Shown here piece by piece: positions 1 to 64,000 of a stretch of DNA of 64,000 bases. The DNA lies in assembly GCF_000237325.1 (NCBI RefSeq), contig NC_017542.1, forward strand, positions 3,940,501-4,004,500, given 5' to 3'. Made by a program: the position numbers and the translations under genes. A model generated the notes under the pieces. The model had not been told where the DNA came from. It searched no databases and saw only the letters and a program-made list of their open reading frames with translations. Numbering within the stretch: position 1 is the first letter of the stretch; each line of letters begins with the position of its first letter. Source of the DNA: Paenibacillus polymyxa M1. GTDB lineage: Bacteria; Bacillota; Bacilli; Paenibacillales; Paenibacillaceae.

Positions 1-332
1 CCTCCAAGTTCTTTGAACGTGAACTGTTCAGGATCAACACCTTGGCTACGGGCAAAGCCTAGAGCAGCCTTACTCCAGTTACCGGCTTCATCAAGTGCGA
101 TTTTGCGGGAAGGTCCTTTAACTTCTTCGTTAATATCTTCCTGCTTCTCCGCTACTTCCTTAACAAGTACCGCCAAACGACGAGGTGTAGCATAAGCCTC
201 TACAGCACTGTAAGCAATACGCGAGCTGTCCAGCCACGCCGTCATACGTTCCTTCAACTGCTGAATCGCATTTGGGATAAAACGTGCAGGCACTTCTTCC
301 AGCCCGATCTCAAACAATAGATCCTTAGACAT
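1..332 (-). CDS. glyS: glycine--tRNA ligase beta subunit, N-terminal part (cut by window edge)
   Basis: Beta subunit of the two-subunit glycyl-tRNA synthetase, needed with the alpha subunit to charge tRNA-Gly in the cytoplasm. About 110 N-terminal residues are in the window; they open with [15 protein letters not shown], the characteristic start of this family, and the frame stays open to base 1. The ATG at 332 has a strong ribosome-binding site (AAAGGAGGT, 8 nt upstream) and overlaps the glyQ stop by 8 nt, so the two subunits are probably translationally coupled. The gene shares the T-box leader in front of glyQ. The rest of the protein lies outside the window. Confidence 0.95.
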
Positions 333-1212
333 TTGCCGCACCTCCTTTCTTCAACAGCGGGAAGCCCAGCTTCTCGCGCTCCTCCAGATAGGTCGCAGCG
401 ACCTGGCGCGCCAAATTACGCACTCGTATAATAAAACCTGTCCGTTCCGTTACACTGATGGCTCCGCGAGCGTCCAGCAAGTTGAACGTGTGAGAGCATT
501 TCAGCACATAATCATAGGCTGGAAATACAAGATGCTGCGCCATCGCTTTATTCGCCTCTTCTTCATACATGTTAAAAAGAGTAAATAGCATTTTGACATC
601 AGATACTTCGAACGTATATTTGGAATGCTCAAATTCTGGTTGGTGGAAAACATCACCGTACGAGATTCCATTAACCCATTCCAAATCAAACACATTTTCT
701 TTGTCCTGGATGTAGGAAGCAAGACGCTCCATACCGTACGTAATTTCAACCGCAACCGGACTGGCATCAATACCGCCCACTTGCTGGAAGTACGTGAATT
801 GGGTAATTTCCATACCGTCCAGCCATACTTCCCAACCTAATCCCCAGGCTCCCAGCGTCGGAGCTTCCCAGTTGTCTTCAACAAAACGAATATCATGCTC
901 CAGTGGGTTAATGCCCAAACGGCTCAAACTCTCCAGATACAACTCCTGAATGTTATCAGGTGAAGGCTTCAAAACCACTTGAAACTGATGATGCTGATAC
1001 AGGCGATTCGGGTTCTCACCATAACGTCCGTCAGACGGACGGCGAGAAGGCTCAACGTAAGCTACGTTCCACGGCTCAGGTCCAATTGAACGTAAATACG
1101 TCATCGGGTTCATCGTGCCTGCCCCTTTTTCCGTATCATAAGGCTGTACAATAATACAGTTGTGTTCAGACCAAAATTGTTGCAGCGTTAAAATCATCTG
1201 CTGAAAATTCAT
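325..1212 (-). CDS. glyQ: glycine--tRNA ligase alpha subunit
   Basis: Catalytic alpha subunit of heterotetrameric glycyl-tRNA synthetase (class II), 295 aa, the usual length. The protein begins [17 protein letters not shown] and contains the conserved [19 protein letters not shown] and [20 protein letters not shown] stretches that mark this family. The open frame reaches upstream to 1272, but the ATG at 1212 has the ribosome-binding site (AAGGAAG) and matches the family N-terminus. It is followed by overlapping glyS and preceded by a glycine T-box leader with its own promoter, so expression should rise when uncharged tRNA-Gly accumulates. Confidence 0.97.
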
Positions 1213-1315
1213 GGGCACACGCTTCCTTTCCAATTCCCTAAAATGTTGGTGATTTCTAATCCTTAAACTCATATGTACAGGGCTAATTTATTCCATAAGC
1301 CTTGCTAGAGACAGC

Positions 1316-1566
1316 AAAAAGCCCCCGCCTCTACGCCTGTACAGACGTAGGGACGAGAGCTAACTCCCGCGGTTCCACCCTACTTGATTGCGACCATACA
1401 TCACCAGTCAGATCGTAATCCTCTTTTCCGTGTCCATTCAGACGCTCCCGAGTGCCATGTTCACGAACAATTCCCGCCGGGCTTACACCATCCCCAACTC
1501 GCTAACTACAGAGAATACGTCTCGTTACTTTCTCGTTCAATGCATCTGCTCCCAAAGGAGATATAT
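1316..1566 (-). promoter_or_regulatory. glycine T-box riboswitch leader of glyQS
   Basis: On the minus strand, 1381-1368 reads AGGGTGGAACCGCG, the universal T-box sequence that pairs with the uncharged tRNA acceptor end. It is followed by a terminator (CCCTACG...CGTAGAGG plus GGCGGGGGC, then TTTTT at 1320-1316). Upstream lies a Stem I-like region with the GAGTTGGGGATGGTG distal-loop type sequence (from 1500). The context GAACATGGCACTCGGGAGC places the specifier at 1456-1454 as GGC (Gly), followed by A as is usual. This fits the downstream glyQS genes. Uncharged tRNA-Gly is expected to stabilise the antiterminator. Confidence 0.93.
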
Positions 1567-1572
1567 AGTAGG

Positions 1573-1601
1573 ATATTACACGTTTTCAGTGATACAGTCA
1601 A
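1573..1601 (-). promoter_or_regulatory. sigma-A type promoter of the glyQS T-box transcript
   Basis: Minus-strand TTGACT (1601-1596), 17-bp spacer, TAATAT (1578-1573). Transcription would start near 1566, just in front of the T-box Stem I and just after the recO stop, giving glyQS its own regulated transcript. Confidence 0.7.
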
Positions 1602-1615
1602 GAGAACACCACATT

Positions 1616-2368
1616 TCACATGTCGTACTTGTCAAGCTGATCCAGGAAATTACGGGATTTCAGCTTGACCTCCAACTGCATATCCATGAACTGACGCATG
1701 ACATGTTTGATCTCCAGCTTGGTGGAGTCCTTCACGTCGATATTGCCGAGTCGATTCAAATCTATTTGGGCGAACAAGCGCAGCAACTTCAATGTACGCG
1801 GAGCAACACTTAACGCAGCCGGATCAAAATGCTTGTAACCCCGACACAAAACCCCACCTAACCTCGGACTGATAAACATATCCTCATCAGCACATTGTTG
1901 ACCGCTTGAAATACAAGCATCAAGCTGAGGTGCATATCCGGCCGCCTGTAATATTTTAAATTCATAAATACTCATGACGATCAGCGGATCTTTGCCACTC
2001 TCCAGTGCCTCCAAGCAGGCTTTAAGCTGCTTAAACCAAAATGCACCTGTTTCCTCATCCTGTAACACCCGATCGAGCAATTCACAAGCATAGGAAGCGT
2101 AAGCAGCCTTTGTAATATCCTCGCGCAGTGTATGGTGGGATTGGATAATTTCACCGGCATTCAACGTGCCTAAGCCAGTGTTGCGAAAAAAAACAAATTC
2201 ACCGTACGTAAACGGCTGCGTTAAAGCGGCATGACGGCTTTTGGATTTTTTCGCGCCTCTGACTAGCACACCTACTTTGCCTCCGCTTTCGGTGCAAAGC
2301 GTAATAATTTTGTTCCCCTCACCGTAATCCATGCTGCGGATGACGATTCCTTCCATCCTGTAAAGCAT
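1616..2368 (-). CDS. recO: DNA repair protein RecO
   Basis: RecFOR recombination mediator, which helps load RecA on SSB-covered single-stranded DNA and anneals strands. 250 aa, the normal size. The N-terminal OB-fold region (MLYRMEGIVIRSMDYGEGNK) and the helical C-terminal domain are visible; the usual zinc-binding CxxC motifs of some RecO proteins are reduced to scattered cysteines (CISSGQQC, LCRGYKHF). The start is placed at the ATG at 2368, with GGGGGAA upstream, rather than the open-frame start at 2386. The gene sits between yqzL and glyQS, the same neighbourhood as in Bacillus (era-yqzL-recO-glyQS). Confidence 0.93.
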   Translation of the reverse strand: MLYRMEGIVIRSMDYGEGNKIITLCTESGGKVGVLVRGAKKSKSRHAALTQPFTYGEFVFFRNTGLGTLNAGEIIQSHHTLREDITKAAYASYACELLDRVLQDEETGAFWFKQLKACLEALESGKDPLIVMSIYEFKILQAAGYAPQLDACISSGQQCADEDMFISPRLGGVLCRGYKHFDPAALSVAPRTLKLLRLFAQIDLNRLGNIDVKDSTKLEIKHVMRQFMDMQLEVKLKSRNFLDQLDKYDM

Positions 2369-2410
2369 GCTTCTTCCCCCAAACATTCGCGAAGAAGCCA
2401 GTGGTTCGTA

Positions 2411-2548
2411 TTATTCACGGGCTTCTTCATGCTCGTCCGACTCTCCTTCATCCGTGTCTTGCTCCCTTGTCACGGCGCTCTCCCTGTATAACAGATACGC
2501 ACCGACATCTCCAGTCATCGCAAAATACTTCCACGAAAAATCTCGCAA
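2411..2548 (-). CDS. yqzL: YqzL family small protein
   Basis: A 45-residue ORF. It reads FSWKYFAMTGDVGAYLLYRE near its N-terminus, followed by a very acidic tail (EQDTDEGESDEHEEARE). The FSWxxFxxTGxxxAYLLYxE pattern and the position between era and recO match the YqzL family of Bacillales (from memory). The start is a TTG at 2548 with AGAAAGGATG about 6 nt upstream; the stop is at 2413-2411, 42 nt before recO. The function is unknown. A standard length cut-off would miss this gene. Confidence 0.85.
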   Translation of the reverse strand: MRDFSWKYFAMTGDVGAYLLYRESAVTREQDTDEGESDEHEEARE

Positions 2549-2643
2549 TCGTATTCATCCTTTCTTAGGAAATGGCGTCTGCATCTCAAAAATAGGATGA
2601 TGCGAATAGAGGGGAAGTATGTGATGAAATAAATGGATTACGT

Positions 2644-2842
2644 TGAAAAAGGCTACTGTGTACGGTCTGGACACCGCTTTGCAAATGATTTGATCTTACG
2701 ATCGCTGTTACCCCTGAATTTATTTTATCCTATGAGAAAAGGAGTAAATTCAGGGGTAAAGGCGAACGCTGACGCTTCTTCAGATTCAAATCCTTCGCTC
2801 CGCTACAACGTGTACGCAGTTATAATAACTCTTTTAAAAGCA
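2644..2842. repeat. long imperfect palindrome, copy A of dispersed structured element 1
   Basis: In the 515-bp gap between era and yqzL. The central perfect 15-bp inverted repeat TTACCCCTGAATTTA (2708-2722) / TAAATTCAGGGGTAA (2745-2759) encloses a 22-nt loop. It is flanked by arms ATTTGATCTTACGATCGCTG and GCGAACGCTGACGCTTCTTC-AGATTCAAAT. An outer stem ACTGTGTAC (2655-2663) / GTACGCAGT (2812-2820) pairs with one G-U wobble. Related arms occur at 32762-32888 and 52597-52780. No coding signal was seen. The rest of the gap holds a hairpin (2890-2913) and a plus-strand promoter-like pair. Confidence 0.8.
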
Positions 2843-2889
2843 CTCCTTATTTCATCACTGGAAGAAAAGGGTAGGTATAGCGAGAAGTT

Positions 2890-2913
2890 AAGCGCCGCAC
2901 AAGAGCGGCGCTT
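2890..2913. terminator. strong GC hairpin downstream of era
   Basis: Perfect 9-bp inverted repeat AAGCGCCGC / GCGGCGCTT with a 6-nt loop (ACAAGA). It lies 150 nt after the era stop. Neither side has a clear T-tract, so it may be a weak terminator or an mRNA 3'-end stabiliser rather than a canonical intrinsic terminator. Confidence 0.45.
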
Positions 2914-3026
2914 GGAATGACCGAAAGATTTAATTTATACGTCAGTGGTAGAGTCGGACGGCTTTTTTATGATGCCTACAACAACTATGCATATTGATTA
3001 ATATCAATTTTAGTCTGTATAATCCT

Positions 3027-3055
3027 TTGACAACCAAAGTGATCGTAGATATGAT
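3027..3055 (+). promoter_or_regulatory. consensus-like promoter pointing antisense into era
   Basis: Plus-strand TTGACA (3027-3032), 17-bp spacer, TATGAT (3050-3055), ending 9 bases before the era stop codon. A transcript from it would run antisense through era. There is no plus-strand gene behind it. Confidence 0.45.
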
Positions 3056-3063
3056 ATCTACTT

Positions 3064-3966
3064 TTAGGCGTCGCGATGGAAGCCCAAGTCACGAAGGACA
3101 CGTTCCTGGTTACGCCAGTCTTTTTTGACCTTAACCCAAAGTTCCAGGAAAATTTTGGAGCCTAGCAAGTTTTGGATATCTTGACGGGCTTGTTTACCTA
3201 CCTCTTTGAGCATGGCTCCCTGTTTGCCGATAATGATTCCCTTCTGGGAATCACGCTCTACAAAAATAACCGCCATAATATGCACTACACCATTCTCCTG
3301 CACTTTCATGTCTTCAATCATAACCGCAATAGAATGGGGTACTTCCTCACGTGTCATGTGCAAAATCTTTTCCCGTACCAGCTCAGCAATGACAAACTGC
3401 TCTGGATGGTCGGTAATTTGGTCATCAGGGTAATATTGCGGACCTTCTGGCAAGTATTTTTGAACCTGATCCAATAGGGTGTTTACATTATTGCCCATTT
3501 TGGCCGAGATCGGTACAATTTCCGCAAAGTCATACAGCTTGCGATACTGCTCAATCAGGGGCAACAACGCTTCCGGCTCGATACGGTCAATTTTATTCAA
3601 TACCAATATAACTGGTGTTTTTACTTGTTTAAGCTGTTCCGCAATAAAACGGTCGCCTCCGCCTAAACCTTCAGCAGCATCAATAAGAAAAAGTACCGCC
3701 TCTACTTCACCCAACGAATTAAAAGCGGTCTGATTCATATAATCGCCCAGTTTTGACTGGCGCTTGTGAATCCCCGGTGTATCCAAAAATACAATTTGTG
3801 TGTCCTCTGTGGTATATACGCCGTGAATTTTATTCCGTGTCGTTTGGGGCTTGTCTGACATGATGGCAATCTTCTGCCCAATGACATGGTTCATCAATGT
3901 TGATTTTCCGACATTGGGTCTGCCAACAATTGCGACAAAGCCAGATTTAAAGTGTTTCTTAGCCAT
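3064..3966 (-). CDS. era: GTPase Era
   Basis: Essential GTP-binding protein that binds the 3' end of 16S rRNA and acts in 30S assembly. 300 aa. The G1 P-loop GRPNVGKS (about residues 15-22), G3 DTPG and G4 NKID motifs are present, followed by a C-terminal KH domain with the [11 protein letters not shown] loop. The frame opens at 3993, but the ATG at 3966 has GGAGG at the right distance and gives the expected [18 protein letters not shown] start. The gene follows dgkA and ybeY in a run of cell-envelope and ribosome genes. Confidence 0.97.
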
Positions 3967-4011
3967 TTTATTTCCTCCAGCGCGATTAAGCACCTAATTT
4001 TTATTTTTTCA

Positions 4012-4386
4012 TTAAAGCAGCTGACTCATTAACGTCAACAAGGGTCTATAAAATACAAATATGCCAATAATTACAGCAAAAACCGCTGCCAGGAGCACGG
4101 CTCCGGCGGCGGTGTCTTTAGCCGCTTTGGCCAGCGGATGAATATCAGGTGAGATTAGATCCACCGCTGCTTCAACAGCGGTGTTGATCAGTTCGGCTAC
4201 AATGACTATGGCAATGGCCAAGCACACGAATAACCAGTCGAGCCGGGAGATGCGCAGAGTTAGACCCGCTACAATGACAAGAAGCGCCACAACCACATGT
4301 ATCCGCATATTTACTTGCGTACGCAGGGCGTATATCACGCCTTCTGCGGCATAGCGAAAGGTCATTCTCCAAGGCTGACGTCTCAT
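4012..4386 (-). CDS. dgkA: undecaprenol kinase (diacylglycerol kinase family)
   Basis: Small integral membrane lipid kinase. In Firmicutes this family phosphorylates undecaprenol to feed the lipid carrier pool for cell-wall synthesis. 124 aa with about three transmembrane helices and the family signature ELINTAVEAAVDL (around residues 65-77) that holds the catalytic glutamate. Its ATG overlaps the ybeY stop by one base (TAATG), showing coupling. Era follows 45 nt downstream. That the substrate is undecaprenol rather than diacylglycerol is inferred from Gram-positive family members. Confidence 0.9.
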   Translation of the reverse strand: MRRQPWRMTFRYAAEGVIYALRTQVNMRIHVVVALLVIVAGLTLRISRLDWLFVCLAIAIVIVAELINTAVEAAVDLISPDIHPLAKAAKDTAAGAVLLAAVFAVIIGIFVFYRPLLTLMSQLL

Positions 4387-4883
4387 TACCGTGTCAACCC
4401 CACTTGAGCCAGCACAGCTTCCTGCTTACCCATCATTTCAGCCTCACTTGCATCGTCCTGATGATCATAACCTAACAGATGCAGAAAACCGTGAACAAAC
4501 AAAAACCCGATTTCACGCTCAATTGAATGTCCATATTCTTCGCTTTGAGCTTGCGCTGTCTGTACAGAGATAATAATATCCCCCAGAACATCCGGTACAT
4601 CATTTAATGGATTATCTTCCGTCGGTTCGTAGATAATTTCAAGCTCTTCATCCAGTGTTTCCTTCATAGCAAAAGACAACACATCAGTGGGACGATCAAT
4701 ACCGCGATAATCCCTGTTCAACTCATGAATTTGATCATCATTCACGAAAGTAAGGGCAACCTCACCGTCTGTAACCCCTTCCGCTTTGCCAGCCTGCTCT
4801 AATAAGGTGTTCAGCAGCGTGATCAACGATTCGTTAATTACCATATCGTTTTGTTCATTATTCCAAGCTAATTGAAGGCCCAT
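4386..4883 (-). CDS. ybeY: endoribonuclease YbeY (rRNA maturation)
   Basis: Metal-dependent endoribonuclease involved in 16S rRNA 3'-end maturation and 70S quality control. 165 aa, with the zinc-binding HGFLHLLGYDH motif (HxxxHxxxxxH, around residue 130) and the DRPTDVLSF stretch typical of the family. The start has AAAAGGAG upstream. It sits between pgpH and dgkA, the usual Firmicute order phoH-pgpH-ybeY-dgkA-era. Confidence 0.96.
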   Translation of the reverse strand: MGLQLAWNNEQNDMVINESLITLLNTLLEQAGKAEGVTDGEVALTFVNDDQIHELNRDYRGIDRPTDVLSFAMKETLDEELEIIYEPTEDNPLNDVPDVLGDIIISVQTAQAQSEEYGHSIEREIGFLFVHGFLHLLGYDHQDDASEAEMMGKQEAVLAQVGLTR

Positions 4884-4938
4884 GCCAACCGCTCCTTTTA
4901 ATTCTAATGCTTTAGCTGTGCTTCATGCACAAGTAATA

Positions 4939-7185
4939 CTAAGCTTTTCCACTTTCGGGCTTAGGTCTTTCCTCTGGATATTCAATACGGGAATGAAAAA
5001 TCCCCATTACTGTTTCCTTGAGAGTTTGGGCCACGATATCAAGCTCCCTCATGGTCAGCTCACAGTCGTTAAACTGGTGATCATCAAGACGGCTCTTAAT
5101 AATTTTTTCAATCATAGATTCTACCTGCTCCACCGTAGGTTTTCGCAAGGAACGAACTGCTGCTTCCACGCTATCAGCAATTCCTACTACAGCAGCCTCT
5201 TTCGACTGAGCCTTCGGTCCCGGATAACGGAAATCATCCTCCGTGAAGTCAGGCTCCACTCCCCGCTCTTCCGCCTCACGCAATGCCTTGTGGTAAAAAT
5301 AGTGCAGGAATGTCGTTCCGTGGTGTTGTTCGGCTATATCACGAATCGGCTTGGGTAGCTTGTAATCCAATTGCATTTCCACACCGTCACGAGCATGGGC
5401 TATAATGATGGATTTACTCAGCTTGGGCTCTATTGTATCATGCGGATTTTCCATCCCATTTTGATTTTCAATGAAGTACGAAGGCCTTTTGGTTTTACCA
5501 ATATCATGATAATACGAACCAACCCGGCACAACAACCCATTTGCTCCTATAGCCTCCGCTGCAGCCTCCGACAGATTACCTACCATTACGCTATGATGAT
5601 ATGTGCCAGGAGTCTCGGTAAGCAGCTTGCGGAGCAATGGGTGATTGGGATTAGACAATTCAACAAGCTTCAGTGCAGACAAGATGCCAAAGGTGGATTC
5701 AAAAAACGGCATTAGCCCTATAACAAGGATCGCTGTAACCAGACCGCCTGCAAAGGCAAAGGCTACCCCATAGAGTGTCGTTGTTTGAGTCCAGTTCCCT
5801 TGGTCAATCAGAGCCAGAGAAAAAACAGCCAGAGCCCCGAACAGGCATACCATGATAGCTCCCTTGAACAGCGTTGAACGCTGGCTGGCCCGGTGGGTGG
5901 AAAAAATCGACGCCAGACAGACCACAAGGGCAAAAAATCCAAAATTAAAATCAAAAATCTGTCCCTGACGGACATTCAAAATAACACTTGCCAATATACT
6001 GAATATAACGGCACATACGAATGCCAGCGACATGTCAAGCAACAGCGTTACAAGCATAGCTCCAAGCGCGATAGGCGCCAGATAGCCGAGATAGGATCGT
6101 TCACTAGTCTGCAGTATAGAAATTAACAGCATCGCCCCCACTGTAATCACAAAGATTAACACCAGCATGAGCAACTGTGCATTATTATACTTGAAGTTTC
6201 GTGTTCGTGATTGAAATTGACGAATATACATAAACAGACCCAATGCCAGCATCATGGACAACATCAGCAGGCCGAATTGTGGCCAATAGTTGATTTTATC
6301 CTTGAGCAGCTCGTTCTCATCAAGCAGTGTATAGATTTCCTGGGTAATAATCTCACCCTTTTTAACGAGCACTTCACCCTGTTTAATGTAAACTGTCGGT
6401 GTATCTTCACGAGCCTGTACTTTAGCGTCCTTCGTAGCTGTATCATCATAAAACTTGTTGGCTGTAATCACAAGCCGTGCAAGTTCCTGAACAACCTCCC
6501 GGGAGGTACGTTTGGTAAGCGAGCTTGTACTCACGCGCTCAGCTACCTTGGCTCGGGCAGTCTGGGCATCCGTAATTTGATCATTCATCAACCCTGTCAC
6601 AATCTCACGGGCTACGGGCCGCATTTCGGCAATATCCTCAGATGTAAGTCGCGGAATTTTGATGTATGTCTCCTCTGGGATTCGGTACGTTTGCTCTTTC
6701 GTTTTTTCCAGTACCTCATCCAGCAACTTATCTGGATAGGCATCCGCATTACGGCTGTTGTTCACAAAATTTTGCACAAATTCCCGTGCACGTTGAGGAA
6801 TCTCATCCTTATAAATCGAAATCTTGTCCGCTCTGGAGACCTGATCATCCTGATTTAGCCGTTCAATTCGATCCAAAATACCGGTAATCAGGTTATCGTT
6901 GCGGATCGGTACAATGGTATACATAGGATGCACGCGCTCAGCAGATTCCTCTTGGGCCTTCAAAGTCGCCTTACTGTTAGGAAGCTGCATTGGAGCGACA
7001 ATTTCCTTTTCACTCGGTTGATTCACCCGGATGTCATAGCGTTCGGGAAGCAGCTTGGATGCAAAACCCACATAAAAAAGAACCACCAAAAATAAAAACA
7101 GAAGATAGCGTGTCGCCACGCTATACTTCCATCCATTCATTCTATGCTGGAACGTTTTTCCTTTAGATAATTCCTTCGAGGTCAT
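4939..7185 (-). CDS. pgpH: membrane HD-domain phosphodiesterase PgpH (c-di-AMP hydrolase)
   Basis: Membrane protein of the 7TM-HD family whose cytoplasmic HD domain hydrolyses cyclic di-AMP. 748 aa. A first membrane anchor near residues 25-43 is followed by a large extracytoplasmic domain (about 50-290), a cluster of hydrophobic helices (about 300-490) and the HD domain with HHSVMVGNL, YYHDIGK and EQHHGT motifs (about 520-640). The start ATG has GGAGAGGG upstream. The context with phoH and ybeY matches other Firmicutes. The activity is assigned from characterised family members, not shown here. Confidence 0.93.
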   Translation of the reverse strand: MTSKELSKGKTFQHRMNGWKYSVATRYLLFLFLVVLFYVGFASKLLPERYDIRVNQPSEKEIVAPMQLPNSKATLKAQEESAERVHPMYTIVPIRNDNLITGILDRIERLNQDDQVSRADKISIYKDEIPQRAREFVQNFVNNSRNADAYPDKLLDEVLEKTKEQTYRIPEETYIKIPRLTSEDIAEMRPVAREIVTGLMNDQITDAQTARAKVAERVSTSSLTKRTSREVVQELARLVITANKFYDDTATKDAKVQAREDTPTVYIKQGEVLVKKGEIITQEIYTLLDENELLKDKINYWPQFGLLMLSMMLALGLFMYIRQFQSRTRNFKYNNAQLLMLVLIFVITVGAMLLISILQTSERSYLGYLAPIALGAMLVTLLLDMSLAFVCAVIFSILASVILNVRQGQIFDFNFGFFALVVCLASIFSTHRASQRSTLFKGAIMVCLFGALAVFSLALIDQGNWTQTTTLYGVAFAFAGGLVTAILVIGLMPFFESTFGILSALKLVELSNPNHPLLRKLLTETPGTYHHSVMVGNLSEAAAEAIGANGLLCRVGSYYHDIGKTKRPSYFIENQNGMENPHDTIEPKLSKSIIIAHARDGVEMQLDYKLPKPIRDIAEQHHGTTFLHYFYHKALREAEERGVEPDFTEDDFRYPGPKAQSKEAAVVGIADSVEAAVRSLRKPTVEQVESMIEKIIKSRLDDHQFNDCELTMRELDIVAQTLKETVMGIFHSRIEYPEERPKPESGKA

Positions 7186-7280
7186 CTAAAACAATCCCTC
7201 TCCATCATCTTTTTCAAGGCAGCTATGCTGCTCATTGTATTCGTTTTCTGATCATACACACTATACTCGTGCTTAAGGGC

Positions 7281-8252
7281 TTATGCTTGATTTTCAGCAA
7301 CACGGTCATAAGCGACGATGATTTTTTGAACCAGGGAATGACGAACAACATCCTCTTCCGCAAACTGGACAAAGCCTATTTCGTCAATCCCTTTTAAAAT
7401 CGCATTCGCTTCAATCAGACCGGATTTTTTGCCACGAGGTAAATCAATTTGCGTAACATCGCCGGTAATAACCATTTTGGAACCAAAGCCAAGTCGAGTC
7501 AAAAACATTTTCATTTGCTCCGGTGTAGTGTTTTGGGCTTCATCCAAAATAATAAATGAGTCATCCAGCGTACGACCCCGCATATAAGCCAGTGGCGCAA
7601 TTTCTATCAACCCGCGCTCCAGCGCTTTCGCCGTCTGTTCTGGCCCCATCACATCGTATAGGGCATCATACAGCGGGCGTAAATATGGATCAACCTTTTC
7701 CTGTAAATCCCCAGGCAAAAAGCCCAAGTTCTCACCAGCTTCCACCGCAGGACGAGTCAGTACAATACGCTTGACTGAACCTTCCTTCAGGGCAGCTACG
7801 GCCAGCACTACAGCCAGATAGGTTTTACCAGTACCCGCCGGGCCAATCCCAAATACAATATCGCGTTTCTTAATCGTGGTTACATAGTGCTTCTGTCCAA
7901 TCGTTTTGACACGAATCGGTTTGCCCCGAAACGTCGTCGTAATTTCTCCCTTGAACAAATCAAGTAACTGATCAGCGCGCAGATCTTTTGCCAGCTCAAT
8001 CGCATAATGGACATCCCTTTCGGTCAGTATATACCCATTACGAATTAACTGGAGCAAAACATCGAACAATTGTTCGAGCACTTCTACTTCGTGAGCATCA
8101 CCAAAAACATTAATTTCTGCCTCACGAGATGCTATTTTTGCTGGAATAGCTGCTTCGATCAATTTTAAAAAGGAATCCTGCGGGCCGAATAACGCCTGAC
8201 CTTCTCCCGCACTGTTCAATGCAATTTGTATGCTGCGTTGTTGTTCTGCCAA
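7281..8252 (-). CDS. phoH: PhoH family ATPase
   Basis: Cytoplasmic P-loop ATPase of the PhoH family, whose cellular role is not settled. 323 aa. Walker A is GIGPAGTGKT (about residues 135-144) and Walker B is FIILDEAQN (about 230). The start codon is TTG at 8252, with GGAG and GAGG upstream. It lies 6 nt after yqfD and 95 nt before pgpH, so it probably belongs to one operon with yqfC-yqfD. That arrangement is conserved in spore formers. Confidence 0.93.
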   Translation of the reverse strand: MAEQQRSIQIALNSAGEGQALFGPQDSFLKLIEAAIPAKIASREAEINVFGDAHEVEVLEQLFDVLLQLIRNGYILTERDVHYAIELAKDLRADQLLDLFKGEITTTFRGKPIRVKTIGQKHYVTTIKKRDIVFGIGPAGTGKTYLAVVLAVAALKEGSVKRIVLTRPAVEAGENLGFLPGDLQEKVDPYLRPLYDALYDVMGPEQTAKALERGLIEIAPLAYMRGRTLDDSFIILDEAQNTTPEQMKMFLTRLGFGSKMVITGDVTQIDLPRGKKSGLIEANAILKGIDEIGFVQFAEEDVVRHSLVQKIIVAYDRVAENQA

Positions 8253-8258
8253 ATAGCC

Positions 8259-9452
8259 TCATTCTCCTTGGTTATGAACTAATGGAAGTTCTTCCGCAAT
8301 ATCCTGTTCCACTTCAAAAAGTACTTTCATATAAACTTTACCATTCTCTCTCTTCTCATGCAAAATTTTTTGGCTCATTATTTTCGTTCCTTTGCCGTAT
8401 TTAGCTAAAATATCTGCGCGTGCGCCTTCTATTCCTGACATTTTGGCTTCTGTTTCCGTTAACTTCTGCTCTTGTATCTTTGTCTCCCTCACACTTTCAT
8501 TCATCCAACCCATCGGAAGTTTGTAAGAACGCCATGTTAGCGGATCATGCTCAACGGTTGTTTTATGTGTAGAATAAGGTATTTTTCCATAGCCCCACAA
8601 TTGTATCGCACGGTTGCCTAGCACCAGATACAAGCGATCGTGACTATTACCTGTATATGTGCTGCTGCGTCGTACCATGGGACTACTAATTTCATATTCA
8701 TGCCACACAAGCCCCTTAATCTCTCCTTTGGCTACGACCTGTTGCTGATTCTCCTCATCTCCAAGCGTTCCTGAAATGAGAATAGCTCCTTTTTTGACCC
8801 GCGTATTTTTATGCACAACAGGACGGCCCTGCTCGGCAAAAATTTCAGTGACCACCGCGTCCGCCTTGCTGATAAGATGACGTGGACTGTAGAGCGACGG
8901 GGGAGTAGGCTGTGAAGCTTCAACAACCTGAATTGTCACTAAGGTCCCCTGCCTTTCCACACCGATCCAGGATGCCTCTGGAAGCTTCTGCATGAGTGCG
9001 CGTGAAAGCTTGTCCTGGCTGGAAAGACGAAAGCTCCATTGAAACGGATAAAGCCCCTCCTGTCGGGCTGCTTTCAGAATAGATTCCGTTGGGAGCTTAT
9101 CATTCCCCTTCACTTCAATGTCCCAGATGAGCGATGACATCAGCAGGAGGCCTATCCAGAACAAGGCCAGTCCTGCGAGAAAAAATTTACGTTTGGCGAG
9201 TCGTACTGCAGTGAAGGGAAGTCCTTGACGCTTGAGAACATGCATTTTGCAGCCTGTCCTTCTCAAAAGCGGACGCAGCAGGAAGACGTGCGGCAGCAGA
9301 AGGTTCATTTCTGCATGTCTAGTACCTATTGGCCGCACGTTCCAAACAGGTATATGATGATCAGTGAGTAAATTAATGAAAGCTTCCACACTTTCGCCCT
9401 CGACAGCTAGGGTAACCGTGCCACGCAGCTTTGCTAAAGCGGGATGTTTCAC
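8259..9452 (-). CDS. yqfD: sporulation protein YqfD
   Basis: Membrane-associated sporulation protein of the YqfD family, 397 aa; in Bacillus it is expressed in the mother cell and needed for efficient sporulation. It has an N-terminal soluble part, one clear transmembrane helix around residues 90-110 (FFLAGLALFWIGLLLMSSLI) and a large C-terminal domain probably outside the membrane. The start is GTG at 9452, overlapping the yqfC stop (GTGA), with GGAGGAAGG inside the end of yqfC, so translation is coupled. The molecular function is unknown. Confidence 0.92.
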   Translation of the reverse strand: MKHPALAKLRGTVTLAVEGESVEAFINLLTDHHIPVWNVRPIGTRHAEMNLLLPHVFLLRPLLRRTGCKMHVLKRQGLPFTAVRLAKRKFFLAGLALFWIGLLLMSSLIWDIEVKGNDKLPTESILKAARQEGLYPFQWSFRLSSQDKLSRALMQKLPEASWIGVERQGTLVTIQVVEASQPTPPSLYSPRHLISKADAVVTEIFAEQGRPVVHKNTRVKKGAILISGTLGDEENQQQVVAKGEIKGLVWHEYEISSPMVRRSSTYTGNSHDRLYLVLGNRAIQLWGYGKIPYSTHKTTVEHDPLTWRSYKLPMGWMNESVRETKIQEQKLTETEAKMSGIEGARADILAKYGKGTKIMSQKILHEKRENGKVYMKVLFEVEQDIAEELPLVHNQGE

Positions 9453-9742
9453 GAGCCTTCCTCCGTTCCTTCCATTTGAATATCCGTAATATGTCCCTCT
9501 ACACTTACCTGGTCTGGCAGGATAGACGTAATGATTAGATCATGGCCTGACACTCTTAGTCTGCCTTGCGCAAGTGCAAGTACGAGCTGGTCTGGCGTGA
9601 AATCCACCACACCCCGGTGATTCTCTACATAAAGCTGGCGGCTGCCGATGAGGGTTAACCGCGGCAGGTCAAATAGAATGTCCTGCGGAAGCTCCAACGT
9701 CTCGCTGGCCCACTTTCGCAGTTTGCGGCTCATCCGGCTCAT
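9449..9742 (-). CDS. yqfC: sporulation protein YqfC
   Basis: Small sporulation protein of the YqfC family, 97 aa, encoded just before yqfD as in Bacillus. The family carries a PRLTLIGSRQLYVENHRGV-type core, seen here at about residues 28-46. It uses the ATG at 9742 with AAAGGAG 10 nt upstream; a second ATG three codons later is possible. In Bacillus this pair is under sigma-E; I did not find a convincing sigma-E promoter here. The region upstream holds a copy of repeat family 2. Confidence 0.9.
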   Translation of the reverse strand: MSRMSRKLRKWASETLELPQDILFDLPRLTLIGSRQLYVENHRGVVDFTPDQLVLALAQGRLRVSGHDLIITSILPDQVSVEGHITDIQMEGTEEGS

Positions 9743-9764
9743 ACGGCGAAATCTCCTTTCCTGT

Positions 9765-9826
9765 CATCAAAATAACTGTTATCCAACGGCAAATAATTAT
9801 TTTGATGGCAGCTATGCTGCTTTTTT
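9765..9826. repeat. palindromic repeat family 2, copy upstream of yqfC
   Basis: Perfect 11-bp inverted repeat CATCAAAATAA (9765-9775) / TTATTTTGATG (9797-9807), followed by the short hairpin GCAGC-TAT-GCTGC (9808-9820) and six T on the plus strand. The whole block aligns with 45994-46051 (AAATAAC-GTTA-CC...GGC-AAT...TTATTT, then GGCAGCTACGCTGC). The rest of the 338-bp gap up to the permease terminator shows nothing else I can support. Confidence 0.65.
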
Positions 9827-10021
9827 AATCGCTTGTTATTACCATTCGGTTTCATCCTATATCTCGATCATCACTGGATGCTGTTGTACCAGCGTCACAG
9901 ATATCTGTACTGTACATTTTATGATCCAGTCATCGCATTTATGAGGCTAAACTTACAATTCGTAGCAACTGCAATATTAAAGAGGAAAAAGACCGTACTT
10001 TCTAAAATTCACATAAAAAAA

Positions 10022-10061
10022 GACAACCTCGTTTTCATATCAAAACAAGGTTGTCTTTTTA
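10022..10061 (-). terminator. intrinsic terminator of the amino-acid permease
   Basis: On the minus strand, hairpin AGACAACCTTGTTTT / GAAAACGAGGTTGTCT with a short loop, followed by a run of seven T, about 20 nt after the permease stop. The A-rich 5' side may also let it act on the plus strand. Confidence 0.85.
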
Positions 10062-10080
10062 ATTTCACAGTATGAAATGG

Positions 10081-11490
10081 TTAGTTTTCGGAATCCTGAT
10101 TCAAAAGCGAGTTTTTTCTGGAGTATAAAAAGTAAACGGCAATACCAATAACAAGCCAAATGATAAAACGAATAAACGTTTGACCATTCAGATTAAGAAT
10201 AAGCACCCCACATGAAATGATAGCCAGAATTGGAATAAATGGAACCCCAGGACATCGGAAAGCTCTTGGCAAATCGGGTTGTGTTTTTCTCATCACTATG
10301 ACAGCGACCGAAATCAGAATAAATGCCGATAAGGTTCCAATGTTCACCAAGCTTGCTAACTCATCCAGCGGGATCAACCCACCCATTAATGCAGATAAAG
10401 TACCAAAAAACAAGGTGTTAATATAGGGCGTTTTATATTTGGAATGAACCTTCGACAATACTTTAGGAACTAAGCCGTCACGTGACATCGCAAACATAAT
10501 ACGGGTTTGACCATATAGCATTACCAGCATGACCGTTGTCATCCCCAAGATGGCTCCGATATCCACAATACCCGCCACCCAGTTCTGACCGGCAACCTGC
10601 AAAACCAATGACACAGGATGGGAGATACCTTCAAATTGCATATACGGCACAATACCTGTCATAATCGCGCTAACAATCACGTACAAAAGCGTACAAATAG
10701 CAAGTGAGAAAATAATGCCACGCGGTAAATCACGAGCTGGATTTTTGGTTTCTTCAGCGGCTGATGAAACGGCATCAAAGCCAATGAAAGCAAAAAACAC
10801 AAGGGCTGCGGCTCCAAACACCCCACTGAACCCAAATGGCATAAACGGTGTCCAGTTGTCTGGCTTTACATATTTAATAGCCACAATGATAAACAATAAA
10901 ACGACAACAATTTTAACAATAACCATGATATTGTTAATTCGTTTGGATTCTTTTATCCCAAAATAAAGCAAGAACGTGATAGCCATCAAAATTAAAAAAG
11001 CTGGAAGATTAAAATAAGTAGTTTGGTCTTTTAAAGCTCCTGGCGCAGCAGTGAATTCAATCGGGATATGAAGACCAATTCCTTTCAAAAAGGATACAAA
11101 ATAACCCGACCAACCTGCAGAAACAGCGCTGGCGGCCAACATATATTCCAAAATTAAATCCCATCCGATTATAAAAGCCAATAGCTCTCCCATCGTAGCA
11201 TATGTAAAAGTGTAAACAGAACCGGATACTGGAACAGTGGAAGCAAACTCGGCATAAGCCAGTGCGGCGAATAAACAAGCGAGCCCCGCGATCACAAAAG
11301 ACAATACCAAGCCCGGTCCAGCCGTAACTGCTCCCGTACCTGTCAAAACAAAAATCCCCGTTCCAATAATGGCTCCAATCCCAAGCATTGTTAAATCGAA
11401 CGCACCCAATTCCCTTTTAAGTGCCTTTTCTCCCCGTGTAGCGGCGATCAGCTGATCAATATTCTTCTTTCTGAACAAGAAATTCCCCAT
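10081..11490 (-). CDS. APC family amino-acid permease (cationic amino-acid transporter type)
   Basis: Cytoplasmic-membrane amino-acid transporter of the APC superfamily, 469 aa, with about 12-13 hydrophobic helices. The N-terminus carries the family motif GIGAIIGTGIFVLTG (helix 1 with the unwound GxG substrate site), and further on FIGFDAVSSAAEETKNPARDLPRGI is the hallmark of the YfnA/CAT-like branch. The start is placed at ATG 11490, because AGGAGG then lies 9 nt upstream; the open frame reaches 11511, through the Shine-Dalgarno itself. The substrate is not predictable from sequence alone. It is a single-gene unit with its own terminator. Confidence 0.9.
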   Translation of the reverse strand: MGNFLFRKKNIDQLIAATRGEKALKRELGAFDLTMLGIGAIIGTGIFVLTGTGAVTAGPGLVLSFVIAGLACLFAALAYAEFASTVPVSGSVYTFTYATMGELLAFIIGWDLILEYMLAASAVSAGWSGYFVSFLKGIGLHIPIEFTAAPGALKDQTTYFNLPAFLILMAITFLLYFGIKESKRINNIMVIVKIVVVLLFIIVAIKYVKPDNWTPFMPFGFSGVFGAAALVFFAFIGFDAVSSAAEETKNPARDLPRGIIFSLAICTLLYVIVSAIMTGIVPYMQFEGISHPVSLVLQVAGQNWVAGIVDIGAILGMTTVMLVMLYGQTRIMFAMSRDGLVPKVLSKVHSKYKTPYINTLFFGTLSALMGGLIPLDELASLVNIGTLSAFILISVAVIVMRKTQPDLPRAFRCPGVPFIPILAIISCGVLILNLNGQTFIRFIIWLVIGIAVYFLYSRKNSLLNQDSEN

Positions 11491-11865
11491 CCATCCCATC
11501 CTCCTAAACATAAATTTTTACTTTTTTTGTATAACCCTGTAATATCACCTCGATATAAATCAAATTTTAGCTAAATATGGGGTAAATTTTCATAAGTTCT
11601 ATCGTTGTGAACATTATATATAAAAAAGAAAAAATGAAAACGACTTTTGGAAAGCTTCGTTCACATTGTTACATTTGATCATTTTTCACGAATATATTTT
11701 CACAAATCAGATCCCAAACTAGACAAAATGCCGTCTTTTTAGATGACAGTAAATGTGAGAAAAATGTAGCATATATGAGATCTTCACATTCGCTGTCAGG
11801 TAATTAGAGCATTTGCCGTTAAGTCTTTTTTTATTCCAGCATGTTTATGTATCGCTAAAAACATC
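11491..11865. other. AT-rich intergenic region upstream of the permease
   Basis: About 375 bp without a coding signal. On the minus strand it must hold the permease promoter; a TATAAT about 120 nt upstream of the gene is a candidate -10, but its -35 is poor. I see no recognisable riboswitch, repeat or operator. Confidence 0.5.
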
Positions 11866-11905
11866 GTAAAAAAAGATCCGCCACAGCCAAAGCCGTGACG
11901 GATCT
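11866..11905 (-). terminator. intrinsic terminator of the nfeD-floA operon
   Basis: Minus-strand hairpin AGATCCGTCACGGC / GCTGTGGCGGATCT with a short loop, followed by seven T. It begins about 10 nt after the stop of the last gene of the operon (11915). Confidence 0.9.
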
Positions 11906-11914
11906 ACGATTATT

Positions 11915-12496
11915 TTAGCGTCTTCCTCCATCCATGTAACGCTTGGAACGCGGAGGCCCTAATATCTCTGCCCAAATTACACCTCTGCGTAGGTCAGCTG
12001 CATTCACTGTACCACTCTCTTGCGAAGTTTGCTCTAGCCCATCTGTAATTTCCTCCGAATCTCTCGCATTGGATATACGATCGAGACGGGCTAAAACCAT
12101 CCTTCGCTCTTCTTCCATAATACGAATTCGATCCTCTAAAGTCGTACCGTTATCTAATGAATCCTGGTCCATCCGTTCTGCCTTTTCCAGCCCGTCTCCT
12201 ACTTCTTCTATACGACGAGCTTCGATCACCGCACGTCGCTCATTAGGAAATTGACGTTGCAATTCTCCAGTAACATCTTGCTGACGTCGCTCTTGCTCAG
12301 GTTCCGTTGTGAAAGGTCTGGGCGAGGTCGAGGACCCGCGCGAACCATGATCACCACCAAAAGTAGGCATACCTTGCCGCCGGGGAGATTTCCGATCTCC
12401 GCCTTGAATGCTTTTCCCCAAGAAGGACACCAGCGCAAAGCCAATCACGATCAAGATATACAAATGGTCAAAGATCCAGCTGATAAAGTTCATCAC
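11915..12496 (-). CDS. membrane-anchored charged protein of unknown function, third gene after floA
   Basis: 193 aa. One N-terminal hydrophobic segment (residues 5-27, FISWIFDHLYILIVIGFALV) is followed by a highly charged, low-complexity, probably cytoplasmic or coiled region rich in Arg, Glu, Gln and Asp (for example EDRIRIMEEERRMVLARLDR, likely helical). I do not recognise a family. It lies 41 nt after floA and just before the operon terminator, so it is probably co-transcribed with nfeD and floA and may work at the same membrane sites. That role is inferred from context only. The Shine-Dalgarno (AGGCGGTGAG) is moderate. Confidence 0.75.
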   Translation of the reverse strand: MMNFISWIFDHLYILIVIGFALVSFLGKSIQGGDRKSPRRQGMPTFGGDHGSRGSSTSPRPFTTEPEQERRQQDVTGELQRQFPNERRAVIEARRIEEVGDGLEKAERMDQDSLDNGTTLEDRIRIMEEERRMVLARLDRISNARDSEEITDGLEQTSQESGTVNAADLRRGVIWAEILGPPRSKRYMDGGRR

Positions 12497-12537
12497 TCAC
12501 CGCCTAACTGCCTAATTCATAGGCTACGTCCCGTTAG

Positions 12538-13539
12538 TTAATCCCGGCTTTTGTTATCATTTCCCGAGTTCTCATTCGGTTTGCCTAAGGAACTACGCAT
12601 TTGCGTATCTGCCTCAATATTTTTTAAATTCATATAGTCCATGACGCCAAGTTTACCGCTACGTAGCGCTTCAGCCATTGCCAGAGGCACTTCGGATTCG
12701 GATTCCACCACGCGTGCTCTCATTTCTACGACACGTGCCTTCATTTCCTGTTCTTGTGCTACAGCCATCGCACGCCGCTCTTCGGCTTTTGCCTGCGCAA
12801 TACGTTTGTCAGCTTCCGCCTGCTCTGTTTGCAGGAAGGCACCGATATTTTTACCTACATCAACGTCTGCAATATCAATCGATAAAATTTCAAATGCTGT
12901 CCCTGCATCCAAACCTTTGGACAATACGGTTCTCGAAATGGAATCTGGATTTTCCAGCACGTCTTTATGCGAGTTACTGGAACCAACCGTTGTTACGATA
13001 CCTTCACCAACCCGAGCAATAATCGTTTCTTCTCCGGCACCGCCGACGAGCCGATCAATGTTGGCACGCACCGTAACACGAGCTTTAACTTTCACTTCGA
13101 TACCATCCTTGGCGACCGCAGCAACAATAGGCGTCTCAATAACACGCGGATTAACGCTCATTTGGACCGCTTGCAGAACATCCCGTCCCGCAAGATCAAT
13201 CGCAGCCGCACGTTCAAATTCAAGCGGAATATTAGCCCGCTGCGCGGCAATCAACGCATTGATCACTCGGTCAACATTCCCCCCTGCGAGAAAATGACTT
13301 TCCAGCTGATTGATATTCAAGCCTAGACCAGCTTTGGTAGCCTTAATGAGGGGATTGACAATTCGGCTTGGCGTGACACGCCGCAACCGCATAGCTACCA
13401 GCGTAATGATACCGATCCGAACACCCGAAGCCAACGCCGAAATCCACAGCATCACCGGGAAGAAACTAAAAAACACGCTCAATACAATAATCGCTACTAC
13501 GGCAATCAGCAAAATGCTGACAATACCCGATTCGAACAC
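12538..13539 (-). CDS. floA: flotillin-like protein FloA
   Basis: Bacterial flotillin of the YqfA/FloA family. It anchors in the membrane by an N-terminal hydrophobic hairpin and organises functional membrane microdomains. About 333 aa: hydrophobic residues 5-50, then the PHB/SPFH-like domain ([20 protein letters not shown]), then a long Ala/Glu/Arg-rich coiled coil (about 230-300). The Shine-Dalgarno GGAGG directly abuts ATG codons at 13548 and 13545; the GTG at 13539 is 9 nt away and is the better start by spacing. The gene follows nfeD, the usual partner. Confidence 0.93.
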
Positions 13540-13582
13540 TCGCATCATCCTCCATTAATCTAATTCTTCGTTGTTAGCTTGC

Positions 13583-14950
13583 TTAGACACTTGCGTCTGC
13601 CTTGACCACAATTCGCCCGCCTTCTACTTTGGATACGATAATCGGCATATTCGGGGCGATAAACTCTCCATTCGTTACAACATCCACTCGCTCATCAGCG
13701 ATTAGCACCGTTCCAGCTGGACGTAATGGGGTCAGACTGACACCCCTCTGACCTAGTAACGTTTCCCGATTCACAACCGAAGAAAACCCTTGGTCAGCCG
13801 TTAAACGTTCCTGAAGTATAAAACGGTTCCATATCCCTCGGTCCTTAAAGACAACTGCGATGATCGCCACCACGGCAACAGCCCCTGCAAAAGCAATCCC
13901 CAAAGATATAAACGCATGCTGCATGTTGTATGCTGCACGGACTACACCCGCGACAAGGCTGATGGAACCCAAAATACCCAGAATGCCAAAGCTTGGAATG
14001 AACATTTCAAGGATAAGCAGTGCCAGACCGATAATGAACAACAGCCACGTCTCCGAACCTGCAAAGCCAGCGATATAATTACCAAAGAAATACAAACCAA
14101 ATCCAAGTACGCCCAAAATTCCCGGCACACCAAAGCCAGGTACAAGCAGCTCAATAACTACACCCGCGATACCAATAAATAAAAGCAAGGTCTGCACGAT
14201 CGGATTGGTCAATATCTCGGCTGCTTTTTCAGCCCATGTGCGCTCCACACGGATTACATCATCTGTACTGTAGCCCATCCACTGAATAACTTCTTGTTCC
14301 GAAGATGCAATGTGATCCGCATACCCCAATTTCAGCGCTTCCTCACTGGTTAAAGAAATGATCTGGCCATTTTCCTTATTAAAGTTCATCTCCGGGATAG
14401 ATACAGTCGTTTTGGAGTCGACCATGCCTCTAGCGATATCAGGATTGCGTCCGCCAGCTTCTGCGGCAGATGCCATGCTACTCTTCCACCAAGCTATCGT
14501 TTTGGGGTCTGTAATAGCATTCCCCCTGCCGTCTACTAACGCGGCTGCTCCGATAATACTCCCCGGTTTCATAGCAATCTTGTTAGCACTCAACGCAATA
14601 TAGCTACCCGCTGAGGCCGCTTCACCTTTTATATAGGCTACGGTCGGAATAGGACTGTCTTTAATCAGTTTGCCCAGCTTTTCCGCTGTATCTACCCGTC
14701 CGCCAGGTGTGTTAATATCCAGTAAAATCAGACCTGCTTTAGAATCAACTGCTTCTGCAAATCCACGCTCCATAAATTTGCCCAGACCCTGTTCAATTTC
14801 CTGATCAACTGGTATAACAAACACAGCTCCACCCTTTGTTTGAGCCAGCGCTGATCCAGAATAAACTAAGGGTAACAACAGAACGGATATCATAATCCAC
14901 AACGTTAAAAAGATCAATTTGCGGCTGGAGTGGTGATGTTCTCTATGCAT
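13583..14950 (-). CDS. NfeD family membrane protein with ClpP-like serine protease domain
   Basis: Long-form NfeD protein (YqeZ type), 455 aa, partner of flotillins. Order: signal peptide or anchor (about 12-35), extracellular ClpP-like protease domain with LDINTPGGRVDTA and the catalytic-serine region ASAGSYIALSA (about 45-230), four to five transmembrane helices (about 245-380), and a C-terminal OB-fold NfeD domain. The start is at ATG 14950, with AAAGGGGGG upstream; the longer frame starts inside poor sequence. It forms an operon with floA and the unknown third gene. Confidence 0.92.
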   Translation of the reverse strand: MHREHHHSSRKLIFLTLWIMISVLLLPLVYSGSALAQTKGGAVFVIPVDQEIEQGLGKFMERGFAEAVDSKAGLILLDINTPGGRVDTAEKLGKLIKDSPIPTVAYIKGEAASAGSYIALSANKIAMKPGSIIGAAALVDGRGNAITDPKTIAWWKSSMASAAEAGGRNPDIARGMVDSKTTVSIPEMNFNKENGQIISLTSEEALKLGYADHIASSEQEVIQWMGYSTDDVIRVERTWAEKAAEILTNPIVQTLLLFIGIAGVVIELLVPGFGVPGILGVLGFGLYFFGNYIAGFAGSETWLLFIIGLALLILEMFIPSFGILGILGSISLVAGVVRAAYNMQHAFISLGIAFAGAVAVVAIIAVVFKDRGIWNRFILQERLTADQGFSSVVNRETLLGQRGVSLTPLRPAGTVLIADERVDVVTNGEFIAPNMPIIVSKVEGGRIVVKADASV

Positions 14951-15167
14951 TTCTTTCCCCCCTTTCAATCTCTCCTTGTTACAGCATACCAAACTTTGTT
15001 AGACAAACTATACAGTTTTCAGGATTTAATGTGAAATTATTGGGTATATTGCTAATCCTGACGCCTGTCAAATACTTTACGCCCCTAACAGGCATCACGT
15101 TTCACACAATCATAGAAAACGTTTTCAAAAAGACGTCTTCCACCATTCTATTTTGGCAGGCATCACA

Positions 15168-15204
15168 CATATAGAAATAACACCCTCTGTGAACAGAGGG
15201 TGTT
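15168..15204 (-). terminator. intrinsic terminator after yqeY
   Basis: Perfect 11-bp inverted repeat AACACCCTCTG / CAGAGGGTGTT with a 4-nt loop, followed on the minus strand by TATTTC. It lies about 25 nt after the yqeY stop. The rest of the gap up to nfeD (15205-15227 and 14951-15167) shows no other feature. Confidence 0.75.
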
Positions 15205-15227
15205 GTGTTTTCCTGTTTGTCGCAGGT

Positions 15228-15671
15228 TTATTGCAGAAATTGCTGAACCGCTTGGTTCACGAGCTTACCGTCAGCACGACCTTTTACCTTAGGCATCAAG
15301 GCCGTCATTACTTTCCCCATCTCGGCTTTCGAAGAAGCACCGGTTTCCTGGATGGTCTGCTGTACAATAACTTTAATTTCTTCTTCAGAAAGTTGTTCAG
15401 GAAGGTACTGAGCGATGATCTCTATTTCTGCTTTAGTGCTTGTCGCAAGTTCATCACGACCGGCTTTTTCAAACTCATGGAGGGCATCTTTTCGCTGTTT
15501 GATCTCACGACTCAGAATATCAAGCACTTCGTTGTCGTCCAAATTCCGTTTCAAATCTATTTCAAGATTTTTAATCGTAGAACGAACCATTCGAATGGTG
15601 GAGAGTTTGAACTTGTCCTTACTCTTCATTGCTTGCTTCATATCTTCGTTCAATCGTTCGCTCAAATTCAT
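15228..15671 (-). CDS. yqeY: GatB/YqeY domain protein
   Basis: Small soluble protein, 147 aa, made of the helical YqeY domain that is also found at the C-terminus of GatB, the amidotransferase subunit that binds tRNA. Key visible stretches are the N-terminal MNLSERLNEDMKQAMKSKDK and the conserved MGKVMTALMPKVKGRADG near the end. It follows rpsU by 16 nt, the usual Firmicute order. A function in tRNA interaction is suggested by homology only. Confidence 0.93.
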   Translation of the reverse strand: MNLSERLNEDMKQAMKSKDKFKLSTIRMVRSTIKNLEIDLKRNLDDNEVLDILSREIKQRKDALHEFEKAGRDELATSTKAEIEIIAQYLPEQLSEEEIKVIVQQTIQETGASSKAEMGKVMTALMPKVKGRADGKLVNQAVQQFLQ

Positions 15672-15687
15672 GATTACTTAGATCCTC

Positions 15688-15861
15688 CTAGAACTTTCTC
15701 TTACGAGCAGCCTCGGACTTTTTCTTGCGCTTTACGCTTGGCTTTTCATAATGCTTGCGTTTCTTCACCTCAGCCAATACGCCATCCTTAGCAATGGAAC
15801 GTTTAAAGCGACGAAGTGCAGCATCAATTGTCTCGTTTTTGCGAACTTTAGTTTCAGACAC
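15688..15861 (-). CDS. rpsU: 30S ribosomal protein S21
   Basis: Small basic 30S subunit protein, 57 aa. The sequence [20 protein letters not shown] followed by a Lys/Arg-rich C-terminus is typical S21. The start is GTG at 15861, with GGAGGGAGGG upstream. The frame is open to 15915, but those extra codons include the promoter-proximal leader and do not match S21. A strong sigma-A promoter lies at 15921-15950. yqeY follows. Confidence 0.96.
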
Positions 15862-15920
15862 CAGTTTTCCCTCCCTCCGACCAGACCGTCCAAGAGCAAT
15901 AACACGGTTCATCAAATTTT

Positions 15921-15950
15921 ATTATAGGTGAAACGGAAACCAGGTGTCAA
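15921..15950 (-). promoter_or_regulatory. sigma-A promoter of rpsU-yqeY
   Basis: Minus-strand TTGACA (15950-15945), 18-bp spacer, TATAAT (15926-15921): two perfect hexamers. The start point would be near 15914, 53 nt before the GTG. Confidence 0.85.
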
Positions 15951-16031
15951 CCTATAAGAAAAAATGAGTACATAGAAGGAACCTTTTTTCCCGTCAGTTC
16001 CGCATTACTGAAAAGACTAGCTCTGTCATTT

Positions 16032-16391
16032 TTAAGAATGCGAGTCCGAAATACCTGTCAAGGCACCTAATTTGGCGCCCCCTAGCAAGTGATAATGCAG
16101 ATGCCCTACCGCTTGTCCACTATCCGGGCCACAGTTGTTAATCAACCGATAACCAGACTCAGCAATTCCTAACTTTTTCGCAACCTCAACCGCAACACGA
16201 TGGATCTCCGCGATAAGAGGAAGATCCTCCTCCGTTACAGCATTCATTGAAGGAATGTATTTTTTTGGAATAATGAGCACGTGTACTGGCGCCGCAGGCT
16301 GGATGTCATGAAATGCGAGCACATTGTCGGTTTCCAACACCTTTTTGCTGGGGATGCTTCCATCTACAATTTTCAAAAACAGATCGTCCAT
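16032..16391 (-). CDS. hinT: HIT family protein (HinT-like purine nucleotide hydrolase)
   Basis: Histidine-triad nucleotide-binding protein, 119 aa. HinT proteins hydrolyse adenosine phosphoramidates and acyl-AMP intermediates. The catalytic HxHxH triad appears as GHLHYHLLGG near residues 96-105, and the N-terminal IVDGSIPSKKVLETDNVLAF is typical of the family. The ribosome-binding site AAAGGAGGG is strong. It lies 170 nt before rpsU, which has its own promoter. Confidence 0.94.
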   Translation of the reverse strand: MDDLFLKIVDGSIPSKKVLETDNVLAFHDIQPAAPVHVLIIPKKYIPSMNAVTEEDLPLIAEIHRVAVEVAKKLGIAESGYRLINNCGPDSGQAVGHLHYHLLGGAKLGALTGISDSHS

Positions 16392-16553
16392 TCAAAACCC
16401 TCCTTTGGCAGTGAGCCGATCATCAGCAATTATACACAAGCAGTCCTTGCTGTCGGCATTCAAAGTTATGTATTTTTCACACCAAACAGAAACATAATCA
16501 ATCATAATTGGTTATGCCTGTGTTTCTATATGTATCATAACGGAAAATGGGGC

Positions 16554-17897
16554 TTAATACCAGTTTCCCTTACTAACTTCCTCTATTATAGATTTAACCC
16601 CTTGATCAATTTGGTCTGGCTGTGCACGCGAGATACTTATGCGCAAAAATTTTTCTTGTTCCCTGTAGCTTGATAAATAAAAGCCTTTGCCAGCTACAAC
16701 CTGGATGTTTCTGGCGTTAAGGCTGTGTACCAAACGTTCCAAATTCACCGTCCTCGGCAGCTTAAACTGCGTATAAACGCCTGAGGTTGCAGCTGGAGTT
16801 TGGATGTACCCAGTCTGATTGTATCGCTCCACCGCCTTGTTCAAAATACGAACGCGCTCCGAATATAGTTTGGATATCGTGTGTTTATGGCGTTCATACA
16901 TTCCATTTTTAATATAGATATCAAGTGCTGCCTGAGACAAAATCGATGTGTCAACATATCTTTTATAGCTACTGAACGTCCTTAATAGGCTTTCTGGCAG
17001 TACCGCAACCCCTAATCGCAAGCCAGGGAAAATGATTTTGGAGAAGCTTTTCAAGTAAATAGTATGCTCTGTCTGATCGTATGCATAAATGGGATCAACA
17101 AGATGATCAACTCCCAAATCAGCCATATAGTCATCTTCTACGATGTACACATCATATTTGGCGGCCAAGGCAGCTATCGTTTTTCGTTCCTCCATGTTAT
17201 ATGAGATACCTAGAGGATTATGATACCTTGACATCGTATAAAAAAATTTGATGTTCTCCTGCTTAAATTGATTCTCCAACTCATGAAAATCCAGACCTTC
17301 CGCTGTCCGTGCAATCGTATTGACGGGTATGCTCTCTTCCTCCAAAAAACGCAAATAAATATTGTAGCTGGGCTGCTCGACCAAAATCTTTTCTTTGCCA
17401 TTGGGAAACGACATTTTTGCGAGTATCTCTAATGCCTGTTGAACACCTGAAGTAACGATAATCCGATCTGTTTTTGCAAATACCTGAGTATCAGCCAAAT
17501 GGGAGACGAGCGTATGTCGTAATGTTTCCAATCCTTGCGAATCCCCGTAAGTGAACAGATGATATTTGTAGGTATCAATAGCCTGATTTAGACAATGCTG
17601 AAAATCCAGATAGGGAAAAACATTTAAATCCGGGGATGCTGAAGCAAAATCAACGCAGTCTGAAATATCGCTATGGTGTACGTCGCTGGGATTTTCCACT
17701 ACATAGTATCCGCTTTGCGGTATGGAATAAATGGCATGCTTCCTTTCAAGTTCAGCATAAGCTCGCAGAATTGTACTTTTGCTGCACTTGTATAGCTCCG
17801 AAGCATCACGGACCGATGGTAGCTTGTAACCAGATCTATATTGTCCCTCGCGAATTTTAAGCTCTATATCTAATAAAATCGAAACATATTTTTTCAC
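16554..17897 (-). CDS. MocR/GabR-type regulator: GntR DNA-binding domain fused to a class I aminotransferase fold
   Basis: 447 aa. The N-terminal winged helix-turn-helix of the GntR family (KLPSVRDASELYKCSKSTIL, about residues 25-44) is fused to a PLP-dependent aminotransferase-like domain (about 85-447), with the PLP-lysine region LKSFSKIIFPGLRLG. Such regulators sense PLP or amino-acid derivatives. The start is GTG at 17897, with AGGAGG 5 nt upstream. Most MocR genes face their target gene; here no divergent gene exists, so the target is not visible, and autoregulation through the upstream repeats is possible. Confidence 0.9.
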   Translation of the reverse strand: MKKYVSILLDIELKIREGQYRSGYKLPSVRDASELYKCSKSTILRAYAELERKHAIYSIPQSGYYVVENPSDVHHSDISDCVDFASASPDLNVFPYLDFQHCLNQAIDTYKYHLFTYGDSQGLETLRHTLVSHLADTQVFAKTDRIIVTSGVQQALEILAKMSFPNGKEKILVEQPSYNIYLRFLEEESIPVNTIARTAEGLDFHELENQFKQENIKFFYTMSRYHNPLGISYNMEERKTIAALAAKYDVYIVEDDYMADLGVDHLVDPIYAYDQTEHTIYLKSFSKIIFPGLRLGVAVLPESLLRTFSSYKRYVDTSILSQAALDIYIKNGMYERHKHTISKLYSERVRILNKAVERYNQTGYIQTPAATSGVYTQFKLPRTVNLERLVHSLNARNIQVVAGKGFYLSSYREQEKFLRISISRAQPDQIDQGVKSIIEEVSKGNWY

Positions 17898-17913
17898 GAT
17901 ATCCTCCTGCCTG

Positions 17914-18028
17914 TTCTGTACATCCTTTTACATGCTTATTCCTTCTTATGTTTCTGTACATGCTTGATGTTAACATGGTTTATAGATAAACAGGATACCT
18001 CTTTTCATTAAACTGTACCCATACAGTT
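17914..18028. promoter_or_regulatory. candidate operator region of the MocR-type gene
   Basis: Two direct copies of TTCTGTACAT (17914-17923 and 17952-17961, 38 bp apart), followed by an inverted repeat AACTGTA-CCCA-TACAGTT (18011-18028). All three share the core CTGTAC. MocR regulators commonly bind spaced direct repeats, so these are good operator candidates. Binding is inferred. Confidence 0.5.
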
Positions 18029-18103
18029 GTCATCCATTAATCATTGTAACCTCGCCAAAGGCTGTAACCTTATAGCTCATTTGCATATTGAGACGGTAGA
18101 TGT

Positions 18104-18142
18104 GAAAAAGAGGCTGTTTCTTCATACTGGAAGAAACAGCCT
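18104..18142 (-). terminator. intrinsic terminator after the Pro/Tyr-rich gene
   Basis: Perfect 13-bp inverted repeat AGGCTGTTTCTTC / GAAGAAACAGCCT with a 6-nt loop, followed on the minus strand by CTTTTTC. It lies about 100 nt downstream of the stop at 18246. Confidence 0.8.
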
Positions 18143-18245
18143 TACTTAGTGATGATGTATGGATACGCCTATCTAGCCACTTGTACTGTACAAGAGCTGT
18201 AGGCGGGAGAGAGTATACGATGGTTAGGCAACGAAGGAGATCGGA

Positions 18246-18659
18246 TTAGTAGTAAGGCAGTAAGCTAATCGCTGTCAACGCAGCAAGCGGCAGAATCAAA
18301 CGATTAAAGCGGCGACGTCCATATGGGAATCCGTACGCATAGGCGGGTACTGGGACCGGGTAAGGGTACGGATAAGGATACGGAGGGTACGGAGGATAAG
18401 ATGCATAGCCGCCATAAGCACGAGAGCCGCATCCACAATTGTTAGGCGGATAGGGGAGATTAACATTTTCCATTTCTTCTCCACCCATAGGAACAGCTAA
18501 GTATATCTTTTCATCATCCACATGCTCTACAATTCCGTCATACATTGTCCCGTCCTTTACCCATACGCATACATAACGATGCATATGCTGTTGACATAGT
18601 GTTTTAGCATCCATCTGTTGCGATGCTGTAACATTTTCGGTTGTCATGCTTTTTTCCAT
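18246..18659 (-). CDS. small Pro/Tyr-rich protein with an SM-like N-terminal part, unknown function
   Basis: 137 aa. Residues about 25-57 (RYVCVWVKDGTMYDGIVEHV, then DDEKIYLAVP) look like a small beta-barrel of the LSm or SH3 type. This is followed by a Pro/Tyr/Gly-rich stretch (YPPYPPYPYPYPYPVPVP), an Arg patch and a hydrophobic C-terminus (LILPLAALTAISLLPYY). Similar proteins in spore formers are often spore- or surface-associated, but I do not recognise a named family. The strong AGGAGG is 9 nt before the ATG at 18659. It is a single-gene unit between an unusual structured leader (18751-18845) and a terminator. Confidence 0.8.
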   Translation of the reverse strand: MEKSMTTENVTASQQMDAKTLCQQHMHRYVCVWVKDGTMYDGIVEHVDDEKIYLAVPMGGEEMENVNLPYPPNNCGCGSRAYGGYASYPPYPPYPYPYPYPVPVPAYAYGFPYGRRRFNRLILPLAALTAISLLPYY

Positions 18660-18750
18660 GGTTGTTTCCTCCTAGGCTCTTGCATGTATACCGTATGTTA
18701 TTCAAAAACGGGCTATGTGCTACATCAAATTGGGCGAATTCCGGCTTACA

Positions 18751-18845
18751 AAAAAAAGAAGCACCCCGGGAGCTCTTGGCAGAGCCCCTCTGAACGGACG
18801 TATGACGGGAAGATTTCTTCCGCAGCATACGTCCGCCGGGGTGCT
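18751..18845 (-). terminator. branched (three-way-junction) hairpin with U-tract, terminator or structured leader
   Basis: On the minus strand, the outer stem AGCACCCCGG / CCGGGGTGCT encloses two further stems. These are CGGACGTATG / CATACGTCCG (with an inner GGAAGA/TCTTCC-type stem) and GAGGGGCTCT / AGAGCTC. The structure is followed by TTCTTTTTTTTT. It lies after the sbcC stop (18921) and about 90 nt before the next gene start (18659). It could be the sbcC terminator or, with the promoter-like TATAAT at 18878-18873, a leader structure for the 18246-18659 gene. Confidence 0.7.
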
Positions 18846-18920
18846 GTATGATTAACTTGTCGGCTTAGCTGTATTATAACAACAGTTTGAAACTGTATCT
18901 GTGATCCGTATCACATTGTT

Positions 18921-21900
18921 TCAAAATGTTTCCATAACCACACGAGAGCCTCCACCAGTCTGCTCTGCGGGAAGAACAACTAGCTTGCGTGGGAGCCGGG
19001 CCCGCAATTCAGGCACATGACTAATCACACCAACAGATAATTGATCGTGATGCAGCTTTTCTAGCGAGGTAATCACTGTGTCAAGCAGTTCAGGGTCCAA
19101 CGTTCCAAAGCCTTCATCCAGAAAGAAAAATTGAAGAGGGTATTGGCCTCGCAATTGAATTTGAGCTGACAGCGCAAGCGCAAGCGACAAAGAGGTCAGG
19201 AACGTTTCGCCGCCGGACAAGGTCGATACCGGACGTTTGACTCCACCGTTGGCATCATCACTAATAACAAAACCACCGCTGGAATCTACTTCTAGCGCAT
19301 AGCGCTGCTTAGTCAGAAAACGCAGGCGGCGTGAAGCAGATTGGCTGACCTGCATGAGCTGCTCTTCGGCAATATATTCAACGAAGGCATTACCTCGAAA
19401 AACAGACTGGAGCTTGGACATTTTTTCCGCCTCGCTACGCAGATGCAAACGATTGGACTCCAGCTCCATCCAGCGGACGTGCCGACGCTGCAAGTCCTCT
19501 AAATCACGCTCAGCCTTGGCGCGATTCTGAAGCGCCTCTTCGTCGCGTGCACGGCAATCACGCAGCCTCGCAGTGGTCGTTTCCCACTGTTCCTCTGTTA
19601 CTGTTGCTCCATTCAACTGCTCTTCGACATGCTTTAAGCGGGAAGACAGCTCCTTCTCCCGTTCTCGGTGCAAACTCACTTCACGCTCATAACGTGCAGC
19701 TTCTTCCGGTCCCAAGCAGCATTCCATGACCTCTGCTTCCGTAGCAAAAGAGGAAGCTTCCAGACGGATACCCCAACGGGATTCTGCCGTCTGCCGTCTT
19801 TCTTCTGCCGAGTCGGAGGCCTGTCGCGCTATCAATGAAGCATGAACGGCCTGCTGCTTACGTTCTTCCGCTTCGGTACGGCGGCGTGCAGCGGCTTCGG
19901 CTCCGTTTTTCAGTCCCAACAAGCGTGAGGTCGCTTCTTCCAGCAATGAGGCTGCTTGGCCTTCTCCAACCCACTTTCGGAGCTGTTCTTGCTTTTCACG
20001 CAGCAAATCATCTTTACTTTGCAGCCCTGTACGACGGGCAATAATGATTTTGTCCTCCTCGATGATGCTTTGCTGTATCTGCTGTACACGCGCTGCCTTT
20101 TCTTCAAGGAAGGTCACGCTCATCTCCAGCCGGGATCGTAACTCCTCCGCACGCCGGTCGCGCTCCTGCATAGCGCGATAACGCTCCGCAGCTTGGTCGG
20201 GGCCGACATCCGGCAGCTGCGTCGCCCATTCGGCGCGTAGCCCCTCGCTGCGCGTGGTGCATGCCTCACGCTTGCTGCGCGCCTGCGCCAGTGCTGCAAC
20301 CGCCGCCTCCTGCTCGGCGGCTGCACGGATACGCCGCTGCTGTCCGGCGGCGTCCGCCTCACGCAGTGCCTGTGCCTCGGCAGGCAGCGTATGCGCACGA
20401 GCTGCCAGCTCACCCGCAGCACGCTCCAGCGCTGTACAGCGCTCCGCCCATACGGCGACACCGCGAGGCATAGCAGCCGCAGGCGTAAAAGGCTCGCCTG
20501 TGGCGGCAGCACCGCTGTCTGCGGCGGCGGGCTGCGCCAGCAGGCTGCGCTGCTCGTGCAACTGCTGGCGCAGCGTGAGGCGCAGCTCCTGTAGGCCGAG
20601 CCGCAGGCGATGCAGCTCATCCGGCGCAGAGGAATCCGCGCCATGGGCCGCAACAGCAGCAGGCGCGGGGTGATGCAGAGAGCCACACACTGCGCATGGC
20701 TCTCCTTCACGCAGCTCGGCAGCGAGGTGCTGCGCGAGACGTCCGAGCTCCTCGGCACGGAGCTCGTGACGCAGCTGCTCCTCCTCGGCAGCCAGTGCCG
20801 ACACGTCGGCTGTAATTTCCGCCTCCAGCGCCAGCAACGCCTCAATGCCTTCAGCCACTTGTGCAGCAAGAATAGAACGCCGTGCCTCCGTCTCCTGTGT
20901 CTCCTGCTCCATTAGCTTTAAACGTTCGTCTGCTAGCGCAAGCCGTTTCTCCTGAGTGGAATACTCCTGTTCAGCTTCACGCCATTGCTCATTCGCTGTC
21001 TCCAGCTGTTGCAGCCGCTGCACAGCCTCTTGTAGCATACGCCGCTCATCTGCCCGCACTTCATTTTGCTTCAACTCCTGTTGAAGCTCCTGCTGCCGCT
21101 TCAAACCTCGTGTCTGTAACTCTTGTTCCTTTACGAGACCTGCGGCATGCTCAGCAAGGGTTTGTTCGCTATGCGCCAGCTCGACCGCCAAACGTTCCCG
21201 TTCAGTCCGCAGCACTTCCGTATCACGTTCCAGTTGAAGTGCCTGCTCCAGTTGGTCGATCCGAAGCAACAGCTTTGGTTCTTCCGCACTGAGTGCTTGC
21301 CGAGCCTGCTCGTCTGCTTGCACAGATACAAGCGCCGCCTCCGCTGCGGAGGCAGCCAGGACTGCCATTTGTTCAGCATTCTTCTGTCGTTTTTCTGCTT
21401 CGACAACGGCTTCTTTCCAATCCGTCAGTGCAGGCAGCAACGCCTCCGCTGCAGATGCTTGTCGCAGCTTACGCTCCAGCAAAGCAATGCCTGGTTCCTG
21501 TCTTGCCATCTCCTCCAGCTCGTTCACTCTTTGGCGAAGCTCGATGACCAGTTCCCGTGTTTTGTTCAGCGCCTCCGCTTCCCGTGAAACACGCTCTAGC
21601 TCGCGGCGCGAAGCCTCTGCATGGTCAATCGCTTCTTTAAGACGCAGCTTTACAAGCTCAAGCGCTTCAGCACTCGCATCCCCCAGCCCTTGCTGCTCCG
21701 CTTCCAACGATTTCAGGGCGATGTCGTTGTCCTTCACACGGCGGCTCAGCTTCTGTGTAAGTTGATCTCCGTACTTCTCCAGATGGAACAAACGCTGCAG
21801 CATCTGTCTGCGTTCACTGCCCTTTAAGGATAAAAACTCCGCAAACTTTCCCTGCGGTAGTACGACAGCGCGCGTAAAATCGTCCATTTTCAAGCCGATA

Positions 21901-22310
21901 TACTCCTCCACACAGCGTGTCACATCCTGTACCTTGTCGGCAAGCACTTCCTCGCCGTCTTCTGTATACGCAATAAAACGGCTAAGCGTATTATTAACCG
22001 ATACGCCTCCTGCACGTTTGAAACGTCGTTCTACACGGTAACGGCGAGGTCCTTGAGCTGACATTAATTCAAACGTAAATGCTACAGCCAACGTATCCTC
22101 GGCATGATTCATAATGCCTTGTGTACCATTCACCGCCCGCTCCACTTTACCGTACATAGCCAATGTAATGGCATCCAGCAACGTTGATTTACCACTACCC
22201 GTTGGACCAAAAATTCCGAACAGTCCCGTTTCGGTCAAATCGTCAAAGCGAATTTCCTGCGACTCCCGGTAGCTTTGCAATCCTGCCAGTTTCAGAAGGA
22301 TCGGCTTCAT
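18921..22310 (-). CDS. sbcC: exonuclease subunit SbcC (SMC-like ATPase)
   Basis: Large subunit of the SbcCD (Mre11-Rad50 type) nuclease, which opens DNA hairpins and processes blocked ends. 1129 aa. The N-terminal Walker A is FGPTGSGKSTLLDAI (about residues 34-48). Long coiled coils flank the zinc-hook motif CAVC (near residue 540). The C-terminal signature STLSGGETF and Walker B LQFFFLDEGFGTLD complete the ATPase head. The start ATG overlaps the sbcD stop (ATGA). The middle third, around 20160-20880, is much richer in G+C and Ala than the rest. Confidence 0.95.
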   Translation of the reverse strand: MKPILLKLAGLQSYRESQEIRFDDLTETGLFGIFGPTGSGKSTLLDAITLAMYGKVERAVNGTQGIMNHAEDTLAVAFTFELMSAQGPRRYRVERRFKRAGGVSVNNTLSRFIAYTEDGEEVLADKVQDVTRCVEEYIGLKMDDFTRAVVLPQGKFAEFLSLKGSERRQMLQRLFHLEKYGDQLTQKLSRRVKDNDIALKSLEAEQQGLGDASAEALELVKLRLKEAIDHAEASRRELERVSREAEALNKTRELVIELRQRVNELEEMARQEPGIALLERKLRQASAAEALLPALTDWKEAVVEAEKRQKNAEQMAVLAASAAEAALVSVQADEQARQALSAEEPKLLLRIDQLEQALQLERDTEVLRTERERLAVELAHSEQTLAEHAAGLVKEQELQTRGLKRQQELQQELKQNEVRADERRMLQEAVQRLQQLETANEQWREAEQEYSTQEKRLALADERLKLMEQETQETEARRSILAAQVAEGIEALLALEAEITADVSALAAEEEQLRHELRAEELGRLAQHLAAELREGEPCAVCGSLHHPAPAAVAAHGADSSAPDELHRLRLGLQELRLTLRQQLHEQRSLLAQPAAADSGAAATGEPFTPAAAMPRGVAVWAERCTALERAAGELAARAHTLPAEAQALREADAAGQQRRIRAAAEQEAAVAALAQARSKREACTTRSEGLRAEWATQLPDVGPDQAAERYRAMQERDRRAEELRSRLEMSVTFLEEKAARVQQIQQSIIEEDKIIIARRTGLQSKDDLLREKQEQLRKWVGEGQAASLLEEATSRLLGLKNGAEAAARRRTEAEERKQQAVHASLIARQASDSAEERRQTAESRWGIRLEASSFATEAEVMECCLGPEEAARYEREVSLHREREKELSSRLKHVEEQLNGATVTEEQWETTTARLRDCRARDEEALQNRAKAERDLEDLQRRHVRWMELESNRLHLRSEAEKMSKLQSVFRGNAFVEYIAEEQLMQVSQSASRRLRFLTKQRYALEVDSSGGFVISDDANGGVKRPVSTLSGGETFLTSLSLALALSAQIQLRGQYPLQFFFLDEGFGTLDPELLDTVITSLEKLHHDQLSVGVISHVPELRARLPRKLVVLPAEQTGGGSRVVMETF

Positions 22311-23491
22311 ACCTCATCCTCCTCAGCTTGGTCTCTTGCATCATCCTGTTCTACCAATTCCAGAAACAACTGTACTAATCCGTCATCCGGCTGTGCTCCG
22401 CCCGTCTGTCGTTGGTAAAACGCCCGGAACAGCTCATGAACCGGCAGTTCTGAACGTTGCTGTTCCAACTGTGCCGCAGCCATTTCTGGGTACACGGGGC
22501 GAATATGAATGATGCCTTCACGGCTTTTGCGCAACCGTTGAATATCTCCCATTGACATCGCTTCATCCAGCGTAATTTCCAGGTCAATAAAGGCATCAGC
22601 ATCCAGTCCTTCGTCCAGCCAGCGATATACCTCTTCCAGACCTCCCCGTGCTCGCCACCTCACTAATGGGCGTCCACTGGTAATATACAATTCCTCAACC
22701 TGTGCTGGCTTGCCGGCAATCACGTCAATTAACGTAACCGATTTGGCTTGTCCAGCTTCGGAAAAGCTATAAGCCAGCGGAGAGCCACTATAACGCATCA
22801 GCCCATCGCCCTTCACATATTGGGGACGATGCAAATGACCCAGAGCCGTATACTGCGCTCCAATGCTCAAAGCAGACGGATCTACGGTATAAGCTCCCCC
22901 GACCTGAATCGGGCGTTCCGAATCCGACTCCAGCCCGCCAAGCACATAAATATGGCTCATCGACAAATTAACAGTATCGGGCTGAAACGCTGTACCTAGC
23001 TGCGACATCAGCATTCCTACACGGCGGCTATATGCCTCGCGTAGTATGGTTTCATCCCCGTCTTCAGACAATAGCTCATTCAGACGAGACTCGGAGGGAT
23101 AAGGCAAGGCCGCAATACATGCCATTTCGCCCGTTCGCGGTGTACGAACGTGTACTGCTTCCCCATGAGGCAGTCCCAGCAATGTAATTCCACGCCCGCT
23201 CACCAGCGGGGTGACCGAGGCTACCCTTTCCGGCTGATCATGATTGCCGGCAATGACGACGAGCGGTCTTCCTCCAGCCGTAAGACGCGCAGATGCTTCA
23301 TAAAACAATTGCTCTGCGGCGGCCGAAGGATTGACTGAGTCGTACACATCTCCAGCCATCATAATCAAATCAGCCTGCTGGTCGTCAGCCATTTTCACTA
23401 ATTCTTCCAAAAACGCCTCCTGCTCCTTCAGGCGGCTTCGCCCTTCCAACGTGCGACCCAAATGCCAATCACCTGTATGCAAAATCCGCAT
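22307..23491 (-). CDS. sbcD: exonuclease subunit SbcD
   Basis: Mre11-type metallophosphoesterase subunit of SbcCD, 394 aa. The metal-binding motifs are in order: DWHLG (residues 7-11), AGDVYDS (about 46), GNHDQP (about 81) and a C-terminal GHLHRPQ (about 218). The ribosome-binding site GGAGAGGGGG precedes the ATG. It overlaps sbcC by 4 nt and follows addA by 30 nt, so addB-addA-sbcD-sbcC looks like one double-strand break processing operon. Confidence 0.95.
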   Translation of the reverse strand: MRILHTGDWHLGRTLEGRSRLKEQEAFLEELVKMADDQQADLIMMAGDVYDSVNPSAAAEQLFYEASARLTAGGRPLVVIAGNHDQPERVASVTPLVSGRGITLLGLPHGEAVHVRTPRTGEMACIAALPYPSESRLNELLSEDGDETILREAYSRRVGMLMSQLGTAFQPDTVNLSMSHIYVLGGLESDSERPIQVGGAYTVDPSALSIGAQYTALGHLHRPQYVKGDGLMRYSGSPLAYSFSEAGQAKSVTLIDVIAGKPAQVEELYITSGRPLVRWRARGGLEEVYRWLDEGLDADAFIDLEITLDEAMSMGDIQRLRKSREGIIHIRPVYPEMAAAQLEQQRSELPVHELFRAFYQRQTGGAQPDDGLVQLFLELVEQDDARDQAEEDEV

Positions 23492-23521
23492 GCTATTCCC
23501 CCTCTCCTTATCTATATATAA

Positions 23522-26500
23522 CTACAACCGCACACTCTCTTCAGCTTCTATAAAATACAACCATTTCTCAGCAACCTTATTGCCTGTAATCTCTTCAATC
23601 ACACGGGCATACAGCTCCAATTGAAAACGATATTGGTCCGTTAAATGTGACAGCGTACGATATTCGGAGACCCGGTCTGTTTTATAATCCAGCAGCACCA
23701 GTCCTTCGGGAGTTTCGAACAGACAATCAATGATCCCGTTCATCAGCACTTTATCGTCCTGCCCGCCTTCCGTAACTGTCTTCTGTTCTGGCAGCATCAC
23801 AGGTAAACTGTGATTCCAGTAATCGGTTGCCCGCATGGTATAAGTAAACGGAAGCTCACGCTGAATACGGGATGAACGCAACATTCTGCTCCCCAGCTCA
23901 CTTGAGAAAAATCTTAATATTTTATCCGTATCCAGCGCCTCTGCATGAACATCCAGTAAAATGCGTTGATTCAGCAAACGAGCCTTTGTTTCCTCAATAA
24001 TTTCAGCGCTCATTACTCCATCTAAGGGCAGATGCAGCATCAACGTATGATAGACCGTTCCTCGTTCCGTAGGAGTCAGTCGCTGATTCCCCATAAACTT
24101 AGGTCTGCGCAAGTGTAATTGACTGCCCCCAGTGTCAGAATTTTCACAATCTTCTGGTAAGTCTGCTTGTTGGGAGATAGAAGATAGATTCAGCCAATCG
24201 TCCGATCCAATCTCCTGCATCTCCAGCCATCTTTTCATCTCTGTGACCGATGTATTGGCTGCTGTCTTGCCCGCCCGTTCATACGGGTAGGTCCAAGAAA
24301 GAGCCGCAGCAATATCCGTTTCACTTTCTTCGTCTAATTCGATTAGCTCAACATTTCTCAGTGCTTCAGTTTTCTTTTGGCGTTCTTCGGCCGATACCTC
24401 TTCTTCACGATCCGAGTTCACACGAGAGCCAGAAAGTGTTTCTGAGGCTACGATTTTAAATAACCAATCTGCCCCCGGCATGTGTTCCAGTCTGTGATAG
24501 TCCCCCTCCTGATCCCCTGCCGCTTTCCTCAGCGAAGTTGCAGAAGGATGCCGAATCAATGCAGGACCTACCCAGTCCAGATAGCTGCGACCTGCCGCCA
24601 GTATATAGTCTGGTAATACTGTTTCCGTATGCTCCTTGGCACGCGCCCAACCCGCTGCGCGGGAAGCGAGATCCTTCACGGTTCCGGTCATAATCAGCTT
24701 TTCACGCGGACGCGTAAGCGCTACGTATAGCACACGCATTTCTTCAGCCAACAGCTCCAGCTGTGAGCGTCGACGGATCGCTAAATTAGGCAGCGTAGGG
24801 TAGCTGACACGGTTTTGTTCCTCCACATATTTAGGACCAAATCCCAACTCCTTGTGCATTAGAAACGGCGCATTCAGATCCTGCTGATTAAACATTTTTG
24901 CCGTCCCCGCAATAAACACAACAGGAAATTCAAGTCCTTTACTTTTATGAATGGTCATAATGCGGACAGCCTGATCGGGTTCAGTCCCCCCACTGATCGA
25001 TCCTAAATCACCGCCCCGCTCCCGCAGACGGGAAATAAAGGTCAGGAATCGGAACAAGCCACGGTTGGACGTAGAAGTCTCATACTGTCTCGCTCGGTCA
25101 TATAAGGCCCGTAGGTTGCTTTGACGCTGTGAGCCGCCAGGCAATCCACCCACCCAATCTAGATATCCTGTTTCCTCCAGCACATTCCAAATCAATGCAC
25201 TTAAGCTGCCTTGTCTGGCTTCCTGCCGCCATGCGTCCAAATTACGCAAAAATGAGCGTAGTCGGGCAGACAACGTATTGCCGTCGTCCCTATGGACAGA
25301 GTGGGGTGGAGATAGCGAGTCCTCAGTGAAAAGATCCATCTCCAATACGTCAGCAGAGGTCCCTTTTACGCTCTGATCGACTTGTTCAGTCTCTGCTGCC
25401 GCCAGCAATGCATCATAAAATAATCCATCCGGCTTCTCTAGCCGAATTTGTGCCAGTTCATCTTCGGTCAAGCCGACAATTGGCGAACGAAGCACGGATG
25501 CAAGCGGGATGTCCTGCTGCGGATTATCAATAATGTGCAGGAGGGACAACATCACTTCAACTTCCGTTGCCTTAAAAAAGCCTGTCGTCTGCTCTCCAGA
25601 GGCTGGAATGCCCTCAAGCCGCAGTTCCTCGACAATTAAGGGAGCCCATACGCTTGCTGAACGAAGCAAAATGACAATATCACCGTAGACTGCTGGACGC
25701 ATCGCTTTTAATCCCCTATCGTAAATCAACAGTGGTTGTCCAGTATCTCCAGTCAGCTCCTTAATCCGTTGCGCGATCGCACGAGCCTCCAACTGTGCCG
25801 TTTCGAGCTCCGCAAGCTCGGCCAGCTCACTTTCCTGTAAAGCCGATTCGTCCCCCATTTCAGGTAGCTCCAAAGTCTCGGAAAGACCACGTCCACCTTT
25901 ATCAACTAACAGCAGCTCAGGTGCGTATGCAGACGCAGCTTCCTGCTCTGTCTTCTCGGGATAGGACGCGCCGTGCACCAGCCATGCTCGTTCATCGTAT
26001 TCAATTTCCGCTACATCCACACTCATAATCTGGCGGAACACCAAATTAACCGCATCGACAACTTCCTCCCGACTGCGAAAATTACGCGCCAGATCAATCA
26101 AAAAGCCATCTTCCTGCTCCTGCATACCGTACCGTTGATACTTATTCAAAAACAGCCCTGGCTCGGCCAGTCGAAACCGATAAATACTCTGTTTCACGTC
26201 TCCCACCATAAAACGGTTACCCGGTTCCTCGCGTGATACCAGTCTAACGATATCTTCCTGTACGGTATTCGTATCTTGATACTCATCCAGCAACACCTCG
26301 TCGAACTGTGCCTTGTATTCAAGTGCAGCATCGGAAGGGAGCAGCTTGTACGGAGTGGAGTCGGGATGTCTTAATATTTTGAGACAATAATGCTCCAAAT
26401 CCCCGAAATCCACCAGTCCTTTTGACTGCTTGTGCTGTTGAAATCGTTCCCCGAAAGCAATCACGGTCTCCACCAGTTCGTCCATCAGAGGAGCCGTCGC

Positions 26501-27541
26501 ATGCAGTTCCTCCAAATAAGCTTCTGCTCTCCTACCGAACAGGGAAGCCTTCATATCTGTAATCATTTTCTTAGCAGCCTCGCGTAGCGTCTTAACCCGT
26601 TCCTGCAATGCAGGCTCGGTTTGATCTTTTTTGACTGGCTTGAGCTTACCAAAGGACGCTGCCTGAAAATGATCATACAAGGATGCCCACGGCTGTGTCT
26701 CCAGCTCCTGCAGCAATTCCTTCACCATCGCCGCATCTTCTTGCAGCGTCATGGCATAGGGTGCAGGACCGCCAGCCTGTATAGCTGTTTCATGCGCCTG
26801 TTCCAGCAAACTCGCGGCTCCGCGCAACGAAAGTGCAGCATCCGCCAAAATACTGCGAACCCAGGGAGTCTCCCCCAACGCAGCTACATCCTGTACACGA
26901 AATGCTGCTGCCGTCTCCCGCAGCCAATGCTCCGGCCAAGGATGACTTTGCGAAAAATCATACAACCGCTGAACAAGCACATACATGGCATCATCGGTGC
27001 GTTCTCCACTAAACCAGTCGACCAGTCTGCGGAATGTGCTGCCTTCATCATGGGCCTCATATTTCTCCTCAAACAGTTCTTCTAATAGTTCTTGGCGCAG
27101 CAATTCTGTTTCATGCTCATTCATAATCCGAAAGCCGGGATCAAGAGGAATGGCCTGATAATGCCTGCGGATGACCTCCATACAAAAAGAGTGAAGTGTC
27201 GTAATTGAGGCGCGATTCAACAACGATAGCTGTCGGCGCACATGTTCACTTTCCGGTTCCTGTTCCAGCACACGTTCCAGGGCTTCGCGTATCCGTTGAC
27301 GCATTTCAGCGGCTGCAGCCTTCGTAAAGGTCGCCACTAGTAACCGATCCACACTGAAGCCGAGCCGGGGATCGACAATTTTGCGAATAATACGCTCTAC
27401 CAGCACTGCTGTTTTACCAGAACCCGCCGCTGCCGCGACCAGCATGTTGTTACCAGACTCCGAAATGGCACGCCACTGATCATCACTCCACATACTTCCT
27501 TCCGGCTTCGGCAAGCCTTTAGCGTTTGACGTGCCTATCAT
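23522..27541 (-). CDS. addA: ATP-dependent helicase/nuclease subunit A (AddA)
   Basis: UvrD-type 3'-5' helicase and RecB-family nuclease of the AddAB complex, which resects double-strand breaks until it meets Chi. 1339 aa, at the long end for the family. Walker A is AAAAGSGKT (about residues 36-44), motif II is LLDEYQDTN (about 415), motif V-VI is MTIHKSKGLEFPVVF, and the C-terminal nuclease domain has VLLDYKTDRV (near 1280). The ATG overlaps the addB stop (ATGA), with GGAGG upstream. Confidence 0.96.
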   Translation of the reverse strand: MIGTSNAKGLPKPEGSMWSDDQWRAISESGNNMLVAAAAGSGKTAVLVERIIRKIVDPRLGFSVDRLLVATFTKAAAAEMRQRIREALERVLEQEPESEHVRRQLSLLNRASITTLHSFCMEVIRRHYQAIPLDPGFRIMNEHETELLRQELLEELFEEKYEAHDEGSTFRRLVDWFSGERTDDAMYVLVQRLYDFSQSHPWPEHWLRETAAAFRVQDVAALGETPWVRSILADAALSLRGAASLLEQAHETAIQAGGPAPYAMTLQEDAAMVKELLQELETQPWASLYDHFQAASFGKLKPVKKDQTEPALQERVKTLREAAKKMITDMKASLFGRRAEAYLEELHATAPLMDELVETVIAFGERFQQHKQSKGLVDFGDLEHYCLKILRHPDSTPYKLLPSDAALEYKAQFDEVLLDEYQDTNTVQEDIVRLVSREEPGNRFMVGDVKQSIYRFRLAEPGLFLNKYQRYGMQEQEDGFLIDLARNFRSREEVVDAVNLVFRQIMSVDVAEIEYDERAWLVHGASYPEKTEQEAASAYAPELLLVDKGGRGLSETLELPEMGDESALQESELAELAELETAQLEARAIAQRIKELTGDTGQPLLIYDRGLKAMRPAVYGDIVILLRSASVWAPLIVEELRLEGIPASGEQTTGFFKATEVEVMLSLLHIIDNPQQDIPLASVLRSPIVGLTEDELAQIRLEKPDGLFYDALLAAAETEQVDQSVKGTSADVLEMDLFTEDSLSPPHSVHRDDGNTLSARLRSFLRNLDAWRQEARQGSLSALIWNVLEETGYLDWVGGLPGGSQRQSNLRALYDRARQYETSTSNRGLFRFLTFISRLRERGGDLGSISGGTEPDQAVRIMTIHKSKGLEFPVVFIAGTAKMFNQQDLNAPFLMHKELGFGPKYVEEQNRVSYPTLPNLAIRRRSQLELLAEEMRVLYVALTRPREKLIMTGTVKDLASRAAGWARAKEHTETVLPDYILAAGRSYLDWVGPALIRHPSATSLRKAAGDQEGDYHRLEHMPGADWLFKIVASETLSGSRVNSDREEEVSAEERQKKTEALRNVELIELDEESETDIAAALSWTYPYERAGKTAANTSVTEMKRWLEMQEIGSDDWLNLSSISQQADLPEDCENSDTGGSQLHLRRPKFMGNQRLTPTERGTVYHTLMLHLPLDGVMSAEIIEETKARLLNQRILLDVHAEALDTDKILRFFSSELGSRMLRSSRIQRELPFTYTMRATDYWNHSLPVMLPEQKTVTEGGQDDKVLMNGIIDCLFETPEGLVLLDYKTDRVSEYRTLSHLTDQYRFQLELYARVIEEITGNKVAEKWLYFIEAEESVRL

Positions 27542-30500
27542 TGCTTCATTCCTCCTTTCCCTTCCTGTGTATGACCGAGCAGATCCCAGACCTGATCCTT
27601 ACCCGGTTTCCCCCATTGGTTGTAATCACTGCCTTCCAGACTGTCATCAAATTGACAAACAGGCTTAAAAGAACAGAAGGTACATGCCGTTTCTTGCTGG
27701 ATGCGATAAGGTTCAATGGCAACATCGCCCTCTGTCATCCGTGTACCAATCGTCCGAATGTTATTGCGCACCGACGCTAACAGGCTATCCCACTGTTCAG
27801 GCGAAGCAACGGAAGCACTGCTATAAAAACTGCCGTCTGCTTTCACCGCAACAGGTAAAATAGAGGAATATCCCTTGTCCAATGCTGTATCCATTTGCCC
27901 AACTACATCCCGATCCGCAAGCAACAATCCCTTCATCTTAAAGCGTTTCAAAAGCTCCTGACGAGCCTGTTCTGCGCTAAGGCCATTAGGTGATTGCAGC
28001 ATCGGATTGTGGACGTGAAAATACAGTGTACCCGCCGGATAAGCAGTCTCGCCCAACCATTCCTCCGCCGCATTCAACAGCACATCCAGGTACGTGAGCA
28101 TTTGCAGGGACAAGCCGTAATACACCTCATGTAGCTTAAGATCCTTTTGGCTGGACTTGTAATCAATGACACGCAGAAGTAATCCTTTTTCTCCTTCTGC
28201 CACATCCACACGGTCAATCCGTCCGACAATTTCCATCACAACGCCGTTATCTAGTCGGAAGCTTAACGGAGGAAGCAGCTGACCTGGTCCAAAGTCCAAC
28301 TCCAGCCCAATCGGCTCAAAGCTACCTCTCCGTGCATGTTCACCCAAAATTAGCGAAGCACGGCTCACGATGTCTTTTAACTTGCGCAAAATATAGCCAT
28401 ACCGCTTGGAGCTCATTAAAATCTCGCCTTGCAGACGAGGTGCCAAACGCTCCACCGTACTTTCCGCCTCTTGGCGACATTCCTCGGTGCTGAGACTTCC
28501 CCAGCTGACATTGCGTTCACGCAGATTGATCGCCATCTCACCAAGCGCTGCGTGGAATAATTGTCCGATATCCGGAGCCTTCAGACGATACATTTGACGT
28601 TCCTTCAAACGAAGACCGTGAGAGGCAAAGTGAGAAAATGGACATGCGACAAAACGTTCCATACGAGATACGCTGGTGCGCAGCTTGCTGCCATATAGAC
28701 GGCGACTCGTTTCCTTCTGCATTTCGGCATGATTTTCGTAAAAAAGTGAGGTCAACAGCTGACGCAGCTTGTCCTTCTCACGCCCCTGCTGGCTGGCATA
28801 CCAGTTATACACCTCCCACCAGGGAGATAAAATATCACCGCCACGCCGCCAATGCCGTAATTGCGCAATGAGCTGCGGCAAAGCCTCGGACGGATGGGAA
28901 GCATACTCCCATTGCGTCGTCCAAGCGTCTCCAGGCAAAGGGTATCCGGCCAGTGGACGTTCATCCAGACCAGGAAGCAGTTGCCGCACATGTCGCACTA
29001 ACTCTGACGGCAGCAATGGCTTGCCTTCTTCATCAGTCACCGCATAGCTCATCCATAGGCTTTTACCGGCTGAGGTAAGGGCCGTATAAGCGAGAAAGCG
29101 TTCGTCCAACAGACGTCTTGTCATATCTGGTGCCAGGTCTACGCCTTGTTCGTTCAATGCCGTACGTTCCTGCTCATTCAGCACACCATCCTCATGGAAC
29201 ACAGCCGGCATTACTCCTTCGTTCATCCCTAGCACAAAGGCATGTTGAATACCCGATACACGTGTACGGTCCGTATTTCCGACCAGTACCTGATCCAGAG
29301 CCGGTGGAACAAGCCCCATACGGAACTCAGCCAATCCCGTTTCCAGCACACCCGCAAACAAAGCAGTATCCAGTCTCTCATCACCCATCATTTCGACGAT
29401 TTGATCCAGCAATTCAAGCACCGCATCCCATACCTGGCGGTGCTCCTTCGCCTGCTCAGGATTTCCTGATTCCTCTGCCTGATGAATGAAGGCGTCCAGC
29501 TTGTGACCAATTTCTGCATCCTCCAGCAACAGATACACGGCTTCACACTTCTCAAGCGCCGTTCGTGCCTTACCCATACGCTTCTCAAAAGCATGTAAAG
29601 GCGTCACAATCACATCTCGGCACAACTCCATCAAATCCAGCGTTTCATCCCGTTGACGGTTCCGTTCCTGTTCCTCCAGCTCCAGTGACAAGCTGGGTAC
29701 AGCCTGCCATGGTCGGCCATCTGTCCAACGGCTGCCTTGTATTCCACAGGCCAGCACATAGTTTTCCAGACGGTCCATCTGCTCGCGGCTCACTCGACCG
29801 TCCAGCGGCAATAGAAGGTCTGTTTTGACCGCACGAAATACATCCTCATATCGCCAGCGTCGCTGCACGATATCCAGTGAAGCCCGAATCAATTCCACTA
29901 AGGGATGATGAAGTATACTTCTCCGCTGATCCAAAAATACCGGGACCTGATATTGCTTGAATATCGGTTCCACCCATGGCTCATAGTCTTCAATATGACG
30001 CACAAACAAGGCCATCTCCCGATAACGCGCGCCCTCTTCACGGGCCAAGCGGCGCATTTCGCGTACGGCTCCTTCCAGCTCGGCACGGCGATTTGCTGCA
30101 GCATACAGCTTTATACCCTCCGGTTGTGTATCTGCCCATTGCTCTCGTAGCTGCTGTAGCCGCATCCGCTGTTCCTGATTCCACAGCCCTGTACGATGTT
30201 CGAAATTAGCCTCCAAATACGCCAACGCTGGACGCTCCTTAAATCTCGGCATCGGATCAGGACGTAATAACTGTGTCTGCGTTTCAATCATCAGCTCGTC
30301 TGCCATTCCTTTAAGCTTGACGTAGGTAGCCGCCGAAGGATGAAACAAATCCAGCTCATGCGGAAGCTGGCCACTTTCGTAGCTGCGGTTACAGGTCAAC
30401 GCCACCGTCAGCGAGGAGGCGTGCAGCATAAGTTGCTCCACCACCTTATATTCATGCGGTGTAAACCTTCGGTAGCCATCCATCCAAATGTCTGCTCCGC

Positions 30501-31104
30501 GTATAAGTGAAGACTGTGCAATCTGTTCTGTTAGCATGCGAAGCGTATCTTCACCATCGATATATTTAAGCGTCAGCTCCCGTTCAAAATCCTCATAGAT
30601 TAGGCCGATATCCTTCAGCTTGCCTCTTAATATCGGGGCGGACTCCCCCGCAGCATGCATTCTCTCCAGTTGTTCCGGTACAGACCGAGCATCATTTCCG
30701 TACTGCTTTAACTCTGTAAACAACGTATTCAACCGATCCACAAAACCGAGTTGGTCTCCCGAATCCTTAAACAAACTCAGTTCATCCTTGCGACGACGAA
30801 TAATTTTATATAAAAGCATCTTCTTGCCTTCTTCTGTTACAGGCACCAGGGCTGAACCCCCTGTTTCCTGCATGACTAAATAGGCAAGACGATGGAATCC
30901 CATCACCTGGGCGCGAACCGACCCCTGAATACCGTTTCCGGCTTCTGTAAGCAACGCATGCTCTGAAGCAAATGACGATTGCTCGGGCACAAGTAACAGC
31001 ATAGGTTTACCTAGCGGCTCCTCGCGTAACATAGACGTCATTTCATTGCGGATTAACGTGCTTTTACCACTACCAGAGCGGCCAATCAATAAGCGGACCG
31101 ACAT
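27538..31104 (-). CDS. addB: ATP-dependent helicase/deoxyribonuclease subunit B (AddB)
   Basis: Partner of AddA, with an inactive helicase fold, Chi recognition and a second nuclease. 1188 aa. The N-terminal Walker A is GRSGSGKS (residues 8-15). The C-terminal nuclease motif VIDYKSS and the Fe-S cluster cysteines are seen: one in FVACPFSHF (about residue 820) and the cluster CTFCSFKPVC (about 1140). The ribosome-binding site GGAAAGGAGG is strong. It is the first gene of the addB-addA-sbcD-sbcC run. Confidence 0.96.
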   Translation of the reverse strand: MSVRLLIGRSGSGKSTLIRNEMTSMLREEPLGKPMLLLVPEQSSFASEHALLTEAGNGIQGSVRAQVMGFHRLAYLVMQETGGSALVPVTEEGKKMLLYKIIRRRKDELSLFKDSGDQLGFVDRLNTLFTELKQYGNDARSVPEQLERMHAAGESAPILRGKLKDIGLIYEDFERELTLKYIDGEDTLRMLTEQIAQSSLIRGADIWMDGYRRFTPHEYKVVEQLMLHASSLTVALTCNRSYESGQLPHELDLFHPSAATYVKLKGMADELMIETQTQLLRPDPMPRFKERPALAYLEANFEHRTGLWNQEQRMRLQQLREQWADTQPEGIKLYAAANRRAELEGAVREMRRLAREEGARYREMALFVRHIEDYEPWVEPIFKQYQVPVFLDQRRSILHHPLVELIRASLDIVQRRWRYEDVFRAVKTDLLLPLDGRVSREQMDRLENYVLACGIQGSRWTDGRPWQAVPSLSLELEEQERNRQRDETLDLMELCRDVIVTPLHAFEKRMGKARTALEKCEAVYLLLEDAEIGHKLDAFIHQAEESGNPEQAKEHRQVWDAVLELLDQIVEMMGDERLDTALFAGVLETGLAEFRMGLVPPALDQVLVGNTDRTRVSGIQHAFVLGMNEGVMPAVFHEDGVLNEQERTALNEQGVDLAPDMTRRLLDERFLAYTALTSAGKSLWMSYAVTDEEGKPLLPSELVRHVRQLLPGLDERPLAGYPLPGDAWTTQWEYASHPSEALPQLIAQLRHWRRGGDILSPWWEVYNWYASQQGREKDKLRQLLTSLFYENHAEMQKETSRRLYGSKLRTSVSRMERFVACPFSHFASHGLRLKERQMYRLKAPDIGQLFHAALGEMAINLRERNVSWGSLSTEECRQEAESTVERLAPRLQGEILMSSKRYGYILRKLKDIVSRASLILGEHARRGSFEPIGLELDFGPGQLLPPLSFRLDNGVVMEIVGRIDRVDVAEGEKGLLLRVIDYKSSQKDLKLHEVYYGLSLQMLTYLDVLLNAAEEWLGETAYPAGTLYFHVHNPMLQSPNGLSAEQARQELLKRFKMKGLLLADRDVVGQMDTALDKGYSSILPVAVKADGSFYSSASVASPEQWDSLLASVRNNIRTIGTRMTEGDVAIEPYRIQQETACTFCSFKPVCQFDDSLEGSDYNQWGKPGKDQVWDLLGHTQEGKGGMKQ

Positions 31105-31210
31105 GATGCGGCCTCCTTTCCAACCAAAAACATTCTATTAAACAGTATAGCATATCAGACAAAGGAGAAAAGAACGTACGTTTGCCATGTTGTAGCAATT
31201 GAGCCCTTCT

Positions 31211-31264
31211 CAAAAACAAACAGTCCCGCAGGATGGCTTGGTGCAAGCCTTCTCTACAGGACTG
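31211..31264 (-). terminator. intrinsic terminator of the RlmI-like gene
   Basis: Minus-strand stem CAGTCC / GGACTG with an inner stem AAGGCTTG / CAAGCC, followed by TGTTTGTTTTTG. It lies about 80 nt downstream of the methyltransferase stop, in the gap before addB. No other feature was seen in this gap except the unresolved addB promoter. Confidence 0.7.
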
Positions 31265-31344
31265 ATTTATACTAAAAATGAGTTTGTTTCACCTAGTTAT
31301 CTTTATCGCCTAAAAATAGATTACCTTTAACAAGGGTATAAAGT

Positions 31345-32724
31345 CTACAGCCGTGTCCGGCTGCGCACTTCAAAGATGGCAAATTTCAAATAATGACCTT
31401 CCTCCACACCTAAAATTTGAGGATGGTCCTTCCCTGCCGCTCTCCAATCTACCAGTCGGAGGGTTTTACCGGCATCTGTCGCCGCTTCCTTAATCGTGTC
31501 CAAAAACAGCTCTGGCCGCATATGGAACGAACAACTCGCCGTTACCAAATAACCGCCCTCATTGACAAGCTTCATCCCATGAAGGTTGATATCTTTATAT
31601 CCACGTGTAGCTCCTTTGACAGCACTCTTCGTTTTGGCAAAAGCTGGCGGATCCAGAATAACTACGTCAAAGGTGCGTCCGCCACCCGCAGTCAGCGGCT
31701 TGGATGTATCTCCTTTGCCCCCCGCTCGCGCGGTGCGTTCCTCTACACCTTTCACCTGATTACGTAAATATTGAAAAGCATCGTCGACGACAAACTCGAC
31801 GCGATCCTCAAAACCGTTCAGCTTCACGTTATCCCGAGCACTTTCAATCGCATGTTCAGAAATATCCAGACAAGTTACTTTTTTCGCACCATGTTTACAC
31901 GCATTGAGCGTAAAGCTACCTGTATGTGAAAAACATTCCAATACAGTTGCGCCGTCCCAGAATGGGAATTCAACCACCTTACCACTTTTATTCACAGGCT
32001 TCATGACCGTTGTGGCGTCATCGCCTGGGGTTGCAGCTACTTCTTGTAACGTAATTCCGCTACGCGCTCCCCAACCTGTCATCAACGGCGCGATAGCCGC
32101 GCGATTTTCACGCTGGTCAAAGAAATAGCCAGTCTTTTGGCCCTCTTCGATATCGACCTTGATTTGTAAGCCATTTTCCGTCACCACCACATGGCGCGGG
32201 CAATCGCCGTACAAAGGACCTTTCGTCTGTTCCAACCCTTCCAGCTCGCGGATGGATACATCACTACGCTCATATATACCAACTGGCCCCATGACTTCAA
32301 CAAGCGCATCTCTGATTTCTTCCCTGCGCCGATCCATGCCAAGCGTTAACAGCTGAACGACCAATACATCACCAAAACGGTCTACAATCAGCCCAGGCAA
32401 AAAATCAGCCTCGCCGTACACCAAGCGATAAGCGTTCCCCCCAGTCACAAAGCGTTCGCGATGCTCCAAACAATTACGGAAACGTTGGGCAAAGAAGCTT
32501 TGGTCCATCACTTCCAGCGGCTCATAGGACATCACACGCACTGTAATTTGCGAAGCAGGATTATAGTAACCTGTCGCCAAATAACGACCTTGATGGTTAA
32601 GGATGTTGACCAAATCACCTGCTTCTGGATCACCCTCAATCTTGGCTATTTCATTTTTAAACACCCAAGGGTGTGCTTGCTCCAGCCTTTTTTTGCGGCT
32701 ACGTTCTAATATTACTGAAGGCAA
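31345..32724 (-). CDS. class I SAM-dependent rRNA methyltransferase, RlmI/RlmK-like
   Basis: 459 aa. The N-terminal PUA-like RNA-binding domain (SRKKRLEQAHPWVFKNEI) is followed by a Rossmann SAM-binding domain with VLECFSHTGSFTLNACKHGA and the catalytic-type DVVILDPPAFAK motif. Relatives methylate 23S rRNA cytosines. It is longer than a typical ~395-aa member because of two insertions, around residues 217-260 and 325-350. The start is TTG at 32724, with AGGAG 9 nt upstream. It is a single-gene unit. Confidence 0.9.
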   Translation of the reverse strand: MPSVILERSRKKRLEQAHPWVFKNEIAKIEGDPEAGDLVNILNHQGRYLATGYYNPASQITVRVMSYEPLEVMDQSFFAQRFRNCLEHRERFVTGGNAYRLVYGEADFLPGLIVDRFGDVLVVQLLTLGMDRRREEIRDALVEVMGPVGIYERSDVSIRELEGLEQTKGPLYGDCPRHVVVTENGLQIKVDIEEGQKTGYFFDQRENRAAIAPLMTGWGARSGITLQEVAATPGDDATTVMKPVNKSGKVVEFPFWDGATVLECFSHTGSFTLNACKHGAKKVTCLDISEHAIESARDNVKLNGFEDRVEFVVDDAFQYLRNQVKGVEERTARAGGKGDTSKPLTAGGGRTFDVVILDPPAFAKTKSAVKGATRGYKDINLHGMKLVNEGGYLVTASCSFHMRPELFLDTIKEAATDAGKTLRLVDWRAAGKDHPQILGVEEGHYLKFAIFEVRSRTRL

Positions 32725-32761
32725 AATCCTTCACTCCTATTCTTGAATTACTTAAAGTCCT

Positions 32762-32888
32762 TAAAAGTGTGGTGTTCGATGGGACGCAGCTCTGCGGTTC
32801 ATTTGTTCGTACGATCGCTGGCGCTTCTCCAGATTCAAATGAACCGCTTCGCTACTGCCCGCCTGTATATCGATGTCACGCTTTTAGA
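32762..32888. repeat. palindrome, copy C of dispersed structured element 1 (short form)
   Basis: Perfect 12-bp inverted repeat GCGGTTCATTTG (32794-32805) / CAAATGAACCGC (32836-32847) around TTCGTACGATCGCTG and GCGCTTCTCCAGATT. These inner arms match copies A and B. The outer arms AAAAGTGTG (32763-32771) / CACGCTTTT (32877-32885) pair with one G-U. The central 15-bp stem present in A and B is missing. It lies in the gap between the divergent RlmI-like and Na/Pi genes. Confidence 0.75.
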
Positions 32889-33007
32889 GCTTGTGAAGAT
32901 ACTTCAAAATTATTGTTCCGTAAAAAACTGCTCACCCATGCTTGTCATGGCTGTCCTTGACAGATCATAGGCTGTTACATAAGTATTTTCACCTAGAAAA
33001 GGGGGCT

Positions 33008-34036
33008 ATGGCCGTGTTCATACATGTTATACTCCCACTGTGCGGTGGGCTGCTTATTTTTTTAGGTGGAATGAAGCTGATGGAAGCTGCCCTCCGGCAT
33101 TTGGCTGGCCCCTTCCTTACCCGCTGGCTGAACCGGGCTACGGTTTCCCCTTGGCGGGGAATGCTGTTCAGCTCAGGCATTACCGCCCTACTGCAAAGCA
33201 GCACCGCCGTAACGGTGCTGACGATCGGACTGGTCAACGCCGGGCTGTTGACCTACGGCCGCACGCTCGGCATCATTCTCGGCACCAATATTGGCACCTG
33301 CCTGACGACCGAGCTGATGGGGCTTCAGCTTGGCAAGCTGGCTGTTCCGTTGCTATGCGGTTCACTGCTCTGCTGGGGCACTGCCGTTCTGTGGGGAGAA
33401 ACGGTCGCTGGCCGCCAGTATGCAGCTGCCGGAGCTTCACCCAGCTCTAATGGGCTCAGCCGCCCACAGGCTGTACAATTTATCAGCCTCGTCTTTGCCG
33501 GATTTTCGCTGATTCTGGCAGGTATCCGTGTGATGCAAGCCGTCGGCCCCTGGATTGAACAGGCCGGACTATTCCGCTGGTTTCTTGATCATGCTGCAGC
33601 CAACATGTGGTGGGCCTTCGCTGCGGGTGCCTGCCTGACCGCACTGGTTCACAGCAGCGCAGCCGTCATTGGTATGGCGATTAGCCTGGCTGCTGCGGGT
33701 GCCTTACCAGTCGATGTAGGGATCGCCATCGTCATTGGCTCCAATGTAGGCACCTGCGTGACTGCCCTGATTGCCGCTGTTGGCGGCAGCGTGTCTGGAA
33801 AATTTGTGGCCTGGTCCCATGTGCTGTTGAACGTAGGCGGGGCATTGCTCTTTATGCCGTTGATCCCTGGACTGGATATGGTCGCCACCTGGATATCTAC
33901 CGAGCCCGGTGCCAAGGTAGCGCATGCCCAAACCCTGTTTAACGTCATCAGCTCTCTGCTTGCCTTGCCCCTCTGTTATTTACCTATATGGACACGTATA
34001 GAGGAGCGTATGTCCCTCCATAGAACTAAACGTTAA
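33008..34036 (+). CDS. Na/Pi-cotransporter family protein
   Basis: Membrane transporter of the NptA/PNaS family, 342 aa, with about nine helices. The two inverted repeats each carry the family signature: LLQSSTAVTVL (about residue 60) and LVHSSAAVIGM (about 222), with GTNIGTC and GSNVGTC following. It lacks the C-terminal PhoU-like domain of longer members. The start ATG at 33008 has AAAAGGGGG close upstream; the frame is open to 32942. It is one of only three plus-strand genes and is convergent with the Nudix gene, overlapping it by 11 nt at the 3' ends. Confidence 0.9.
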   Translation: MAVFIHVILPLCGGLLIFLGGMKLMEAALRHLAGPFLTRWLNRATVSPWRGMLFSSGITALLQSSTAVTVLTIGLVNAGLLTYGRTLGIILGTNIGTCLTTELMGLQLGKLAVPLLCGSLLCWGTAVLWGETVAGRQYAAAGASPSSNGLSRPQAVQFISLVFAGFSLILAGIRVMQAVGPWIEQAGLFRWFLDHAAANMWWAFAAGACLTALVHSSAAVIGMAISLAAAGALPVDVGIAIVIGSNVGTCVTALIAAVGGSVSGKFVAWSHVLLNVGGALLFMPLIPGLDMVATWISTEPGAKVAHAQTLFNVISSLLALPLCYLPIWTRIEERMSLHRTKR

Positions 34037-34460
34037 TTCCTAACATGGACAGCGCCTTGCTTAGAATGACATCATTGTTGTCATATCCACCCTGGCGCTG
34101 AAGACGCCAAGCTTCTTCGGGCGTATGCCATGCGACGCCTTTGATTTCTTCAATCTGTGCCTGTAAATTCCCATCCAGTGCCTCTACGAGATAATAATGA
34201 ACTTCCTTGTCCACTTCCCCATATTCAGGGTGCTGATACGTATAAGCAATCATATCCACATGCTGAATAATTCGTCCGTTCAGCCCTGTTTCCTCACGAA
34301 TTTCACGTAGAGCTGTTTGTTCGATTGTTTCACCTGGTTCCATTTTGCCTTTAGCCAAAGATATCTTGCCATATCGGTCAGTAATCAGCTGAATTTCAAG
34401 TTGCTCCTCCTGTTTGCGGAACACTACGCCACCTGCGGAAATTTCCTTTTTTGCTGCCAT
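34026..34460 (-). CDS. Nudix hydrolase
   Basis: Small soluble pyrophosphatase of the Nudix superfamily, 144 aa. The Nudix box is complete: GKMEPGETIEQTALREIREETG (residues 38-59), with the metal-binding REIREE. The N-terminal EISAGGVVFR is typical of bis(5'-nucleosyl)-tetraphosphatase-like or MutT-like members; the substrate cannot be told. AAAGGAG lies 8 nt before the ATG. Its stop overlaps the end of the convergent Na/Pi gene. Confidence 0.9.
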   Translation of the reverse strand: MAAKKEISAGGVVFRKQEEQLEIQLITDRYGKISLAKGKMEPGETIEQTALREIREETGLNGRIIQHVDMIAYTYQHPEYGEVDKEVHYYLVEALDGNLQAQIEEIKGVAWHTPEEAWRLQRQGGYDNNDVILSKALSMLGINV

Positions 34461-34482
34461 CCTGTAATCTCCTTTCCTTGCG

Positions 34483-34529
34483 CAACAAGGATTCCGTCCT
34501 CTCTGTAAGGAAAGGCGAAATCCTTGTTG
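34483..34529. repeat. 11-bp inverted repeat in front of the Nudix gene
   Basis: CAACAAGGATT (34483-34493) / AATCCTTGTTG (34519-34529) with a 25-nt loop, ending about 25 nt upstream of the Nudix start and next to its Shine-Dalgarno. It may be a leader hairpin. A small GCCTG-TT-CAGGC hairpin with TTTTTATTTT on the plus strand lies at 34542-34564. Confidence 0.5.
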
Positions 34530-34563
34530 GCCATCGCTATTGCCTGTTCAGGCTCTTTTTATT

Positions 34564-35907
34564 TTACAAAGCTGTTTGCAGCCCATTCTCCAATACGCGG
34601 ACCAATTGGCCTTCACTTTCATTAACGCCTGCCTTCGTCAGCTTCACGCGGCACACCTTACCAACCAGATCCTTATTACCTTCAAACACCAGTTGAATGT
34701 AGTTGTCACTATAACCGTAGAGTATGCCGCTATCTTCTGTCCCTTTAGGGGCTACTTCAGGAATAACTTCCAGCACCTGACCAACAAACTTCTCAGCATA
34801 TGCCAGCTGCATTTGCTCAGACAGTTCAATCAGCTCACGCACACGTGCATTTTTCACGTCCTCGTCAACCTGATCCTCCATACGCGCCGCAGGCGTTCCA
34901 GTACGCTTGGAATACGGGAACACGTGCATTTCCGAGAAACCGATTTTTTTCATCAGCTCATAGCCATTGCGGAACATTTCGTCCGTTTCTCCAGGGAAGC
35001 CGACAATTATATCTGTTGTAATCGCTACATCTGGCATTGCTTTTCGAATCATAAGCATTTTGTTATAAAACTCTTCTGTCGTGTACTTGCGGCGCATCCG
35101 TTTCAGCACGGTATCGTCCCCTGCTTGAAGCGGTATGTGGAAATGGCGAACCAGCTTATTGGAGCGTTTCAGCACGTCCAGCATTTTTTCATCAATCTGG
35201 CTGGCTTCAATCGAGCTGATACGAATACGTTCCAGCCCTTCCACTTTCTCCAGGTCCCACAGCAGATCGGATAGGTCATAATTATCCATATCGTCGCCAT
35301 AACCACCCGTATGGATACCCGTGAGTACGATTTCCTTGTAGCCTGCGTGCACCAGTTGACGCGCCTGTGTGATAATGCTCGCCGCATCACGGCTGCGGGA
35401 TAAGCCCCGCGACCACGGGATAATACAGAAGGTGCAGAAGTTATTGCAGCCATCCTGAATTTTTAGAAACGCGCGGGTATGATGAGCAAAATCAGGTACA
35501 TCCATTTCCTCAAACACACGGGTCTTCATTATATTACGCACCGCGTTTACGGGTTGACGCGACTCTTGGATCTCCTTTACAAACGGAATAATCTTATCTC
35601 GGTCCTGCGTACCAATAACAAGATCAACACCTGGAATATCCATAATTTCAGCTGGAGAAGTTTGAGCGTAACAGCCCGTCACTGCCACAATGGCATCTGG
35701 ATTTCGGCGAATCGCGCGACGAATGATCTGACGGCTTTTTTTATCACCGGTGTTCGTAACCGTACATGTATTAATTAAATAGACATCAGCGGTCTGCTCG
35801 TCAAAATCCACCTGCTCATAACCTTCTTTTTTGAACAGCTGCCAGATCGCTTCTGTATCATAAAAGTTTACCTTACAACCTAATGTGTAAAATGCCACTG
35901 ATGGCAT
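34564..35907 (-). CDS. mtaB: tRNA t6A37 methylthiotransferase MtaB
   Basis: Radical-SAM enzyme that converts t6A37 to ms2t6A37 in tRNA decoding ANN codons. 447 aa. The N-terminal UPF0004 domain has its three cluster cysteines (LGCKVN, NTCTVT, GCYAQ); the radical-SAM motif is CNNFCTFC (about residue 150, CxxxCxxC), and a TRAM domain ends the protein. The start is ATG 35907, with GGGAGGGG upstream; the extra N-terminal frame to 35979 lies inside rsmE. It is separated from rsmE by one base. Confidence 0.95.
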   Translation of the reverse strand: MPSVAFYTLGCKVNFYDTEAIWQLFKKEGYEQVDFDEQTADVYLINTCTVTNTGDKKSRQIIRRAIRRNPDAIVAVTGCYAQTSPAEIMDIPGVDLVIGTQDRDKIIPFVKEIQESRQPVNAVRNIMKTRVFEEMDVPDFAHHTRAFLKIQDGCNNFCTFCIIPWSRGLSRSRDAASIITQARQLVHAGYKEIVLTGIHTGGYGDDMDNYDLSDLLWDLEKVEGLERIRISSIEASQIDEKMLDVLKRSNKLVRHFHIPLQAGDDTVLKRMRRKYTTEEFYNKMLMIRKAMPDVAITTDIIVGFPGETDEMFRNGYELMKKIGFSEMHVFPYSKRTGTPAARMEDQVDEDVKNARVRELIELSEQMQLAYAEKFVGQVLEVIPEVAPKGTEDSGILYGYSDNYIQLVFEGNKDLVGKVCRVKLTKAGVNESEGQLVRVLENGLQTAL

Positions 35908-35908
35908 A

Positions 35909-36673
35909 TTAAACCCCTCCCATTTCTCCTGTCTCATATAAAATGCATGCCAATGCAACCATACCTGCGGTCTCCGCACGCAAAATACGTCTTCCCAGTC
36001 CTGTAGACTGTGCCCCGGCCTGCTCGGCCTCTAGGCTTTCCGCTTCAGTAAAGCCGCCTTCCGGGCCCACAACTACGAGCACACGCGGCTTGTCTGTGGA
36101 CGCCCAGTGTCCTGCAAAAGGCTGGATTACATCCCGTAGCTGCCGACCCTGCTCTTTTTCATAACAATAACATATCAAATCATACCCAGCAAAAGAAGCC
36201 AGAAGTTCTTTCCACGTCAGGGGTGCGCTAACTTCCGGAATCCGATTGCGATGGCTTTGCTCAGCCGCTTCTTTCACAATTTTGCGCCAACGCTCCAGTC
36301 GCTTGCCTTCCTTTTTGGCATCATACTGTACGACCGTACGCTCCGATAAAAACGGTACGAAGCCGGTGGCTCCGATTTCCGTACATTTTTGCATCACTGT
36401 CTCCATCTTGTCCCCTTTAGGAAGACTCTGCGCGATGGTGATCTGAACATACGGTTCAGAGGTCATCTCCAGCGGTTCAATAATCGTCGCTTTCACATGA
36501 TCCTGCTCAATCGTATCCAATGCAGCCAGCGCTTCCCTGGATACCCCGTCACTGACTATAATTTTGTCGCCACTACGGCCGCGCATGACTTTGGCAATAT
36601 GCCGTGCGTCCTCACCCGTAACAATTACGTGATCTTCTAGAAATTGCTCTGCCGGAATAAAATAACGCTGCAT
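35909..36673 (-). CDS. rsmE: 16S rRNA (uracil-1498-N3)-methyltransferase
   Basis: SPOUT-family methyltransferase that forms m3U1498 in 16S rRNA. 254 aa. The N-terminal PUA-like domain (MQRYFIPAEQF) and the C-terminal knot signature VVVGPEGGFTEAE and LGRRILRAETA are visible. It precedes mtaB with a 1-nt gap. The Shine-Dalgarno is weak (GGTGTGAGAG). A fragment like the left half of repeat family 2 (AAAATAACTATTATCC) lies upstream at 36690-36705. Confidence 0.95.
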   Translation of the reverse strand: MQRYFIPAEQFLEDHVIVTGEDARHIAKVMRGRSGDKIIVSDGVSREALAALDTIEQDHVKATIIEPLEMTSEPYVQITIAQSLPKGDKMETVMQKCTEIGATGFVPFLSERTVVQYDAKKEGKRLERWRKIVKEAAEQSHRNRIPEVSAPLTWKELLASFAGYDLICYCYEKEQGRQLRDVIQPFAGHWASTDKPRVLVVVGPEGGFTEAESLEAEQAGAQSTGLGRRILRAETAGMVALACILYETGEMGGV

Positions 36674-36817
36674 TCTCTCACACCTATTCTAAAAATAACT
36701 ATTATCCATTAACGCTCCGTACAAATTCCGAATAAATCACCAAGCACCATCATATCATCTTTTGCTCCTGTATGACCAGTCTGTTCCCTCTTCTGTTTAT
36801 GTTATACCGATTCTCGT

Positions 36818-36843
36818 AAAAAAAAGGGAGCCCTTAGGCTCCG
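36818..36843 (-). terminator. intrinsic terminator overlapping the M50 protease stop codon
   Basis: Minus-strand hairpin GGAGCC-TAAG-GGCTCC followed by a run of T. The stop codon TAA is in the loop, so the terminator starts before translation ends. Confidence 0.85.
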
Positions 36844-37526
36844 AACAGTCCGGTAATGTAAAAAGAGAACTGCAAAAACTGTATATAAATCATCTGAGAC
36901 AGCGTGTAAAGAGGTTCAATCGTTACAGCTCGTACCTGCGGAATTATCAGTATAAGCAGAAAAATAAAGATCGACCATTGCTCAAACTGCTGGAGCTTGC
37001 GGCGCACAGGAGTGGGAGCCACATCCTCCACAATCCGGTAGCCATCGAGTGGAGGCAGTGGAATTAAATTAAAGATAAACAAAAACAGATTCAAATTGAT
37101 CAGTGCATTGATAAATAAATAGATTGCCTGTGCCACCCGCTGGTTCTCCATTCCCGGCAATACTTGAAAATGAAGCAGCACAGCATAGATCAGCGTAGTC
37201 ACAAATGCAAGCAGCAGATTGCTCAGCGGACCAGCAGCCGATACAATAATGCCCATGAGGCGCGGACGGCTAAAATTGTCACGATTGACCGGGACTGGCT
37301 TGGCCCATCCAAAGCCTCCGATCAACAGTAACAGCGTACCCAGCAGATCAATATGAACTGCCGGATTTAAAGTCACGCGCCCAAGTAGCTTGGCCGTAGG
37401 ATCGCCAAATTTATTGGCATAATACGCATGAGCAAACTCATGCACCGTAAACGATATGATCACAGCCAGCAAGTAAAATGGAAGGACATTTAAATTTACC
37501 CGAAAAATACTTTGTAAAAAATCCAT
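36834..37526 (-). CDS. site-2 protease family (M50) membrane metalloprotease
   Basis: Integral membrane zinc protease of the compact M50 group, 230 aa, with about five to six helices. The metal-binding HEFAH motif (about residue 29) and the third ligand motif PPLDGYR (about 162) are present, as is the conserved LGRVTLNPAVHIDLLGT. No PDZ domain is visible. The substrate is unknown. The start is ATG 37526, two bases after the prmA stop, with AAAGAGG upstream; the longer frame overlaps prmA. Confidence 0.88.
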   Translation of the reverse strand: MDFLQSIFRVNLNVLPFYLLAVIISFTVHEFAHAYYANKFGDPTAKLLGRVTLNPAVHIDLLGTLLLLIGGFGWAKPVPVNRDNFSRPRLMGIIVSAAGPLSNLLLAFVTTLIYAVLLHFQVLPGMENQRVAQAIYLFINALINLNLFLFIFNLIPLPPLDGYRIVEDVAPTPVRRKLQQFEQWSIFIFLLILIIPQVRAVTIEPLYTLSQMIYIQFLQFSFYITGLFGA

Positions 37527-37528
37527 GC

Positions 37529-38494
37529 TTACCTCTTTCTCGCCACAAACGCCAGCCAATCTTCATCCCGGTTGATTTCGGCAATCTCAAAGCCAGCAGC
37601 TTTCAATGCGGTTTCGACAGCCTCTTCTTTGTTCTTCCAAATTCCTGAAGCAATATAAATACCGCCTGGCTGTAGGGCATTATATACATCATCAATGAAC
37701 AGCAAAATGATCTCGGCTAAAATATTAGCTACCACGAGCTTGACCGGCAGTTGAATACCCAGCGTTGGATCACTTGCATTGAGCACGGAGAGCAAATCGC
37801 TTTCTTTAATGGTGATACGTTCCTCCAGTCCGTTCAAACGCGTATTTTCACGCGCACTCGATACTGCCACCGGGTCGAGATCCAAGGCAAGTACATGCTT
37901 TGCTCCCAGCTTTATCGCTCCAATGGCTAAGATACCGGAGCCTGTACCAACATCAATGACTTCTTCTCCACCCTGAATCACGGATTCCAGCGTTCTCAGG
38001 CAAAGGGATGTCGTCGGATGTGTACCAGTGCCGAAGGCCATACCCGGATCAAGCTCAATGATTTTTTCATCTTCACTCGCAGGCTCATACTCTTCCCAAG
38101 TCGGTTTGATGGTCAAATGATCCGATACACGCAAAGGCTTGAAATATTGTTTCCAGGCATTAGCCCAGTCATCCTCGTTGACCGTTTTCAGCTCATACCG
38201 AACCTCGCCAGGGTCAATATCAAATGTTCTCAATTGTTCAACCCGCGGCTCAATTTGTGCACGCACGCTGTCCATGTCTATTTCTTCAGCAAAATAGCCC
38301 TTGATGATCGCTTGTCCTTCAGGAATATCGTTCAAAGGGCGATCGTACCACTGTCCATAAGACGTATCCCGCGGCTTGTTGAGCGAACCGGATTCTTCAA
38401 TGGAAACCCCTCCTGCACCTGCTTCGTGCAGAAAATTCGAAATCATTTCGACAGCTTCCTCGCTTGTATGTATTGTAATTTCATTCCACAACAT
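37529..38494 (-). CDS. prmA: ribosomal protein L11 methyltransferase
   Basis: SAM-dependent enzyme that methylates ribosomal protein L11. 321 aa. An N-terminal substrate-binding domain (MLWNEITIHTSEEAVEMIS) precedes the Rossmann domain, with motif I IDVGTGSGILAIGAIKLGA (about 180) and the catalytic-region LVVANILAEII. GGAGG lies 11 nt before the ATG. It is coupled to the following M50 gene. Confidence 0.95.
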   Translation of the reverse strand: MLWNEITIHTSEEAVEMISNFLHEAGAGGVSIEESGSLNKPRDTSYGQWYDRPLNDIPEGQAIIKGYFAEEIDMDSVRAQIEPRVEQLRTFDIDPGEVRYELKTVNEDDWANAWKQYFKPLRVSDHLTIKPTWEEYEPASEDEKIIELDPGMAFGTGTHPTTSLCLRTLESVIQGGEEVIDVGTGSGILAIGAIKLGAKHVLALDLDPVAVSSARENTRLNGLEERITIKESDLLSVLNASDPTLGIQLPVKLVVANILAEIILLFIDDVYNALQPGGIYIASGIWKNKEEAVETALKAAGFEIAEINRDEDWLAFVARKR

Positions 38495-38684
38495 GGTTTA
38501 CATTTCCTCCTCATTTCACATGCATACATTACATTGTACTATATACTCGCATAGGAGTTCAAAAAAGCAGATGGACTCATTTTTGAAAATCAAACCACCT
38601 GCGACTACTACCTTTGTCTTCAGGCCCTCTAGTTTTAGCGTAACAGCATATAGCGGATAATAAATAGAACAAGGGGAAAACACA

Positions 38685-38737
38685 AATAAGACGGCTATCC
38701 CGCAAATCACCTTTTTAGATGGGATACCCGCCTTATT
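38685..38737 (-). terminator. long hairpin after the yfhD-like gene
   Basis: AATAAGACGGCTATCCC / GGGATACCCGCCTTATT, 15 of 17 positions paired, immediately after the stop at 38743, with TTTTCCCC about 10 nt beyond. Probable terminator or 3'-end stabiliser. Confidence 0.65.
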
Positions 38738-38742
38738 GTATT

Positions 38743-38928
38743 CTACTCGTTGTCGTTTATGATACGTTGCTGACGGCGGTCAGCTACTTCACTACGCCGG
38801 ATCGCTTCCAGATCCTCTGCATCTGCCAGCTCTGCCGAGAACTCAACATCCTCGTTTTTGGCAGATTGCATGCGTTTGATTTTCTCGGTTTTGGTCAGCA
38901 CTTTATCGAACCGTTTGTTTTTAGACAT
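38743..38928 (-). CDS. YfhD-like small protein
   Basis: 61 aa, very polar and helical, with the central EFSAELADAEDLEAIRRSEVADRR segment that resembles YfhD-family proteins of Bacillales (xYSEELADxxDxEAxxRxxAAxxR, from memory). The function is unknown. AAGGAG lies 9 nt before the ATG. It is 24 nt from the upstream 124-aa gene, so the two are probably co-transcribed, and it is followed by a hairpin. Confidence 0.75.
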   Translation of the reverse strand: MSKNKRFDKVLTKTEKIKRMQSAKNEDVEFSAELADAEDLEAIRRSEVADRRQQRIINDNE

Positions 38929-38952
38929 CGGTCACTGCTCCTTCCAAACTTG

Positions 38953-39327
38953 TCACAGCATTCCACCCGCTTGTTCCACGATGGACATCGCCTGATGATG
39001 AATGGACTCATCCACCACAGCAGTCAATAAAATATCGCGGCCCGTCGGTCCACCTTGTCCTCCGTCACTCATGCCACTGGCAGCAGGGTCAGCCGCAGCC
39101 AATATCGCCGGACTACGATCTGTAAATTCCACTCCCTGCGTTAGTGAAGACAAGCTGTTAATCTGTCCCGAAAACACAGGCAGTCCGGCGTTGCCCGTAG
39201 ACTGCCGCGGATAGCGGCTAAAACGATCTATCGACATATCCGTTACCCGGAGAGCTTCCAGCTTTCTCGCGGCTCCCTGTGCTTCCTCAGGACTTTTGAA
39301 ATACGCCAAAATATTTTTTTCGCCCAT
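38953..39327 (-). CDS. conserved hypothetical protein, possibly stress-related
   Basis: 124 aa, soluble. The N-terminal MGEKNILAYFKSPEEAQGAA and C-terminal LLTAVVDESIHHQAMSIVEQAGG look like the two halves of a small alpha/beta domain of the kind found in YflT-like general-stress proteins. A Gly/Ser/Asp-rich linker (about 45-95) lies between. I do not recognise a named family with confidence. The ribosome-binding site AGGGGG is good. It is probably co-transcribed with the yfhD-like gene. Confidence 0.7.
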   Translation of the reverse strand: MGEKNILAYFKSPEEAQGAARKLEALRVTDMSIDRFSRYPRQSTGNAGLPVFSGQINSLSSLTQGVEFTDRSPAILAAADPAASGMSDGGQGGPTGRDILLTAVVDESIHHQAMSIVEQAGGML

Positions 39328-39509
39328 TCCAAAACCCCCTGTGTAGTAATTGAGCGCAACTCTTGTTTGAGAATATGGATCGTTACGCTTTACTTTAGCC
39401 TGCTCATTGGCAAGACTTTATATTCTCCACGAAGGGCTAAACAGATACAGACATTATCAAGAACAGCAGGCCAAGACCATGAACTAAAGTTTGTGAAGAA
39501 CATAACTTT

Positions 39510-40706
39510 TTATGGATGTAAAGTAGTAGCCGGAGTTTCACCTGACATGGCTACTCCTGTCTCCAAGGCTGCGCGAATAACAGCATCCCGTACCTTTTGA
39601 ACCACCTTCGCATTAAAAACATTCGGTATGATATAAGTTTCACTTAGCTCCTCAGGGCAAATGGCATCAGCAATGGCAAGACCGGCTGCCAGTTTCATCT
39701 CCTCGTTAATCGTCTTGGCATGGCAATCCAAAGCGCCCCGAAAAATTCCCGGGAAGCACAATACATTATTAATCTGGTTAGGAAAATCGGAGCGGCCGGT
39801 AGCAAGCACTCGCACATAAGGTAAGGCTATAGCCGGATCAATTTCCGGCTTCGGATTCGCCATAGCGAACACGATAGGATCAGTTGCCATGCTCTGTATG
39901 TCTTCCACAGTCAATATATCTGGACCCGACACACCGATGAACACATCAGCTCCCACAATCACCTCAGATAAGCTTCCACTTAAATTATGCGGGTTAGTCA
40001 TGTTCGCATACTCTGTCCAATGCGGGTTACTGTATTCTACACCACGGTGAATGGCTCCTTGCCGATCCACGCCAATCAGATTGCGTACCCCTGCCTTGAG
40101 CAGCATACGGGAGCAGGCCATACCTGCCGCACCGATCCCGGCAAATACGACTTTGACATCTTCCATTTTTTTGCCGCATACCTTTAGTGCATTGACCAAA
40201 CCTGCTAATACAACAACTGCCGTACCATGCTGATCATCATGAAATACTGGGATGTCGAGTTCGTGCTTCAACCGTCTTTCAATCTCAAAACAGCGTGGCG
40301 AAGATATATCTTCCAAGTTAATGCCGCCAAAGGCAGGAGCGATCATTTTGACAATTTGAACAATCTCATCAGGGTCCTTCGTATTGAGACAGATGGGGAA
40401 TGCATCGACACCTGCAAATTGTTTGAACAGTACTGCTTTACCCTCCATCACAGGCATAGCAGCCTCTGGCCCGATATCTCCCAATCCAAGTACCGCGGTT
40501 CCATCTGATACGACCGCTACTGTATTTTTTTTGATCGTTAATTGATATGCTTTGGCTGGGTCATTGGCGATTTCCATGCAAATTTCAGCTACACCCGGCG
40601 TATAAACTTTGGATAACCCCTCCATTGTTTCAATTGGCTTCTTGGGTAAGGTCTCCATTTTGCCACCTGCATGTAATTCTCTAATCTCATCTATTAAACT
40701 GCTCAT
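39510..40706 (-). CDS. malic enzyme (NAD(P)-dependent malate dehydrogenase, decarboxylating)
   Basis: Converts malate to pyruvate and CO2. 398 aa, the short bacterial form. The N-terminal [12 protein letters not shown], the catalytic region [18 protein letters not shown] and [10 protein letters not shown], and the NAD(P)-binding [18 protein letters not shown] are clear. It lies 62 nt after the malate/citrate transporter gene and downstream of a dicarboxylate two-component system, so uptake and first catabolic step are adjacent. The cofactor preference cannot be told from sequence. Confidence 0.94.
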
Positions 40707-40768
40707 ATTTTTCTCCGTCCTTTCATGCCTCTATTGGATATGAAACTCAGTCCTGTGTATAAATCTCA

Positions 40769-42115
40769 TCAGCTCCATAATTGGAGTAACAAGGTGGCTA
40801 AAATGACCGTGCCCGCCCCGCCAATCCGTGTAGCAATTTGGGCAAAAGGCATCAGTTCCATCCGATTGGATGCAGACAGAATGGCTACATCGCCCGTGCC
40901 CCCTAATCCGCCGCGACAACTGGTCACCAAAGCAGCTTCTACGGGATACATGTGAATCCATTTTCCTGTGAAGTATCCAGTAACAATCAATGCAACCACT
41001 ACAGATGCACAGGTAATCGCATAAGGAACCGTTAGAATCCCAACTACACTATCTAATGGCACATACAAAATACCTAACCCCACCATCAAGGGCCACGTCA
41101 GACTAGCGGTTATACATTTGTACAAATGAAAAGCTCCCTGCTCCAATGTGTTCGGCATGATCTGAATACATTTAATTAATGCCGCCGCCAGAATCATGAG
41201 AATCGGCCCTGGAATATGGAGATACGGCTCCAGCAGCTTACCCACAATAAAGAAAGTACAGGCCAACAACAGACCACCACCCATTAATGGAAAAGAAACG
41301 GATTGTCCCAAGTTTACCGGAGATAACTCACCTTTGTTTTTTTCGAGTTTTAACAACCTTCCGTTACCAGAAGTTTTTGGTTTTTTCTCCGCTAATCTCT
41401 TCAAGACGCCTGCACCTATAATTGCAACAATGTTACCGATAATTGCAGCCGGGATAAACTGGGATACGAATACTGCAGAATCCTTGCCCAGTACCATCCC
41501 ATACGAAATGGACAACGGTAAAATGCCTTCTCCAATCCCGCCGGAAATAATCGGAATGATGATGAAAAAAAATGTATGATAAGCACTGTAGCCAAAAGCC
41601 ATACCCACCACCATACCGACGGCAACAGCAGCAATAGATCCTATGATAATGGGGGCAAAAATTTTGACAATTCCATTCATCAGCATTTTGCGATCCATAC
41701 CAAGAATACTGCCGGTTACTAGACATGCGATGTAAAAATAAAGAAAATTCGAGGTTTTCATAAGCGTGTGCACAGCCCCCATCGCAGATGGACTGAACAT
41801 ATTCCAAAATACCATTAACGATGGAACCATAAGGGATAAAATGGCTGGCCCGCCTATATGTTTAAGCAGCGGAAGTTTGGCTCCCAGATCACTGAGCAAT
41901 ATACCTAAAATCATGATGACGGCAAACCCGCCTAATAGATCGTTCGGAAGTCTTTCTGTAATTGCAGCCGCATAAACAATTAGCGCGATCACGGCATATA
42001 GCGGAAGAGGAATCACTCCCACCTTTATCCTCCCCAGCATCCTAAACCCATCTACAGTATTTTTACTCCATCTTTGCCCCTTTTGAATGACAGGCTGGTT
42101 CGTAGCATTTTCCAT
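40769..42115 (-). CDS. 2-hydroxycarboxylate (malate/citrate) transporter, 2HCT family
   Basis: Membrane symporter, 448 aa, with about 11 helices. The two reentrant-loop GGxG signatures of the 2HCT family are present: SGGIGEGILPLS (about 192-203) and CRGGLGGTGDVAILSA (about 406-421). Members such as CimH and MaeN carry malate or citrate with Na+ or H+. GGAGGGAG lies before the ATG. A cre-like site (42169-42182) is upstream, and the two-component genes precede it, so both catabolite repression and substrate induction are likely. Confidence 0.92.
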   Translation of the reverse strand: MENATNQPVIQKGQRWSKNTVDGFRMLGRIKVGVIPLPLYAVIALIVYAAAITERLPNDLLGGFAVIMILGILLSDLGAKLPLLKHIGGPAILSLMVPSLMVFWNMFSPSAMGAVHTLMKTSNFLYFYIACLVTGSILGMDRKMLMNGIVKIFAPIIIGSIAAVAVGMVVGMAFGYSAYHTFFFIIIPIISGGIGEGILPLSISYGMVLGKDSAVFVSQFIPAAIIGNIVAIIGAGVLKRLAEKKPKTSGNGRLLKLEKNKGELSPVNLGQSVSFPLMGGGLLLACTFFIVGKLLEPYLHIPGPILMILAAALIKCIQIMPNTLEQGAFHLYKCITASLTWPLMVGLGILYVPLDSVVGILTVPYAITCASVVVALIVTGYFTGKWIHMYPVEAALVTSCRGGLGGTGDVAILSASNRMELMPFAQIATRIGGAGTVILATLLLQLWS

Positions 42116-42168
42116 AAATCTCCCTCCATAAAGTGAAGAATGATGATCATGTTCCCATTCTACACCTT

Positions 42169-42182
42169 GGAAAACGCTTTAT
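42169..42182 (-). promoter_or_regulatory. cre-like CcpA site upstream of the malate transporter
   Basis: Minus strand ATAAAGCGTTTTCC matches 11 of 14 positions of the common Bacillus cre form TGAAAGCGTTTTCA, including the central AAAGCGTTTTC. It is about 55 nt upstream of the transporter start. Confidence 0.5.
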
Positions 42183-42235
42183 TTGGTTTTAAAACTAAGA
42201 ACTAGCTTTTGTAACTAAAGTAATCAGAAATAGGG

Positions 42236-42943
42236 CTAAATATAACTATTGATGATTCCTTCTGCCTGCGGCAAAACCTGATATTGGTAAACAGGGCGTC
42301 CAATGGTACCATATATAGTTTCCATAGAAAGCACTTCAATCTCTGTCATAAAAGCCAAATACTTGCGCATAGACACCCTGGAGATCCCTGCACTCTCCGC
42401 AATATCCTCCGTGGAAAATAGAACCTTATGATGCTGCTGGATACAATTCCATATCATAGCCAGCGTGGATTTCGTTATCCCCTTGGGCAACCGTGCCAAG
42501 TCTTTAGTCAAGCTTTTATGATAAATCAGTCGATCCAACTCCTCCTGCGATAGTAGACTGCGCTCACGTACAATACTAATGTGCTCTCGATACCCGGTAA
42601 GTGCCTCTAGAAAACGGTTAAAGTGGAAAGGCTTGATCAAATAATCCACAGCGCCAAAATTCATCGCCTTTTTGACACTACTCATGTCACTTGCAGCTGA
42701 GATGACAATAACATCCACATTCACTCCAGACTCCCGTATGAATGACAGTAAATCGAGGCCATTACTTTCTTGCATATACACATCTAGCAATATCAGATCA
42801 ATAGCTTGTTCAGCTAAATATTTCTTAGCCTCTTCCACCGAAGAAGCCCAACCGCCACATTGGAATCCCTCTACCTGCTCCATATATTTGCGGTTAAATT
42901 CTGCAACCATCGGATCATCTTCTACAATCAGGACATTAATCAT
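42236..42943 (-). CDS. response regulator of the CitT/DctR/MalR type
   Basis: About 235 aa. The N-terminal receiver has acidic residues VEDDP, the phospho-acceptor in LLDVYMQESNG (about residue 53) and the conserved lysine in LIKPFHF. The C-terminal helix-turn-helix reads STEDIAESAGISRVSMRKYL. This class controls di- and tricarboxylate uptake genes; the adjacent malate transporter is the likely target. Three near ATGs exist (42952, 42949, 42943); the last is best spaced from GGGG. It overlaps the kinase gene. Confidence 0.9.
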   Translation of the reverse strand: MINVLIVEDDPMVAEFNRKYMEQVEGFQCGGWASSVEEAKKYLAEQAIDLILLDVYMQESNGLDLLSFIRESGVNVDVIVISAASDMSSVKKAMNFGAVDYLIKPFHFNRFLEALTGYREHISIVRERSLLSQEELDRLIYHKSLTKDLARLPKGITKSTLAMIWNCIQQHHKVLFSTEDIAESAGISRVSMRKYLAFMTEIEVLSMETIYGTIGRPVYQYQVLPQAEGIINSYI

Positions 42944-44591
42944 GTTCATCATTCCCCGCTATAATGTATGGAATCTTAATCTGAAAACAGCACCCCTGCT
43001 CGACTGGGATCAACTTTACACTACCTTGTAGCCTCTTCACGCTTTGCGCCACTAGATAAAGTCCCATCCCTCGTGACTCTCCCTTGGTCGAAAAACCTTT
43101 TTCAAAAATAGCCTTCACAAGGTCCTCCGGTATACCCGGACCATTGTCGCACATGATACAGGTCAGACAGCCATGCTTCTGATTTTCCTCATAATAAAGT
43201 GAAAGGGTAATCCGCTTGTGCTCCAGAGATTCCATCGCCTCCACCGCATTATCAAACAGATTGCCAAGAATAGTAATCAGCTCGTGAGTCGTTTGAGTTT
43301 GACTGGATTCAGGTAAGTGACTACCCGGAGTCAGTTCAAAACTTACCCCTGCCTCTCTGGCCCGGCTTAATTTTCCTAATACAAACCCCGCCATCACTGG
43401 GTCCTTAAGCTGCCGAGTAATGGAACCAATCTCTACTTGATGATGTTCGACGGCGTCCATAATATAGTGTTCCAGTTTATCATACATTCGCAAGTGCACC
43501 ATCCCCATAATGACATGCAGCTTGTTCATAAATTCATGAGCCTGTGCGCGTAGTGCTTCCGTGTACAAAGAAACTCCGGTCAAACGTTCCGCAAGCTGGT
43601 TCATCTCCGTCTTATCCCGAAAGGTTACAATGGCTCCGACAATTTTTCCTTTGACCCGTATCGGAACACTGGTGGTCAGCAAGGTAATCCCACCCAACTC
43701 CATCTCCTCATCCATCAGTGGAGTGCTTACTTCCAAGACCTCTTGTAATCGGAAAGCAGATAAATAAACAGTAATTTCCTGTCCAGAGAATGAGAAGTCT
43801 TCAATCCCCGCTTGCCTCAGTAGACGGATCGCTTCTGCATTCATCAGCATGATACGACCGCATTCATCTACCGCAATGACTCCTTCCTTGATGGATTGCA
43901 ACATCGCGCTGCGTTCCTCCAGCAAACGTGCGATTTCCGGCGGTTCCAGACCGACCAGCATATTTTTGATTTTACGAGCCAGCACAACCGCTCCTCCTGT
44001 GCCAATCAACATTCCGATACCAATGGCGATAGCAATAAGACGGGTGTTGCCTTCCTGGGCCCGCTGTACATCTTGCATGGATATACCAACAACAATTGCC
44101 CCTACCTGCTTTCCCGTCACACTGAACACAGGGGAAAAGGCTCGCATGGACATGCCTAATGTCCCCTTTGCAACGGACACACTCTCCTGACCATGAAGTG
44201 CAGTATACTCGTCTCCTCCGACAAAGGCTTTGCCAATCCTCCTAGCATCGGGGTGCGTTTTACGAATTCCCTTCATATCCATAACCACGACGAATTGGAT
44301 ATGATTCGCTGTTGAGACCTTCTTCACATACTCCTGCATGGAAGGAGAAGAACCTGTCTGTTGCAATTGCTCGATAATAAGTGGTGTATGGGCGAGTGTA
44401 CGTGCAATGGACATTGACTTTTCCTCAAGCCCCTTCTCCGTTTCAAGCTCAACTCTCTCCGCAAATAACAGTGTTACTGGCAGGAGCACAAGTGCCATAA
44501 CCAGACATACGAGCAGCGTTATTAGACCTCTGAGCTTTAAAAGCGGCTTACCTCGACGCAGACTTGTCCGTATTTTTTCGATGGAACTCAC
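42936..44591 (-). CDS. sensor histidine kinase of the CitA/DcuS/MalK type
   Basis: 551 aa membrane sensor. First helix at about 20-42, extracytoplasmic Cache-like ligand domain (about 43-180), second helix (about 185-205), PAS domain (about 220-330), SpoOB-type dimerisation helix with the phospho-acceptor in RAQAHEFMNKLHVIMGMVHL (about 350), and an ATPase domain with DNAVEA, DNGPGIP and GMGLYL. The assigned start is GTG 44591, but AAAGGAG abuts it with no spacer, so the true start is unclear. The cognate regulator follows, overlapping. Confidence 0.92.
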   Translation of the reverse strand: MSSIEKIRTSLRRGKPLLKLRGLITLLVCLVMALVLLPVTLLFAERVELETEKGLEEKSMSIARTLAHTPLIIEQLQQTGSSPSMQEYVKKVSTANHIQFVVVMDMKGIRKTHPDARRIGKAFVGGDEYTALHGQESVSVAKGTLGMSMRAFSPVFSVTGKQVGAIVVGISMQDVQRAQEGNTRLIAIAIGIGMLIGTGGAVVLARKIKNMLVGLEPPEIARLLEERSAMLQSIKEGVIAVDECGRIMLMNAEAIRLLRQAGIEDFSFSGQEITVYLSAFRLQEVLEVSTPLMDEEMELGGITLLTTSVPIRVKGKIVGAIVTFRDKTEMNQLAERLTGVSLYTEALRAQAHEFMNKLHVIMGMVHLRMYDKLEHYIMDAVEHHQVEIGSITRQLKDPVMAGFVLGKLSRAREAGVSFELTPGSHLPESSQTQTTHELITILGNLFDNAVEAMESLEHKRITLSLYYEENQKHGCLTCIMCDNGPGIPEDLVKAIFEKGFSTKGESRGMGLYLVAQSVKRLQGSVKLIPVEQGCCFQIKIPYIIAGNDEHD

Positions 44592-44667
44592 TCCTTTCTA
44601 GTTGATAGAAGCTCAATAGTTAACTTTGGTTGTACAAAAATGGCTATGTATGTGTTTACGTGAATAT

Positions 44668-44704
44668 AAAAAAAGGGACTATCCCGCAATTGCGGAATAG
44701 TCCC
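44668..44704 (-). terminator. intrinsic terminator of the hrcA-grpE-dnaK-dnaJ operon
   Basis: Minus-strand near-perfect palindrome GGGACTATTCCGCA / TGCGGGATAGTCCC followed by TTTTTTT, 40 nt after the dnaJ stop. Confidence 0.9.
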
Positions 44705-44744
44705 CTCGGATTCATGATTGAAGCTCCGCGATTTAGACTTTGGC

Positions 44745-45869
44745 TTAGTCGCCTCGGAAAGCCCGCTTCACACGATCAAAAAAGGACTGCTCATTCTCAT
44801 GTGTCTGCTCTCCACTAAGCGAAGAGAACTGACGCAGCAAATCCTTCTGTTCCTCACTCAGCTTGCTAGGCGTTACCACAACTACCTTAATATGCTGGTC
44901 ACCTTGACCTACGCCGCGCAGTTTTGGCACACCCTTTCCTTTAAGACGGAAATAAGTGCCTGTTTGTGTGCCTGCTGGAACTTTCAGCTTCACTTTCTCG
45001 GTCAACGTTGGGATCTCCACCTCATCTCCCAATGCTGCCTGTGAAAACGTCAGCGGAATTTCACAGTAGATATCGTCTCCCTCACGCTCAAAGAAGTCGT
45101 GCGACTTCACACGGAATACGACGTACAAGTCACCAGCCGGTCCTCCGTTGACACCGCCTTCGCCTTCCCCGTTGATACGCATTTGTGCGCCGTCATCCAC
45201 ACCCGCCGGAATGCGAATATGAATTTTACGTTTCTTGCGGACACGGCCTGATCCGCTACAAGTCGTACATTTTTCCTTGATAATTTTTCCGGAACCACCG
45301 CAATTGGAGCAAGCGCGTCGATTAACCATGCGGCCAAACGGTGTATTCTGTACCACTTCTTCTTGTCCACTGCCATGGCAGACGGAACAGGTCTGTGGTT
45401 GAGTGCCCGCCTTGGCTCCTGTACCATGACACGTATCGCATGTTTCCGTACGTTCAATTTGAATGTCGGTTTCTTTACCAAACACCGCTTCTTTGAATTC
45501 AATCGTCATCGTATATTGAAGATCGTTCCCTCGTTGCGGTGCATTCGGATCACGCCGACCGTTACCGCCACCAAAGAACATATCAAAAATATCACCAAAC
45601 CCGCCACCGAAGTCGGCACCACCAAAGCCGCCTCCCATGCCCTGATTTGGGTCTACATGACCGTATTGGTCGTATCTTGCCCGCTTCTGACCATCGCTGA
45701 GAACATCGTAAGCTTCTTTTACTTCTTTAAATTTAGCTTCTGCGTCCGCAGCCTTGTTCACGTCCGGATGATACTGACGCGCAAGCTTGCGGTAAGCCTT
45801 TTTGACTTCTTCATCCGAAGCGCCTTTTGCGACACCTAGTACCTCATAATAATCACGCTTATCAGCCAA
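44745..45869 (-). CDS. dnaJ: molecular chaperone DnaJ (Hsp40)
   Basis: Co-chaperone that delivers substrates to DnaK and stimulates its ATPase. 374 aa. J-domain with HPD (QYHPDVNK, about residues 32-39), Gly/Phe-rich linker ([15 protein letters not shown]), four CxxCxGxG zinc repeats ([32 protein letters not shown]) and C-terminal substrate domains. The start is TTG at 45869, after GGGGGTGG; the longer frame to 45974 has no family match. The last gene before the operon terminator. Confidence 0.96.
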
Positions 45870-45993
45870 TGTTCCACCCCCATGCCTACAACGTGTCTGC
45901 ACTACATATAAAAGGAAAGCCAAAGGCGCGGGATGACCCGGCTCTGACCTTCCCATCATTTCAAGGCAGTACAACCCGTAATATGCTTATTTA

Positions 45994-46051
45994 TCTTGGA
46001 AATAACGGTTACCCTTAGGCTAATTGTTATTTATCAAGGCAGCTACGCTGC
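45994..46051. repeat. palindromic repeat family 2, copy between dnaK and dnaJ
   Basis: CTTGGAAATAAC (45995-46006) pairs with GTTATTTATCAAG (46026-46038) with small bulges, followed by GCAGC-TAC-GCTGC (46039-46051). It aligns with 9765-9820, but the arm ends differ in a compensating way (CATC/GATG there, CTTG/CAAG here). It lies in a 246-bp gap inside the operon. Confidence 0.6.
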
Positions 46052-46115
46052 AATTACTGTTCAGTATATCATAACGTGCCGGTATACCGTAAAGTTACAC
46101 TACCCGATCCGTTGC

Positions 46116-47984
<1,869 letters not shown>

Positions 47985-48038
47985 TCAGGCCAGAATGGTT
48001 GAATCAAAATGATGTAATTCTAATGTATATAGAAAAAG

Positions 48039-48611
48039 TTACATGCTAACTTTTACCATCGCTGGACGAAGCACCTTGTCCTTCAGCATGTATCCTTTTT
48101 GTACCTCTTCAACGACGATGCCTTCATCATGCTCTTCGCTCTCTACCTGCATAATAGCCTGGTGGAAATCAGGATTAAACGGTTGTCCCACTGCATTCAT
48201 GGCCGTCACTCCCTCTGCCTGAAGCACACTCTCAAACTGGCGGAAAATCATTTCCACGCCTTTGGTGAATGACTCAGACTCCGCTCCTTGCGATGCTGTT
48301 GCCAGCGCTCGCTCGAAGTTATCCAGAACAGGCACCAACTCGGTAACAAGCTTCATAGACGCATATTTAGCAAGGTCTTCCTTTTCTTTCAGTGTACGGC
48401 GGCGAAAATTATCAAAATCCGCCTGTGCGCGCAAAAACCGCTGCTGATGCTCCTCAGCCTCTGCACGAAGTTTTGCCACCTCTGTGTTTTCTTCCTCGGC
48501 TTCCAGTGCTGCCGCTTCATTCACCGGCTCTTCCTGCTGGCTCGTTTCGGCAGCTTCCTCTGTGCTTACATTTTGTTGTTTTTCATCTTGGAACGCTTGT
48601 TCTTCCTTCAA
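48039..48611 (-). CDS. grpE: nucleotide exchange factor GrpE
   Basis: Releases ADP from DnaK. 190 aa, with an acidic disordered N-terminus (about 1-45), a long coiled coil (about 45-100: LRAEAEEHQQRFLRAQADFD) and the C-terminal beta domain with NPDFHQAIMQVESEEHDEG. The start is TTG at 48611, preceded by GGAGGTG. It is second in the operon; a strong hairpin lies between hrcA and grpE. Confidence 0.96.
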   Translation of the reverse strand: MKEEQAFQDEKQQNVSTEEAAETSQQEEPVNEAAALEAEEENTEVAKLRAEAEEHQQRFLRAQADFDNFRRRTLKEKEDLAKYASMKLVTELVPVLDNFERALATASQGAESESFTKGVEMIFRQFESVLQAEGVTAMNAVGQPFNPDFHQAIMQVESEEHDEGIVVEEVQKGYMLKDKVLRPAMVKVSM

Positions 48612-48667
48612 AATGTTTCACCTCCTTCAAGTCATAACTACCCATACAAAAGCACGCAACAATGCAC

Positions 48668-48699
48668 CCGCGCAGGATACAAACCGTATCCCGGCGCGG
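48668..48699 (-). other. hairpin between hrcA and grpE, possible mRNA processing element
   Basis: Minus-strand CCGCGC-CGGGATACG-GTTT-GTATCC-T-GCGCGG: two stacked stems with one bulge and no T-tract. In Bacillus subtilis the operon transcript is cut between hrcA and grpE near a stem-loop, so this could stabilise the downstream mRNA. That role is inferred. Confidence 0.55.
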
Positions 48700-48732
48700 A
48701 ACATGTAGGACCGCAACCTGTGCGATCTTGTT

Positions 48733-49764
48733 CTATTTAAACCGTTGCGTTAGCATTGCGGTCAAATCCTTAGACAGGATACCCAAAATATTAATAACTC
48801 TCGCATACTCCATCCGCGTCGGACCCAATATACCTATCGTACCCAACGCTTCTCCGTCTACTGCATATGTAGCAGTAATCAGGCTGCAATTGGCAAATGC
48901 TTCATGATCATTTTCTGTACCGATGCGGACTTGAATTTCAGGGGCTCCGGCTACAGGAGTCATCAGTTTAAGCAGCGTTGGTGTTTCCTCCAGCAGATCG
49001 AGAATATGTTTAACCTTTTCTACATCTTTAAATTCAGGTTGATTCAGCATGTTCGTCGCACCGCTCAAATACAAGCGCTGATCCGATTCATTATCGAGTG
49101 CTTTATCCAGCACCTTCATAGCGTCCTCAAAATGAGACACATGCTTCTCCATTTCCTGACCAAGCGCGGTGTAAAGGCGTGATTTAAGCTGATAAATCGG
49201 CACACCGACCAGCTTGCTGTTCAGTAAATTCACAACCTTTTCCATCTCGGAAATTGAAATTCCAGGTGGAATATCCACCGTTTTATTCTCCACCTGACCG
49301 GTATTGGTCACGATAATCGCCACAGCCGTCGTTTCGTTGAGCGGCAACAGCTGAAAATGACGCAACGAAGTATGAAACACCTCCGGCCCAAGCAAGATGG
49401 AAGTATAATTGGTCATATGGGACAAAATGCCTGATGCATGCTGAATCACTTGCTCCATTACATTCAGCTTTTCGGCGTAAAAGGCTTTTAGTTCCCGCAT
49501 TTCCATAGGCTTCAGTGTATTTAGTGGCACCAAATGGTCCACATAATAACGATAACCTTTATGAGACGGGATGCGTCCCGCAGAAGTATGGGGTTGCTCC
49601 AGATAGCCCTGTTCCTCCAAATCCGACATTTCATTACGGATCGTGGCTGGGCTGAATCCGACATCCTGCCTTTTGGATATGCTGCGGGAACCCACTGGCT
49701 CAGCCGAACGAATGTAGTCATCAATAATCGCATTCAAAATGAGTCTCTGACGTTCGGTTAACAA
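48733..49764 (-). CDS. hrcA: heat-inducible transcription repressor HrcA
   Basis: Repressor of class I heat-shock genes, which binds CIRCE and needs GroE chaperones for activity. 343 aa. N-terminal winged helix (RQRLILNAIIDDYIRSAEPV and GFSPATIRNEMSDLEEQGYL), then GAF-like dimerisation domain. The start is TTG at 49764, with AGGGGGGA upstream. It is the first gene of the operon, with CIRCE 54 nt upstream, so it represses itself. Confidence 0.96.
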   Translation of the reverse strand: MLTERQRLILNAIIDDYIRSAEPVGSRSISKRQDVGFSPATIRNEMSDLEEQGYLEQPHTSAGRIPSHKGYRYYVDHLVPLNTLKPMEMRELKAFYAEKLNVMEQVIQHASGILSHMTNYTSILLGPEVFHTSLRHFQLLPLNETTAVAIIVTNTGQVENKTVDIPPGISISEMEKVVNLLNSKLVGVPIYQLKSRLYTALGQEMEKHVSHFEDAMKVLDKALDNESDQRLYLSGATNMLNQPEFKDVEKVKHILDLLEETPTLLKLMTPVAGAPEIQVRIGTENDHEAFANCSLITATYAVDGEALGTIGILGPTRMEYARVINILGILSKDLTAMLTQRFK

Positions 49765-49817
49765 GCGAATCCCCCCTTATCGTTTATCCATAATAGCATG
49801 ATTGTTAAATGGAATCA

Positions 49818-49844
49818 TTAGCACTCGTTCGCGATGAGTGCTAA
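49818..49844 (-). promoter_or_regulatory. CIRCE operator (HrcA binding site)
   Basis: TTAGCACTC (49818-49826), 9-bp spacer, GAGTGCTAA (49836-49844): a perfect match to the CIRCE consensus, placed between the hrcA promoter and its start codon. Confidence 0.98.
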
Positions 49845-49855
49845 CTGATAATACA

Positions 49856-49885
49856 AAAATACCAAACCGACCTGATCATTGTCAA
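49856..49885 (-). promoter_or_regulatory. sigma-A promoter of the dnaK operon
   Basis: Minus-strand TTGACA (49885-49880), 18-bp spacer, TATTTT (49861-49856), so the start point falls at the edge of CIRCE. The -35 lies inside a ~40-bp sequence that resembles 50714-50757. Confidence 0.6.
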
Positions 49886-50089
49886 GTCAGATCAGTATTT
49901 TCAATAAACGAGATTTATTACATCCATTTTGATTATTGATATGGAAACAGAGCGTTTACACTTTTTCACATAAACCCTCATTATTCATCATATCCAAACC
50001 GTATTTATGTATAGGGATACAGAATGCAAAAAATTGAGACTGTGTCTCCAAACTGTTGTAACTTTATTGTCTTTGAGGAGGAATAGGAT

Positions 50090-50671
50090 CTGAGAAGCCA
50101 GCGCCGCAACCTTTTATACGCATTAATCGCTCTTTCACCTACAATTTGTATGTTTTACATTTTAATCGAATTGTTTCCGTACACAGGCCTAGGAAGAATC
50201 CTTGCTTTGCCACTAGTTTTTATTCTGAACGCTGCCCTTATGATTTCAGTGATCCATTTAATTCGTAAATTAAGACCCTTGTGGTGTGCCTTAATCTTGA
50301 TCCCTACAATACTGTTAAGCATATGGAATACCATTTTATTTTACCCACAAGAATTCAGTCCAAGCATTCCCAAGCAAATAAAATATAGTGTCACTGCTAT
50401 ATTACATTATGATGATTTAACACCAGCTGATTGGGAAGAGTACACATATCGTCCAAGCCGAACTGGAGAGTCTGAAAAATATATTGTCGCCTTGTATAAA
50501 TACAAAGGTCAAGTCCCGTTAGATGGCACTACATACTTTTATAATGATACGGATTACCATAAGGACCATCCCATAAGAAGCCTGAGTGATATACCTTCGG
50601 AACTGGAGCCTCATCATCAATTTATTTGGTGGTTACTCCAAACATTTGAGAAACGAACAAGGGCACAATAA
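50090..50671 (+). CDS. small membrane protein of unknown function, probable CTG start
   Basis: 193 aa if begun at CTG 50090. GAGGAGG (50075-50081) lies 8 nt before this CTG, while the first ATG (50150) has no ribosome-binding site and would cut off most of the first hydrophobic helix. The N-terminus then reads MRSQRRNLLYALIALSPTIC, a positively charged end followed by a helix. Two more helices follow (about 37-57 and 65-85), then a ~100-residue Tyr/Pro/Asp-rich domain, probably extracytoplasmic. I do not recognise the family. It is an orphan plus-strand gene between hrcA and hemW. Confidence 0.75.
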   Translation: MRSQRRNLLYALIALSPTICMFYILIELFPYTGLGRILALPLVFILNAALMISVIHLIRKLRPLWCALILIPTILLSIWNTILFYPQEFSPSIPKQIKYSVTAILHYDDLTPADWEEYTYRPSRTGESEKYIVALYKYKGQVPLDGTTYFYNDTDYHKDHPIRSLSDIPSELEPHHQFIWWLLQTFEKRTRAQ

Positions 50672-50706
50672 TGTAAGCTGTAACACATACGCAAGGCTGC
50701 GTCCTG

Positions 50707-50750
50707 ATAAAAAAACACTGAACTGCCTCATTATTGACAGGTCAGTTCAG
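50707..50750 (-). terminator. intrinsic terminator of the GNAT gene
   Basis: Minus-strand CTGAACTG / CAGTTCAG with a 17-nt loop, then TGTTTTTTTATC. The hairpin overlaps the GNAT stop codon and lies between convergent genes, so it may serve both. Confidence 0.75.
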
Positions 50751-51218
50751 TACTTTCAACACTGCGATTTCATCACAATTGTTTTGTTTACTGCAATGAA
50801 TGCAGTCAGTCCATACCTTTTCAGGGAAAATCTCTTTGCTAACTACATCAAAACCGTTTTTTATAAAAAAGGATACCTCGTAGGTTAGTGCCATAATTTT
50901 AGGAATATGTTGCCGCCGTGCTTCTCTAATAAGGCCTTCCACAAGCTTGGAGCCGATTCCCATTCCTTTATGCCCCTCAGAGATACCAAGGGAGCGAATC
51001 TCTACCAAATCAGCCCCCAATTTGCATAAAGAACCACAACCAACGACTTCGCCGTCCACCTCTGCAACAATAAACAGCTCCAGTTGGCGCGTAAGCACTT
51101 CCCTTGAACGTGGCAGCATAATCCCCCGCTCTGCATAGCCGCTAATCATTTGATATAAAGGCTCCACATCCTCAGGAACCGCACTTCTGCACAATACATC
51201 TTTACACACTGAAGCCAT
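50742..51218 (-). CDS. GNAT N-acetyltransferase, ArgA-like
   Basis: 158 aa acetyltransferase. The acetyl-CoA binding region is EIRSLGISEGHKGMGIGSKL (R/Q-x-x-G-x-G/A type, about residues 72-91). The C-terminal KVWTDCIHCSKQNNCDEIAV is a Cys-containing tail I associate with the short ArgA-type N-acetyltransferases that act on glutamate. An ARG-box-like site overlapping its promoter supports a link to arginine. The start is ATG 51218, with AGGAGGAG upstream; the longer frame to 51293 runs through the promoter. Confidence 0.8.
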   Translation of the reverse strand: MASVCKDVLCRSAVPEDVEPLYQMISGYAERGIMLPRSREVLTRQLELFIVAEVDGEVVGCGSLCKLGADLVEIRSLGISEGHKGMGIGSKLVEGLIREARRQHIPKIMALTYEVSFFIKNGFDVVSKEIFPEKVWTDCIHCSKQNNCDEIAVLKVLN

Positions 51219-51248
51219 TTTGCTCTCCTCCTGCCGCTTGCCGCATAT

Positions 51249-51266
51249 AATGAATAAATATACAAC
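51249..51266 (-). promoter_or_regulatory. ARG-box (ArgR/AhrC operator) upstream of the GNAT gene
   Basis: Minus strand GTTGTATATTTATTCATT fits 17 of 18 positions of the ARG-box consensus WNTGNATWWWWATNCANW. It covers the -10 (TATATT) of a promoter with TTGCGA 17 bp upstream, and lies about 30 nt from the start codon. Confidence 0.7.
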
Positions 51267-51374
51267 ATTACGCATATAATCGCAATACTCCATTTACCCT
51301 GCTGTGGCAGAATGGTGTAATAAAATGATGGCCCAGCTTACGAAGTCAAAATGTACTGTATTGAAGCTTGCAAC

Positions 51375-52562
51375 TTATGAATTTACCGTGATCGAACCGA
51401 TGAACTCTGCAAATACGTCATTTCCGAATAAAATACCGCGTTCGCTCAAACGATACCCATCCTCGATTGATTCGATTAACCCTGCATTCAGCATTTTTCT
51501 AAGAGGAACTGTAAACGTGTCTTCCAATGTCTGACCGAATTGAGCTTCAAAGCGGGATTTGGACACACCCTCCAGCATTCTCAAACCGACCATGAGAAAG
51601 TCCTCCATAGCTTCCGCCGTCGGCACCTCAAAGCTGTCCAAACGCGGTAGGCCATTCCGAGTAGCCTCCACATAAGGGTTAATGCCCTTAATGTTCATAT
51701 GACGCTCTCTGCCAACATAACCATGTGCCCCAGCGCCAAGACCATAATAATCCTCATTCCGCCAATAAGTCATATTGTGCTTACTACCCAAACCTGGTTT
51801 AGCGAAATTGCTAATTTCATACTGTTCATAACCCGCTTCTTTCATGCGACGCATAAGGAGCAAATACATTTCCAGTTCGTCATCTTCATGTGGAAGTGGC
51901 AGCTGATTTTTCTGGTATAACGTGTGGAAGAGCGTGTTCTCTTCAACCTTCAAACTGTAGATAGAGTAATGAGGAAGATCCAGCTCCAGCGCTCTACTGA
52001 CGCTTTCATCCAGCATGTCGACCGTTTGGTTCGGCAAACCGAACATCAGGTCAATCGACAGATTGTCCAAGCCGGCCTTACGTGCGTTTTCCAAACTACG
52101 ATAGACGTCATCTGTACTATGAATACGACCTATGCCTGTAAGCAGATCATTCTGGAAAGCCTGCACACCAAAACTGAGTCGATTGACGCCGCCCTCTTTC
52201 ATCACAGAAAGTTTTTCAAAATCAGTTGTGCCTGGATTGGCTTCCATGGAAAACTCAATATCTTCCGCCCAGTTTGGAAAATAGGTACGAACGCTCCTCA
52301 GGAAATATTCCATTTCCTTCGGATTGAGGGTTGTTGGTGTTCCTCCCCCGACAAAAATGGTCTTTATCTCTCCTGGCGGGTGAAGTTTGACCGTATGTTC
52401 CATCTCCCGTTCTAAGGCATACAGATATTCCATAACAGGCTGATCCTTGAGCACATAAGAGTTGAAGTCACAGTAAAAGCATTTATTCGTGCAAAAAGGT
52501 ATATGCAGATAAACCGCTTGAGGCGCGGATGAATATTCATGTTTTTGTATGGATGCGGTCAT
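51375..52562 (-). CDS. hemW: radical SAM protein HemW (heme chaperone)
   Basis: HemN-like protein now regarded as a heme-binding chaperone. 395 aa. The radical-SAM cluster motif is CTNKCFYCDF: CxxxCxxC followed by Phe, as in HemW rather than the coproporphyrinogen oxidase HemN. FVGGGTPTTL, MEANPGT and GLGAGAHGY are conserved, and a HemN_C domain ends the protein. The start is ATG 52562, with AAGGAGG upstream; the longer frame to 52673 reads through repeat copy B. It lies downstream of lepA, as is usual. Confidence 0.94.
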   Translation of the reverse strand: MTASIQKHEYSSAPQAVYLHIPFCTNKCFYCDFNSYVLKDQPVMEYLYALEREMEHTVKLHPPGEIKTIFVGGGTPTTLNPKEMEYFLRSVRTYFPNWAEDIEFSMEANPGTTDFEKLSVMKEGGVNRLSFGVQAFQNDLLTGIGRIHSTDDVYRSLENARKAGLDNLSIDLMFGLPNQTVDMLDESVSRALELDLPHYSIYSLKVEENTLFHTLYQKNQLPLPHEDDELEMYLLLMRRMKEAGYEQYEISNFAKPGLGSKHNMTYWRNEDYYGLGAGAHGYVGRERHMNIKGINPYVEATRNGLPRLDSFEVPTAEAMEDFLMVGLRMLEGVSKSRFEAQFGQTLEDTFTVPLRKMLNAGLIESIEDGYRLSERGILFGNDVFAEFIGSITVNS

Positions 52563-52596
52563 ACCGATCCTCCTTGTCGATTCAGGGTATAGTGAG

Positions 52597-52780
52597 AAAA
52601 TGAGCCGAGGTCGAGACCAACCGCTTCGTGTTCCATTTGATCTTCTGATCGCTGTTACTCCCCAATTTTCCATTATATAAGCACTCTTAGGGATAAAATT
52701 GGGGAGTAAAGGCGAGCGCTACGCTTCTCCAGATTCAAATGGCCCACTCCGCTGCTGCCCACCACGAATCGGTCATTTTT
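52597..52780. repeat. long imperfect palindrome, copy B of dispersed structured element 1
   Basis: In the 417-bp lepA-hemW gap. Central perfect 15-bp stem TTACTCCCCAATTTT (52655-52669) / AAAATTGGGGAGTAA (52695-52709), loop 25 nt. The inner arms CCATTTGATCTTCTGATCGC and GCTACGCTTCTCCAGATTCAAATGG match copies A and C. The outer arms AAAATGAGCCGA (52597-52608) / TCGGTCATTTT (52769-52779) pair with one bulge. The central stem differs from copy A at many positions, yet pairing is kept on both sides. The rest of the gap holds only the lepA terminator. Confidence 0.8.
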
Positions 52781-52909
52781 TGTGGTGTAGGTGTTGCAGT
52801 AAAAGAAAAACATCTTTATACATACTCTAAAGATTGATTTAAAAATATAGTTGCCATATTACTCTAAATCAGAACTTGAACGAGCTCTCTGTCCTGAATA
52901 GCTTGCTCA

Positions 52910-52963
52910 AATAAAGAACGTCCATTCTCCATGCATGGCAAATGCCTCATGAAAGAATGGACG
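52910..52963 (-). terminator. hairpin terminator after lepA
   Basis: Minus-strand CGTCCATTCT / AGAATGGACG, perfect 10 bp with a 25-nt loop that can pair further (GCAT), followed by TTCTTTATTTG, 16 nt after the lepA stop. Confidence 0.7.
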
Positions 52964-52979
52964 AATACTTCAAACTGCT

Positions 52980-54794
52980 TTACTCATCTATCTTCAGTAC
53001 CGCCATAAATGCTTCCTGTGGTACTTCTACGTTACCGACCTGCTTCATACGCTTCTTGCCCTCTTTTTGCTTCTCAAGCAGCTTCCGTTTACGGGAAATA
53101 TCGCCGCCATAACATTTGGCCAAGACGTTTTTACGCATAGCCTTAACGGTTTCACGCGCAACAACCTTTGTTCCTACAGATGCCTGGATTGGCACCTCGA
53201 ACATTTGCCGTGGAATCAACTCGCGCAGCTTCTCACAAATGATACGTCCGCGGTGGTAAGCTCGATCTCTATGCACGATGAATGACAATGCATCGACCTG
53301 CTCACCATTCAACAGAATATCCATCTTCACCAGATTAGATTGGCGATAGCCTGAAATCTCATAGTCAAAGGAAGCATAACCTTTGGTGCTGGATTTAAGC
53401 TGATCAAAGAAATCATATACGATTTCAGATAAAGGAATCTGGTACGTAATCGTTACCCGTGTTGTATCCAGGTACTCCATGTTCACGTATTCACCACGCT
53501 TGCTCTGACAAAGCTCCATAACCGTACCTACATAATCATTGGGCACGATGATGCCTGCCTTAACATATGGCTCTTCTACATGTTCAATACGTCCTACTTC
53601 CGGGTAGTTGGATGGGTTATCAATTTCAATCGTTTCCCCGTTAGTCAATTGTACACGGTAAATTACGCTTGGTGCCGTTGTAATCAGCGGAATATTGAAT
53701 TCACGTTCAATACGTTCCTGAATAACGTCCATATGAAGCAGACCAAGGAAACCACAACGGAAGCCGAAGCCCAACGCACTGGATGTTTCCGGTTCAAAGC
53801 TGAGCGAAGCATCGTTCAGTTGCAGCTTTTCAAGCGCCTCACGCAAATCGTTATATTCCGATGTTTCAATCGGGTACAGACCGCAATACACCATTGGATT
53901 AATTTTCCGATAGCCTGGCATCGGTTCTGGTGTTGGATTTTTGGCATCCGTTACCGTATCCCCGACACGAGTGTCGCCCACATGCTTGATTCCGGCAACG
54001 ATAAAACCAACATCACCGATATTTAGCTCATCCACGATCGTCATACGTGGCATGAAAGCTCCAACCTCGATAACCTCAAACGTTTTGTCAGTGGCCATCA
54101 TCTTAATTTTCGAACCCGCACGGATACTGCCATCTACAACACGTACATATACGATAACGCCTTTATAAGGATCATAATGCGAATCGAAAATAAGCGCCTT
54201 GAGCGGATTATCCGGATTTCCTTGCGGAGCAGGCACACTTCTGACCACCTGTTCCAAAATTTCCTTGATACCGATTCCAGCTTTGGCTGAAGCATGTACG
54301 GTTTCGCTCGTGTCCAAACCGATAACATCCTCGATTTCCTGCTTTACCCGTTCAGGATCAGCACTTGGCAAATCAATCTTGTTAAGCACTGGCAAAATCT
54401 CCAGATTGTTGTCCAACGCCAAATAAACGTTAGCCAATGTCTGCGCCTCTATCCCCTGCGCTGCGTCTACTACCAGCAAAGCACCTTCGCAGGCTGCCAA
54501 ACTACGAGATACCTCATAGGTAAAATCGACGTGTCCCGGTGTATCAATCAAATTCAAAATGTACTCTTCGCCGTCATCGGCCTTATAAGTGAGTCGCACT
54601 GCCTGGAGCTTAATCGTAATCCCGCGCTCACGCTCCAGTTCCATCTGGTCAAGCACTTGCTCCTGCATTTCGCGGGAAGTGAGTGCACCGGTGTACTCCA
54701 AGATCCGGTCAGCCAGCGTAGATTTACCATGGTCTATATGTGCAATGATACTAAAGTTCCGAATTTTACGTTGTCTTGCCAAAATGTCAGTCAT
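52980..54794 (-). CDS. lepA: elongation factor 4 (LepA/EF4) GTPase
   Basis: Ribosome-associated translational GTPase that can back-translocate ribosomes and affects initiation. 604 aa. G1 AHIDHGKST (about 18-26), G3 DTPGHVDF, G4 NKIDLP; then EF-G-like domains II, III and V and the LepA-specific C-terminal domain ending [25 protein letters not shown] lies before the ATG. A promoter is at 54832-54860. Confidence 0.97.
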
Positions 54795-54831
54795 GCCTTA
54801 CCCCCACACAATGCCTAGTATCAATCAGCTT

Positions 54832-54860
54832 ATTATAGCAGTTGTAAGGGGGGTCAGCAA
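54832..54860 (-). promoter_or_regulatory. sigma-A promoter of lepA
   Basis: Minus-strand TTGCTG (54860-54855), 17-bp spacer, TATAAT (54837-54832), 38 nt upstream of the lepA start, between the sporulation genes and the housekeeping genes. Confidence 0.65.
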
Positions 54861-54865
54861 TATTT

Positions 54866-55375
54866 CTATTCTGTTACCCCGTCAAATACAGATACAACCC
54901 AGCGAATGCCCTGTCTTGACAGGTTTTGAAGCAGTCCAGCCGTTTTGTCAGCCATGGTATCCACCGAAGCCTGCTGCGCCTTTACGGCTAGCAGCTCACG
55001 AGGAGTCTCTAGGCCCTGCTGATTATTGTCATCCTGTGCAGTCTTCATATCCCATTCATGTGTCCAGCGTGCGGTCTGTTCCTCACTTCGTTTGTTTGTA
55101 TTCCCTTCATTCATGTTCGTTTGTGGCTCAAACTCGACCTTTCTACTTGTATTATACGTACGATTATGCACTTGGGCATCAGCTACCGGGGTATCCTCAA
55201 TCACCGTCTGCTCATATTCAACTTTCTGTTGATTTACTGATGAAACTGGATTCTCGTCCCATTCCGGGCCATAGACTGAGCGCAGACCAGAACCTGCCAG
55301 CTGCATGCCAAGTAACACGCCCGCTCCGATCAGAAGCACAAATCCAAGCGCTTTTTTACGAAAATGTCCGGTCAT
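54866..55375 (-). CDS. yqxA: YqxA-like membrane-anchored protein, unknown function
   Basis: 169 aa. One N-terminal membrane anchor (about 8-27, ALGFVLLIGAGVLLGMQLAG), then a hydrophilic Asn/Glu/Gln-rich region that is probably extracytoplasmic. A C-terminal amphipathic segment (LLAVKAQQASVDTMADKTAG) precedes the final FDGVTE. Its place between spoIIP and lepA is the place of yqxA (DUF3679) in Bacillus; sequence similarity is only general, so the name rests on synteny. It follows spoIIP by 26 nt and is probably expressed during sporulation. Confidence 0.75.
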   Translation of the reverse strand: MTGHFRKKALGFVLLIGAGVLLGMQLAGSGLRSVYGPEWDENPVSSVNQQKVEYEQTVIEDTPVADAQVHNRTYNTSRKVEFEPQTNMNEGNTNKRSEEQTARWTHEWDMKTAQDDNNQQGLETPRELLAVKAQQASVDTMADKTAGLLQNLSRQGIRWVVSVFDGVTE

Positions 55376-55401
55376 TCTATCCCCCCTAACTGCTACCTTA
55401 T

Positions 55402-56661
55402 TTAATTGCCGCTATTGCTCTTTTTGGTGTCAGATACGTTGGTGCCCGCCTTCTGGGCTTTCTGATCCTCCCAATACACTTCACTGATCATATCCGCCAA
55501 AACGTCAGAAGTTCGTTTTAACTCCTCCTCCGTGTTGTCAATCCCTCCGATTTCGATCAAAATGCTATGCGAAGACAAGCTTTGATTATATTCACCGTTG
55601 TTTCCTTTGCCGCCATCTTTTCCCCATACACCTCGTGATACGCCGTGATAGGATTTTTCCAGCTTTTCATGAATACGAGCAGCAAAAGCTTCATTTTTAC
55701 GCCAATTTTTGTTGTCATGTCCGATGATAAAATACACTTTGGCATAAGAAAGTCCATTAATGGTGGCTGTTGTTTTTCCATGACGTTGGGAATCACGATG
55801 AATATCAAGTAGATAAGTTAAACCTTTATTTTGAGCCAAAACCTCCTTGACTGTTGCGCGTGAATATTTATAGGAGTAGTTCCAATTGTAATTTTGAACT
55901 GTGGTGGCATAATCCTTGTTTACATGCAGTGTAGATATCCCTTGCTTTTCCAGTCTCTTCTTTACGAAGTCACCTACCCTTGATACATTAGCTGACTTAG
56001 AACCTGAATTGGGGTTAGAACTGGTTTTGCTCAGTAATGGATTATATGCTTCTCTGGGATGAGAATGGTAGATTAATATACGCTTCTCCCCTTTGGCGGC
56101 ATCACCTGGATCATCCTCACGTGCAGGGTCTGTTTCCGGTGTTGTCGGAATATCCGGCGTAGTAGACGGCGGGTTCTCAGCTGCGTCTGAACCCCCAGGG
56201 GTATCTGTCGTTCCCTGATCAGGCTGATAATCCGTAGGACCCTCTACCTTGTCGTTCCCCGAACCCTTGCGCAGCAAGACAGGCGCACCAGCAGACATGC
56301 CAGGAATTTCACGAGAAATGAGACTTTTGGGATCCTGCGGATTAATACCTGTAAGCATCTGAAAAACAAATGGCGACCATTGTTCACCCGACAACGAAGA
56401 ATGCTGCTTCTTTTGTGCCAAATGAGGTACCTCCATACCTAGCATATCCGCGAAAAAACCGCTGGACACCGAGCCTGCCAATCCTTTCATCGAAGAAACA
56501 GGAGAGGTTTGCAAACGATTTTCTGCCAACCCTCCTAGTCCCAAAACGACAAATAAAAGCGCCGAGCCCATGATAAGCAGCACAAGCGTATGTCCCATTG
56601 CCAAAATTTCGATACCTTTTCTTCTCCATCTTCCGACGTTCCAGGTCTGAATTTTTTTCAT
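55402..56661 (-). CDS. spoIIP: stage II sporulation protein P (SpoIIP)
   Basis: Cell-wall amidase and endopeptidase of the DMP complex that drives engulfment. 419 aa. N-terminal membrane anchor (about 20-45), a variable Pro/Asp/Thr-rich linker (about 135-195), then the SpoIIP domain with zinc-ligand motifs IYHSHPREAYNP (about 205), LLDIHRDSQ and SILIEIGG. GGAGG lies 11 nt before the ATG. It is downstream of gpr, as in Bacillus. A CATAGAGT sequence upstream resembles a sigma-E -10, but its -35 is weak. Confidence 0.95.
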   Translation of the reverse strand: MKKIQTWNVGRWRRKGIEILAMGHTLVLLIMGSALLFVVLGLGGLAENRLQTSPVSSMKGLAGSVSSGFFADMLGMEVPHLAQKKQHSSLSGEQWSPFVFQMLTGINPQDPKSLISREIPGMSAGAPVLLRKGSGNDKVEGPTDYQPDQGTTDTPGGSDAAENPPSTTPDIPTTPETDPAREDDPGDAAKGEKRILIYHSHPREAYNPLLSKTSSNPNSGSKSANVSRVGDFVKKRLEKQGISTLHVNKDYATTVQNYNWNYSYKYSRATVKEVLAQNKGLTYLLDIHRDSQRHGKTTATINGLSYAKVYFIIGHDNKNWRKNEAFAARIHEKLEKSYHGVSRGVWGKDGGKGNNGEYNQSLSSHSILIEIGGIDNTEEELKRTSDVLADMISEVYWEDQKAQKAGTNVSDTKKSNSGN

Positions 56662-56780
56662 GTGAGCCTTGTCCTCCTTCGTCCCGTCGAAACCCGCTTA
56701 TTACATTCAGAACACAGGGTTCCTATCTGTTGCGGAAATCTCTTATACTTCAACTCTATGAACGGAGAACAATTACTAGA

Positions 56781-56859
56781 ACACAAAAATCTCTATCACA
56801 GGTCCAGCCCACCCCTTTTCGAAAGAGATAAGCTACCTGTTAAATAGAGATTTTTGTGT
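56781..56859. terminator. large stem-loop between gpr and spoIIP
   Basis: Perfect 16-bp outer stem ACACAAAAATCTCTAT (56781-56796) / ATAGAGATTTTTGTGT (56844-56859). Inside are ACAGGT (56798-56803) / ACCTGT (56835-56840) and a small CTTTTCGAAAG hairpin. It starts 34 nt after the gpr stop. The T-run is inside the stem on both strands, so it could end transcription in either direction. Confidence 0.65.
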
Positions 56860-56893
56860 CGTGTCTTAGAAAGATGGTTTTGCTAGCCCTTCA

Positions 56894-57895
56894 TTAATGC
56901 GTATAAGCGGCGACATTGTCGGGATCAACAGCCTCATGTAGAGCAGCGTTCAATCCGGTCGCAATGATATTCGCGATATCTTCAATGAATTCATCAATCT
57001 CTTTTGGAGTCACAATCAAATCATGCCCTAGTGGTTGGAGCACCTCTTTCACTAGCCCAAGTCTCTCAGGTTCTGATATTTCATCCAACATTCCGAGAAT
57101 TACTTTGGTAGAAGCTTTTTCTTTGGTAAAATGTGTTTTCATCAGTTCGATTACATTGTTGACGATGGTCGAAGCATAGCATACCGTTGGAACGCCGATA
57201 GCGATACACGGAACCCCCATAATATCCTTGGTGATACCACGCCGCTTGTTGCCAATACCTGAACCTGGATGTATTCCGATATCCGCCACTTGGATAGTCG
57301 TATTGACACGCTCTAGTGAACGTGACGCCAAAGCATCAATAGCAATAATCAGTTCTGGTTTTGTGCGATCCACAATGCCTTGAACGATCTCACTGGATTC
57401 GATTCCCGTGATACCAAGAACACCCGGCGCAATTGCACTCACATCCCGATATCCAGGGTTGATCTGATCAGGTGTCAGTTCAAAATATTGACGGGTGACC
57501 ATTAAATTTTCAACAACAAGCGGACCCAGCGAATCAGGAGTAACGTTCCAATTCCCCAGCCCTACCACCAGCACCCTTGCCACCTTAGAGATCCCTATTT
57601 TTTGTATAAAATGCTCCATTTCTTTGGCAAAGGCAATAGCTACCCGTTGCTGAAGTCCAGTGTCGCCTTCACGCAAGCCAGGTACTTCGAGTGTAACGTA
57701 ATGCCCTTGTACCCGCCCAATACGGTTGGCTCCTTCTTCATTTAATACATCCAGCCGCGTAATTTTAATACCGTTATCTTCCTCCACATTCTCATTTATA
57801 CCTGCCAGCGGTACAGGCTGATTCCGTTCTGCCAGCTCTCTTGCCTCTAATGCCAAATCCGTGCGTACCGCATACTTCTGCAAATCCAGATCCAT
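56894..57895 (-). CDS. gpr: germination protease GPR
   Basis: Aspartic-type endoprotease that starts degradation of small acid-soluble spore proteins during germination; made as a zymogen in the forespore. 333 aa. The N-terminal propeptide region (MDLDLQKYAVRTDLALEARE) resembles the SASP cleavage site, and VVGLGNWNVTPDSLGPLVV and IAIDALASRSLERVNTTIQV are family hallmarks. AAGGAGG lies 8 nt before the ATG. A well-formed sigma-G promoter is upstream. Confidence 0.96.
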   Translation of the reverse strand: MDLDLQKYAVRTDLALEARELAERNQPVPLAGINENVEEDNGIKITRLDVLNEEGANRIGRVQGHYVTLEVPGLREGDTGLQQRVAIAFAKEMEHFIQKIGISKVARVLVVGLGNWNVTPDSLGPLVVENLMVTRQYFELTPDQINPGYRDVSAIAPGVLGITGIESSEIVQGIVDRTKPELIIAIDALASRSLERVNTTIQVADIGIHPGSGIGNKRRGITKDIMGVPCIAIGVPTVCYASTIVNNVIELMKTHFTKEKASTKVILGMLDEISEPERLGLVKEVLQPLGHDLIVTPKEIDEFIEDIANIIATGLNAALHEAVDPDNVAAYTH

Positions 57896-57928
57896 CTTTT
57901 AAACCTCCTTGTATACCATCTCTGGCTA

Positions 57929-57959
57929 TAGTGTGCGAGACACCCAGCAGGTTTATGCA
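57929..57959 (-). promoter_or_regulatory. sigma-G (forespore) promoter of gpr
   Basis: Minus-strand TGCATA (57959-57954), 18-bp spacer, CACACTA (57935-57929). This agrees with the sigma-G pattern TGMATA - 17/18 - CATACTA with a single change, about 35 nt upstream of the gene whose timing it should set. Confidence 0.75.
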
Positions 57960-58006
57960 CATCCATTTTCATCCTGTAATTTGCATCGTCTTAGAATGTT
58001 TTCTTA

Positions 58007-58035
58007 TTGCAATTTGAGGTGTGGCGTGCTAAAAT
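58007..58035 (+). promoter_or_regulatory. sigma-A promoter of rpsT
   Basis: TTGCAA (58007-58012), 17-bp spacer, TAAAAT (58030-58035); the start point would be near 58042, about 50 nt before the rpsT ATG. Confidence 0.65.
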
Positions 58036-58093
58036 ATTTTAAGTTGTGAAACGTTTGTGTTCATAAGTAATGCCTTTACAGGAGGTGAATGTA

Positions 58094-58366
58094 ATGCCAA
58101 ACATCAAATCCGCTATCAAACGCGTTAAAACTAGCGACAAACGCCGTGCGTTGAACGCTTCCCAAAAATCCGCGCTTCGTACAGCAGTAAAAGCTGCCGA
58201 TACAGCGTTGGTAGGTAACGAAGCTGAAGCTGCTGCTGCTGCTTTCAAAGTGGCTTCCCAAAAGCTGGACAAGGCTGTAACTAAAGGTCTGATCCACAAA
58301 AATGCAGCTGCTCGCAAGAAATCCCGCTTGGCGAAAAAACTTAACGCTCTTACAGCTCAAGCGTAA
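58094..58366 (+). CDS. rpsT: 30S ribosomal protein S20
   Basis: Primary 16S rRNA-binding protein of the 30S subunit, 90 aa. It starts [18 protein letters not shown] and keeps the helical Ala/Lys-rich body ending [18 protein letters not shown]. The start is ATG 58094, with GGAGGTG 8 nt upstream. It is divergent from gpr and convergent with holA, with which it shares a bidirectional terminator. Confidence 0.97.
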
Positions 58367-58392
58367 GCAAGAGCTACTTTTATACGTTAATG

Positions 58393-58430
58393 AAAAAATC
58401 CTGACCAGCCTTGGCTGATCAGGATTTTTT
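58393..58430. terminator. bidirectional terminator between rpsT and holA
   Basis: AATCCTGACCAGCC / GGCTGATCAGGATT with a short TT-containing loop, flanked by AAAAAA on the left and TTTTTT on the right, so it gives a U-tract in both directions. Confidence 0.9.
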
Positions 58431-58450
58431 AGTTTATAACCTTTATGAGA

Positions 58451-59482
58451 TTAGATTGAAGCACCTGCTCCCATTTTCATCAAAAATAGTTCGAGTCCCA
58501 GCACCTTGTCAACAACACCTGTTTTCATATGATAGTCCAGCTCGCCCAGTTCATAGAGAAGCTGGCGCAGCTGCTCAGGACGGAAGCGTCGCGCTTGATC
58601 CCCTGCAACTTTCACCCCATAAGGATGCAAGCTGAGCTGACTCGCAATTTGTTGCCGAGAATAGCTTTGACCTGCCAGCTCTTTGACCTGCAACATAATA
58701 CGAAACTGCCGTGTGATCAAAGCTGCAATCTTGATTGGTTCCTCTTTTTGCTTAAGCAATTCATAAAAAATACTGAGCGCCTTATCCAGCCGCAAATTAG
58801 CCAGATCCTCAACCATCGCAAATACGTTTTGCTCTGTATTACGAGGCACAAGGGATTCAATGTCAGCGGATGAGATTGTTCCCTGCGCTCCTGCGTATAA
58901 GCACAGCTTATCTATCTCGGCAGCCAAGGATTGAAGCCCGGTACCCGTGTATTGAATGAGTCTCTCAGCCGCTCCTGCTGCCAACTGCACTTCTCTTTCT
59001 GCTGCACGCTTATGGACCCAAGCTACAAGATCATCTCCACCCATAGGGGCGAAAGCAATAACTGAGGCATCACTTTTCAGTTTCTTGACGATCTTTTTCC
59101 GTTCGTCCAGCTTTTCAGCCTGAACCGTAAAAACGATGACGCTATAGTCAGTCGGGTTATCCATATAAGTCAACAGAGTCTCAAGACGGTGCTCTATTTT
59201 GCCATTATCTTTGCCTGCTGCAAATACACTGGTATCCCGTACAATAATTAGCTTTTTCGGCACCAGAAAAGGCGCTGTCTCCGCATCCTCCACAACCACC
59301 TCAATTGGCGTCTCGGTTAAATCATAAGAAATAATGGCGAAGTCACGATGCTCCTCCTCCACCACCTTCTCTTTTAGCATATCAACAAACTGCTTCATTT
59401 GATATTTTTCACTGCCATATAGCAGATACACTGGCGAAATATCACCTTTGCGAATAGCCCTAGAGGCTGTTTTTACATCCAT
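58451..59482 (-). CDS. holA: DNA polymerase III subunit delta
   Basis: Clamp-loader subunit that opens the beta clamp. 343 aa. N-terminal SPVYLLYGSEKYQMKQFVD, central MGGDDLVAWVHKRAAER and the C-terminal helical collar are typical. The start is ATG 59482, after GGGGGGAACGG; the longer frame to 59587 contains the upstream terminator. The comEC - holA - rpsT order of Bacillus is kept, but with the sigma/anti-sigma pair inserted between comEC and holA. Confidence 0.93.
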   Translation of the reverse strand: MDVKTASRAIRKGDISPVYLLYGSEKYQMKQFVDMLKEKVVEEEHRDFAIISYDLTETPIEVVVEDAETAPFLVPKKLIIVRDTSVFAAGKDNGKIEHRLETLLTYMDNPTDYSVIVFTVQAEKLDERKKIVKKLKSDASVIAFAPMGGDDLVAWVHKRAAEREVQLAAGAAERLIQYTGTGLQSLAAEIDKLCLYAGAQGTISSADIESLVPRNTEQNVFAMVEDLANLRLDKALSIFYELLKQKEEPIKIAALITRQFRIMLQVKELAGQSYSRQQIASQLSLHPYGVKVAGDQARRFRPEQLRQLLYELGELDYHMKTGVVDKVLGLELFLMKMGAGASI

Positions 59483-59540
59483 TTTCCGTTCCCCCCACCC
59501 ACTGATCGTACCTGACATCCGACCGGAAGGCAAGTCATGA

Positions 59541-59578
59541 CACAAACAAAGGGACCCCGCCTTTAGGCAGAATCCCTT
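59541..59578 (-). terminator. terminator after the anti-sigma factor gene
   Basis: Minus-strand AAGGGATTCTGCC-TAAA-GGCGGGGTCCCTT with G-U pairs and one mismatch, followed by TGTTTGTG, about 120 nt after the stop at 59696. Confidence 0.6.
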
Positions 59579-59695
59579 CACCACCATCTATATCAACACG
59601 GCAGCAGAAAGCTCTAGAAACTTTCAACCGTCGGGATACGACGTCGGTTCATATAGTTTATTCTCTGTTTCTAAAAGTGTGCCAACTTACGGAAA

Positions 59696-61159
59696 CTATT
59701 TTCCAGTGCTACGCGGGACGGTGTACGTATATTTACTTGCAGTCCCATCCTGCTCCGTCTCATACATAAAGGTCTGGCTGTCATCTGACCAGCTTCCTTT
59801 GACCCAAGCACCCTTCAGAGTACGGACTTCCAGTGTTGTTCGGTCTACACCGTTATCGGAAAGTTTATACACTTTCAGCTTTTTGCCTTCAATAGCCACT
59901 GCATAGCTACCATCAGGCGAGTTGAACTGATCTGTAGAGGCGGACTGGGCACCATAGGTGGAAGCATTATTGCTGTCCGGAGAGACCAGCGAATTAGATA
60001 CAAAACCTTCTCTACGAACCGGGTCTTGTGACACGGATGATTGCTCATCATTAGAAGCTGCATTGCTGCTATCCGCTCCTAAGGAGTTGCCCGCATCCTT
60101 GGTGACACTTTTGGATGTCGTATCTTTCGACGTTTCATTTGAAGCAATTCGACTCTGTACCTTCAATTCCTGACTAAGCGACGAAGATGCATCATTTGTA
60201 CTTGTATCATCGCTATTATCCTCCTGAGCGGTACCCGTATCTGCTAATGGTGCCTTTTCCATTTTCGGATCCAGCTGTTCATCAGGAGCAATCGTAGGTT
60301 GATCAGATTTTTTCTGTTTTAACTGTTTGTCATCGGATTGAGGAGCATCTGCAGATGAGTCATCCTTTGAGGCCTGACGATCGACGTTTGGCTGTCCCTG
60401 CTTTTCATCCTGACGGGAAGAATGTTTAGTCGGTGCAGACTTTGTTAAAGGTTCCTCGCCAGCTTGCTGATCATCCACCTTCCCAGCATCCGGTTTGGAA
60501 GGATTCTTTTTGTCATCTGAACTGTTTATTCCCTGGTCGCCCAAGTCAGGTTCCTTATCTGCAGGTGTCAGAGAGGAATCGGCTCCTTGTCCCTGTTCAG
60601 ATGGCGGCTTGGTCGATTCCGCTCCAATGGTTGCATCACGTCCTCCACTCCCATTGGTCGTACCTGGGATTTCCGTCTGATTCTGCTGACTTGTCACCTC
60701 GGGCGACTGGGATGTAAGTATGCCTTCCGCATCCTGCACTGTTTTAGGCTCGAAGTTGAATACTACAATCCCCAGTACAACGGCAGCGGCAGCCACGCCC
60801 ATGGCAGCACGCCCTCCCACCCGGTTCCACCAAGGCACAGGCTGAGTACGTTGTCCAAGCCCTGTTCCAGGCTCAGGATCAGCAGCTACAGGCTGCATTT
60901 CCTGAAGCGCGCTTCCCTGCTCTTCACGTGCGCGGTCAATGGCATCAAGCTGAGGCATGATGGAATCCACCAGGCTGAACGCCGGGGAAACCGCAGGCAA
61001 TTCCTCCAGCTCGCGAGAGAGTGTCTGAAGAATATGAAATTTTTCCGCACAGTCCGGGCAAGTCGCAATATGGTTCATTAATTGGGACGTCTCTTCTTCA
61101 CCCAGTTCATGATCCACATAACGCTGCATCCAATCCATCACCTCTTCTCCACACTTCAT
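59696..61159 (-). CDS. membrane anti-sigma factor with zinc-finger N-terminus and long extracytoplasmic part
   Basis: 487 aa. The N-terminal zf-HC2 / ZAS anti-sigma domain carries the HxxxCxxC motif (HIATCPDC, about residues 30-37). One transmembrane helix follows at about 116-134 (AAMGVAAAAVVLGIVVF). Then come about 270 residues of Ser/Asp/Gln/Lys-rich low-complexity sequence and a C-terminal ~80-residue domain with SPDGSYAVAIEGKKLKVY and WSDDSQTFMYE, resembling beta-propeller (PD40) repeats. It overlaps the sigma gene by 4 nt, so it should hold that sigma factor at the membrane. Confidence 0.85.
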   Translation of the reverse strand: MKCGEEVMDWMQRYVDHELGEEETSQLMNHIATCPDCAEKFHILQTLSRELEELPAVSPAFSLVDSIMPQLDAIDRAREEQGSALQEMQPVAADPEPGTGLGQRTQPVPWWNRVGGRAAMGVAAAAVVLGIVVFNFEPKTVQDAEGILTSQSPEVTSQQNQTEIPGTTNGSGGRDATIGAESTKPPSEQGQGADSSLTPADKEPDLGDQGINSSDDKKNPSKPDAGKVDDQQAGEEPLTKSAPTKHSSRQDEKQGQPNVDRQASKDDSSADAPQSDDKQLKQKKSDQPTIAPDEQLDPKMEKAPLADTGTAQEDNSDDTSTNDASSSLSQELKVQSRIASNETSKDTTSKSVTKDAGNSLGADSSNAASNDEQSSVSQDPVRREGFVSNSLVSPDSNNASTYGAQSASTDQFNSPDGSYAVAIEGKKLKVYKLSDNGVDRTTLEVRTLKGAWVKGSWSDDSQTFMYETEQDGTASKYTYTVPRSTGK

Positions 61160-61704
61160 CCTGATACACCACCTTTCTGATACTCCTGAAGTAGCCCTTG
61201 CAATTGTTGTCTTGCACGATACAAGTATGACTTGACCGTATTTAGCGGCAAATCCAGAGAATCGGCAATCTCGTTATAAGAGAAATCCTGCAAATATCTC
61301 AGGACAATTACCGTCCGGTGGTGTTCCGGGAGCTGTTGTATAGCCTCACGAACATCCTGTGCCATGTAAGAGGTTAACACCTCGACCTCCACGTTTTGGG
61401 GGTCGTTAAATATCATGTCATGCTCGTCAATGGAAACCGAAGGCTTCGTTCTTCTGAATTTGTCGATGCATATGTTCGTTACAATGCGTTGGACCCAGGT
61501 TTTAAACTGCGCTTTTTCCTCATAAGAGTTAATTTTGGAATATATTCGTATGAGGGCTTCTTGTGAAGCGTCCATGGCGTCCTGCTCATTATTTAGAATG
61601 TAATATGCCGTACGGTACACATGCTGTTCTATCTCTCTTAATAGGGTAATGAGAGCGTCGCGATCGCCCGATTGAGCGGCTCGGATGAGTCCCTGCTCTA
61701 CCAC
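61156..61704 (-). CDS. ECF-type RNA polymerase sigma factor
   Basis: 182 aa sigma-70 family factor of the extracytoplasmic-function group. Region 2 is seen in AYYILNNEQDAMDASQEALI and TWVQRIVTNICIDKFRR; region 4 in QLPEHHRTVIVLRYLQDFSY and NEIADSLDLPLNTVKSYLYR. The start is GTG at 61704, with GAGAGGGGG 7 nt upstream; the frame is open to 61752. The anti-sigma gene overlaps its end. An ECF-type promoter upstream suggests autoregulation. It is not close enough to a named sigma (W, X, V) for me to assign one. Confidence 0.9.
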   Translation of the reverse strand: MVEQGLIRAAQSGDRDALITLLREIEQHVYRTAYYILNNEQDAMDASQEALIRIYSKINSYEEKAQFKTWVQRIVTNICIDKFRRTKPSVSIDEHDMIFNDPQNVEVEVLTSYMAQDVREAIQQLPEHHRTVIVLRYLQDFSYNEIADSLDLPLNTVKSYLYRARQQLQGLLQEYQKGGVSG

Positions 61705-61734
61705 AAAGGATCCCCCTCTCCCTGCAATATTACA

Positions 61735-61761
61735 GACGTATCCCTTTTGCAAATTGTTGCA
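61735..61761 (-). promoter_or_regulatory. ECF-type promoter, probable autoregulatory site of the sigma factor
   Basis: Minus-strand TGCAAC (61761-61756), 17-bp spacer, CGTC (61738-61735), a typical ECF AAC / CGTC arrangement about 31 nt upstream of the GTG. It is flanked by a near inverted repeat, AGACGTATCC / GGATAGACGTCT. Confidence 0.6.
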
Positions 61762-61854
61762 GGATAGACGTCTGACGCTAATTTTATTTTTTTAATAAAA
61801 AAAATTATAACAAAATGCCCAGAATCCCCATTGTATCCTCCCTTAGAATAACAG

Positions 61855-61880
61855 AAAAAGGGAAGGTAGTCACCTTCCCT
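61855..61880 (-). terminator. intrinsic terminator downstream of comEC
   Basis: Perfect 8-bp stem GGGAAGGT-GACT-ACCTTCCC followed on the minus strand by TTTTTC. It lies 7 nt after the stop of the possible small ORF at 61887-62102 and 220 nt after comEC. Confidence 0.85.
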
Positions 61881-61886
61881 CAGCCC

Positions 61887-62102
61887 CTACATATATCTAG
61901 ATACTGAACCTATTGAATTGCATGAAACGTTTTGTGATTTATTGGAAATCAGAAAATCAGATATAAGTTCTAATTGATAAGACAGAGCAATCGGATCTTG
62001 AAAATAAAAATCGTCGATTGAGTATTGGTATCCCTTATCTGATATAACGGCAGGCAAATTATTGGCTGTTATAAGCCTGTTTTTTTGTATAATCAAAATC
62101 AT
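61887..62102 (-). CDS. possible small ORF overlapping the comEC stop
   Basis: 71 codons. Its ATG overlaps the comEC stop (ATGA) and its stop falls just before the terminator, which is how a real last gene would be placed. Against it: there is no Shine-Dalgarno, and the sequence (MILIIQKNRLITANNLPAV...) matches nothing I know. It may simply be 3' untranslated sequence. Confidence 0.3.
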   Translation of the reverse strand: MILIIQKNRLITANNLPAVISDKGYQYSIDDFYFQDPIALSYQLELISDFLISNKSQNVSCNSIGSVSRYM

Positions 62103-64000
62103 TTTGTATCTATTTGTTCACGTTTGCGTTGATACCGCACACTCAGCTTCCCTTGCTGCGCACGAATCTGTACCTCTCCCATTGTGTCTGTTCGATATAT
62201 GGCAGAACCAACTTCCGCCAAACGTTCCAATACCGCTTTATTCGGATGTCCATATGTGTTGCTTGCACCAACTGAAATGACGGATACTTTCGGCTGCCAG
62301 TAGGACAACCACTCTTCCGAGGTGGAATACTTACTTCCGTGATGTGCCACTTTCATAACGTCGACAGCTTTCCTTGCATCTCCTATTCCCTCCTGAGCTT
62401 TCACACGAGATGGAGAACGGGTTAATTCAGAAAGCAACAGCGACTCTGCAGCATCATCCATATCTCCTGTGAATAAAAACGAGGCCCCCTCCATCTCTAA
62501 AATCATGGCAACAGAATAATGATTCTGTTCCTTCATCACAGGCAACTGCTCAGATTCGTTCTCCTCCAGCTTAAACGGATAGAGAAAGCGAATTTTCGTA
62601 TCCCGGTCCGGTCCCCACTCCATGCTATGATGTGCACCGTACAGCTTGATCTGCTTGTCCAAAGCCGTGTTTAACAACTTCCGGAATGGGGCTTTGTCTG
62701 TTAGGGTACCGTTAAAAAATAAGGTGGATACGGGAATTTGGTCAAATACAGCCTGTAGACCTCCGGCATGATCATGATCTCCATGCGTCAAAATGACAGC
62801 GTCCAGCCGGTGCACCCCACGTTGCTTTAGCAAGGGCACAATCGTATCCGCGCCTACCTCGTAGGGATCTGTACGCTTGCGCCAAGCGTTTTTTCCTGTT
62901 GCAAAGTCCATTGTACCCCCGCCATCCACCAAAATATGTTTCCCTCCCGGCGTTGTAATTAAAATGCTATCACCTTGGCCCACATCCAGATACTGAACAA
63001 CTCCCGTGTTTCTTTCACTAGGAGATTGGTACCCTATACATAGTATGCCAAGCCAGGCAATACCACTTAAAGCCAGTGCCACATGACGATATCCATTCCA
63101 CTGTCGACGCGCAAATTTCCCTGCACCCTCGGGTTCATGAGCCGTTTGCAAAATAGCAGCCCACTCAGCAGCAGCCTCTAATCCTGTATACATAGGTGAT
63201 GTTATGGTAGTAGAATTCACAACGGAAATGTCGCCCGTTTTCCTTCGGGATGTCAACCACGTTTTGAGCCAGTACAAAACACTGTACAAAGCTGCATAAT
63301 ACGCCAGAACCCACAGAATAGAAGAAGACGGCCAAATACTCACATAAGCATCATCTACATTCAGCCATTTCACAAGCCAAAAGGTCAGATCGTTCAATTG
63401 CTCTGCCGGCCACGCAAGGATACGAGCACCATCCCCCCATAAAAAGGCCATTCCCATGGCTACCGTACCCAGTGGAAGCACGATATATGTAATTAGGGGG
63501 ACAAGTACAAAATTAGCCGCAAATGATAATAACGAAAATTGATTAAAGTAGAATACCGTCATTGGAAACGAAACAAGCTGTGCCGTGACTGTAATCGCAA
63601 CTTCACCACCGATCAGGAGGGGCCATTTGGCGAAAAACGGCTTCATAAGCGGCATATATATGAGCAACCCACCTGTTACCAAAAAGGACAGCTGAAAGCT
63701 GACGCTAAGCAGGTAGTATGGATTCCATAGCAGCATAAGCAACGCAGATATACTTAAAATATTAAGTCCGTCTTTGAGCAGCCCTCGTCGGGCTGCAAAC
63801 AAGCCAATCATCGCCATAATTCCCGCTCTTACAACAGAGGGAGAAGCACCTGTCAGCAGGACATAAGCCGGAATCAGTACCATCACAATCGTAAGAGAGG
63901 TTTCACGGCTAACTCGTAATAACTTGAGTAAATATAATAATGTGGCCGCATATACCGCCACATGCATACCTGATATCGCCAAAATATGCGTTAAACCAAG
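62099..64000 (-). CDS. comEC: DNA internalization competence protein ComEC/Rec2, C-terminal part (cut by window edge)
   Basis: Membrane channel for uptake of single-stranded DNA in transformation. About 633 C-terminal residues are visible. The frame runs off the right edge, reading LGLTHILAISGMHVAV, the conserved start of the competence domain. After several helices (about 7-8) comes a metallo-beta-lactamase-like domain with LDVGQGDSILITTPGG, LTHGDHDHAGGL and KVAHHGSKYST. The N-terminal OB-fold part is outside the window. Intact here, with no frameshift seen. Confidence 0.95.
   Translation of the reverse strand, partial: LGLTHILAISGMHVAVYAATLLYLLKLLRVSRETSLTIVMVLIPAYVLLTGASPSVVRAGIMAMIGLFAARRGLLKDGLNILSISALLMLLWNPYYLLSVSFQLSFLVTGGLLIYMPLMKPFFAKWPLLIGGEVAITVTAQLVSFPMTVFYFNQFSLLSFAANFVLVPLITYIVLPLGTVAMGMAFLWGDGARILAWPAEQLNDLTFWLVKWLNVDDAYVSIWPSSSILWVLAYYAALYSVLYWLKTWLTSRRKTGDISVVNSTTITSPMYTGLEAAAEWAAILQTAHEPEGAGKFARRQWNGYRHVALALSGIAWLGILCIGYQSPSERNTGVVQYLDVGQGDSILITTPGGKHILVDGGGTMDFATGKNAWRKRTDPYEVGADTIVPLLKQRGVHRLDAVILTHGDHDHAGGLQAVFDQIPVSTLFFNGTLTDKAPFRKLLNTALDKQIKLYGAHHSMEWGPDRDTKIRFLYPFKLEENESEQLPVMKEQNHYSVAMILEMEGASFLFTGDMDDAAESLLLSELTRSPSRVKAQEGIGDARKAVDVMKVAHHGSKYSTSEEWLSYWQPKVSVISVGASNTYGHPNKAVLERLAEVGSAIYRTDTMGEVQIRAQQGKLSVRYQRKREQIDTK

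Follow-up and report, generated by a model that had tools for sequence, protein, structure and literature searches.

Here, we show that the two hairpins of the window analysed in this work, a stretch of 64,000 nucleotides from Paenibacillus polymyxa M1, are members of a large dispersed intergenic repeat family of Paenibacillus and its relatives. Pairing in this family is selected or actively maintained, and the differences from copy to copy derive largely from the replacement of whole matched stems, with few true single-pair compensations. Since stems are replaced wholesale, most of the difference between the two elements, hereafter copies A and B, would come from their carrying distinct hairpins, each matched within itself.

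The hairpins of the window

The central stems described in the first-pass annotation were both confirmed. In copy B, the 15-bp stem joins TTACTCCCCAATTTT (52655-52669) to AAAATTGGGGAGTAA (52695-52709) around a loop of 25 nt, and in copy A, TTACCCCTGAATTTA (2708-2722) pairs with its complement at 2745-2759 around a loop of 22 nt. The outer arms also pair within each copy, as had been claimed, although they diverge less than was implied: both copies have TTTGATCT/AGATTCAAA, and it is the bases outside these motifs that differ. Copy B forms one rod from end to end (Table 1). The fold of positions 52597-52780 has a z-score of -4.12 on the written strand and -5.15 on the opposite strand, with none of 200 shuffled sequences as good on either, and it beats all 200 shuffles as RNA of either strand and as DNA of the minus strand.

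Copy B lies between lepA and hemW, and era and recO flank copy A. All four genes are named by NCBIfam matches above the cut-offs, and at both sites the adjoining genes are on the minus strand. The location of copy B in a lepA-hemW mRNA, which the earlier description took for granted, is less secure, since a terminator-like hairpin separates lepA from copy B, and the element may lie outside that transcript.

Table 1. Repeat copies, their parts and a neighbouring hairpin in the window
Feature	Position	Strand	Basis
Copy B, whole rod-like hairpin, lepA/hemW	52597..52780	- (strand inferred to fold; first-pass annotation gave the complement)	fold and covariance model match
Copy B, P1 left arm AAAATGAGCCGA	52597..52608	.	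fold
Copy B, conserved island 1, left CCGCTTCG	52621..52628	.	alignment
Copy B, P2 left arm TTCCATTTGATCT	52631..52643	.	covariation
Copy B, conserved island 2, left TCTGATCGCTGTT	52644..52656	.	alignment
Copy B, P3 left arm (central stem of the first-pass annotation)	52657..52669	.	covariation
Copy B, apical loop, 25 nt	52670..52694	.	
Copy B, P3 right arm	52695..52707	.	covariation
Copy B, conserved island 2, right AAAGGCGAGCGCTACGCTTCTCC	52708..52730	.	alignment
Copy B, P2 right arm AGATTCAAATGG	52731..52742	.	covariation
Copy B, conserved island 1, right CCCACTCCGCTGC	52743..52755	.	alignment
Copy B, P1 right arm TCGGTCATTTTT	52769..52780	.	fold
Terminator-like hairpin after lepA, right of copy B	52919..52963	-	by eye; strict consensus scan gave no score
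Copy A, core (P2 and P3 with both islands), era/recO	2673..2804	-	
Third copy, short form without P3, divergent intergenic region	32785..32859	.	

A repeat family with conserved islands and free stems

The repeat is concentrated in the bacterial family of its host, with a few copies in neighbouring families. In the M1 genome, a DNA search gave 26 matches. We built a covariance model, R1, from 20 aligned copies of this genome (20 of the 21 listed by an anchor pattern; L021, whose outer arm is decayed, was omitted), and it returned 49 raw matches in the same genome, which became 42 distinct elements after merging opposite-strand readings. R1 matched 28 of 39 genomes, comprising all 24 of the same genus (M1 included) and 4 of the 15 from other families of the order. 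At least 70 R1 matches were present in 14 of the 39 genomes, M1 among them, with per-genome counts listed up to 79. Among 250 sampled genomes of the class, screened with stricter filters, 23 matched, 22 of which belong to the same family as the host. Similarly, a pattern scan of named genomes gave at least 120 stretches, and the 120 listed are all titled Paenibacillus or near relatives (Saccharibacillus, Gorillibacterium, Fontibacillus and a Paenibacillaceae bin) except one named Bacillus. Three of the R1 matches in other families of the order (L082, L083 and L287) are weak and divergent; L082 has a near-perfect stem amid remnants of island 2 that resemble GCTGTT and GGCGGACG.

The element is roughly 180-260 nt long and consists of three stems of free sequence with two conserved islands between them, in the order P1, island 1, P2, island 2, P3 and loop from the outside inwards. 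The consensus of island 1 is CCGCTnCG ... CCGCTCCGCT and that of island 2 is TTCCGATCGCTGTT ... AAAGGCGAACGCTnnCGCTTCTCC. For the outermost stem, P1, pairing in 81 of 201 copies exceeds the 95th percentile set by mismatched partners, against about 10 expected, and in several recent copies of Paenibacillus baekrokdamisoli the similarity spans about 260 nt and ends abruptly. Within the island-2 stem there are three in-register non-Watson-Crick positions, kept in 200, 202 and 202 of 202 copies; on the written strand these constant mismatches are A.A, T.G and G.A. Their persistence argues that selection, and not homogenisation alone, acts on the islands.

Rfam gave no match in the window, and the five matches listed for three loci were all far below the gathering scores. 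A search of open-access literature, which misses most subscription papers, turned up no description of the repeat family, and none was found in the accessible text of PMC2267715, PMC2229807, PMC10969869 or the Paenibacillus riograndensis transcriptome (PMC5670726).

Some loci have additional features. Direct copies stand two or three in a row, with a period of roughly 170 to 270 nt, at L151, L120, L180, L130, L182, L349 and L290. An extra hairpin of the AGCTTTCC..GGAAAGCT type is found at the 3' base of P3 in L248 and, in G047 and G007, at the site corresponding to 32.8 kb of the window. In two genomes of the genus (L078 and L284), one P2-side arm is tandemly repeated beside the element.

Pairing is conserved above the phylogenetic background

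Across the 20 M1 copies, 96.0% of the stem cells pair, compared with 79.3% after shuffling of partners and no more than 47.9% with the partner slid along the alignment, and 24 of the 36 stem pairs change on both sides. Because partner shuffles ignore kinship, we wrote a tree-aware test in the manner of R-scape, which combines a structure-blind alignment, a FastTree tree and a G statistic with average-product correction. Its null consists of 60 alignments that preserve the tree and, approximately, how often each column changes, and the model is one without the recombination between copies that the data show. With 202 copies, 11 of 9,591 column pairs reached E < 0.05, all 11 of them partners in P2 or P3. 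This set had been preselected for at least 8 of 12 complementary stem bases, a filter that could inflate covariation, so the test was redone on 211 copies chosen by anchors only. It gave 14 significant pairs, again all 14 in P2 or P3, and thus the covariation check named beforehand in the first-pass annotation, run here in R-scape style, came out in favour of covariation. The stem filter is failed by 16 of the 211 copies, several apparently through a shift of register. The selected structure proposed from copies A and B therefore stands as far as pairing conserved above the phylogenetic background is concerned, whereas the idea that the differences are mainly point compensations does not, as the orthologous sites indicate.

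Stems are replaced as matched pairs

Orthologous elements in four close genomes were identified from the two flanks of each (usable loci: 34 of 42 in M1; 29 of 30 in G055 and 25 of 30 in G047, the 30 being taken from 41 matches in each; 26 of 29 in G014). This yielded 111 orthologous pairs; in 94 of them both members are full-length, and P2 could be scored in 93. Both arms of P2 were replaced in 13 of the 93 pairs (5 elements, 4 loci), neither arm in 79, and one arm in a single pair, in which the element L393 is truncated and has nothing right of island 2; the similarities of P2 arms at orthologous sites are bimodal. P3 was replaced while P2 was kept in 6 of the 93 pairs, at two places: one is a clean swap at a single element (L032/L382), and the other has the tandem copies L349 and L356 of G047. 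In one of the five P2-swapped elements (L034 versus L374) it is P2 that was replaced and P3 that was kept, so P2 and P3 can act as separate modules, in agreement with the several P2 and P3 types that occur in differing combinations within one genome. At swapped sites, the P3 loop is replaced along with the stem. The lepA-hemW site itself has two P2 types in G047 and G055, whose genomes are 96% identical, and in G049 the core between the island-1 repeats has been lost there.

The swapped elements L385 and L386 of G014 adjoin, as do L058 and L382, one of them P2-swapped and the other P3-swapped, and regional exchange between strains could therefore explain some of the swaps; flank identities at these adjoining elements are ordinary, about 87-96%. 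The best match of a swapped core within its own genome is only 0.76-0.88 identical among the copies compared, and hence no recent donor was identified.

For the count of point changes, pairs with at least 4 changed stem pairs were set aside. The 72 orthologous pairs left have 936 cells, among which 5 paired changes were counted, spread over 4 sites. Moreover, among copies at least 93% identical (42 copy pairs), one-sided changes of P3 are common and double changes number 0, which shows that true compensation proceeds in two steps. Since whole stems are swapped as matched pairs, what looks like compensation would largely be descent from different, already paired hairpins.

Perfect yet variable stems could also arise without any selection for structure if replication template switching copied one arm onto the other, a mutation process proposed to maintain hairpins in the accessible text of PMC8794818. 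This would also explain the concordant replacement of P2 with P3 kept in L034 versus L374. However, the in-register mismatches of island 2 have not been homogenised, and the swapping of the P3 loop with its stem points to block exchange. The two steps seen among the most similar copies also speak against it, although switching as the second step is compatible with them, and we regard template switching as a distinctly unlikely cause.

Stems can also be lost. P3 is missing on one side in 17 of the 111 orthologous pairs, and the junction in 8 short forms reads GATCGCT in 5, GAACGCT in 1 and a variant in 2, which suggests slippage deletion between direct repeats in island 2.

Which strand folds

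If folding is confined to one strand, the better candidate is the opposite of the written strand, that is, the hemW-sense strand at copy B. Mismatches of P3 on the written strand are mostly A.C, C.T and C.C, which correspond to G.U, G.A and G.G on the opposite strand, and these are mismatches that stems tolerate. The inferred gains of G.U, G.A and G.G in P3 on the opposite strand number 112 against 32 for the mirror classes (by class, 62 vs 26, 36 vs 5 and 14 vs 1). P2 has a smaller excess (74 vs 42, 55 vs 31 and 14 vs 15), and in a control in which arms were re-paired between copies the P3 ratios were just 1.2, 1.5 and 1.7. In addition, predicted RNA stability is higher for the opposite strand in 147 of 203 copies and for the written strand in 52.

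The clade of the window itself shows little of this signal (G.U 11 vs A.C 8, then 5 vs 2 and 2 vs 0). In the other copies, much of the G.U part comes from one stem position and one subfamily, and after their removal it shrinks to 27 vs 16 (p = 0.13), while the G.A skew stays at 27 vs 1. One-sided changes at orthologous sites are about even between the strands (27 vs 21), so mutation bias is not an obvious cause of the skew. The constant mismatches of island 2 are milder on the written strand and point the other way. Because the skew of G.A equals or exceeds that of G.U, single-stranded DNA is as good a fit as RNA, judged by general mismatch stabilities.

Spread of the element and search for a mobiliser

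Nine near-identical copies lie at separate places of one P. baekrokdamisoli chromosome, and such dispersed copies, together with the high copy numbers, indicate that the element has spread. As an alternative to RNA, the first-pass annotation had offered hairpin DNA recognised by a transposase; the distribution of Y1 (PF01797), the obvious family of single-strand transposases, does not follow that of the element. Mobilisation by Y1/RAYT was rejected, the family being absent from G003, G004, G008, G014, G015 and G022 despite 38 to at least 79 element matches, and the M1 genome has one Y1 gene, broken by a stop, on its second contig. In 120 loci of 8 kb, representatives of 8 of the 25 largest ORF clusters were checked; they are transporters and metabolic enzymes, and none is a transposase. 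With one copy as the query, plasmids gave one weak match and phages none.

We could speculate that the repeat is an ordinary MITE, derived by deletion from an insertion sequence and moved through terminal inverted repeats, with the pairing as a by-product. The repeat resembles a MITE in its size, copy number, intergenic placement and long inverted repeats, and several recent copies of one species, P. baekrokdamisoli, share common ends. Conserved terminal inverted repeats were not seen, however: the ends pair within copies and differ between subfamilies, and the conserved sequence is internal. A constant target duplication was not recognised among the P. baekrokdamisoli copies, nor was a clean empty site with such a duplication found, site C in G014 and site A in G055 both looking like losses; an exact pattern for empty sites with a single island 1 returned just the ends of existing elements (3 of 3). 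Moreover, the stems have stayed paired while diverging much further than recent inverted repeats would account for, and a MITE of the usual kind thus appears very unlikely.

Genomic setting

Using a mechanical ORF caller and a simple home-made hairpin finder for the gene-context and terminator counts, 178 of 203 copies could be placed, 173 of these 178 in intergenic regions, and 25 of the 203 are unclassified. The left end, as written, is nearer a gene in 136 of 173 copies. A terminator-like hairpin stands on the right in 48 of 199 copies and on the left in 9 of 199; these hairpins differ between loci and therefore look like host terminators. Between convergent genes, two elements may flank one terminator. 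L250, L251, L254 and L255 form inverted pairs with their right ends facing a few hundred bases apart, some of them around a shared terminator. A larger composite element was considered and rejected, the regions between inverted pairs containing seemingly ordinary terminators. In the M1 genome, with the contig start taken as the origin, there is no replication-strand bias (left half 13 plus and 9 minus, right half 12 and 8).

Between co-directional genes, the strand inferred to fold is sense in 84 copies and antisense in 32, and the bias remains without the lepA site (79 vs 32, p = 9e-6, with no correction for kinship among copies). Copy A and copy B each have this sense arrangement in a co-directional setting. 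It is tempting to read this bias as the mark of a host-selected RNA, in which the opposite-strand RNA, in 5' leaders or between genes, would act on the neighbouring mRNA through processing, stability, termination or protein binding, each copy being kept folded in place. In the same direction point the persistence of orthologous elements among genomes 85-96% identical and the five in-place point compensations. Several observations run against this idea. The M1 genome has 6 sense and 10 antisense copies between co-directional genes, the position of the elements also tracks gene boundaries and terminators, P3 is repeatedly lost on one side and some sites have lost the element. G.U pairs occupy just 98 of 2,622 P3 cells, which is few relative to typical RNAs, and Rfam families do not match. 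A host-selected RNA is thus possible, if rather unlikely.

Proposed stem exchange in a dispersed structured element

The best reading of these data, to which we would give about an even chance, is a dispersed structured element with exchange of stems. Its copies would spread as a non-autonomous element, a process that would need the islands and a folded form on one strand, probably the opposite of the written one. Ectopic gene conversion, re-insertion or strain exchange, bounded by the islands, would then swap stems wholesale, while slow two-step pairwise compensation would supply new stem sequences. A more specific version, which we consider a long shot, is that the stem is an exchangeable cassette, with a recombination activity on the folded single strand or cruciform that reads the islands and swaps both arms at once. 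If this were true, the genome would keep a library of shuffled hairpins at fixed sites beside terminators.

Integron attC sites are recognised as a folded strand and combine a variable stem with conserved unpaired positions, and their likeness to the Paenibacillus repeat serves here as a working analogy only. REP/BIME sequences are dispersed palindromes with RAYT (Y1) transposases, for which the folded single strand matters. The Paenibacillus repeat is several times longer than REPs, described as 20-40 bp in the accessible text of PMC3733652, and is without the Y1 association. The bcr1-bcr18 sequences of the Bacillus cereus group are likewise dispersed intergenic repeats of a Gram-positive group; the accessible text of PMC3446304 describes bcr1-bcr3 as MITE-like and gives conserved secondary structures for bcr10 and bcr18, with some half of the bcr copies located within transcripts. 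They belong to another lineage and are set apart from our repeat by description; the plan of islands and free stems, and the matched stem replacement at orthologous loci, go unmentioned for bcr in that text. BOX, SPRITE, ERIC/RU-1, Correia/NEMIS and similar small mobile repeats are also intergenic, 100-200 bp long and give strongly folding transcripts, but the accessible text of PMC2229807 and PMC10969869 characterises them by conserved sequence and partly also by terminal repeats that carry target duplications. In contrast, both arms of every stem of the Paenibacillus repeat are free in sequence.

Our work adds a high-copy structured repeat, without an Rfam family, to a major group of soil bacteria. 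Strong covariation among repeat copies need not mean point compensation, since the block replacement of matched stems mimics its signal. Stem swapping is therefore a caution for covariation screens on repeats, and the family offers a natural test bed for the evolution of paired stems.

A second, shorter hairpin family, with the constant tip ATACACACA..TCTGTGnTGTACC and variable matching arms, occurs at L089 and L099-L115, in the lepA-hemW intergenic region of other genomes of the genus; 9 of its 15 instances have at least 11 of 12 complementary bases.
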